A DNA stretch of 35,424 nucleotides, taken from the NCBI GenBank assembly GCA_016868975.1, contig VGFD01000004.1:1-35424 (forward strand). Direction: 5' to 3'. This stretch comes from Armatimonadota bacterium (lineage in GTDB: Bacteria; Vulcanimicrobiota; Xenobia; RGZZ01). The first letter of the stretch is position 1. Every line of letters starts with the position of its first letter. Below are positions 1-35,424 of this stretch, one piece after another. A program made the position numbers and the translations under genes. Under the pieces are notes generated by a model, which made no database searches, was not told where the DNA came from, and saw only the letters and a list, made by a program, of their open reading frames with translations.

Positions 1-374
1 GTGTTCTCCACAAAGAATGACTCCGGATAAGCGGCTGCGCCCAGCGGCGAGGGAACATTCGGGTCATTGGGATCAACGGGCGAGCTGGTGGCGGACTTCA
101 TCACGATGGCGGTCCTGTAACTGTCGTTGTCGTTGTTGTTGGCGTTCCAGATGCGGATGGAGGTAAGAGAGGTGCGGCGCAGCTCGGTGGTGATGTCCCG
201 CTCGAAGTTGCGCAGCGCGGACTGCACCGCGGAACGGGCGTCCACACTCTTCCATCCCTCGGTTCCGTCCCGAGTCAAGGCGAACAGCGCGATGACAATG
301 AAGCTGAACACCCCACAGGTGATCATCAGCTCGATCAGGGTAGCTCCTCGCCGTTCGCTACAGATCGCCTTCAT
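1..374 (-). CDS. Prepilin-type N-terminal methylation protein (partial)
   Basis: Pseudopilin-like protein; only the first 124 codons are in the window and the C-terminus lies beyond base 1. After a short basic leader (MKAICSERRG) comes the prepilin peptidase motif, cleaved between Gly and ATLIE, with Glu at +5. A hydrophobic helix of about 20 residues follows, as in type IV pilins and GspH/I/J pseudopilins. The residues after it (about 45-124) are polar and rich in Asn and Asp. The ATG at 374 lies inside the last codons of the upstream prepilin gene (17-bp overlap), so the two are probably translationally coupled. It would be an inner-membrane minor (pseudo)pilin of a type II secretion or type IV pilus machine. 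The family call is firm; the exact subunit is not determined. Confidence 0.8.
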   Translation of the reverse strand, partial: MKAICSERRGATLIELMITCGVFSFIVIALFALTRDGTEGWKSVDARSAVQSALRNFERDITTELRRTSLTSIRIWNANNNDNDSYRTAIVMKSATSSPVDPNDPNVPSPLGAAAYPESFFVEN

Positions 375-873
375 AAATGATTCTGCTCACCTCGACCGAC
401 AACTGACCGTAGCCCGCCCGGGCCCGTCCGGGCAGGCCGCCGGCTTGCTCCCACCAGTTGCACACAATGCGCAGCTTGCGAAGCTGTTGGCTGCTTGGTA
501 CCTCGGGTGGTAGAAGGGCAGTTATGTCCTGCACATACAGTGTGTAGAAAAAGTCGGTCTTGTTCAAGTGCCGCACGTCGCTGGCGTATGCATCTTTGTC
601 GGCGGCGTCTTTGGTCGCCGTCATGAACTTATCCAGCCGACCACCGGTGCGCAGGGAGTAGATGTATTCTTGGAGGATGGACTCGGCCACAATTGTTCCG
701 GCCGTCATGTCCACGCTTTTCTGGCTGGCCTTGAAAAGAAACGTGAAGATCCCCACCACCAGAAGGATCGCGGTGCTCAGGATGCCCACCGAGATGATGA
801 GCTCCATGAGACTGAACCCTGCCCTGGGGGAGGCGGGGAAACCGCATCGATTCGAGCTTTCAGACCTCTTCAT
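358..873 (-). CDS. Prepilin-type N-terminal cleavage/methylation protein
   Basis: 171-residue pseudopilin-like protein. A 19-residue leader ends at a Gly, followed by FSLMELIISVGIL, the class III prepilin signal with Glu at +5 and a hydrophobic helix (about residues 20-42). The rest is a small globular domain without a recognisable subtype. GspI/PilV-like minor pilins have similar size. I chose the ATG at 873 because the prepilin leader begins there; the open frame continues far upstream only as a shadow of deoB. There is no good Shine-Dalgarno. Instead a TGGTATAAT extended -10 element ends 9 nt before the ATG, which suggests a leaderless mRNA. The next gene overlaps its end by 17 bp. Confidence 0.82.
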   Translation of the reverse strand: MKRSESSNRCGFPASPRAGFSLMELIISVGILSTAILLVVGIFTFLFKASQKSVDMTAGTIVAESILQEYIYSLRTGGRLDKFMTATKDAADKDAYASDVRHLNKTDFFYTLYVQDITALLPPEVPSSQQLRKLRIVCNWWEQAGGLPGRARAGYGQLSVEVSRIIYEGDL

Positions 874-882
874 CTTTGACAA

Positions 883-891
883 ATTATACCA
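883..891 (-). promoter_or_regulatory. Extended -10 promoter of the prepilin genes
   Basis: On the minus strand TGGTATAAT gives a perfect -10 hexamer (883-888) with the TGn extension (889-891). Only 9 nt separate the hexamer from the ATG at 873, so transcription would start within about 3 nt of the start codon. No convincing -35 hexamer is seen at 16-18 bp, which is usual for extended -10 promoters. It lies in the 71-bp gap after deoB. Confidence 0.6.
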
Positions 892-944
892 GAATGCCCC
901 CGACTGGCATAGCGCAATCACGCCACCCAAAATGTTACGATTTC

Positions 945-2189
945 TTAATCCGCGGCAGCCGGGTTGGAGCCAGGGGGAGTGTCCTTCGCCCCGGGGACTT
1001 TCTTTCGCCAGAGCGCTCGCGCGAAGCTCTCTCCCACCAGACCGGTGCTGGGAAGGCCGAAGCCTTCCAGGCAGGTGGCGCCCAGATCGCCAAAGCTGGT
1101 GCGAACGCCGAGATCCTGGCCGGGCGCCAGCCCCGGCCCCCAGGCGAGCATCGGAGAATACTCGCGCGTGTGATCGGTGTGCGACAGGATGGTGGGGTCG
1201 CAGCCGTGGTCGGCGGTGATGAACAGGACGTCGCCGTCGTGCATGCCGCCCATCAGCCGGCCCAGGTCGGCGTCCAGCTCGCGCAGCGCTTGCGCGTAGC
1301 CGGCCGCGTCGTTGCGGTGGCCGTACAGCATGTCGAAGTCTACGAGATTGGTGAAGATCACGCCGCGCCCGCGCTTCTCGTCGACCAGCCGCCGGGTGAT
1401 CTGCATGCCTTCCCGGTTGTCCTTCATCGGATGGTACTCGTGGATCCCTCGGCCGTTGTAGATGTCCTTGATTTTGCCCACCGCGTAGACCGGAAGGCCA
1501 CTCGCGGCGAAACGATCCACCGCCGTCTCGCCGGGCGGATCGATCGCGTAGTCCTTGCGGCGCGGCGTCCGCTTGAAGGCCCCCGTCGGCCCTTCGAAGG
1601 GACGCGCGATGATGCGGCCGATGAGGTGGTCGCCCTGCATCTGCTCGCGGGCGATGCCCGAAATCCGATACAGGTCCTGGATGGGCCACACGTCCTCGTG
1701 GCAGGCGATCTGGAACACGCTGTCGGCGGAGGTGTAGACGATGGGATAGCCGGTCTTGACGTGCTCCTCGCCCAATTCTTTGATGATGTCAGTGCCGCTG
1801 GCCGCCTTGTTGCCCAGGATCTTCGTTCCGATGGCGTCCTCGAAACGCTCCACGACTTCCGGCGGGAATCCCTGGGGATAGGTGCGGAACGGTACTTCGG
1901 TGGCCAGTCCGGCCATTTCCCAGTGCCCGGTGATGGTGTCCTTCCCCTTGGACGCTTCCACCATGCGCCCGTAGTAGCCGTCCGGCGTCTGCAACGGCGG
2001 TACGCCTTCCACCCTGTGGAGATTGCCCAGCCCCAGGCGCTGCAGGTTGGGCAGGGCCAGTCCGCCGGCCGCCGCGGCCACGTGGCCGATGGTGTCCGCG
2101 CCCTCGTCCCCATACTCTCCAGCGTCGGGCAACGCGCCGATGCCGCCGCTGTCAATGACCAGGATGATCGCACGGTTGAGATGACCCAT
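945..2189 (-). CDS. deoB: Phosphopentomutase DeoB
   Basis: 414 residues, the usual length for this alkaline-phosphatase-superfamily enzyme, which interconverts (deoxy)ribose 1-phosphate and 5-phosphate in nucleoside salvage. The N-terminus has the metal-binding DSGGIGALPDA motif. The C-terminal third has the second metal site, ITADHGCDPT followed by TDHTREYSPML. Asp, His and Thr metal or phosphoryl ligands are all present, so the protein looks active. The ATG at 2189 is preceded by AGGAG, and only 12 nt separate it from the nrdR stop, so ftsZ, nrdR and deoB look like one transcription unit. Its placement links deoxynucleoside metabolism with the nrdR regulator. Identification is confident. 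Confidence 0.95.
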   Translation of the reverse strand: MGHLNRAIILVIDSGGIGALPDAGEYGDEGADTIGHVAAAAGGLALPNLQRLGLGNLHRVEGVPPLQTPDGYYGRMVEASKGKDTITGHWEMAGLATEVPFRTYPQGFPPEVVERFEDAIGTKILGNKAASGTDIIKELGEEHVKTGYPIVYTSADSVFQIACHEDVWPIQDLYRISGIAREQMQGDHLIGRIIARPFEGPTGAFKRTPRRKDYAIDPPGETAVDRFAASGLPVYAVGKIKDIYNGRGIHEYHPMKDNREGMQITRRLVDEKRGRGVIFTNLVDFDMLYGHRNDAAGYAQALRELDADLGRLMGGMHDGDVLFITADHGCDPTILSHTDHTREYSPMLAWGPGLAPGQDLGVRTSFGDLGATCLEGFGLPSTGLVGESFARALWRKKVPGAKDTPPGSNPAAAD

Positions 2190-2201
2190 CGTCTGCTGCT
2201 C

Positions 2202-2747
2202 CTATCTGCGTTTCCCCCTGGGGGAAGGGGCGCTTTCGTTCGTCGTGGCGACTTCCGCGGTCCTGCCTTCGTCGGGCCGCGCAACCGCGGGCACGGTGCG
2301 GCCGGCCAGCGTTTTCAGCTCGTCGGCGAAGCGGCTCACGTCCTTGAACTCCTTGTAGACTGAGGCAAAGCGCACGTAAGCGACCGGATCGAGCCCCTTG
2401 AGGTACTGCATGACCAGCTCGCCGATCTGGCGCGAGGAAACCTCCCCCTCGCCGCGATGCCGCAGGTCGCGCTCGATGCTGTTGACGATCGCCTCCTGTT
2501 GCGACACGGTGACCGGCCGCTTGCGGCATGCGTTGGCGATCCCCCGCAGCACTTTGCTTCGGTCGAACTCCTCGCGCTCGGTGTTCTTCTTGACGACCTT
2601 GAGCGAGGTTTCTTCATAGCGCTCGTAGGTGGTGAAGCGGCGCAGGCAGCCCTGGCACTCGCGGCGGCGCCGAATCGAAGTGTTGTCGTCGGTCTCGCGC
2701 GAGTCCAGCACGCGCGTGTCCATGTGTTCGCAGAAGGGGCATTTCAT
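2202..2747 (-). CDS. nrdR: Transcriptional repressor NrdR
   Basis: 181-residue repressor of ribonucleotide reductase genes. It has the N-terminal zinc ribbon beginning MKCPFC, with the second pair in CQGC, followed by the ATP-cone domain (about residues 48-138) that senses ATP/dATP. A polar, charged C-terminal extension of about 35 residues goes beyond the usual 150-160 residues. The start at 2747 puts MKCPFC at the N-terminus as in the family; an in-frame ATG at 2795 would add 16 unrelated residues and run into the ftsZ end. The gene sits between ftsZ and deoB. Its likely target is in this window: nrdJ has two NrdR boxes upstream. No NrdR box was seen at this locus. Confidence 0.96.
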
Positions 2748-2757
2748 AAGGATTCTC

Positions 2758-3915
<1,158 letters not shown>

Positions 3916-3941
3916 GAAAGACCCCTTTCCCACGAATCCGC

Positions 3942-3962
3942 TGTGGATAACACTGTGGATAA
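3942..3962 (-). promoter_or_regulatory. Pair of DnaA boxes upstream of ftsZ
   Basis: Two perfect DnaA boxes, TTATCCACA on the minus strand, at 3942-3950 and 3954-3962, in direct orientation with a 3-bp spacer (12 bp start to start). They sit 27-47 bp upstream of the ftsZ ATG in the 105-bp ftsA-ftsZ gap. DnaA is known to act as a transcription factor at such boxes. With only two boxes and no dnaA/dnaN neighbours, regulation of ftsZ is more likely than an origin. A possible -10 (TATTAT) lies just upstream. Confidence 0.7.
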
Positions 3963-4020
3963 ATCATCCCGATAATACGCATTCGGCGGCGTGCACTGTT
4001 TTGGTGCCGCCGCCGCCGCG

Positions 4021-5301
4021 CTAGAAAACATATTCTTTCAGCCAGGTAATGAAGCCCTGGAGGGCCTTGTTGACCGAGGAACTTCGCGCCACCGGAGTCT
4101 TTCCCTTCAGCACGCCAAGCCCGTAAATCAACAGTCCGACGCTGGCAGAATAGGCCGGATTGCGCAGGTGCGAGGGCAGCCCGCGCACGCTCTCCGGACG
4201 GGCAATGCGCACCGGATATCCGAGCGCCTGCTCGGCCGCCCAGGCCACGCCTTTCATCTCGGCGACGCCGCCGGTGAGCACGATGCTGGCCGGGCGGGTG
4301 CCCATTTTTCCGAGCCGGTCAAAGGACACGCGCAGCCACTCGAAGACGTCCATCAAGCGCAGGTCGATAATTTCCGACAACTCGGACACCTTCACCGGCT
4401 GCGGCTGCACCGAGGAGAGCGAGGTCACCTCGATCTCGCGCTCCATGTCGGCGGCTTCCACCTCTTCGCCCGCCGCCCGCCGCGCCGCCATTTCCTGCTT
4501 GAACGAAAGCCCTTCCTGAATGACCAGACGCTCGGCCTCCTGCAGTGGGACTCGCAATGCGGTGGCCACGTCATACGTCACCAGGGTGCCGCCCACGCAG
4601 AGCACGTCGGTGTGCCGCAGGTGGCCTTCCTTGAACACCGCCAGATCGGTGGTGCCCCCGCCGATGTCCACGAGCGCCACGCCGAGATCTTTTTCCTCGT
4701 CTTGCAAGACGCCGAGACTGGTGGCCACGCCGCTCACCACCAGCCCGGAATTCTCCTCCGGCTCCAACTCGGCCATCTCCATGCAATTCTGCAGGTTCTG
4801 CAACGGGCTTACCGAGCCGGTGATGATGTGCGCGTCCACCATGAGCTGCATTGCGGACAGGCCCACCGGATTCTTGATGCCGCTCACCTCATTGACCGTG
4901 AATCCCTTGGGGATGACGTGCAGCATGCGCCGCCCGTCAGGCACGCCCACCATGCGCGCATTCTCGATCACGCGCTGCACGTCGTGCTCGTTGATGACCC
5001 GGTTGTTGGCTCCGATGGCCACCGAGCCGCGGCTGGAATCCCCGCCCAGAAAGTCCCCAGACAGATTCACGAAGCAGCGGCTCACGCTCACCCCGGCCTG
5101 CCCTTCCGCCTCGCCCACCGCCGAGCGGATGGCCTGGGTGACTTCGTCCACATCGACCACGACGCCGCGCCGCATCCCGCCATTGGGGGAGACGCCCATG
5201 CCGATGATCTCCAGATCGCCCCGCGCGCTGGCGTCCGCGATGATGCAGCAGATCTTGGTGGCGCCGACGTCCACGGCGGTGACTCGCTGTTTTCTGGCCA
5301 T
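4021..5301 (-). CDS. ftsA: Cell division protein FtsA
   Basis: 426-residue actin-like ATPase that tethers FtsZ to the membrane and recruits late division proteins. The N-terminal VTAVDVGATKICCIIAD is the phosphate-1 loop; VALVDIGGGTTDLAVF is phosphate-2; VLTGGVAEMKGV is the adenosine motif. The 1C (SHS2) domain lies between about residues 85 and 160. The C-terminus, GFITWLKEYVF, is an amphipathic helix suited to membrane targeting. The ATG at 5301 has GAGAGG upstream. It follows sbp after a 168-bp gap, which is AT-richer than its surroundings and may hold a promoter, and precedes ftsZ. Its FtsZ partner peptide appears frameshifted in this sequence. Confidence 0.96.
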   Translation of the reverse strand: MARKQRVTAVDVGATKICCIIADASARGDLEIIGMGVSPNGGMRRGVVVDVDEVTQAIRSAVGEAEGQAGVSVSRCFVNLSGDFLGGDSSRGSVAIGANNRVINEHDVQRVIENARMVGVPDGRRMLHVIPKGFTVNEVSGIKNPVGLSAMQLMVDAHIITGSVSPLQNLQNCMEMAELEPEENSGLVVSGVATSLGVLQDEEKDLGVALVDIGGGTTDLAVFKEGHLRHTDVLCVGGTLVTYDVATALRVPLQEAERLVIQEGLSFKQEMAARRAAGEEVEAADMEREIEVTSLSSVQPQPVKVSELSEIIDLRLMDVFEWLRVSFDRLGKMGTRPASIVLTGGVAEMKGVAWAAEQALGYPVRIARPESVRGLPSHLRNPAYSASVGLLIYGLGVLKGKTPVARSSSVNKALQGFITWLKEYVF

Positions 5302-5469
5302 GCAAGAGGCCCTCTCGACGGGGATGATGCGGTTGCGTGAATTACTTTCTATTTCCGAAGCGCGATCCCTGCCGAAAATACAAGAAAATTCAAAAACTTG
5401 CTCGGTTGGATCCTGGCGTGACGCGGCTATCAGCGGTCAGCAGACCGACCCCTCGGGGGTGGGGGGGTT

Positions 5470-5847
5470 CTACGGTCCGGCGACGAACTCCCCGGAGGCC
5501 AGCAGGGCCTGGCGCTCGCGGTAGCGCGAGATGAGGTCGCGGCGGATCCAGGCCAGGCTCTGAAAGATGCGCACGCCGAAAGTCACCAGCGCGGCGAGAT
5601 AGAGGTCCACGCCCAGGCGATCTCCCATGTAGGTGAGCAGGCCGGCCAGGACCGCGTTGGACACGAAGCCGGTTGCGAACACCAGGAAATCGTACTTGTT
5701 CTCGATGTCCGCGCGCACCGCGCCGATCACCGAGTCGAGCCCGGCCAGGAACGACACCGAGATGTACTTGGCGTACTCGTTGGGCAGCTGGACCGGGATG
5801 AAGAGTCCGACGATGATTCCGGCCATCAGGCCGATGACTGCGGCCAT
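5470..5847 (-). CDS. sbp: Small basic protein, DUF1290 (Sbp family)
   Basis: 125-residue membrane protein matching the Sbp/DUF1290 family, encoded just upstream of ftsA in B. subtilis and relatives. About three hydrophobic segments are visible: residues 2-18, about 58-76, and about 80-98. The motif FIPVQLPNEYAKYISVSFLAGLDS spans about residues 15-38, and a cytoplasmic basic tail (IRRDLISRYRERQAL) ends the protein. Function is unknown; position in the dcw cluster suggests a role in division or envelope. I chose the ATG at 5847 because it lies 4 nt after the DUF881 stop and begins at the first membrane segment; the upstream open frame is a shadow. Confidence 0.88.
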   Translation of the reverse strand: MAAVIGLMAGIIVGLFIPVQLPNEYAKYISVSFLAGLDSVIGAVRADIENKYDFLVFATGFVSNAVLAGLLTYMGDRLGVDLYLAALVTFGVRIFQSLAWIRRDLISRYRERQALLASGEFVAGP

Positions 5848-5851
5848 TGGT

Positions 5852-6619
5852 TTATCTCGCGTCGACCGGCTGAGCGTAGCGGAAGACGCCGCTGCCCTTG
5901 TACTCGGGCAGGATCTGCTCGGTCTTTCTCTGGATGTCGATGCGCACGCCCTTCTGGATGCTCGCTTCGAGGCTTGCCATGACGCCGCCCGGCATCTTGA
6001 GCGCGGTTTCCAGGGTGGGCGGCGCACCCACCGCGCGGATGATGTACGGCGGGGTGAGCCGCACCGAGTTGACCAGCACCGTCGGTCCCACGCAGCGCAC
6101 CGAAGTGGACGCCACCACGCGCTGGTCGTTCACGCTGATGGCTTCGGCGCCGGCCGCCCACAGCTCGTTTACGAACGCCTGGATGTCCACGTCGTGGATG
6201 ATGAAGAAATACGGGTCGTCCTCGGCCCCCGGCTTCTTGGCCGAATCCTCCAGTCGGACCTCGACCCCGGGTCCTTTCACCGGCACCAGCCCGGCCTGCA
6301 TGCGCACCTTGTCAATCTCGTCCTTGAGAAGCTTCAGGGTGTCACCCTTTTCCCCCATGGCCGCTTCGTATTGCCGCTTCTTTTCGCGCTCCTCGTCGAG
6401 GTCGGCGATCAAGCGGCTCTTTTCGACCTCAAGGTATTTCACCATGCGGCTGAGATCCTGGTTGATATTGGGCTGGGGATTGTTGCGCACGTAACGGAAC
6501 TGCATGGTGATGAGCACCCCGAGCACGACCGAGGCCAGCAGGATGGGCATCTGCCAGCGAAGCTTGCCAAGGCTGCTCCCCTGCGCCAAACGCAAAGCGG
6601 CCGGCGATGGGCGCGCCAT
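5852..6619 (-). CDS. DUF881 family protein (YlxW/YlxX-like)
   Basis: 255 residues: one N-terminal transmembrane helix (about 25-42), a coiled-coil stretch (about 55-105, rich in Glu, Lys and Leu), then the DUF881 domain (about 110-250). Characteristic pieces are GPGVEVRLEDS, FIIHDVDIQAFVNELWAAGAEAIS, and VNSVRLTPPYIIRAVG. DUF881 proteins lie between divIB/ftsQ and ftsA next to sbp in Gram-positive dcw clusters, exactly the order seen here. The extracytoplasmic domain and coiled coil suggest a structural or scaffold role at the septum; no enzymatic role is known. The ATG at 6619 follows the ftsQ stop by 50 nt, with GGAG lying directly against it, so the exact start is moderately certain. Confidence 0.88.
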   Translation of the reverse strand: MARPSPAALRLAQGSSLGKLRWQMPILLASVVLGVLITMQFRYVRNNPQPNINQDLSRMVKYLEVEKSRLIADLDEEREKKRQYEAAMGEKGDTLKLLKDEIDKVRMQAGLVPVKGPGVEVRLEDSAKKPGAEDDPYFFIIHDVDIQAFVNELWAAGAEAISVNDQRVVASTSVRCVGPTVLVNSVRLTPPYIIRAVGAPPTLETALKMPGGVMASLEASIQKGVRIDIQRKTEQILPEYKGSGVFRYAQPVDAR

Positions 6620-6669
6620 CTCCGCGGCAGGCGGCTGTTTCGTGCTGATGCTCAGGCCAGGTTCACCCT

Positions 6670-7503
6670 TCAGTCTTTTGGTTTTGGCGGCGGCCCCAGG
6701 TGGCCGACCGCCGGATCATGATAGCGCAGGTCGATGTACGCGATCGGGCGGCGCTCGGCGCGCAGTTTTTCGACCAGCGCTCCAAGCACCCGGAATTTAT
6801 ACCGCGTTTGCACCGAATCGCCCATGCGGACTTCCACCGGCCGCCCGCCCAGGCTCATCACGAGGTCCAGGCCGCTGCTGGCGTCGGCGCGAATTTCCGT
6901 CACCTGGGCGGCCAGATCCTGCGGCAGGTTGGCGCGCAGCCGCAACACCGACGACACCAGCCGCTTGTTCATGGGGGCCCCGACGGCAACCGGCGCCTGC
7001 ACGATGAGCCGGGGCAGTTTTTCGTCGCCGCGCGGCCGGGCGGGCGCGAGCACCATTCCGTCCTCTGAAACCACCAGCCAGCCTTGCGGGAAGACAGCAC
7101 CGGGCGTGCCGACCGCGAGCACCGGAACGCGCTCCTGCACGCGGATGACCGTGCCTCCCGGCAGGACCCGGCGCACGCTGACCCCCTGCACCCAGTGGAT
7201 CTTCTTGACGCGGGCCGCGGCTTCGTTGACATCGAGTCCGAGAAGATGCTGCTGCAGTGGCAGGCGCGCTTCGCTCTTCACGACGTCGTCGGAAACGCGC
7301 GCGTTCCCGCGCACCTCAACGGCCTGCAAGCGAAACATCGCGGAGGTGAAGAATACCGCCTGGGCGACGGCCATGATGATGACCAGAAAGAGCCGGCGCG
7401 ATACCGGCCCTTGTGGACCGCGGCGAAGTGGGAGGGTGCGGGTGCGACTTGCCAGGGGACTCTCTCCCTTCAGAGGGCCTTGACAGATATTCAAGAAGCC
7501 CAT
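6670..7503 (-). CDS. ftsQ: Cell division protein FtsQ/DivIB
   Basis: 277-residue bitopic divisome protein. A basic cytoplasmic region (about 1-36) is followed by a transmembrane helix (about 37-55), then the POTRA domain beginning FRLQAVEVRGNARVSDDVV, then the FtsQ beta domain with WLVVSEDGMVLAP and LPRLIV. The tail is Pro/Lys-rich. It scaffolds FtsB/FtsL in the septal peptidoglycan machinery. It is the first gene of the division cluster here; no murB/murC/ddl lies upstream because folE2 diverges from it. The ATG at 7503 lacks a clear Shine-Dalgarno. A CTG 17 codons in has GGGAGAG before it, so the true start could be further in. Confidence 0.9.
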   Translation of the reverse strand: MGFLNICQGPLKGESPLASRTRTLPLRRGPQGPVSRRLFLVIIMAVAQAVFFTSAMFRLQAVEVRGNARVSDDVVKSEARLPLQQHLLGLDVNEAAARVKKIHWVQGVSVRRVLPGGTVIRVQERVPVLAVGTPGAVFPQGWLVVSEDGMVLAPARPRGDEKLPRLIVQAPVAVGAPMNKRLVSSVLRLRANLPQDLAAQVTEIRADASSGLDLVMSLGGRPVEVRMGDSVQTRYKFRVLGALVEKLRAERRPIAYIDLRYHDPAVGHLGPPPKPKD

Positions 7504-7656
7504 TCGCGGCCGCGTGGTAAATCCCTGGCCGGTGTTCGACGAAAACCCCTGTGGATCCCCCGGCCAGGAGCGAAATTTCCCGCATCGCCGAGGCGTCCGG
7601 GGAAGGAGAAACCGCCGACGGTCCGCAAAGCGAGCCCTTCCCCAAGGAGAGTTCAC

Positions 7657-8538
7657 ATGAAAGACGTTCAGAATCAACAAGATGGGCGCGGCGTCGCCAT
7701 TCAGCGCGTGGGCGTGAAGGACGTGCACTTTCCGTTCCAGGTCCGCGAAAAAGACAACGGCTTCCAGTCCGTGCTGGGGCAGGCTCGCCTCTCCGTCGAT
7801 CTTCCGCACCATTTCAAAGGCACGCACCTGTCGCGCTTCATCGAGATCCTGCTGGAATGGAGCCGCAAGCCGGTTTCAACCCATGAAGTCGAGGACATCC
7901 TGCGCGCCACCCGCACCCGCCTCGACGCCGAGCGCGCGCACCTGGACCTGCGCTTCAAGTATTTCGTCGAGAAGGTGGCGCCGGTCAGCAAGGTGCCGCA
8001 ATTGATGGACTACGACGTGGAATTTTCCGGGGATATGGACGGCGAGGTCTCTACCACGATGGTGGCCGTCGAGGTGCCCATTACCACGCTGTGCCCGTGC
8101 TCGAAGGAGATTTCGAAATACGGCGCCCACAACCAGCGCAGCGTGGTGCGCGTGCAGGTCCGCTTCGCCGCGGGCCGCTTCATCTGGATCGAGGGTCTCA
8201 TCCGCGCGGTTGAGGGGCTCGGCTCCTGCGAGCTGTTCCCGCTGCTCAAGCGCGAGGACGAAAAATACGTCACCGAGCGCGCCTACGAAAATCCCAAGTT
8301 CGTCGAGGACGTGCTTCGCGACACCGTCCTCATGCTGCGTGGCGACGACCGCGTGGACTGGTTCGAGGCCTCTTGCGAGTCTTTCGAGTCCATCCACAAT
8401 CACAACGCGTTTGCGTGGCAGGTCGAGGATCTGGCCGCCCAGCGTTCCGAGTGGGGGGTCGGGGGGGCGCTGGAAGCGACTCCCCCCCGACCAGATCCAC
8501 GGCGGCCCGTGGAGACCGTCGGGACCTCGACCAACTGA
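7657..8538 (+). CDS. folE2: GTP cyclohydrolase FolE2 (type IB)
   Basis: 293-residue enzyme converting GTP to dihydroneopterin triphosphate, the first step of folate (and queuosine) synthesis. The family signature LCPCSKEISKYGAHNQR lies at about residues 145-161, with Cys146/Cys148 in the active-site/metal region. The T-fold continues to about residue 265. The last 30 residues (WGVGGALEATPPRPDP onward) are not part of the family and are encoded partly by a long GC hairpin. The start at 7657 has AAGGAGA 6 nt upstream. FolE2 can use metals other than zinc and is often induced under zinc limitation; no Zur site was recognised. It diverges from ftsQ. Confidence 0.95.
   Translation: MKDVQNQQDGRGVAIQRVGVKDVHFPFQVREKDNGFQSVLGQARLSVDLPHHFKGTHLSRFIEILLEWSRKPVSTHEVEDILRATRTRLDAERAHLDLRFKYFVEKVAPVSKVPQLMDYDVEFSGDMDGEVSTTMVAVEVPITTLCPCSKEISKYGAHNQRSVVRVQVRFAAGRFIWIEGLIRAVEGLGSCELFPLLKREDEKYVTERAYENPKFVEDVLRDTVLMLRGDDRVDWFEASCESFESIHNHNAFAWQVEDLAAQRSEWGVGGALEATPPRPDPRRPVETVGTSTN
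8457..8492. repeat. GC-rich inverted repeat in the folE2 3' end
   Basis: Perfect 11-bp arms GGTCGGGGGGG (8457-8467) and its complement (8482-8492), with an inner CGCT/AGCG stem (8468-8471 and 8475-8478). It lies inside the folE2 frame 46 bp before the stop and encodes the non-conserved tail. There is no T tract, so it is not a classical terminator. It may be an mRNA-stabilising hairpin or a small repeat inserted into the gene end. Confidence 0.7.
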
Positions 8539-8646
8539 CGCAACCGCTTGAGAGGGCAAGGGGCAGCTCACTTTAACGCTGCTCGCCGCAGGTGCTGGCC
8601 CCGCTGCTGGAGGACAGCGCAAGACCCCGCCGTCAGGCTTTGAAGC

Positions 8647-9696
8647 TCATGCTCCCTCGCACTCCGTCTCGGCCGGCGCGGTGACGCGGACGATCTCGTC
8701 GCGCGCGAACCCGCTGAAGGGCGCGAAGCCGCCGTCCTCGTCCTCGCGCTGCACGCCGTCTTCGGCCGCGGTGCACTGGCCGATGCGCGCCGCGGCAATG
8801 TTCGCGTCCATGCAGGCGCGCACGTAGCCTTCCACGTCCTCCTCGGGCATGGCCAGGAGGAGCGCCCCGCTGCTCAGCATCCCCCACGGGTCGACGCCGA
8901 GCGCGGCGCTGATGTCGCGCGTCTCGGGGAGGATGGGCACCTGATCGCCGTAGATTTTCAGGCCCACGTTGGCTGCCTTCGCCAACTCGTGCAGCGCGGT
9001 GGCGATGCCGCCTTCGGTGGGATCGTGCATGGCGTGCGGACGAAAGCCCCTCGTGGCGATGCGCGCGGCTTGCAGAATGCTGATGCCGGGCCTGTTGAGC
9101 AGCTCGGCCGCCGCAACCACGGTAGCCTCACCGATGCCTCTGGCGCGCAGCATGGCGGCGTGATCGCGAGCCAGGATGGCGGTCCCCTCGACGCCGGCCG
9201 GACCGGCTAGCACGACCGCGTCGCCGGGCCGCGCGCCGTGCGTGGAGGTGAGGCGGAAGGTGGTGATCTCGCCGAGCATGGTGCCGATGGCGATGGGACG
9301 GTCGATACCCGGCGTGACCTCCGTGTGGCCCCCGATGAGTTGCGCGCCGATCTCCTTGCAGGCCTCCTCGACCTGCGAGAACACGCGCAGGATGTTGTCC
9401 CGCGTGGCGTGGGCCGGCGACATCAGCAGCGTGAACAGGAACCACAGGGGCTCCGCGCCGCGGGTGGCCACGTCGTTGGCGTTGACGTGCACCACGTACC
9501 AGCCGAGGCGATCGGTGGCGGCGGTGACCGGGTCCATCGCGGCCACCAGGCACGGAAGTGAAGTGAGGACCGCGGCGGCGTCCTCGCCCATCTCCGGGCC
9601 GGTCAGGACTCGGCGCGACAGCGGGCCGAAGCGGCCCAGCACTTCTTGCATGAAGTCGGCGGGGAGCTTGCCGACGGGAAATCTTCCGTTGATCAT
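8647..9696 (-). CDS. AIR synthase-related protein (HypE/ThiL/PurM superfamily)
   Basis: 349 residues with the two-domain ATP-binding fold of PurM, HypE, ThiL and SelD. The N-terminal domain has FPVGKLP near the start, GEDAAAV, and MSPAHATRDNI. The C-terminal domain has GPAGVEGTAILA, MHDPTEGGIATALHELA and GMLSSGALLLA. The HypE C-terminal cysteine motif is absent; the protein ends in ECEGA with a lone Cys four residues from the end. These enzymes phosphorylate or dehydrate a substrate with ATP; the substrate here cannot be named. The ATG at 9696 lies 4 nt after the PASTA gene stop, so it belongs to the peptidase-PASTA operon. The superfamily is firm, the specific function open. Confidence 0.82.
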   Translation of the reverse strand: MINGRFPVGKLPADFMQEVLGRFGPLSRRVLTGPEMGEDAAAVLTSLPCLVAAMDPVTAATDRLGWYVVHVNANDVATRGAEPLWFLFTLLMSPAHATRDNILRVFSQVEEACKEIGAQLIGGHTEVTPGIDRPIAIGTMLGEITTFRLTSTHGARPGDAVVLAGPAGVEGTAILARDHAAMLRARGIGEATVVAAAELLNRPGISILQAARIATRGFRPHAMHDPTEGGIATALHELAKAANVGLKIYGDQVPILPETRDISAALGVDPWGMLSSGALLLAMPEEDVEGYVRACMDANIAAARIGQCTAAEDGVQREDEDGGFAPFSGFARDEIVRVTAPAETECEGA

Positions 9697-9700
9697 GGCG

Positions 9701-10861
9701 TCACTTTCCAGCGGCTTTGGGCGCTGCAATCTTGGGCACTTTAACCTGCATGGTGACCGATTGGCCGACCTCCAGCCGGGTGCCGGCGGCCGGCTGCTGC
9801 GACACGATATAGCCGGGGTCGCCTTCCGCGGTGACCTCGAGCACGCTCAGCTTTACGCCGGCCTTGCTTGCCGCCGCATACGCCTCGACCAGGTTGCGCC
9901 CCTCCAGGGCGGGGATCTGGATCTTGTCGCGGACCATCACCGACACCACCCCGGTGACCAATCCGCCCGGACCGGGGTCCTGCGCGAAAATCAGGTTCTT
10001 TTCCTGGTCCTCGCCCTCCTGGACGTGCAGGCCAAGGTTGAGTTTTTCGAGCCGATCACGCGCGTCCTTCACTGCCATGCCGATCAGGCTGGGGGCGCGA
10101 TCGAGCTGCGGGGTGGACATCACCACGCGGATGAGGTTCGTGCCGGGATCCACCAGCGCGCCGCTGGGCGGAATCTGGGAGATTACCGCCGGAACCTTTT
10201 TGCTTCCGACTTCGGCGAGGAAGGGCGTGCCGCTGATGACCGCGCGCGACTCCTGGCCCGCCTTCTCTATCGAAAAGCCGTTGTTTCCGGCCACGATGGC
10301 CGCCTTCTCAAACGACATGGAATAGAGGAACGGCACCTTGCGCATCTTCCACCCGGAGCTGGTCTGGATACTCACGGAATCGCCCCGCAGGATCTGCGTC
10401 TTGGGCGCCGGGTCCTGCTCGACCACCGTGCCCGTTTTCTGTTTCCCATCGGGTTTCTGGCCCTGATCCTGAAATTGCAGGCTGGCGCGCTCGATGGCCG
10501 CTTGCGCCTCGGAACGGGTGAGCCCGATCACCTTTGGCACCGGCACCAGATCGGCGCCGCCCGGGACCGACAAGATCAAGGTGCCCTTCGGCTTGAGCCG
10601 GTCTCCGGCCAGCGGCTCCTGGTTGCTCACGAGGCCGGGCTGGCCCGCTTCGACCTTGAGATTCTCCCGCTTCACGGTGAAGGGCACTTTCCGCGCCTTC
10701 TCCAGCGCCTGCGCGTACGACATCCCCACGTACTGAGGCACCACCACCGTGTCGCGGATGCGGTAATACCAGTACGCGGTGGCGACGCCGATCACGATGA
10801 ACAGGACGCCGCTTCCGATGACGCCGAAGGATACCTCGCCCCGTCGGCGGCCTCGTCTCAT
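9701..10861 (-). CDS. Membrane-anchored protein with five PASTA domains, no kinase
   Basis: 386 residues: a basic N-terminus (MRRGRRRG), one transmembrane helix (about 10-32), then five PASTA-like repeats of 60-75 residues, each ending in a P.SG or P.AG turn and a VSV.V strand. Clear examples are VPKVIGLTRSEAQAAIE and IPALEGRNLVEAYAAASKAG. PASTA repeats bind peptidoglycan or muropeptides, and in most bacteria are the sensor half of a Ser/Thr kinase or part of a class A/B PBP. Here neither domain is attached. The ATG overlaps the upstream stop (ATGA), and the AIR-synthase-like gene follows 4 nt later. Likely a cell-wall sensor or anchoring protein. Confidence 0.88.
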   Translation of the reverse strand: MRRGRRRGEVSFGVIGSGVLFIVIGVATAYWYYRIRDTVVVPQYVGMSYAQALEKARKVPFTVKRENLKVEAGQPGLVSNQEPLAGDRLKPKGTLILSVPGGADLVPVPKVIGLTRSEAQAAIERASLQFQDQGQKPDGKQKTGTVVEQDPAPKTQILRGDSVSIQTSSGWKMRKVPFLYSMSFEKAAIVAGNNGFSIEKAGQESRAVISGTPFLAEVGSKKVPAVISQIPPSGALVDPGTNLIRVVMSTPQLDRAPSLIGMAVKDARDRLEKLNLGLHVQEGEDQEKNLIFAQDPGPGGLVTGVVSVMVRDKIQIPALEGRNLVEAYAAASKAGVKLSVLEVTAEGDPGYIVSQQPAAGTRLEVGQSVTMQVKVPKIAAPKAAGK

Positions 10862-11757
10862 CCCTGTGCCGTGGGCATGGCCGGCGTGTTGAAGGCGAAT
10901 CCCACGCCGCCCCGCGCGTCCACCCCGATCAGGCCGCACTCGACCCCGTGCCCGGTGGCTTCCTCGACGGCCCGCGCCACGGCTTCCCGGGCCGTTCCCT
11001 CTCGCATGTACGAAACCGCGCGCTGGGCGAGGCACAGCTTGATGATCCCCTCCCCGTGCCCGGTCGACGACACTGCGCCGTGCTCGGTGGCGTAGGTGCC
11101 AGCTCCGATGATCGGGGTGTCGCCCACCCGGCCCGGCAGCTTGAACCAGATGCCGCCGGTGCTTGTCCCGGCGGCAAGCGCGCCCTGATCGTCGACGGCC
11201 ACCGCGCCCACCGTGCTGTACAGCTTCTCCTCGGCGCCCAGATAGCGGGCGGCGTACTGGGAGATGCGCTTCCAGTGCTCAAGCTCGTCGGCGGACAGGT
11301 CGCCGGCCTCCATCAGCGCGCGCACTTCTTTCCAGCGGGCGCGGCGCTCCGGCGTGACCGGGTCGTACGACTCCACCCCCAGGATCTGCGCGAAGTGCTC
11401 GGCGCCCGCCCCCACCAGGAGCACGTGATCGGTGACTTCCATGACCGAGCGCGCCAGGTCGATGGGATGGCGGATGCCGCGCACCGCCGCGACCGCGCCG
11501 CACTCCAGGTCGGAGCGCATGAGCGAGGCGTCCATCTCCACGTCGCCGTAAAGCGTGAGCACCGAGCCCGTCCCGGCGTTGAACACCGGGTTGTCTTCCA
11601 GCGCGCGCACCGCCGCGGCCACCGCGTCCACCGCGCTGCCCCCCTGGTGGAGGACGGACAGCCCGGCGTCGGCCGCCTGCCGCGCGCCGTGGTTCTTGCT
11701 TGCCTCCTGCTCGGGAGTGACGTTGCCGCAGCCGCCGTGGACGATGAGTGCGCTCAA
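10858..11757 (-). CDS. Isoaspartyl peptidase/L-asparaginase (Ntn hydrolase)
   Basis: 299-residue member of the asparaginase_2 family, which self-cleaves to expose a catalytic Thr and hydrolyses isoaspartyl dipeptides or asparagine. The start SALIVHGGCGN, NAGTGSVL, and the cleavage site STVGAVAVD (Thr about 182) are visible, followed by GTSTGGIWFKLPGRVGD, which lines the active site. I chose TTG at 11757: it places the family N-terminus correctly and has a perfect GGAGG 7 nt upstream. An ATG at 11802 would add 15 residues without support. It overlaps the PASTA gene by ATGA. In cell-wall context it might act on isoaspartyl or asparaginyl peptides, but this is inference. Confidence 0.92.
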   Translation of the reverse strand: MSALIVHGGCGNVTPEQEASKNHGARQAADAGLSVLHQGGSAVDAVAAAVRALEDNPVFNAGTGSVLTLYGDVEMDASLMRSDLECGAVAAVRGIRHPIDLARSVMEVTDHVLLVGAGAEHFAQILGVESYDPVTPERRARWKEVRALMEAGDLSADELEHWKRISQYAARYLGAEEKLYSTVGAVAVDDQGALAAGTSTGGIWFKLPGRVGDTPIIGAGTYATEHGAVSSTGHGEGIIKLCLAQRAVSYMREGTAREAVARAVEEATGHGVECGLIGVDARGGVGFAFNTPAMPTAQG

Positions 11758-11944
11758 ATGCTGGCCTCCACGTGAGTTTGAGGGGATGGCGGTTCCACTC
11801 ACCCCTTGAGCCCTCCTTCGGAGGAAGGGATGGACTCCGGCGCGGGGTATATTCCCCTTGGCTTTTTAGCGTGGCAAAAGATGGAGACAGACCGCGCACA
11901 CTAACCAGGAATCGAGGGTGGCGTCGGCTGTGCCGACCCCTGGC

Positions 11945-13105
11945 ATGAGAATCGGCATTTATACGGAAATCTACAAGCCTGTCCTGAACGGGGTCGTCGT
12001 CTCGGTGGAGTCTTTCCGCGCGCACCTGGAGGAACTGGGCCATGAGGTGTACATCTTCACGCCCTCGTTCATGCAGTACAGCGATCCCCGCGTGCTGCCG
12101 TTCCACTCGCTTCCGCTGCCGACCCGCACGCAGTACCGCCTGACCACGCCGTTCCGCATCGACGGCCGCTCGCCCAAGCTTGACGTGGTGCACGCGCAGT
12201 GCCCCTTCGCGACGGGACTCCTGGCCTATCACCACGCCCGCAACGCCCGCATCCCGTTGATTTTTACCTATCACACGCGACTGGTGGACTACAGCCACTA
12301 CCTGCCGCTCCCGGCGGAGGTCGGCCAACGCTACCTGCGCTGGGTGAGCCGCACCTATTCCAACATGTGCGACCGCGTCGTGGTGCCCACCCAGCCCATT
12401 CGCGAGTTGCTGGAGTCGTACGACATCCGCAAGCCGATCGACGTGATTCCAACCCCGGTGCGCCTCGCCGCGTCCTCGCCGGAGGCGGCCGCCGCGGTGC
12501 GCGCCCGTTTCGGCATCCCCGCCGGCGCGCGCGTGCTGCTCAACGTGGGGCGGCTCGCCCAGGAGAAGAACCTCGAGATGCTCCTGGACGCCTTCGCGCG
12601 CGCCTGCGTGTCCGGCGAGCATCTCATCCTGGTTGGGGACGGCCCCATCCGCGGAGCCCTGGAGGATCGCGCCCAGGCGCTCAAGGTGGCGGATCGCGTC
12701 CACCTGGCCGGCTTCGTGGAGCGCGACCAGATCACGAATTTCTACGCCGCCGCCGATCTCTTCGCGTTTACGTCGCTGACCGAGACGCAAGGGCTGGTGC
12801 TCGACGAGGCGCTTGGGGCCGGCCTCCCCCTGCTCGCCGTGGCGCGCGGCGGACCTGCCGAGGTTCTCGCCTCCACTCGCGCCGGGGTGCCGGTGCTTCC
12901 TTCGGCCGTGATGCTGGACGGCTACAGCACGGCGCTGCGCGAGATCCTGGAGACGCCGGGCCGCCTGGAGGGCTTGCAGAGGCTGGCCCGCCATCATCCG
13001 GTCGGGGGCCGCGACGCCGTGCAGCGTCTGCTGGGCGTGTACCAGTCCGCCCAGCAGCAGCTCCACGGGCGCCGCCGCCCGGTTCCTCGCTCGCGCGTTT
13101 CGTGA
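11945..13105 (+). CDS. GT4 family glycosyltransferase
   Basis: 386-residue GT-B fold glycosyltransferase. The N-terminal Rossmann domain starts MRIGIYTEIYKPVLNGVV, typical of the branch that includes diacylglycerol glucosyltransferases and PimB/MgtA-like mannosyltransferases. The C-terminal domain has LLNVGRLAQEKNLEMLLDAF, the donor-binding domain opening, and ETQGLVLDE, the EX7E motif. Probable role: transfer of a hexose to a membrane lipid; the donor is unknown. ATG at 11945 matches the family N-terminus; a GTG at 11918 is an alternative with a weak AGGA. It diverges from the asparaginase gene across a 187-bp gap that holds a small CCTCC/GGAGG hairpin (11814-11826) and no clear promoter. 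Confidence 0.9.
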   Translation: MRIGIYTEIYKPVLNGVVVSVESFRAHLEELGHEVYIFTPSFMQYSDPRVLPFHSLPLPTRTQYRLTTPFRIDGRSPKLDVVHAQCPFATGLLAYHHARNARIPLIFTYHTRLVDYSHYLPLPAEVGQRYLRWVSRTYSNMCDRVVVPTQPIRELLESYDIRKPIDVIPTPVRLAASSPEAAAAVRARFGIPAGARVLLNVGRLAQEKNLEMLLDAFARACVSGEHLILVGDGPIRGALEDRAQALKVADRVHLAGFVERDQITNFYAAADLFAFTSLTETQGLVLDEALGAGLPLLAVARGGPAEVLASTRAGVPVLPSAVMLDGYSTALREILETPGRLEGLQRLARHHPVGGRDAVQRLLGVYQSAQQQLHGRRRPVPRSRVS

Positions 13106-13126
13106 TCGCGCGTTGAGAACACCCCG

Positions 13127-14764
13127 GTGAGCCACCGAGTGCGCTCGGCCCGCACCGCGGAGCAGGCGCGCCGCCGCCGTCTCGGGCAGTTCTTCACGCC
13201 CGATGCGGTCGCGGATTTCGCCGTGCGCGTGCTGGAGCCGCATATCGCCCTGGGCGCCGAAGGCGACTCTCCCCGGGTCAGATCCTCGAATGGCGTGCGC
13301 ATCGTAGATCCCGCCGCGGGTGACGGCGTCTTCTTGCGGGCCGCGCGTCGCTTGCTCGGGGATCGCGTAGCGGACTCCGTCGGCCTCGACATCGACCGTG
13401 CCGCCGCGGATTGCGGCGCCGACGCGGGCGTTCGCCTGGGCCATGGCCTGTTAGAGGATCTGGGAGTGTTCGACGTGGCCCTGGGCAACCCGCCGTACGC
13501 CGCGGACGGGATGCGCTGCCTGTCCGGCCTGGCCGACGGCAACCGATCCGAGGACGCCTGGCGCCTCGCCGCGCACGTTCTCGGACAGAGCGTGCTGTGG
13601 CGCCACCGAGTGGGCTGCGAAGCCCCGCTTGAGGATCTTCGCGCGCGCCGCATGACCCGCGCTCTTGCCGCTGAGCTACACCGCGCGGCCCGTTTTCCCA
13701 TCGAGATCCTCTTCGTGGAGCGCTTCGTGTCGCTGCTCAAGCCCGGCGGGTGGATGGCCGTCGTGCTTCCCGAAGGTCTGCTGGCCAACGCGCGCTGGGC
13801 CTTCGTGCGCGACTGGCTGGAAGCCTCGGGCCGGCTGCACGCCGTGTTCGGGCTTCCCCGGCTGTTTGCCCGGGCCGGCGCCACCGCGCGCACGGCGCTG
13901 GTAGTGTATCGCAGGTCGTTTCCAGCCAACGGGGCCCTGGATCAGAGCACCCGGGGCCCGGTGTTGATGGCCGACGCCGGCGCCGAGTGGCTGGGCGCGC
14001 GCCGCCCGGTGAACGATTACCTGGCCGACGTGCTGCGCGGCTCGGCCACGATCTGCGTGTCCGCGGACGCCCTGCGCGGGCAGCGCTGGGACCCGCAGTT
14101 CTGGAATCCCCGCCACGCCAATCCCCTGGACGGGCTGGCGCGCGGCACGGTCGGGCTGGGCGACTTCATCGAGGACATCACCTACGGGCCCATCGTGACG
14201 CGCCGCTTTCCCCGCGAATTTCCCGGGGACGTGCCCGTCGTGAGCCAGCCCCAATTCGAGGACTCGGGGATCAACCTGGCCCACGCCGCGCGCGTGGAAT
14301 CCGACGGGATATTCGATCCGCCGCGCAGCCGGGCGCGGGCCGGGGACCTGCTGTTTCCCCGCTCCGGGGTCGGGACGCTGGGCCGCAACCGCCTCGCGGT
14401 GTACGACGGGGACGTTGCGGTGAACGTCGGCTGCTTCGTGGACCGCATCCGCCTCTGCGGGGTGAACCCGTGGTTCGTGTGGGTTTTTCTGCGGACGCGC
14501 TTCGGCTGGGGGCAGATCCGCCGGGTCATTCACGGGGTGGGAATGCCGAATATCTCGTTCGACGAGATTCGCGCGCTGCGCATCCCACTGGTGCCGGCGG
14601 ACGAGCAGGCCGCGGTGGAGACCGCCTGGCGCGCCCGCGTGGCGCCGCTGCACGAGGCGCTGGTAAGGGCCTGCGCGCGCCGCGAAAAAGAAGCGCCCCT
14701 GCGCGCGAAGGCGGCAGAGGCGTTTCTCGGGCTGGTGCGGGAGCTGGAGGGTCGGCTTACGTAG
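13127..14764 (+). CDS. N6-adenine DNA methyltransferase with C-terminal specificity domain
   Basis: 545 residues. The N-terminal half is a gamma-class adenine methyltransferase: RLGQFFTPDAVADFAV, SAM motif I DPAAGDGVFL, and catalytic NPPY at about residues 122-125. The C-terminal half (about 320-530) looks like one type I HsdS target-recognition domain: EDITYGPIVTRR, RARAGDLLFPRSGVGTLG, GVGMPNISFDEIRALRIPLVP, then a helical conserved region. No nuclease, HsdR or second HsdS is present in the window, so it is either a solitary methyltransferase or the modification part of a split system. The GTG at 13127 has no clear Shine-Dalgarno. Its end overlaps the convergent flotillin gene by 8 bp. Confidence 0.87.
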   Translation: MSHRVRSARTAEQARRRRLGQFFTPDAVADFAVRVLEPHIALGAEGDSPRVRSSNGVRIVDPAAGDGVFLRAARRLLGDRVADSVGLDIDRAAADCGADAGVRLGHGLLEDLGVFDVALGNPPYAADGMRCLSGLADGNRSEDAWRLAAHVLGQSVLWRHRVGCEAPLEDLRARRMTRALAAELHRAARFPIEILFVERFVSLLKPGGWMAVVLPEGLLANARWAFVRDWLEASGRLHAVFGLPRLFARAGATARTALVVYRRSFPANGALDQSTRGPVLMADAGAEWLGARRPVNDYLADVLRGSATICVSADALRGQRWDPQFWNPRHANPLDGLARGTVGLGDFIEDITYGPIVTRRFPREFPGDVPVVSQPQFEDSGINLAHAARVESDGIFDPPRSRARAGDLLFPRSGVGTLGRNRLAVYDGDVAVNVGCFVDRIRLCGVNPWFVWVFLRTRFGWGQIRRVIHGVGMPNISFDEIRALRIPLVPADEQAAVETAWRARVAPLHEALVRACARREKEAPLRAKAAEAFLGLVRELEGRLT

Positions 14765-16259
14765 GCGTCTCGTTGGGCGCGCCGTTCCCCTTGCTCATGG
14801 CCAGCGACGGCACGTTTTTCACCAGGTCCTCGAACTTGAGGCCGGTGAGCGCCTCAAGCACCGCGGGCAATTGCGCCACCGTCTTCGTCACGTCGCCGGT
14901 GAATTTCGAGATGCCCACGCCATCGCCGCCCCCGATCATCACGATGCGCTCGGTTTTGGCCAGCGGCGCGGTGACCGCTCCGGCGATTTCCGGCAGCTTT
15001 TCGATGAGCATTTGCAGGATGGCGGCCTCGTTGTACGCGCGCCACGAGTCGGCCTTCTTGGCCATCGCGATACCTTCCGCGACGCCGGTGCGTTCCACCA
15101 CGTCGGCGTTGGCGAGACCCTGGGCGCGGGCCACGTCAGCCTGCGCGATACCGAGCTGCTTGTTGGCTTCGGCCTGGGCCTTGCCTTCGCGCTCGACGAC
15201 TTCGGCTTTTGCGAATCCGTTCAGCTTGAGGGCTTCGGACTGGCCTTCGGCGGTGGTCTTCAGCTTGAACTGCTCGGCGTTGGCCAGCGCTTCGATCTCG
15301 TAGCGGCGCGCGTCGGCGGGCTTCACGATGGTGGCCTGCAGCTCGCGCTCCTTGCGGATGGTTTCTTTCTCCTGGACTTCGATCTCTTTCTCTTTCTGGA
15401 TGATCTGGATCTGGACTTCTTCCGCAATGACCTGCTGCTGCGTGCGGTTCTTCTGCAGCTCGTAGGCGAGGTCGGCCTCGGCCTCCTTGGCCTTGGACGA
15501 CTTGTTGTAGTCGGCTTGCTGCATGCGGAAGTCGCGATCTTTCTCGGCGATCTTCGTCCTGGCGTCGATCTTGGCGATCTCGGCCTCCTGGTTGGCCAAC
15601 GCGGCCGCCTTCTGGGCGTCGCGGGCGGCTTCGGCTTCGGCGATGGCCGCCTTCTTCTTGATCTCGGCGGTCTGCGGCTTGCCCAGCGCCGAGAGATATC
15701 CCTGGGTGTCGCGGATGTCCTTGATGGAGAACGAGTCGATGCCAAATCCCATGTTGGAGAGGTCTTGCAAGGACACGCGGGTCACCGTCTGGGCGAACTC
15801 GTCGCGCGCGGTGATGATGTTCTCCACGCTCATCTGGCCGAGGATGGCGCGCGTGTGTCCTTCCAGCGTCTGCTTGAGCACTTCGCGGATCTCTTGCGAC
15901 GACTTGGACAGGAAGCGCTCGACCGCGGTCTGGATGGCCTCCTCGTCGTTCTTCACCTTCACCTGCGCCACCGCGTCCACGATGATGGGCACGCCGTGCA
16001 GGGTGTACACCTCGGGCGTCACGATCTCGATGGTGACGTTTTCCAGCGAGAAGCGATCGACTTTTTCGGTGAAGGGATTGATCAGCGAGCCGCCGCCTCG
16101 CACGAGGCGCATGCCGCGGTTACCGCCGGAGATGACCAGCACTTCGTTGGGGCCGGCCGTGCGGTAGAGCCGGCTGTAAATCGAGATGAGGATGAAAACA
16201 ACGAAGAGGATGCCGGCGAGGCCCCCCACCGTCCAGATGGCCGCTTGTATCAGGTCCAT
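14757..16259 (-). CDS. Flotillin family protein (YuaG/FloT-like)
   Basis: 500-residue membrane scaffold of functional microdomains. An N-terminal transmembrane segment (about 8-30) is followed by the SPFH/Band 7 domain (about 35-210) and a long Ala/Glu/Lys-rich coiled coil (about 210-400) with the flotillin-type AEAEAA repeats. The C-terminal part includes GGGDGVGISKFTGDV and a helical oligomerisation region. It is preceded by an NfeD/YuaF-like gene 11 nt upstream, the same pairing as yuaF-yuaG in B. subtilis. The ATG at 16259 has GTAGGAG 8 nt upstream. Assignment is confident. Confidence 0.94.
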   Translation of the reverse strand: MDLIQAAIWTVGGLAGILFVVFILISIYSRLYRTAGPNEVLVISGGNRGMRLVRGGGSLINPFTEKVDRFSLENVTIEIVTPEVYTLHGVPIIVDAVAQVKVKNDEEAIQTAVERFLSKSSQEIREVLKQTLEGHTRAILGQMSVENIITARDEFAQTVTRVSLQDLSNMGFGIDSFSIKDIRDTQGYLSALGKPQTAEIKKKAAIAEAEAARDAQKAAALANQEAEIAKIDARTKIAEKDRDFRMQQADYNKSSKAKEAEADLAYELQKNRTQQQVIAEEVQIQIIQKEKEIEVQEKETIRKERELQATIVKPADARRYEIEALANAEQFKLKTTAEGQSEALKLNGFAKAEVVEREGKAQAEANKQLGIAQADVARAQGLANADVVERTGVAEGIAMAKKADSWRAYNEAAILQMLIEKLPEIAGAVTAPLAKTERIVMIGGGDGVGISKFTGDVTKTVAQLPAVLEALTGLKFEDLVKNVPSLAMSKGNGAPNETPT

Positions 16260-16270
16260 GGTGATTGCTC

Positions 16271-16897
16271 CTACGAGTTAGTCGTTTTTTTCGTTTCGGG
16301 CTCCGGCAGACTTACGATGGCCACGCTCCCCACAAAGCGCTCAACCTTCACCAGCGCGCCATTCTTGATCTCGCTGCCATCGCTCGAGCGCGCCACCGCC
16401 GTTTGCCGACCGGACGGGGTAGAGTAGGCGATCTGTCCGACCGAAGTGGATGAAATGGGCGCGATGATTTCGGCCTCGATCCCACTGAGCTGAGACGAGC
16501 GGCCTACCGTGTTTCCCTGGGCCTTGATGAAAATGGTCAGAAACATCCACGTGACCAGCGCGTTCAGCAGCAAGGCGAGTCCGGTCGACCAGAATACGGA
16601 GTTCAACGGGGCCATCTGCAGCGCGTGCAGCGTGATGAGGCCAAACGCGCCGATGCCGGTGAGAAAAGTGGACAGGCCAAGAGGGCTGAGAAAGCTCAGG
16701 TGGAGCCCGCCGCCATCCGCGCCCGCATCCGCTCCGTGGTGCCCGCCGCCATCGAGAATAGAATGGCCCATGTCGGCCACCGAGCCAAGCACAAAACTCG
16801 CCAGAATGTACCCGCCTCCGCCAACCAGGCAGATGAGGTACACCAGGTTCAAGTTCCACTGGCCGATGGTGCCGGCGAGGTCAATGGCGAGCGTCAA
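16271..16897 (-). CDS. NfeD/YuaF-like membrane protein
   Basis: 208 residues with about four hydrophobic segments (about 14-40, 66-90, 98-120 with a short loop, ending near 124) and a C-terminal soluble OB-fold-like domain (about 130-200). That is the layout of YuaF/NfeD1b proteins, which partner flotillins. A His/Gly/Asp-rich loop (GGGHHGADAGADGGG) joins the first two hydrophobic regions, and could bind metal. The start is TTG at 16897 with a G-rich GGGGG 7 nt upstream; no ATG gives a better N-terminus. It lies 11 nt upstream of the flotillin gene, in one operon. Confidence 0.8.
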   Translation of the reverse strand: MTLAIDLAGTIGQWNLNLVYLICLVGGGGYILASFVLGSVADMGHSILDGGGHHGADAGADGGGLHLSFLSPLGLSTFLTGIGAFGLITLHALQMAPLNSVFWSTGLALLLNALVTWMFLTIFIKAQGNTVGRSSQLSGIEAEIIAPISSTSVGQIAYSTPSGRQTAVARSSDGSEIKNGALVKVERFVGSVAIVSLPEPETKKTTNS

Positions 16898-16963
16898 AGA
16901 GGTCCCCCCAGGGGTCCGATTCCAAGGGGGACTTTTCAGAAACCCCGCCTAAAGTCCTGCAAC

Positions 16964-18553
16964 GTGCGTGCTGACGGGGTTTTGCGTGCGGTCAAGGCGG
17001 AGCGGTGGGTCAGCCGGGTCCTGCTCATCGCCGTCGCGTTCGGCGCGCTCGGCCTGTTTGTGACCCTGGTGCACGGGATCGCAATGGTGCTCTTCCCGCT
17101 CCAGATCGATTACGCGGAAGGCGTCTGCCTGCAACTCGCCGACACCATCGCGCGCGGCCAGGCATTGTATCGCGATCCGAGCCAGTATCCCTGGCTGGTG
17201 AGTCCGTACACGCCGCTCTATTTGTGGACGTCCGCGATGCTGGGCAAGGGATTTTTCGCGGGGCGCCTCATCTCACTGGTGGCCGCGCTGGGCTGCGCGG
17301 CGCTGGTGGCCTTCGCGACCTGGCGGCGCGGGCATGCGGCGGCTCCCGCGGCGGCACTCACGGTTTTCGTGTGCAGCGCGTTGTTTACCCAGTGGTCGTC
17401 CTATTACCGGGTGGATTTTCTGGGCCTGTTCTGGGAGCTGGCCGGGCTGGTGATGGTGGAGCGCTGCCTCCTGGAGAAGCGCTCGATCCGGTCGGCGAAC
17501 TCCGTCGGGAATACGGAGCCTCACGGGGATTCCGCTCAGCACGGGTCCGACCTCAAGGTGGTGGCGGCAGCGGCCGTACTTTTCACGCTGGCCTTCTACA
17601 CCAAGCAGACGTTCGTGCTGGGGCTGGTCGCCTCGGTCGGCACGCTGTGGTTCGTGTCGCGCCGCGACGCAATTGCGCTGGCCGGGGCCAGCGCGGTGCT
17701 GCTGGCGATCCCCTACGCGCTCATCGATTACGCCAGCGGCGGCTACCTCTACAACCTGTTCTTTCGTTACAACGCCGTGCCGTGGAGCGCGTCGTATGCG
17801 TGGCTCTGGGTGTCCGGCTACCTGCGCACGGTGGCCGCGGGGATCTTGCTGGCACTCTGGTGGCACCTGACGCGCCGCTCGGTGTGGTCGGTGTATTTCT
17901 TCCTGGCGGTGCTCACCTTGATTGGAGTGGGCCGCACCGGATCCTACTACAACCACTTTCTCCCCTTCCACGCGGCCATGGCGATCGGCGCGGGTCTCGC
18001 GATCGGCGCGCTGCTGGGGCCGGAGATCCGCCCTCGGGAGAAAACCTTTTCTTACGGCGTGGTGATGGGCTGCGTTCTGCTGCTGGTACAGGTGGCCCTG
18101 GGCTTCTACCAGCCGCTGCGTCCCACCCTGGAAGCGCCCGCGAAGACGCTCACCGCCGAAGTCCCCGAGTTGCTGGGCGGCCGCTTCGAAGACCGCCTCA
18201 ACCGCTTGCGCGGGGACGTCGGCACGGTGGCGCGCGATCTGAGCCAGTACCCGGGGCCGGTCTTCGCGGAAAATCTCGGGCTGCCGGTGCTGATCGGCCG
18301 CCCTTCCATCGGGTGCGATCCCATCACGCTGTTCACCCTTGCCGAGATTGGCCTGTGGGACGAAAAACCGCTCATCAAGATGATTGAGAAGCGCGAAATC
18401 GCCGTCATCACGCTGCAACGCCTCACGCCGGACAATCCCCGCGTGCCCCCGCGCATCCTGGCGCGCATTTTGCAGCACTACGAGCCGAAGTTCAAGATCT
18501 TCGACGACACGGTGCTGTTCCCCAAAGCCCCCGCAGTCGGGCCCAGCAATTGA
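16964..18553 (+). CDS. GT-C fold integral membrane glycosyltransferase
   Basis: About 529 residues with roughly ten transmembrane helices. The first large periplasmic loop carries IDYAEGVCLQLADTIARG and then YPWLVSPYTPLYLW, the acidic motif and P.Y.PLY pattern of the ArnT/PMT/DUF2029-like GT-C families that use polyprenyl-phosphate sugars. The C-terminal about 130 residues form a soluble extracytoplasmic domain. It probably glycosylates a cell-surface glycan or lipid. The start is uncertain: GTG at 16964 or TTG at 16982, neither with a good Shine-Dalgarno; the first ATG lies inside the first helix. Its 3' end runs into a 33-bp tandem repeat. Confidence 0.82.
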   Translation: MRADGVLRAVKAERWVSRVLLIAVAFGALGLFVTLVHGIAMVLFPLQIDYAEGVCLQLADTIARGQALYRDPSQYPWLVSPYTPLYLWTSAMLGKGFFAGRLISLVAALGCAALVAFATWRRGHAAAPAAALTVFVCSALFTQWSSYYRVDFLGLFWELAGLVMVERCLLEKRSIRSANSVGNTEPHGDSAQHGSDLKVVAAAAVLFTLAFYTKQTFVLGLVASVGTLWFVSRRDAIALAGASAVLLAIPYALIDYASGGYLYNLFFRYNAVPWSASYAWLWVSGYLRTVAAGILLALWWHLTRRSVWSVYFFLAVLTLIGVGRTGSYYNHFLPFHAAMAIGAGLAIGALLGPEIRPREKTFSYGVVMGCVLLLVQVALGFYQPLRPTLEAPAKTLTAEVPELLGGRFEDRLNRLRGDVGTVARDLSQYPGPVFAENLGLPVLIGRPSIGCDPITLFTLAEIGLWDEKPLIKMIEKREIAVITLQRLTPDNPRVPPRILARILQHYEPKFKIFDDTVLFPKAPAVGPSN

Positions 18554-18611
18554 CCCGACGCCCCCGCAGTCGGGCCCAGCAATGAACCTGACGCCCCCGC
18601 AGTCGGGCCCC
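18528..18611. repeat. 33-bp tandem direct repeat (2.5 copies)
   Basis: A 33-bp unit begins at 18528, 18561 and 18594. The first 23 bases of copies 1 and 2 are identical (CCCCCGCAGTCGGGCCCAGC plus AAT), and copy 3 retains the first 17. The repeat starts inside the last codons of the GT-C gene and continues past its stop. The unit is 11 codons long. Confidence 0.85.
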
Positions 18612-18628
18612 GGGTGGGCGGCGCGCTG

Positions 18629-18665
18629 GAAAACAAAAGGCCCCCGCCGCGGAGACGGCGAGGGC
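18629..18665 (-). terminator. Rho-independent terminator of the 117-residue gene
   Basis: On the minus strand a 10-bp stem with one mismatch (18656-18665 with 18640-18649), loop of 6, is followed by CTTTTGTTTT. It ends 27 nt downstream of the stop at 18692. Confidence 0.75.
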
Positions 18666-18691
18666 GCTTCGGGGATGGGCGCCGGGCGGCT

Positions 18692-19045
18692 TTATTCCGG
18701 TGCTTCCACCGGCTCGGGCTCGGAGGGCGGCTGTGTGTCCGTCTCCGCGGTCCCGAAGAGCTCCTCGGCCTCGCGCAAGTTGCGCGGGACCCCTTCGAAG
18801 GGGTCCGGGTACAGGGGGGAGATGCCGCTGTAGCGGCACTGGCGGTTGGCCTGGTAGCAGGGCACGATATTCTCGCAGTAGACCATGCCTTCGGGGCCCT
18901 TGTGGTGCGGGCCCTTGTAGTCTTCGTACTCGATCAGCACCGTGATGCGCTGGCGAATGATGCGGCAAAAACGCTCTTCCGGCAGCAGCGCCTTCTGGCG
19001 CAGCTGGGCCTCGACCCGCCTCTGCTGCTGGGCGATTCTGGCCAT
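18692..19045 (-). CDS. Conserved-looking cysteine-containing protein of unknown function
   Basis: 117 residues, not recognised. A helical basic N-terminus (MARIAQQQRRVEAQLRQKAL) precedes a core with four cysteines at about 27, 57, 63 and 70 in the pattern FC..I, YCENIVPC, CRYSGISPLYPDPF; the spacing and the His pair at 47-48 could form a metal site. The C-terminal 25 residues are acidic and Pro-rich, probably disordered. The start at 19045 has AAGAGGAG 8 nt upstream; an in-frame ATG at 19117 has none. A strong promoter lies about 180 bp upstream and a terminator follows, so it is a single-gene transcript with a long leader. No function is assigned. Confidence 0.75.
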   Translation of the reverse strand: MARIAQQQRRVEAQLRQKALLPEERFCRIIRQRITVLIEYEDYKGPHHKGPEGMVYCENIVPCYQANRQCRYSGISPLYPDPFEGVPRNLREAEELFGTAETDTQPPSEPEPVEAPE

Positions 19046-19075
19046 TCGGGTGACTCCTCTTGATTCTCTCTTGGC

Positions 19076-19095
19076 GATCCTGGCAGGCCAGGATC
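19076..19095. repeat. Palindrome in the leader of the 117-residue gene
   Basis: GATCCTGGC and its complement GCCAGGATC are separated by 2 bp (AG). In RNA this gives an eight-pair hairpin with a 4-nt loop, ending 30 nt before the start codon. It could be an operator or a translational control element. Confidence 0.55.
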
Positions 19096-19228
19096 GGTTG
19101 CCTCCCCCGCCCGCCAAACGGTCACGCCCGGTGTTGTCAGGTCGGCAAGGTTCTCGGACTGCCTTTATCAGATCTTTGTTCCGCGAGGTCCCTCACCGGG
19201 GATATCGGCTCCTGCCGGCCTTGAATTC

Positions 19229-19258
19229 ATTATACGGGACAAAAATCGCGTTTGTAAA
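19229..19258 (-). promoter_or_regulatory. Sigma70-type promoter of the 117-residue gene
   Basis: TTTACA at 19253-19258, 18-bp spacer, TATAAT at 19229-19234 on the minus strand. Predicted transcription start is near 19222, giving a leader of about 175 nt. It sits between nrdJ and the small gene, so the latter need not depend on nrdJ transcription. Confidence 0.7.
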
Positions 19259-19272
19259 GGAACGACGCCGCT

Positions 19273-21489
19273 CTAACACATGGAATACCCACAAGCGTGG
19301 CACTTCTGGCAGCCTTCCTCAAAAACCAGGGTCGCGTGCCCGCAGTCCGGGCACAGGTCGCCGGTGACATCTGGGATGGCCGGCGCTTCATCTTCCATCC
19401 CGATGTGCTCGGCGAGCGCCTGCGCGATGGCGTCCGGCAGCGAGCGCACGCGCCGCGGCCCGAACCCCGCGTGGCGCGCTCCCCCGATGCCGATGAGCTG
19501 GCGCACGATCTCCTCGACCCGAGCCCGCGCCGGAATCGGCGAAGGCATGCGCAGGGTGAGTGACAGCAGCCGTCCCAGCGCTTCGGACACCGCGGCGATG
19601 TCGCTGCCCGCCTTGCCCACGTTGCAGAACACTTCGAAGGGCTCGCCTTTCGCGTTGTCGTTCACGGTGACGAACACGGTCCCCACCGGCGACTCCACCC
19701 GGTAGGTTGCCCCCCGCACGCGGCGCGGGCGCGGCTCCACGCGGGCCGTCCCCGCTCCCGCATAAAGGACCTGCTGGCCCTTGGAACCCTCGCGAAACAC
19801 CGTGATTCCCATACATCCCAGCTCGTCGGCGAGGCGGTAGGCGCGCCCCACGTCGTCCCTGGTTGCGGAGGCGGGCAGGTTGATGGTCTTGGAAACGCCG
19901 TTGTCGCAGTGCTTCTGGAACGCCGCCTGCATGCGCACGTGCCACTGCGGGGCGATCTCGTGCGCGGTGGCCAGCACGGCGCGCAGCCGCTCGGGGACGT
20001 CGGCGCGCGCCCCCACCGTGCCCTGCTCGGCCACGTGCGCCATCAGCGCGTCGGAGAACATCCCCGCCTCGCGCAGCACCTGCTCGACCGCCGGGGACGC
20101 CACTTCAAGCCGCCGCTCGTCGACCACGTGCTGGAAGGCGAGCGCGAACAGCGGCTCGATGCCGCTCGAGCACCCGGCGATCAACGAGATCGTGCCGGTG
20201 GGGGCCACCGTGGTGACGGCGGCGTTGCGCAGTGGCGGCCCGTCGCGGTAGATGCTGCGCGCAAAATTGGGAAACCCCCCGCGCTCCTTTGCCAAACGCG
20301 CGGACGCCTCGTGCCCCGCGCGTGAGATGAAAGCCATGATCTGGTCGGCCAGGGCCAACGCTTCCTCGCTGGCGTACGGGATGCGCAGCTTCAACAGGAG
20401 GTCCGCCCAGCCCATCACGCCCAGCCCGATGCGTCGGTTGGCGTGCACGGTGTCGTCGATCTCAGGCAGGGGATAGGGGTTCGCCTCAATGACGTCGTCG
20501 AGCATTCGCACGGCCAGTCCCACGGCCTGCTCGAGGCGCGGCCAGTCGACCTCGTCGCCCGCGGCAAACGCGGCAAGGTTGATGCTGCCGAGGTTGCACG
20601 CGTCGTTGGGCAATAGATTCTGTTCGCCGCAGGGGTTGCAAGCCTCGATGCGGCCCAGGTCCGGGGTGGGATTGGCGCGGCTGCGGTTGACGCGGTCGAT
20701 GAAAATGAGGCCCGGGTCGCCGCTGGCCCATGCCGCCGCCACCATCTTGTCGAACACCTCGCGCGCGCTGCGGGTGCCCACCACCGTGGCCTTGTGATCC
20801 ACGAGATCGTACGTGCCGTCGTCGCGGACCGCTTGCATGAACGCGTCGCTGACGGCCACCGAAATATTGAAGTTGGCGATGCCGCCGTCCAGCTTGCAGG
20901 TGATGAACTCCTCGATGTCCGGGTGGTCGACGCGCAGGATTCCCATGTTGGCGCCGCGCCGCGTTCCGCCTTGCTTGACCGCTTCGGTGGCCGCGTTGAA
21001 CACGCGCAGAAAGCTGACCGGCCCGCTGGCCTTGCCGCCGGTGGACTCCACCGCGGCGTCCTTCGCGCGCAGGCGTGAGAACGCAAAGCCTGTCCCGCCG
21101 CCGCTCTTGTGGATGATGGCGGCCTTTTTCACGGCGTCGAAGATGCCCTCCATGGTGTCTTCCACGGGCAGCACGTAGCACGCGGAATATTGCAGGCCGT
21201 TGTCCTTGCCCGCGTTCATCAGCGTCGGAGAGTTGGGCAGGAAGGCGCGCGACACCATCAGGCCGTGAAACGCCTCTGCCACCTCGCGCAGGGCGGCGTC
21301 GCTGAGGCCCCATTGGCGCTCCACTCCGGCCAGCGTCACCGCCACGCGCCAGAACAGATCCTCGGGAGTCTCCACCTCGCCGGAGGGACGCCGCCACAGG
21401 TAGCGCTCGCGCAGCACGCGCAGGGCCGCCTCGCTCCACTCGCCGCGCTTCTGGGGCCGCGGCCACGCCTGCTCATCGTGAATCAGCAT
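19273..21489 (-). CDS. nrdJ: Adenosylcobalamin-dependent ribonucleotide reductase NrdJ (class II)
   Basis: 738 residues. It reduces ribonucleotides to deoxyribonucleotides with a B12-generated thiyl radical, needing neither oxygen nor a small subunit. Signatures are FLPNSPTLMNAG, the redox Cys in YSACYVLP, the active-site loop NPCGEQNLLPNDACNLGS (Asn, Cys, Glu triad and second redox Cys), and APTGTISLIAGCSSGIEP. A C-terminal zinc-ribbon-like tail has CPDCGH, CQKCHACGYSMC, whose cysteines can shuttle reducing power. There is no N-terminal ATP cone. ATG at 21489 begins MLIHDEQAWP. Upstream are two NrdR boxes and a DnaA-box-like pair. No B12 riboswitch was seen in the short leader. Confidence 0.96.
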   Translation of the reverse strand: MLIHDEQAWPRPQKRGEWSEAALRVLRERYLWRRPSGEVETPEDLFWRVAVTLAGVERQWGLSDAALREVAEAFHGLMVSRAFLPNSPTLMNAGKDNGLQYSACYVLPVEDTMEGIFDAVKKAAIIHKSGGGTGFAFSRLRAKDAAVESTGGKASGPVSFLRVFNAATEAVKQGGTRRGANMGILRVDHPDIEEFITCKLDGGIANFNISVAVSDAFMQAVRDDGTYDLVDHKATVVGTRSAREVFDKMVAAAWASGDPGLIFIDRVNRSRANPTPDLGRIEACNPCGEQNLLPNDACNLGSINLAAFAAGDEVDWPRLEQAVGLAVRMLDDVIEANPYPLPEIDDTVHANRRIGLGVMGWADLLLKLRIPYASEEALALADQIMAFISRAGHEASARLAKERGGFPNFARSIYRDGPPLRNAAVTTVAPTGTISLIAGCSSGIEPLFALAFQHVVDERRLEVASPAVEQVLREAGMFSDALMAHVAEQGTVGARADVPERLRAVLATAHEIAPQWHVRMQAAFQKHCDNGVSKTINLPASATRDDVGRAYRLADELGCMGITVFREGSKGQQVLYAGAGTARVEPRPRRVRGATYRVESPVGTVFVTVNDNAKGEPFEVFCNVGKAGSDIAAVSEALGRLLSLTLRMPSPIPARARVEEIVRQLIGIGGARHAGFGPRRVRSLPDAIAQALAEHIGMEDEAPAIPDVTGDLCPDCGHATLVFEEGCQKCHACGYSMC

Positions 21490-21519
21490 GCACCCATGCT
21501 ACCACATCGTGACCTGTAT

Positions 21520-21535
21520 AAACAACATCTTGTGT
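21520..21535. promoter_or_regulatory. NrdR box 1 upstream of nrdJ
   Basis: Sixteen bases matching the published NrdR consensus (acaCwAtATaTwGtgt) at 13 of 16 positions. It lies 31 bp upstream of the nrdJ start and overlaps a possible -10 (TATACA, 21515-21520 on the minus strand), a position suited to repression. Confidence 0.75.
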
Positions 21536-21550
21536 CAGGAGCATTCCCAT

Positions 21551-21566
21551 CCACTAGATATTGTGT
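21551..21566. promoter_or_regulatory. NrdR box 2 upstream of nrdJ
   Basis: Sixteen bases matching the NrdR consensus at 14 of 16 positions. It begins exactly 31 bp from box 1, leaving 15 bp between boxes. That spacing, about three helical turns, is the usual arrangement of paired NrdR boxes. Confidence 0.8.
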
Positions 21567-21569
21567 AAA

Positions 21570-21590
21570 TGTGGACAACTCTGTGGGTAA
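21570..21590 (-). promoter_or_regulatory. Pair of DnaA-box-like sites upstream of nrdJ
   Basis: On the minus strand TTACCCACA (21582-21590) and TTGTCCACA (21570-21578), each one mismatch from TTATCCACA, in direct orientation with a 3-bp spacer. Orientation and 12-bp spacing equal those of the ftsZ pair; the two 22-bp blocks (site plus one flanking base) agree at 18 positions. Confidence 0.55.
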
Positions 21591-21604
21591 CTCCGCGGGG
21601 CATG

Positions 21605-21632
21605 AAAAAAGCCCCGCTTGCGCGAGGCTTTT
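21605..21632 (-). terminator. Rho-independent terminator (possibly bidirectional)
   Basis: Seven-bp stem GCCTCGC/GCGGGGC (one G-T pair) with a GCAA loop, flanked by AAAA and TTTTTT, reading on the minus strand. It ends the 125-residue gene whose stop is at 21652, and insulates nrdJ. Confidence 0.85.
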
Positions 21633-21651
21633 GCCCTGAAATCCACCTGGG

Positions 21652-22029
21652 CTAACGATTGTGGTACACCATTCGGTAGCACCCGGTGGGCTCGATCTTC
21701 ACGAAGATGCCCGGCCGAACCGGGAGCACCGAGATGCGGTTGGTGTAGCCCAGGTCGGCCATGTTCACGCGGTAGTTCGCCCGCTGCTCGATCATCGAGA
21801 TCTGGGCTTCGAGGCTCAAGGTGACGCGGTCGCGCAGCCAGGGGGACTTGAAGTCGACGCCGAGGAGGGCCTGGACGTCCTGGACAGATTCCTGGGCGAG
21901 GCCCGCGCTTACCTGCCCGATGCCGCCGCCGGACGGGCCGGCCGTTCCGGTCTGCGTGGATGTGAGCTGGACGGCGTCGCGGCCCCGGCGGGCGCGGATT
22001 TGCTCGATCCGATCCTTGTCTTCGGCCAT
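21652..22029 (-). CDS. Protein of unknown function, 125 residues
   Basis: Not recognised. The charged N-terminus (MAEDKDRIEQIRARRGRDAV) is followed by a Thr/Gly/Ser-rich linker (about 22-44). A compact C-terminal region (about 45-125) contains VTLSLEAQISMIEQRANYRV and ends in PTGCYRMVYHNR with the only cysteine. No signal peptide or membrane segment is seen. ATG at 22029 has GGAGGT 7 nt upstream. It is a single-gene unit: an extended -10 promoter and an 11-bp-period operator array lie upstream and an intrinsic terminator follows. The operator resembles a Pho box, so a phosphate-stress role is possible but unproven. Confidence 0.75.
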   Translation of the reverse strand: MAEDKDRIEQIRARRGRDAVQLTSTQTGTAGPSGGGIGQVSAGLAQESVQDVQALLGVDFKSPWLRDRVTLSLEAQISMIEQRANYRVNMADLGYTNRISVLPVRPGIFVKIEPTGCYRMVYHNR

Positions 22030-22100
22030 CAGGGAGACCTCCGGCGTTTGTTAAAACTTTATCTCTGGGCGGGCGCAAACAGGCGCAAAAACTCAAGTTA

Positions 22101-22109
22101 AGTATAGCA
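22101..22109 (-). promoter_or_regulatory. Extended -10 promoter of the 125-residue gene
   Basis: TGCTATACT on the minus strand: -10 TATACT (22101-22106) with TG extension. There is no consensus -35; that position is occupied by the operator array starting 18 bp upstream, as at activator-dependent promoters. Confidence 0.6.
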
Positions 22110-22124
22110 CGCGGCTGTCGCGCA

Positions 22125-22157
22125 GCATGTTAACACCATGTAACCAAAATGTAAACA
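22125..22157 (-). promoter_or_regulatory. Three 11-bp direct repeats, Pho-box-like operator
   Basis: Three abutting 11-bp units read on the plus strand GCATGTTAACA, CCATGTAACCA and AAATGTAAACA (core ATGTWAMCA). On the minus strand this is TTTACA, GTTACA, TTAACA at 11-bp intervals, matching the TT(A/C/T)ACA-N5 repeats bound by B. subtilis PhoP. It covers about -31 to -63 from the predicted start. The family of the regulator is inference. Confidence 0.6.
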
Positions 22158-22189
22158 CGCTCTTTCTATCACGTGCCCGAAGCCGCCCG

Positions 22190-23032
22190 TCAAGCCGCTC
22201 CGGGCGATGGTGAAGATCCCTTAACCGATATCCAGCCGGCGATGGCTTCGTACAGCGTGGCGCGCTCGGTTTCGTTGAGCACCTCGTGGAACCAGCCGGA
22301 CCGCCGATCCAGCGTCTTGTCCGCGCATGCCAGCCGCTGGAACAGCGCCAGCGACGCTTCCGGCGCGGCCACCAGGTCTCTGTCGCCCACCACCAGCAGC
22401 AGCGGCACCTCGAGCGCGGCGATCTCGCTTGCCCGTTGCTGCGCCGCGGTGATCTCCACGAACCAGTGCGCGTTGGCGTTCTGGAGGATCATCGTGTCGG
22501 CCTCGTGCGCCTTCAAAATCTCCGGATCGTGGCTGAGAAGCTTGCGGTCGAGCCCTGCCGGCAGCGACATCATCGGCAGCCGGTTGCCCAGGAAGTTGGC
22601 CACCGCGATCTTCCAGCCCGGCACCTTGAGCGCGTTCTCCAGGTAGGGATTGGTCAGGATCAGCCCGTTGAGGCGCGGTTTGCGCTGGGCCGCGAAGGCC
22701 AGCGCCACCAGCCCGCCCATGCTTTGTCCCAGCAGGAAGCGCGGCCCCTCGCCGAGCCCGTCGAGCACCGTCCCCACGTCATCGAGATAGTCCTCGAAGC
22801 GCCCCACGAAGCCGCGCGGACCCGCCGAGCGGCCGTGGCCGCGATGGTCGAAGGCGGTCACTTCGATCCCCTGGCCGGTGAGGTACTGCGCGAACTCGTC
22901 GTAGCGCCCGGCGTGCTCCAGGTAGCCGTGCACGATCAGCAGCCGCGCCGCCGGGTTGGCGCAGGGCCATCGGTAGGTCTGCATCTCGTGGCCGGACGCG
23001 GTTTTCTTTTTCTCCTCCAGGCGCACCATCAT
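22190..23032 (-). CDS. Alpha/beta hydrolase, monoacylglycerol lipase-like
   Basis: 280-residue serine hydrolase. Visible elements: LIVHGYLEHAGRYDEFA (oxyanion-hole HG), FDHRGHGRSAG, nucleophile elbow GQSMGG, acid GDRDLVA, and the catalytic His in SGWFHEVLNE. This pattern is that of Hydrolase_4/monoacylglycerol lipases, which cleave glycerol or lysophospholipid esters. It probably acts in the cytoplasm or at the membrane face. ATG at 23032 overlaps the yqeC stop as ATGA, with GGAGG 10 nt upstream. A longer frame from 23071 is not supported. The natural substrate is not known. Confidence 0.9.
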   Translation of the reverse strand: MMVRLEEKKKTASGHEMQTYRWPCANPAARLLIVHGYLEHAGRYDEFAQYLTGQGIEVTAFDHRGHGRSAGPRGFVGRFEDYLDDVGTVLDGLGEGPRFLLGQSMGGLVALAFAAQRKPRLNGLILTNPYLENALKVPGWKIAVANFLGNRLPMMSLPAGLDRKLLSHDPEILKAHEADTMILQNANAHWFVEITAAQQRASEIAALEVPLLLVVGDRDLVAAPEASLALFQRLACADKTLDRRSGWFHEVLNETERATLYEAIAGWISVKGSSPSPGAA

Positions 23033-23751
23033 CTTGCTTGAACCTCCCCTTTGAGCATGCGGCCGCGCCACAGCACGCGCGCCGCACCGCTCAGCCGCGG
23101 CGCGATGGCCTCGTGGATGGCGTGCGCGGCGTCCAGCGCTTGCGGGCTGTCCACCTTGTTGAGCAGCAGGGTGCAGCCCGCTGGCAAGTAACCCGGCTGC
23201 TCGAAAATCGCGCGGGCCAGTGCGGGCGCGTCGAGAACGTCCTCGTCGTCGAGCCCCAGCAGGGACCAGAGCCGCTCCGCGCGATGCACCAGCGGACTGT
23301 GGCGGCCGGTGCCCAGCGCGTCCACCCCGATCAGCACCACCACGTGATCGGCGCCGCGCGGCACGACCGGCTCCTGATCGCGATATCCCTTCACCGAGGC
23401 CCCGCGCGAGCCGTCCGCTTCGATAACCACCAGATCGGCCACCCGTGCGGCGATCACCGCTTCCAGGACGTCGCGCGGCGGGCCCACCAACTTGCGGCCG
23501 TCGTCGGCGACCCGTCCCAGAATCAACGGCGCGGGCCCCAGCGCCGCGGCAACCTCGTCCACTGATCGCGGGTCGAGGCAGCGTTCCGGCACTCGCATCT
23601 TCGTGGTCGTGGTCAATACCGTGCGTCCCGCGGATCGGGCCAGCGCTTCCGCGCAGGTGGTCTTGCCGCCGCTGCCGGTGAACGCCACCGTGTCGCCACG
23701 CCGTAGCCCGAGCACCCGGGCCAGCGGAGAATCAAACATGGTGCCCGGCAT
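23029..23751 (-). CDS. yqeC: YqeC family protein (selenium-dependent hydroxylase accessory)
   Basis: About 240-residue P-loop protein: VAFTGSGGKTTCAEALAR (Walker A), TTTTKM, VVIEADGSRGASVKGY, and LLLNKVDSP. This matches YqeC, an ATP/GTP-binding accessory protein that occurs with selenium-dependent molybdenum hydroxylases. No xdh/molybdenum hydroxylase or selD is seen in the window, so its partner is elsewhere or it works differently. Start is either 23751 (GAGG 4 nt upstream) or ATG 23739, 4 codons later. It forms an ATGA overlap with the downstream hydrolase and diverges from the translin gene. Confidence 0.85.
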   Translation of the reverse strand: MPGTMFDSPLARVLGLRRGDTVAFTGSGGKTTCAEALARSAGRTVLTTTTKMRVPERCLDPRSVDEVAAALGPAPLILGRVADDGRKLVGPPRDVLEAVIAARVADLVVIEADGSRGASVKGYRDQEPVVPRGADHVVVLIGVDALGTGRHSPLVHRAERLWSLLGLDDEDVLDAPALARAIFEQPGYLPAGCTLLLNKVDSPQALDAAHAIHEAIAPRLSGAARVLWRGRMLKGEVQAR

Positions 23752-23797
23752 TCTTCCTCGGAGGGGAATCCCCCTTGGGCCGCGCGAAGGGCCCCGC

Positions 23798-24439
23798 ATG
23801 AGCAGCCTTGGACTTGACGAGATCTCCACCGCCATCCGCACGCGCTTCGACGGCGCCGAGCGCGCCCGGGAGCGCTCCCTGACCCTGCACCGTGAGGCCA
23901 TCCGCCAGTCGGGACTGGCAATTCGCGCCGTGCACCGCCACGAGTATGAGGAGGCCGAGCGCATGATCGCGCGCGTCGCCGAGCAGATGGCCGAGTTGTA
24001 CGCGGCGGTGGAGGGATATCCCCAACTGCTGTTCACCGGCTTCGTGCAGGACGCCCAGAAAGAGTACGCCGAGGCCTCCCTCACGCTGGCCCTGGTGCGG
24101 GGCCGCGTGCTGCCCTCTCCGGAGACCCTGCGCGTGGAGGACGCCACCTGGCTCAACGGCCTGGGCGAGGCGGTGGGCGAGCTGCGGCGCTATATCCTGG
24201 ACATGCTGCGGCACGACGACGCCACTCCAGCGGAGGCCCTGCTGGAGCGCATGGACGAGATCTACTACGTGCTCGTCTCGATGGACTATCCCGACGCGCT
24301 CACCCGCGGCCTGCGCCGCACTACTGACGTGGCCCGCGGCATCATCGAAAAGACGCGCGGCGACCTCACCAATCACCTGACGGTGGGAAAGATGGAGCGC
24401 CACCTCACGGCGCTGGGCAAGCGGCTCGACGCGGGCTAG
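23798..24439 (+). CDS. Translin family protein
   Basis: 213-residue all-helical protein matching prokaryotic translins. Key stretches are LLFTGFVQDAQKEYAEAS, WLNGLGEAVGELRRYILD, LERMDEIYYVLVSMDYPDA and LRRTTDVARGIIEKTRGDLT. Eukaryotic translin/TRAX and archaeal homologues form octameric shells that bind single-stranded RNA or DNA, and the TRAX subunit is a ribonuclease. Several acidic residues of the TRAX type (the DAQKEYAE and MDEIYY stretches) are retained, so nuclease activity is possible. ATG at 23798 has GAAGGG 6 nt upstream. It ends 7 bp from the convergent LCP gene. Bacterial members are uncommon and have no known role. Confidence 0.88.
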   Translation: MSSLGLDEISTAIRTRFDGAERARERSLTLHREAIRQSGLAIRAVHRHEYEEAERMIARVAEQMAELYAAVEGYPQLLFTGFVQDAQKEYAEASLTLALVRGRVLPSPETLRVEDATWLNGLGEAVGELRRYILDMLRHDDATPAEALLERMDEIYYVLVSMDYPDALTRGLRRTTDVARGIIEKTRGDLTNHLTVGKMERHLTALGKRLDAG

Positions 24440-24446
24440 TGCTGGG

Positions 24447-25760
24447 CTAGTTCCGATCCTCGTACGCCTTGTAGCGGGTGGCCCAGTCGTGGCCGATCAC
24501 GACGGTGACGTCTGATCTGGTGTCCTTCGGATCGAAGTACACCTTGATCTGCCCGAAGAACGTCTTCTCGATGCCGCGGCAGGTGTCGTCGTTGTCGTCG
24601 TGGTGGGTGATCATGTGGGATTCCGGCTCGACCGGATTGACCGCGTCGCCCACGTTCACCACGTTGTAGCCGCGGTCGCGGAAGATGTTGGCGAGCCGCT
24701 CGGCGGCGCCGGGGATGTCGCTGCCGTTGAGGATCTCCACCTTGATGTCCTCAGGCTCCTGGACCTTCAGCCCGAGCAGCATGCGCGACACCAGCCGCTG
24801 CTTCTCGTGCTCGTCGGGCTCGATGAACGAGATGCCGTCGTAGTCGACGTCCGCGCCGTCCACCTTGGCGGCGACCATGTTCTTGCGGTTGAAATTCTTG
24901 TAGGTGGCCGCGATGTCGAGGATCTCGCCGAAGGACAGCGTGGTGTCGATGTTCTCCTTGATCGCGCGGGCCATCTCGCGCACATTGTTGGGCGTGAGGT
25001 TCTGCGGCTTGCGCAGCTCTTTCATCAAGGCGTCGAGGAACTGCTGCTGGCGGCGGATGCGGCCGCGGTCGCCTTCCTCGTCGTGGCGGAAGCGCACGAA
25101 CCCGACGGCCTGCTCGCCGTTGAGACGGCGGACGCCCTGCTTCAGGTGGATGTGCAGGTTGCCCCAGTTGTCGTCGTAGTCCATGTCCTTGTCGATGGTG
25201 ACGGTGACGCCGCCGATGGCGTCCACCAGCCGAGAAGCCGCGTACTCCTTGATGACAATGGTGTGGTCCATCGGCACGCCGAGCAGGTGCTCAACCGTGG
25301 CCCGCGACAACTGCAGATCACCCATCTCCTTCATCGAGAAGGCGGCGTTGATCTTGTCGAAGCCGTGCCCGGGGATCTCGGCGCGCACGTCCCGCGGAAT
25401 GGAGAGCACGTTCAGCGAGTGCGCCTCGCGGTCCACGCTGATCACGAATATGGTGTCGGAGCGCGCCCACTTGGTGTAGCGGATGCCCTGCCGCGTCGTG
25501 TTGTAGTCCACGCCCAGGCAGAGGATGTTGAGCCGCGCCTTGTCGCGGAAGGCCACCGAGCCGGGATTCTGCCACACGTTGTAGATCTGCTTGATCGGGT
25601 TCTCGCCCTCGGGATAGCGGATCCCCACGATGTAATAGAAGCCGGCGGCCAGGATGCACACGGCCAGGACAAACACGGTAAAACAGAAGACGACCAGCCG
25701 CTTCCAGGTGTAGCGGGGTCGTGCCGGCGTGGTCATCAAGTGGTCAGCGGTTGCGTCCAT
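24447..25760 (-). CDS. LytR-CpsA-Psr (LCP) family protein with LytR_C domain
   Basis: 437 residues: short cytoplasmic N-terminus, transmembrane helix (about 20-46), LCP catalytic domain (about 75-245) and a C-terminal LytR_C domain (about 340-430). LCP motifs are NILCLGVDYN, RSDTIFVISVDREAHSLNVLSIPRD, DKINAAF, and VGFVRFRHDEEGDRGRIRRQQQF, with the Arg/Asp residues that handle polyprenyl pyrophosphate. These enzymes attach polymers such as teichoic acids or capsule to peptidoglycan or proteins. Start at 25760; ATG at 25736 is an alternative. A near-consensus promoter lies about 65 bp upstream. Its presence beside TolQ/ExbD genes is unusual for a diderm. Confidence 0.92.
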   Translation of the reverse strand: MDATADHLMTTPARPRYTWKRLVVFCFTVFVLAVCILAAGFYYIVGIRYPEGENPIKQIYNVWQNPGSVAFRDKARLNILCLGVDYNTTRQGIRYTKWARSDTIFVISVDREAHSLNVLSIPRDVRAEIPGHGFDKINAAFSMKEMGDLQLSRATVEHLLGVPMDHTIVIKEYAASRLVDAIGGVTVTIDKDMDYDDNWGNLHIHLKQGVRRLNGEQAVGFVRFRHDEEGDRGRIRRQQQFLDALMKELRKPQNLTPNNVREMARAIKENIDTTLSFGEILDIAATYKNFNRKNMVAAKVDGADVDYDGISFIEPDEHEKQRLVSRMLLGLKVQEPEDIKVEILNGSDIPGAAERLANIFRDRGYNVVNVGDAVNPVEPESHMITHHDDNDDTCRGIEKTFFGQIKVYFDPKDTRSDVTVVIGHDWATRYKAYEDRN

Positions 25761-25824
25761 GGTTTCAAGCTACCCGCGCTGAGTGGATCATGGGGGAATC
25801 GAAAGGGCCTCCGATGCTCGGCGT

Positions 25825-25853
25825 ATTATAATGGTTCCATTCGCCGTTGACAA
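25825..25853 (-). promoter_or_regulatory. Sigma70-type promoter of the LCP gene
   Basis: TTGTCA (25848-25853), 17-bp spacer, TATAAT (25825-25830) on the minus strand. Predicted start near 25818, leader about 57 nt. The -10 lies in ATTATAAT, a palindrome, so weak transcription towards rsmA is also possible. Confidence 0.75.
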
Positions 25854-25907
25854 GCAAGAATCCCGCGTCCGGCGGCCGGCGCCACATAACCTGGGAAGTG
25901 GAGCAAC

Positions 25908-26672
25908 GTGGCTCAACGTCTGAAGAAGCGTCTCGGCCAACACCTGTTGACCGCGCCCGGCTGGCTGGAACGCATCGTTGCCACGGCCGCCGTCCAGCCC
26001 GGTGACGGCGTTCTGGAGATTGGCCCCGGGCCCGGCAACCTGACACGCCTGCTCGCCGACGCCGTGGGGCCCACAGGACGCGTGCTGGCCCTGGAGCTCG
26101 ACACCGACTGGAAGCCGCGCCTCGAGGCCCTGTGCGCGTCGCATCCCCAGGTGAGCGTCCTGTGGTGCGACGCGCTCGAGGCCGACCTGGACATGCTGGA
26201 CGGCTGGCGCGTGGTGGCCAACATCCCCTATTACATCACGGCGCCGCTCGTGGAGAAATTGCTGGTTGCCCGCGCGCGGTTCACCTCGCTGGCGCTGCTC
26301 ATGCAGAAGGAAGTGGCGCTGCGCCTGCACGCCCAGCGGGGGCGCGAGGTGGGCGCCATCTCGTACTTCGTGCACTACCACTGCGCCACCGAGGTCGCTC
26401 TCACGGTGCCCGCCGAAGCCTTCACGCCGCCGCCGAAAGTGGACTCCGCGCTCCTGCTCTTGCGGCCGCTGGAAGAACGGCCGGTGGCGGTGGCGCCGGA
26501 GCGCCTGTTCCCCCTCATTCGCGCGGCCTTCGAAACGCGCCGCAAGATGCTGCGGGGATCGCTGCGCGGCTACGGCGAGGCCATCTTTCGGGACAGCGGG
26601 GTCGCCGGAGATCGGCGTCCCGAAGACCTCACGCTCGAAGAGTTCGCGCGCCTCGCGTCGGCGAGCCCGTAA
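25908..26672 (+). CDS. rsmA: 16S rRNA dimethyladenosine transferase RsmA (KsgA)
   Basis: 254 residues. It methylates the two adjacent adenosines in the 3' terminal helix of 16S rRNA during 30S maturation. Motifs are LKKRLGQHLLT at the N-terminus, SAM motif I VLEIGPGPGNLTRLLA, the catalytic NIPYYIT, and LLMQKEVALRL; the C-terminal helical domain has the usual FTPPPKVDSALL and RKMLRGSL. The start is GTG at 25908 with GGAG 4 nt upstream; no ATG lies before the conserved N-terminus. It stands alone here, convergent with the ExbD gene. Identification is confident. Confidence 0.95.
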   Translation: MAQRLKKRLGQHLLTAPGWLERIVATAAVQPGDGVLEIGPGPGNLTRLLADAVGPTGRVLALELDTDWKPRLEALCASHPQVSVLWCDALEADLDMLDGWRVVANIPYYITAPLVEKLLVARARFTSLALLMQKEVALRLHAQRGREVGAISYFVHYHCATEVALTVPAEAFTPPPKVDSALLLLRPLEERPVAVAPERLFPLIRAAFETRRKMLRGSLRGYGEAIFRDSGVAGDRRPEDLTLEEFARLASASP

Positions 26673-26726
26673 AAGCGGGCGGTAAAACGCTGCGAAGCGG
26701 CCGTAAGACTGAGGTGCGCGGGCTGC

Positions 26727-27140
26727 CTATTCCGGCTTCTTGGCCAGCGAGATCTGCACCAGCCCGGCCGCCTTTGCCTTGTCCATTACGGCCACGACGC
26801 GCCCGTAGGGGACGACCGTGTCGCCCATGATGATCACCCGGCTGGTGTCGTGCTTCTCGCGCCGGAGGCGCTGCAGAAAGCCGAGCAGCGAGTCTTCCGT
26901 GACGGCCTGGGTGCCCACCGTGATGCCGCCGTCCTTGTTGACGCTCACGATGATGTTGGAGTCGTCATCGGCCTGCACCTGGGTGGTCGCCTTCGGAAGA
27001 TTGATGTTGAAGCCGTGTTGCATCACGGCGGTGGCCGCGATCATGAAAATGATGAGCAGCACCAGCAGCACGTCCGTGAAGGGCGTGATGTTGATTTCGG
27101 CCATCATGTCTTCGTTGCCGTCGCCGGCCTTGACGGCCAT
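26727..27140 (-). CDS. Biopolymer transport protein ExbD/TolR (copy 2)
   Basis: 137 residues: short cytoplasmic N-terminus, one transmembrane helix (about 22-42, TDVLLVLLIIFMIAATAVM) with the essential membrane Asp, then a periplasmic domain ending PYGRVVAVMDKAKAAGLVQISLA. With the TolQ/ExbB protein it forms a proton-driven motor for outer-membrane transport or envelope constriction. The first 50 residues are nearly identical to the neighbouring copy but the periplasmic domain differs. The start is 12 nt downstream of the other exbD stop. No TonB, TolA, TolB or Pal is in the window. Confidence 0.92.
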   Translation of the reverse strand: MAVKAGDGNEDMMAEINITPFTDVLLVLLIIFMIAATAVMQHGFNINLPKATTQVQADDDSNIIVSVNKDGGITVGTQAVTEDSLLGFLQRLRREKHDTSRVIIMGDTVVPYGRVVAVMDKAKAAGLVQISLAKKPE

Positions 27141-27569
27141 GCTAAATCGTCCTCAATTCTTTTCGTCCTTCTTCGTGGCCAGGGCGATCTGGGTGAGGTC
27201 GGCGTCCTTGGCCTTGTCCATGATGTCGATAACGGTGCCGTAGGGGACGGTGGCGTCGGCCATGATGATCACCTTATCGGTGTTCTTGGCCCGCTTCAGG
27301 CGCGCCAGATACTGCACCAGCTCTTGCTGGGTGAGGCTGCGGCTGCCCACGTACACCGTCTTGTCCCTGGTGATGGAGATGACGATGTTCGAGTTGTTGG
27401 CCTCTTCCTCGGTGATGGCCTTGGGAAGGTTGATGTTGAGGCCGTCCTGCATCACGGCGGTGGCCGCGATCATGAAGATGATCAGGAGCACCAGCAGCAC
27501 GTCCGTGAAGGGCGTGATGTTGATTTCGGCCATCATGTCCTGGTCGCCGTCGCCCGCTTTGACTGCCAT
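27000..27569. repeat. Tandem duplicated 5' halves of the two exbD genes
   Basis: About 140 bp at 27000-27140 and again at 27430-27569 are nearly identical, including an exact shared run of more than 50 bp around the transmembrane-helix codons. The intervening 3' halves are diverged. Confidence 0.8.
27153..27569 (-). CDS. Biopolymer transport protein ExbD/TolR (copy 1)
   Basis: 138 residues with the same plan as its neighbour: MAVKAGDGDQDMMAEINITP, one membrane helix with the conserved Asp, and a periplasmic domain ending PYGTVIDIMDKAKDADLTQIAL. It follows the TolQ/ExbB gene by 12 nt, and a second exbD follows 12 nt later, so all three are one operon driven by the promoter at 28342-28370. The pair probably arose by tandem duplication and may form a heteromeric or alternative motor with one TolQ/ExbB. 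Gly/Asp differences in the N-terminal ten residues are the only early changes. Confidence 0.92.
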   Translation of the reverse strand: MAVKAGDGDQDMMAEINITPFTDVLLVLLIIFMIAATAVMQDGLNINLPKAITEEEANNSNIVISITRDKTVYVGSRSLTQQELVQYLARLKRAKNTDKVIIMADATVPYGTVIDIMDKAKDADLTQIALATKKDEKN

Positions 27570-27581
27570 CTGGCGCCTCCC

Positions 27582-28265
27582 TTAGTGCGCGGCCATGGCC
27601 GGCATGCCCGGCGGGCGCAGGTCTTCGGGGAAGGCCTGCTTCTCGCGGGACAGGAGGATCATTTCGACGAGCTTGTTGGATGCGATGTGCATCTGGGAGA
27701 TGGCCAGCTTGCTGCGCCCCTTGAAGTAGTTGAAGGCGACCACCGAAATGATGGCGACGAAGAGTCCGGCGGCGGTGGCGATAAGCGCTTCCGCGACGCC
27801 CGCGCTGACAACGGCGGGGTTGGTGGCGCCCTTGGAGGCGATGTCCTCAAACGAGTGGATGATGCCCATGACCGTCCCGAAGAGGCCGATGAACGGGGCG
27901 ATGACGGCCATGGTGCCGATGATGCCGAGGTTCTTCTCAAGCACGTGCTGCTGCTCGCTGATGGTGGTGCCCATGGCGCCTTCGATGTCAGACTGCTTGC
28001 GGTCGTAGCGCATCAGAGCGGCCTCGAAGACGCGGGGAAGGCAGCCCGGGACCTGCTGGCAGAACTCAAGGGCCTTCGACTTCTCCCCTTGTTGCAAGAA
28101 ATAGGCCATCTGGGCAAGAAGCCACTCGTGGTCGATCATCAGGGACTTCAGCTTGTACCATCGCTCGAACACCACGCCGATCAACAGGATGGAGCAGGCG
28201 ACAAGGACGTAGAGCGTGGCCCCACCCTGGTTCAGGAAGTTCACGATGGAGACAAAGGGATTCAT
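27582..28265 (-). CDS. MotA/TolQ/ExbB proton channel family protein
   Basis: 227 residues with three membrane segments: about 17-34, about 123-145 and about 160-182. The conserved core GTMAVIAPFIGLFGTVMGIIHSF and EALIATAAGLFVAIISVVAFNYF is the TolQ/ExbB proton channel signature, containing the Thr/Pro residues lining the channel. It energises outer-membrane processes with ExbD. ATG at 28265 has GAGGAG 9 nt upstream; the open frame continuing upstream is not coding. First gene of the operon, followed by two exbD genes. Whether it serves Tol-Pal or TonB cannot be said from this window. Confidence 0.93.
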   Translation of the reverse strand: MNPFVSIVNFLNQGGATLYVLVACSILLIGVVFERWYKLKSLMIDHEWLLAQMAYFLQQGEKSKALEFCQQVPGCLPRVFEAALMRYDRKQSDIEGAMGTTISEQQHVLEKNLGIIGTMAVIAPFIGLFGTVMGIIHSFEDIASKGATNPAVVSAGVAEALIATAAGLFVAIISVVAFNYFKGRSKLAISQMHIASNKLVEMILLSREKQAFPEDLRPPGMPAMAAH

Positions 28266-28341
28266 TGGGCAACTCTCCTCGGGGGCTTTGGTCCGGCCGG
28301 ATCGCACAAGGACGCGGATTGCGGCGGACTCAGACGGCATC

Positions 28342-28370
28342 ATTATATCAACCCGGATGATGAGGGACAA
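28342..28370 (-). promoter_or_regulatory. Promoter of the tolQ/exbD operon
   Basis: TTGTCC (28365-28370), 17-bp spacer ending in TGA, TATAAT (28342-28347) on the minus strand: near-consensus -35 plus extended -10. Predicted start near 28335, leader about 70 nt. Confidence 0.75.
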
Positions 28371-28418
28371 GACGCAGTTCCTCCGTGGAAAGTTTCCCGC
28401 ATGCCCAGGATGCGAGGA

Positions 28419-28451
28419 GATTGGCACGATTGGAAGTATTGGAGGTATAAT
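28419..28451 (+). promoter_or_regulatory. Promoter and 9-bp repeats upstream of the pseudokinase gene
   Basis: TATAAT at 28446-28451 with TTGGCA at 28421-28426 (19-bp spacer, longer than ideal). The region is built of three 9-bp direct repeats, GATTGGCAC, GATTGGAAG and TATTGGAGG (28419-28445), running directly into the -10. They may be binding sites or chance. Confidence 0.5.
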
Positions 28452-28532
28452 AGGCTGGAGCTTTCAAGCCGCACCGCCCGGATCGTGCATCCAGCGGCCT
28501 CCGGCCCGCTCAGCCTGGTTGGAGGACTCCGA

Positions 28533-29501
28533 ATGCCCCAGCTTTCCGCCCCGATATGGATTGGCATCGGCGTCGCCGTGGCCGTCATCGTTGCGGTCGT
28601 GGTGCTGGCCACCCGGCGGCGCGGGGCTCCGCGCGTCGTGAGCGTGACCGAGGAGATCCCGTCCTCGCTCAAGCTGCCCATCAACACGCTCAAGGTCGGC
28701 AATTATCGGATCCTTGATCTGTTGAGCGAGAGCCAGTACGCGATGACCTATCGCGGGAAGGCGGCCGACGGCGCGCTCTGCATCATCAAGCTGCCCAGCC
28801 GCCTCTGCCTGGCCGATCACGACAACCTCAAGCGCTTCGGCCGCGAGGGGCAGCTCCTGGAATTGCTGCAGCACCCCAACATCATCAAGAAGCTGGACGC
28901 CGGCGAGATCAGCGACCAGGGGCTGAAGATCCCTTACCTCGTGCTGGAGTATCACGAGGGGAAGGACCTCGGCGACATCCTGGCCGAGCGCGCGCCCCTG
29001 CCGGTGCCCGAGGCGGTGGGCATGATCTCCCAGGTCGCGTCGGCGCTCGACGTGATGCACGCGAAGGGCGTGGTCCACCGCAACCTCTCGCCCGATGCCA
29101 TCCGCGTGAGCAATGACGGCCAGGTGATCGTGCACAATTTCGGCGTGGCGCGGGCGCTCACCATGGAGACCATCACGCTGCACGGGCAGATCGTGGGCAC
29201 GGTCGAGTACATCGCGCCCGAGCAGATCTACGGCAAGCAGATCGACGGGCGCGCCGACCTGTACGCGCTCGGCGTCCTGGGCTATCGGATGTTGACCGGC
29301 CGCTCGCCGTTCATCTATGCCAGCATCGCGGCCCTGGTCAAGCAGAAGAACGAGAGCGACGGCCCGCATCCCCGCGAGTCCAACGCCGACATCCCCAACG
29401 ACCTGGACCGCATCGTGTCGCTGCTGATGAGCCGCGACCCGGCGCGGCGGCCGCACCCGGCCGGCATGCTGACCACCCAGCTCGCGGAGATCGGGCAGTG
29501 A
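28533..29501 (+). CDS. Membrane-anchored protein kinase-like protein, predicted pseudokinase
   Basis: 322 residues: N-terminal transmembrane helix (about 7-27), linker, then a Ser/Thr kinase fold (about 56-320). Fold landmarks are kept: beta3 Lys (CIIK, 86), a candidate alpha-C Glu (105), [44 protein letters not shown]. Catalytic residues are lost: HRD Asp is Asn184, the loop Lys is Ser186, the loop Asn is Ala189, DFG is NFG (Asn202), and the glycine loop is degenerate ([11 protein letters not shown]). It is therefore predicted inactive in phosphotransfer, perhaps a scaffold or ATP sensor. ATG at 28533 has GGAGG 7 nt upstream. Its stop overlaps the zinc-ribbon gene. Confidence 0.87.
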
Positions 29502-29734
29502 CGCTGGCGGCCGCCGAGGTCGTCGTCTGCCCGTTGTGCAACAGCGCCGAGTTCGTGAAGCGCCGGCTGTTTTTCACCTACTGCGCCAATCCGGCCCACA
29601 CCCACAAGAAAGGCGAGCCGGTCGCCAATACGATTCTGGAGTTCCGCTGGTGCATCGAGCACGGAGTGCCCGACGACTGCGTGAAAGCGCTGCTGGAGCC
29701 GACGGAGGACGAGGGGCCGCCGACGGGGGACTGA
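29498..29734 (+). CDS. Small zinc-ribbon-like protein
   Basis: 78 residues, family not recognised. Metal-ligand candidates are CPLC at 11-14, Cys29 and two His in YCANPAHTHK, Cys52 and His55 in WCIEHG, and Cys61. The C-terminus is acidic and Gly/Pro-rich. The GTG start at 29498 overlaps the pseudokinase stop (GTGA), so the two proteins are translationally coupled and may act together. It could be a nucleic-acid or protein-binding adaptor of the pseudokinase; this is inference from position only. Confidence 0.72.
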   Translation: MTLAAAEVVVCPLCNSAEFVKRRLFFTYCANPAHTHKKGEPVANTILEFRWCIEHGVPDDCVKALLEPTEDEGPPTGD

Positions 29735-29764
29735 CATGACGCGACAGTCGTCACCCTGCCCGCG

Positions 29765-29786
29765 AAATAAGAACAAAATGTAAACA
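29765..29786. promoter_or_regulatory. Pho-box-like units upstream of the 5'-nucleotidase gene
   Basis: AAATGTAAACA at 29776-29786 is identical to one unit of the operator at 22147-22157. The preceding 11 bp (29765-29775) match it at 8 of 11 positions, giving two units at the same period. It lies 131-152 bp upstream of the start codon; a possible -10 (TAGAAT) is at 29832-29837. The rest of the 182-bp gap shows nothing further. Confidence 0.45.
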
Positions 29787-29916
29787 TCCCGCCATGACGC
29801 GGATTTTGCCGGAGGAATTGATTCCATCCCCTAGAATCTCGGGCGAATTCCGGAGAAGTCCCCCCATGATCCGCAGGGTTGCGGGCTTTTCAAGCTAGAG
29901 GGAGGAGTCGACCCCA

Positions 29917-31491
29917 ATGGTCCGCTCACGCATCGTTGCCCTGCTTGTGGCCCTGGTGCTGCAAGTCTCCACGGCTTCCGCCGTATTTGCCCATCCCGGT
30001 GCCCATCCCGGGCACGAACACAACGCCGACGCAGGCACCTACACGCTGGTGATCCTGCACACCAACGACATGCACGGGCACCTGCTGCCCGAGGTGGACA
30101 AGAAGATTGCGCCCGAGACCGACCGCGTCGGCGGCGCGGCGGCGCTGGCCGGCGTTATCGGCCAGGAGCGCGGCAAGTACACCAACGTCCTCCTGCTGGA
30201 CGGCGGCGACATCGCGCAGGGCACGCCCATCTCCAACCTGTTCCGCGGCAAGGCCATGCTCGAGTTCATGAACATGGTGAAGTACGACGCGGGCACGGTC
30301 GGCAACCACGAGTTCGACTGGGGTCCGGAAGCGTTCACCAGGATGGTTCACTGGGCGCACTTCCCTATCGTCTGCGCCAACCTCGTCGAGAAGAAGACCG
30401 GCACGCCGCCCACCGGCGTCAAGGAATTCATCGTCAAGAAGATCAACGGGGTGAACGTCGGCATCACCGGGCTGGTCACGCCGATCACGCCGACCATCAG
30501 CTTCCCCAAGAACGTGGAGCCCTTCGAGTTCCTTCCGGCAGCCGAATCGATGAAGAAGGTGCTGCCCAAGATGAAAGAGGCGGGCGCCCAGGTCATCGTG
30601 GTGGTCAGCCACCTGGGTGACGAGGGCGATCAGCAGCTTGCGAAGGAAGTTTCCGGCATCAACGTCATCGTCGGCGGGCACAGCCACAAGCCGCTGCCCA
30701 GGCCGCTGTTCGTGAACGACACGGTGATCGTGCAGGCCGGCAAGTACATGCGGTACCTGGGCGCGGTCAAGGTGGCCATCGACCGCAAGACCTGGAAGGT
30801 CGTCGACTACACGAAGGACGACGCGCTCATCGCCGTCGTCAATTCCAAAGTGCCCATCGACGGCCGGGTCGCCGCGCTGGTGAAGAAGTACGAGGACCAG
30901 GTGGCGCCGATGATGGATCAGCGCCTGGGCGAGGCCTCCACCGACCTCTCCAAGTCGCCGGCTCCGGGCACCACCGATTCCCCGCTGGGCAACCTGATTA
31001 CGGACGCGCTCCGCTGGAAGGTGACCTCCGACATCGCCATCTACAACGCCGGCGGCATCCGCTCCGAGATCAACAAGGGCGCAATCAAGCTGGGCGACGT
31101 GTACACGCTCCTTCCGTTTGATAACTTCGTGGTCACGCTGTCGCTGAGCGGCGCGCAGATCGAGAAGCTTGTCGAGCAGGGCCTGAAGGACAAGCACGGA
31201 ACCATCCAGGTGTCGGGCCTGTCGTTCAACATCGACGCGGCCGGCAAGGCGACGGACATTACGGTCGACGGCAAGCCGCTGGATCCGAGCAAGATGTACC
31301 GAGTGGCCACCGTTGATTTCCTCGCGGAGGGCGGCGATGGCCTTACGGTCCTCAAGGAAGGCAAGGACAAGCAGATCGACGAGCTTGCCCGGGACGTCTT
31401 CTCCGCGTTCGTCCGCAAGCGCACCCCGGTGGCCGCGCCGGAGAGCGGCCGCATCAAGAAGGCGACGACCACTTCGAGCGATTCCCATTAA
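29917..31491 (+). CDS. Secreted 5'-nucleotidase/2',3'-cyclic phosphodiesterase family protein (UshA-like)
   Basis: 524 residues with a Sec signal peptide (MVRSRIVALLVALVLQVSTA, cleavage near SAVFA) and a His-rich linker (HPGAHPGHEH). The metallophosphoesterase domain (about 45-290) has HTNDMHGHL, LLDGGDIAQG, GNHEFDWG, SHLGDEGD and GGHSHKPL, a full dimetal site. The C-terminal 5'-nucleotidase domain (about 325-500) has SPLGNLITDALRW, NAGGIRSEI and LPFDNFVVTLSLSG, which bind the nucleoside. It releases phosphate and nucleosides from extracellular nucleotides. ATG at 29917 has AGGGAGGAG upstream. A Pho-box-like element upstream fits phosphate regulation. Its likely terminator lies in the next gene. 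Confidence 0.94.
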   Translation: MVRSRIVALLVALVLQVSTASAVFAHPGAHPGHEHNADAGTYTLVILHTNDMHGHLLPEVDKKIAPETDRVGGAAALAGVIGQERGKYTNVLLLDGGDIAQGTPISNLFRGKAMLEFMNMVKYDAGTVGNHEFDWGPEAFTRMVHWAHFPIVCANLVEKKTGTPPTGVKEFIVKKINGVNVGITGLVTPITPTISFPKNVEPFEFLPAAESMKKVLPKMKEAGAQVIVVVSHLGDEGDQQLAKEVSGINVIVGGHSHKPLPRPLFVNDTVIVQAGKYMRYLGAVKVAIDRKTWKVVDYTKDDALIAVVNSKVPIDGRVAALVKKYEDQVAPMMDQRLGEASTDLSKSPAPGTTDSPLGNLITDALRWKVTSDIAIYNAGGIRSEINKGAIKLGDVYTLLPFDNFVVTLSLSGAQIEKLVEQGLKDKHGTIQVSGLSFNIDAAGKATDITVDGKPLDPSKMYRVATVDFLAEGGDGLTVLKEGKDKQIDELARDVFSAFVRKRTPVAAPESGRIKKATTTSSDSH

Positions 31492-31536
31492 CGGGGGGGC
31501 CAGGGGGCGCCCAGGGCGTCGTGGGATGTTGGCGCG

Positions 31537-32547
31537 ATGAGAGCGCCCCGGCTTGACGGCCTGATCTTTGGCATCAACGCAAAGGATCAGGCCGTTTTTT
31601 TCCGTCAGCTCGCCACCATGATCGACGCGGGGATGCCCACCGCGAAAGCGCTGGCCACGCTGCGCCCGCAATTGTCCGGACGACTGGGAGCGCTGGTGGG
31701 CGAGCTCCTTGAGTACTGCGACCAGGGGCATCCGCTGTCGGACGGCATCGCGCGTTACCCCGAGTATTTCTCGCCGTTCGTGGTGGCCATGCTGCGCGCC
31801 GGCGAGGTAGGTGGCGCCATCGATCGACGCTTGATCGAGGTCGCGGATTTCCTCGAGTCGTCCTACGCCATCCAGCAGAACATCGCCAGCCAGCTCATCT
31901 ACCCGGCGGTCATCATCCACGCGGGAATCGTGCTGCCGCCGCTGTTCGTGCTGGTGACCCAGGGCATGGCGCCGTACCTGCGGATCGTGTTGCCGGCGCT
32001 GCTGGTGATGTGGACCGTCGTGATCGGGCTCTACTGCACGGCGCGCATGGGCGCCGTCAGGCCGGGCGCGCGCGCGCTGCTTGACCGGCTGCTCCTGTCG
32101 CTGCCACTGTTTTCAAAGGTGGTGCGCGGCGCCGCGTGCATGCGTTTCTTGCAGGCCTTCGGGGATCTGCTCGACGCCGGCGTGCCGTCCCCGACGGCCG
32201 TGGAAGTGGCCGGCCGCGCCTGCGGCAACGTGGTGCTCGGCAATCGGCTGTCCGCCACTTCGCGGATGATGGCCGACGGGATGAGCGTGACGGCGGCCCT
32301 TACCTCCAGCGGAGTGCTGCCCCCGGCCACGCTGGGGATGATTGCCACCGGCGAGGAGTCCGGCAGCATCGGGCACTTGATGCGCAAGGCGTCCGAATAT
32401 CTCCAGATCGAGCACCGCGAGTCGCTCAAGCGGATGATGACGGTGTTTCCGGTAATCTTGATGCTGATTATCGGGGTCATCGTGGGGATCGGGTACATCC
32501 GCGCGTTTGCCGGGCTGTTTTCTCAGATCAACTCGATCGTGCCTTGA
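31537..32547 (+). CDS. Type II secretion/type IV pilus inner-membrane protein GspF/PilC
   Basis: 336 residues with two T2SSF domains: residues about 20-140 (FFRQLATMIDAGMPTAKALATL) and about 195-318 (ACMRFLQAFGDLLDAGVPSPTAVEVA), the second ending in GMIATGEESGSIGHLMRKASEY. Three membrane segments lie at about 122-148, 150-172 and 305-328. It is the platform protein of a pseudopilus or pilus; prepilin genes occur at the other end of the window. It lacks the first about 60 residues of longer GspF proteins. The first 22 codons form an intrinsic terminator. Start 31537 is the first ATG; GTGGGA upstream is a weak ribosome site. Overlaps the convergent glycosyltransferase by 20 bp. Confidence 0.88.
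   Translation: MRAPRLDGLIFGINAKDQAVFFRQLATMIDAGMPTAKALATLRPQLSGRLGALVGELLEYCDQGHPLSDGIARYPEYFSPFVVAMLRAGEVGGAIDRRLIEVADFLESSYAIQQNIASQLIYPAVIIHAGIVLPPLFVLVTQGMAPYLRIVLPALLVMWTVVIGLYCTARMGAVRPGARALLDRLLLSLPLFSKVVRGAACMRFLQAFGDLLDAGVPSPTAVEVAGRACGNVVLGNRLSATSRMMADGMSVTAALTSSGVLPPATLGMIATGEESGSIGHLMRKASEYLQIEHRESLKRMMTVFPVILMLIIGVIVGIGYIRAFAGLFSQINSIVP
31556..31601 (+). terminator. Intrinsic terminator inside the 5' end of gspF
   Basis: Perfect 11-bp stem ACGGCCTGATC (31556-31566) with its complement (31585-31595), an inner TTTG/CAAA stem, then seven T (31595-31601). It begins 65 bp after the 5'-nucleotidase stop and lies wholly within codons 7-22 of gspF. Confidence 0.8.
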
Positions 32548-33592
32548 CGATCACTTTGAGCGTCTCGGCGGCGGTGTGCTCCCATGAGTAGGCGGCGGCA
32601 CGATCGAAGCCGCGGGCGATACGCTCGGACGGGTCGCTGAGCGCAAGGTCCTCGAGTGCGGCGCGAAGTTCCAAAGCGTCGGTCGGGTCGTCGACCAGGA
32701 GCGCCGCGTCACCAACAATCTCCGGCACGGATGCGGCACGTGCCGCCAGCACCGGCGCTCCGCACGCCATGGCCTCCAGGGGCGGCATGCCGAAGCCTTC
32801 GTAAGTGCTCAGATATACGAATCCGCGGGCGCCTCGGTACAGCGAGACCAGCCGGTCGTTGCTGACGTAGGGGAGGTGCACGGCGCGCTCGGGCAGGGCA
32901 AGGGGCTCGCCCTCCGGCAGAAAGTTCTGGCCGACCACTACGAAGTGAAACGCTTTGAGGCGTTGGGATCGGGCAAAGGCGTCAAGCATGGGCTGCACGT
33001 GACGCTTGCGCGCGATGGAGCCGACGTACAGGAGATAAGGCTCCGGGACACCGTGCGGGTGGGACGTTCCCGAGGTGAATCGCGGATCGGCGGCCAGGGG
33101 AATGACGCTCAGCTTCTCCGCGAGTGAACGGCCCAGGCTCCGCTGCCCCCATTCTGAAATTTCGGCGCGAATAAATGCCGAGTCGGTGATGATGCGATCC
33201 GCGCGGGCCAGCGCGTACAGGTGCTTTGCACGCAAATACGCTAGCTGGATGGGAAGGAAGGCATCCGGCGTGGCCTCGTGGACCAGGTCGTGCACGGTGA
33301 TGACAGAGGGCGAGTCGATGGGCTCCGGCAGCTCGTACAGGGGTGAGAAGAAGACGTCCACCGGTCGGCGCTCCAACTCGCGCGAGAAGAGATGGGGTTG
33401 ATGGGCGTCTTCGAAGGCGACGCGGCATGGCACGAAGGGAATTGCTTCGGACGGTGGCGGGCCGATGGTGTAGACGTGAAATCGTAAATCGGCGCCCAGC
33501 ACGGCCCACGCGCGCAGGAGGTTTTCCAGGTAGCGGCCGATGCCCGTGCGCTGCTCTTCGAGGGAGCGGGCGTCCACGCCGACGGTCAGCAA
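32528..33592 (-). CDS. GT4 family glycosyltransferase
   Basis: 354 residues, GT-B fold. The N-terminus LTVGVDARSLEEQRTGIGRYLENLL is typical of the WbaZ/mannosyltransferase-like GT4 branch; PSVITVHDLVHEATPDAF and the C-terminal EGFGMPPLE (EX7E) followed by AMACGAPVLAARAASVPEIVGDAALL bind the nucleotide sugar. Probable role in surface polysaccharide or O-antigen-like glycan assembly. The start is most likely TTG at 33592: it begins the conserved N-terminus and has GGAG 9 nt upstream, whereas upstream ATGs run into the divergent methyltransferase gene 51 bp away. Confidence 0.9.
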   Translation of the reverse strand: MLTVGVDARSLEEQRTGIGRYLENLLRAWAVLGADLRFHVYTIGPPPSEAIPFVPCRVAFEDAHQPHLFSRELERRPVDVFFSPLYELPEPIDSPSVITVHDLVHEATPDAFLPIQLAYLRAKHLYALARADRIITDSAFIRAEISEWGQRSLGRSLAEKLSVIPLAADPRFTSGTSHPHGVPEPYLLYVGSIARKRHVQPMLDAFARSQRLKAFHFVVVGQNFLPEGEPLALPERAVHLPYVSNDRLVSLYRGARGFVYLSTYEGFGMPPLEAMACGAPVLAARAASVPEIVGDAALLVDDPTDALELRAALEDLALSDPSERIARGFDRAAAYSWEHTAAETLKVIVKARSS

Positions 33593-33643
33593 GGGGTTGC
33601 GCTCCAGGAGGCGCCCGGGGGTTTTCGGTAGAAGGGCACTGTC

Positions 33644-34351
33644 ATGCCGTTTTCCTACTCCGAGTTCGAGCATCGGTTCCGGGGCTCCTATGAGGACGTC
33701 CGGGCCGAGCAGCAGAAATACCTGCGTTTTTTCGAGGGCGCGCCGGGCCCGGTCATCGACCTGGGCTGCGGTCGCGGGGAGTTTCTGTCGCTGCTTCGCG
33801 AGCGGGGCCAGGCGTGCTACGGGATCGACTCGTCGCCGACGATGCTGGCGGAGGCGCAGCGACACGACGTGGACGCGCGCGACGAGGATCTCCTCGCCCA
33901 TCTCGACGGCCTGGACGACGGCGCGCTCGGCGGCATCTTCATGTGCCAGGTCATCGAGCACCTGCGCCGCGAGGACGTCATGGAGTTCGCCGAGCTGGCC
34001 TCGAGAAAAGTGGCGGCCGGCGGCGTGGTGGTGATTGAGACGCTGAACCCGCAGTGCGTCTTCTCATACGCGCCCTTTACCATGGACCTGACGCACCGCT
34101 GGCCCATCCACCCCCAGACCCTGCAGTTCTTGCTGGAAGCGGGCCACTTCGGAGAGTTCGAGTACCTGTACCGCCAGTACATCCCCGACGAGCTGCTCCA
34201 GCTGCCCGCGCCGCTCATCACGCAAGGCCCCCAGGAGGCCCAGTTCGCGGACGCGATGCGCAAGCTGCAAATCATCATCGACCTTGCGTTCAAGAACTTC
34301 GTGTACGCGGTATCCGCCCGCCGCCTGCGCGAGCCGTCCGACGAGGCCTAG
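33644..34351 (+). CDS. Class I SAM-dependent methyltransferase
   Basis: 235 residues. SAM motif I is VIDLGCGRGEFLSLLRERG, followed by GIDSSPTMLAEAQ (acidic loop) and FMCQVIEHL; GVVVIETLNPQ is motif post-II. The sequence is of the Methyltransf_11/23 type common in surface-glycan clusters, for example capping of O-antigen chains or methylation of sugars. Its divergence from a GT4 gene supports such a role, but the substrate is unknown. ATG at 33644 has GAAGG 8 nt upstream. The C-terminal helix (LQIIIDLAFKNFVYAVSARRL) is complete. Confidence 0.88.
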   Translation: MPFSYSEFEHRFRGSYEDVRAEQQKYLRFFEGAPGPVIDLGCGRGEFLSLLRERGQACYGIDSSPTMLAEAQRHDVDARDEDLLAHLDGLDDGALGGIFMCQVIEHLRREDVMEFAELASRKVAAGGVVVIETLNPQCVFSYAPFTMDLTHRWPIHPQTLQFLLEAGHFGEFEYLYRQYIPDELLQLPAPLITQGPQEAQFADAMRKLQIIIDLAFKNFVYAVSARRLREPSDEA

Positions 34352-34361
34352 ATCGGTTTGA

Positions 34362-34425
34362 TCGTGTCGCGCGACACGCCAGGGTCAGTCGTTGTCCCGT
34401 AAGGCGACGCTACTCGTGTCGCGCG
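34362..34425. repeat. 16-bp palindrome and direct repeat between convergent genes
   Basis: CGTGTCGCGCGACACG (34363-34378) is a perfect 16-bp palindrome. The 12-mer TCGTGTCGCGCG occurs at 34362-34373 and again at 34414-34425, where the palindrome is imperfect. It fills the 95-bp gap between two convergent genes. It lacks a T tract, so it may be a REP-like element or Rho-dependent terminator region. Confidence 0.6.
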
Positions 34426-34446
34426 CCACTAAGCGACGTTCGTATT

Positions 34447-35424
34447 TCAGGTCCCGTCGTCGGGCGCGATCTTGCTGCCCAGCGACGAGCCCACCCTGGC
34501 GCCCGCGTAGCTGAGGCCCACCACGCCGACCACGCGGCCGATGAACGAACCCACGCCGGCGCCAACCGGGCCGCCGACCGCGCCGCCCAGGGCGCCGCCC
34601 ACAAATGCGCCGCCCATGCTTCCGGCCGCGGTGCCCAGCGCGCCACCGACTGTGGCGCCGCCGAGCACGCCCGCGAGGTGCAGCTTGTCGCGGCCGGTCA
34701 TGCCGCCCTGCGCCGCCGTGCCGCGCATCTTGAACGACTTGTAGGCGGCCACCGCGCCCAGGCCTAGCATTGCGCCGCCGATCTTGCCCCAGTACGCGCC
34801 GGACACGGCGCCGCCCACCCCGCCCAGCGCGGTACCCACCAGGGCGCCGCCCATCTGGCCGAGGTAGCTGCCGACCAGGGTGCCGGCCAGCGTGGTGACA
34901 ATCCCCGGGACATTCTTGCCGGAGGGCAGGGCGTTCGCGGGGGGATGGGGCGTGATGCCTTCCTTCTCCAGCGTCTCGAACGCGGCCATTCCGGTGGTGC
35001 CGATGGGGCCCATCGACACCGCGAGGAACTTGTCGGCCTTGCGATGGGCCTCTTCAACGGTCATCGCGCCGCTCTGCACGGATTTGCTCATCACGTGCTG
35101 GGCGACAGTGGTGACCAGCCCGAGCGGGGCCGCTGCCTTGAACATGTACGCGAAGCCCGTCGCCATGCGCATCTTGCCCTGGAAGCGCGCGTAGTCGTCG
35201 CCCTCGTTCATGGCCTTATCGAGGTGCTTCGCGCCGTTGTGCAGGGTGGCGGGCGCGATGAGCGCGCCGGCAAGATCCACAGCCATGCGCAGGTAGGGCG
35301 CCTGCTCGTAAAGCTCGCCAATGGAGCGGCCGACGTTGCGCACGCCGGGCCGATCCAGCGCGCGGTCCAAGGGGCCCGGATGGTGCAGCGCGTCCATCGC
35401 CTCGAATTTCTCGGGATTGACCGA
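34447..35424 (-). CDS. Glycine-zipper protein of unknown function (5' partial)
   Basis: At least 325 residues; the frame stays open to the window edge, and the first ATG inside (35397) follows in-frame coding-like sequence, so the N-terminus is probably outside. The C-terminal half (about 165-310) is a run of Gly/Ala-rich hydrophobic segments with GxxxG patterns such as GALGTAAGSMGGAFVGGALG, typical of glycine-zipper membrane or pore-forming segments. The N-terminal half is helical and charged (LHNGAKHLDKAMNEGDDYAR). No known family is recognised. A surface, channel or colicin-like role cannot be distinguished. Confidence 0.7.
   Translation of the reverse strand, partial: SVNPEKFEAMDALHHPGPLDRALDRPGVRNVGRSIGELYEQAPYLRMAVDLAGALIAPATLHNGAKHLDKAMNEGDDYARFQGKMRMATGFAYMFKAAAPLGLVTTVAQHVMSKSVQSGAMTVEEAHRKADKFLAVSMGPIGTTGMAAFETLEKEGITPHPPANALPSGKNVPGIVTTLAGTLVGSYLGQMGGALVGTALGGVGGAVSGAYWGKIGGAMLGLGAVAAYKSFKMRGTAAQGGMTGRDKLHLAGVLGGATVGGALGTAAGSMGGAFVGGALGGAVGGPVGAGVGSFIGRVVGVVGLSYAGARVGSSLGSKIAPDDGT

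Follow-up and report, generated by a model that had tools for sequence, protein, structure and literature searches.

Two perfect DnaA boxes in the short gap between ftsA and ftsZ raise the question of whether a division gene is here under the direct control of the protein that initiates replication. The boxes lie in a window of 35,424 bp, the whole of one contig (C4) of assembly G000 (6.1 Mb in 956 contigs, 93% complete, with 8.4% contamination), and it is from this 956-contig assembly alone that the organism, an uncultured bacterium, is known. They form a direct repeat, TTATCCACA-gtg-TTATCCACA, 27-47 bp upstream of the ftsZ ATG, with starts 12 bp apart and both members on the minus strand, as are ftsA and ftsZ; the full pair reads TTATCCACAgtgTTATCCACA (3962-3942), and the two are the only exact copies of TTATCCACA in the window. 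The original prediction, which described two exact sites in direct repeat at this spacing and at this distance from ftsZ, was correct in every detail. We think it probable that the pair is a double DnaA box at which two DnaA molecules bind cooperatively and control ftsZ transcription, as one of about ten tandem sites, and that the start of replication and cell division are probably wired together in this genome.

The features of the locus, and of the other box sites considered below, are collected in Table 1. Directly downstream of ftsZ is nrdR, and then deoB. The reading frame of ftsZ shifts shortly before the conserved C-terminal tail (2828-2900 of the window, minus strand), where both family relatives are in frame; the shift is either genuine or stems from a small error in the assembly.

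Table 1. Features of the ftsZ locus (positions in the window) and of other DnaA box sites and DnaA-like genes (assembly G000 unless stated).
Feature	Location	Strand	Remarks
DnaA box 1 (distal to ftsZ)	3954..3962	-	TTATCCACA, perfect consensus
DnaA box 2 (proximal to ftsZ)	3942..3950	-	TTATCCACA, direct repeat of box 1, 3-bp spacer
ftsA-ftsZ intergenic gap	3916..4020	-	105 bp, from sequence; holds the pair
TATTAT, possible -10 element	3972..3977	-	inferred; 9 bp upstream of box 1, without a good -35
AAAGGGG, likely ftsZ ribosome-binding site	3922..3928	-	AAAGGGGTCT common to both family relatives
ftsZ	2828..3915	-	TIGR00065; ATG at 3915-3913; change of frame near 2890, ahead of the conserved C-terminal tail
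ftsA, upstream gene	4021..5301	-	TIGR01174; stop at 4021
uvrA			tandem pair, spacer 4 bp
second ftsZ	C13; gene at L175:3902-5263		tandem pair, spacer 2 bp; its partner box TTTTCAACA has two mismatches and was picked up by the degenerate tandem-pair pattern
parE-like gene, then probable parC/gyrA-like gene			tandem pair, spacer 2 bp
rplI-dnaB			tandem pair, spacer 2 bp; directly after a hairpin and T-run resembling an intrinsic terminator (by eye)
DUF503/ylxP-lapA-recJ			tandem pair, spacer 2 bp, plus inverted box
dnaA upstream region			several boxes including a tandem pair
dnaA2, divergent from formate-tetrahydrofolate ligase gene			inverted pair
gene without clear replication role	C57		pair, spacer 1 bp
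between convergent genes	C84		pair, spacer 1 bp
between convergent genes	C51, C5		boxes
rplI-dnaB boxes, three family genomes	L177:4072-4091, L194:2708-2731, L203:1753-1761		
extra DnaA-like genes	L180:767-2317, L175:12049-13224 (G000); L199, L157 (G002)		
inverted boxes upstream of dnaA/dnaA2	L182:782-1018, L193:3988-4257, L180:2318-2351, L153:3156-3189		exactly 25 bp apart

Could so close a pair have arisen by chance? Shuffled versions of the window held a mean of 0.01 matches to TTATCCACA, and no shuffle held two. Across the genome there are 31 copies, against 10 of the reversed word that served as a control and ~12 single boxes expected at 65% GC, and 25 of the 31 lie outside genes predicted with a simple codon-composition gene caller, as opposed to 2 of the 10 control sites. 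At the same GC content, 5e-5 exact tandem pairs with spacers of 1-4 bp would be expected genome-wide and ~7e-10 inside the ftsA-ftsZ gap; no second copy of the exact pair with a 3-bp spacer at ftsZ exists in the 6.1 Mb genome. In the surroundings of the 31 sites, a same-strand partner with at most one mismatch was found at a start distance of 10-13 bp in 12 of 248 positions (4.8%; these correspond to nine loci because some pairs are counted from both members) and at 61-400 bp in 5 of 21,080 (0.024%), so that the tandem arrangement is ~200 times commoner than the local background; only one inverted partner was found at 10-13 bp. A degenerate tandem-pair pattern gave 10 matches in G000 and none for the control, compared with 2 and 2 in G002 and 0 and 0 in G001, the two other genomes of the family. 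A chance origin is ruled out by the genome counts, the tandem enrichment and the control motif, and the earlier expectation that two adjacent perfect 9-mers would be unlikely by chance is borne out both by the genome-wide expectation and by the enrichment of tandem partners.

The predicted targets of the tandem sites are a coherent set of replication, division and repair genes. The identities of uvrA, the second ftsZ, rplI-dnaB, the second dnaA and recJ were confirmed by family models, and for the parE-like gene the best model is parE, with a score of 706 bits that is below the cut-off of 723. The second ftsZ is complete (TIGR00065, 400 bits), adjoins a ClpS-like gene and has a tandem pair of its own. 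If all are read in the same way, the ~10 sites would put ftsZ, the second ftsZ, rplI-dnaB, parE, uvrA, recJ and the initiator genes under DnaA. Replication, division or repair genes own 8 of the ~22 box clusters, a tally that was made after seeing the genes and is indicative only; some of the boxes are found between convergent genes, or ahead of genes with no link to replication, so a regulatory role need not be assumed for all of them. Apart from the boxes themselves, the 150-bp flanks of 12 sites share almost nothing; the sites are therefore not copies of one element, and a dispersed repeat or promoter cassette that carries the boxes is ruled out. Nor are tRNA genes the targets of the orphan clusters, as none was found near the boxes. 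Clusters of at least three boxes between convergent genes were seen at L173:4815-4933, L184:3924-4458 and L178:4189-4259, and it is possible that these are sites of DnaA titration or recycling.

In other bacteria, DnaA is known to control ftsZ, dnaB and uvr genes, according to the work summarized in PMC8203912, and two of the better-described systems invite direct comparison. In the E. coli ChIP-seq results drawn on here (PMC11317965), DnaA prefers direct box pairs 2 or 3 bp apart and needs both boxes, and binding is lost when one base pair is added to the spacer. The double boxes described there (at nrdA, purH, DARS1/uvrB, rpoH and others) resemble those reported here in being direct repeats spaced by 2-3 bp before replication, repair or nucleotide genes. 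The pair at ftsZ, with two perfect copies of TTATCCACA in direct repeat and a spacing of 3 bp, fits the E. coli pattern, and the pairs at the second ftsZ, parE, rplI-dnaB and ylxP-recJ have spacings of 2 bp, whereas those at uvrA (4 bp) and on contigs C57 and C84 (1 bp) fall outside the 2-3 bp optimum. The present system differs in that both ftsZ boxes are perfect and in its targets (two ftsZ genes, dnaB, parE and uvrA); the sections of PMC11317965 used for this comparison do not name ftsZ among the regions bound by DnaA in E. coli.

At ftsZ itself, a parallel is offered by Caulobacter crescentus, where a DnaA-responsive ftsZ promoter contains two DnaA boxes (PMC3193534), where DnaA activates ftsZ (Hottes 2005, as cited in PMC8203912) and where dnaB also belongs to the DnaA regulon, as outlined in the same sources. 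Here, too, DnaA boxes are found in the ftsZ promoter region, in intergenic DNA, but the phylum is a different one, and the boxes, a perfect tandem that lies over the likely promoter or start site, are not conserved within the family. The main caution for DnaA control of ftsZ comes from E. coli, where the DnaA boxes of the division gene cluster that lie upstream of ftsZ have no action on it (Smith 1996, as cited in PMC8203912). Those boxes, as described there, are located further upstream within the coding sequence of ftsQA, whereas the pair here is intergenic, tandem and adjoins ftsZ.

We infer both that DnaA binds the ftsZ pair and that binding affects transcription, and the position of the boxes suggests how it might do so. 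A promoter scan found no convincing promoter on the minus strand, nor a clear sigma-70 promoter there from which the sign of regulation could be read. The TATTAT at 3977-3972, were it to serve as a -10 element, would put the boxes over the transcript start, and, failing that, any transcript with a short leader would still have a core promoter that overlaps them. Since the boxes sit where the ftsZ promoter or transcript start is expected, repression is the simplest model: DnaA bound to the pair before initiation would block RNA polymerase and keep ftsZ repressed, and the drop in active DnaA after origin firing would then release it. Such a roadblock of RNA polymerase by DnaA is among the E. coli results described in PMC11317965. 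We slightly favor repression over the promoter or start site, with low confidence; activation, as in Caulobacter, is possible by analogy.

Any such circuit would need a reader for the boxes, and it is the DHTT motif of DnaA that reads the DnaA box. Three DnaA homologues were seen in each of G000 and G002: one is canonical, one has KDYSS or RDYST and one is without domain I and the motif. In G000, the main protein, DnaA1, is broken by a contig end into an N-terminal part on C237 and a C-terminal part on C558. The C-terminal part can be aligned with the DnaA structure of B. subtilis (8btg) and with E. coli domain IV (1j1v), and its domain IV keeps DHTT. DnaA2 has KDYSS in the DHTT position, and DnaA3, whose gene shares a contig with the second ftsZ, is without both domain I and the DHTT motif. 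Because DnaA1 keeps DHTT and the other two have lost it, DnaA1 is the best candidate reader of TTATCCACA.

The reach of this arrangement among relatives appears narrow. The FtsZ proteins of the two other family genomes, G001 and G002, which are both of other genera, show 87% and 82% identity, and no box was found in the ftsA-ftsZ gap of either, even when one mismatch was allowed; the gaps of the three genomes can be aligned by eye around the ribosome-binding site only. The pair upstream of ftsZ was likewise absent from all other relatives examined, the uvrA pair was not found in G002 (G001 had no uvrA match) and the parE pair was found in neither G001 nor G002. A family-wide conserved ftsZ operator is therefore ruled out by the missing pair in G001 and G002. 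By contrast, a perfect box before rplI-dnaB is present in three of three family genomes, the only box that all three share, and in none of the 27 other genomes examined, suggesting that DnaA is linked to its helicase specifically in this family. G002, which is rated 100% complete, has 7 boxes, of which three are at dnaA, two are inverted before rplI-dnaB and two are elsewhere. A strict tandem search of 149 genomes of the phylum returned four pairs in G000, two in one genome (at a single inverted locus) and one each in two others, which rules out that tandem pairs characterize the class or the phylum.

From the strict search, and from a family in which the ftsZ pair is otherwise missing, the tandem regulon appears to be a recent, lineage-specific expansion in the lineage of G000, atop an older link to dnaA and dnaB. 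Tentatively, one lineage, of what is probably the phylum Vulcanimicrobiota and could be the class Candidatus Xenobia, may recently have built a tandem-box regulon over both ftsZ genes, dnaB, parE, uvrA, recJ and two dnaA genes, with neighboring genera almost without such boxes beyond dnaA and dnaB. The suggestion that ftsZ is tied to the initiator thus stands in part: it gains from the tandem pairs that precede replication, division and repair genes across the genome, the second ftsZ among them, and from a DnaA with an intact motif, but the comparison of ftsZ upstream regions in the closest available relatives, which are of other genera, went partly against it. With the pair absent there, the link between ftsZ and DnaA, if real, is recent and specific to the lineage.

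Since convergent genes (C5, C51 and C84) also have box clusters between them, at places where promoter control is unlikely, it might be asked whether DnaA binds the ftsZ pair only to be held or recycled there, in the manner of datA or DARS, with no meaningful effect on ftsZ. The irrelevance to ftsZ of the E. coli boxes upstream of it would be in keeping with such a role, as would the lack of conservation of the pair. We nevertheless consider it unlikely given that the pair occupies a short gap at the position of a promoter, that the second ftsZ comes with an independent tandem pair of its own, and that replication, division and repair genes are strongly over-represented among the targets.

Control by DnaA could also be exerted by a paralogue, such that DnaA2 or DnaA3 is the main reader of the pair and acts as a dedicated transcription factor apart from the initiator. 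Two extra DnaA-like genes are indeed present in both G000 and G002, and the dnaA2 promoter has boxes of its own, but with the canonical motif kept in DnaA1 and lost from both paralogues, and with the same paralogues accompanied by so few boxes in G002, this seems quite improbable. That the pair is a product of chance or a neutral leftover of drift, used by no protein, is hardly credible: its absence from ftsZ in other genera would agree with this, but the expected numbers of exact tandem pairs, both for the gap and for the genome, together with the ~200-fold enrichment, argue strongly to the contrary. We therefore continue to prefer a double box through which DnaA controls ftsZ.

To our knowledge, direct DnaA control of ftsZ is well supported in Caulobacter only. 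While such control is in itself already known, what appears to be new here, from the sequences compared, is the gene set, the probable phylum, the pairing of boxes at two ftsZ genes and the narrow distribution. These observations bear on the coupling of replication initiation to cell division in bacteria, and double boxes at ftsZ, the second ftsZ, dnaB, parE and uvrA in a distant phylum suggest that wiring of this kind can arise repeatedly. If true, this would be a natural example of the emergence of a replication-division circuit inside one family, and as near relatives are without the pairs, the same promoters can be compared with and without them.

Boxes of the TTATCCACA type are also found upstream of dnaA in G000, G002 and several relatives in the phylum. 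An inverted box pair 25 bp apart lies upstream of dnaA in G000, G002, G026 and G033 and upstream of dnaA2 in G000 and G002, and it may represent a conserved architecture of the dnaA promoter or of the origin. Two HNH-type genes, which have no clear role in replication, are preceded by similarly arranged DnaA-like boxes, which are inverted and 29 bp apart (L187:3540-3598 and L192:1481-1540).
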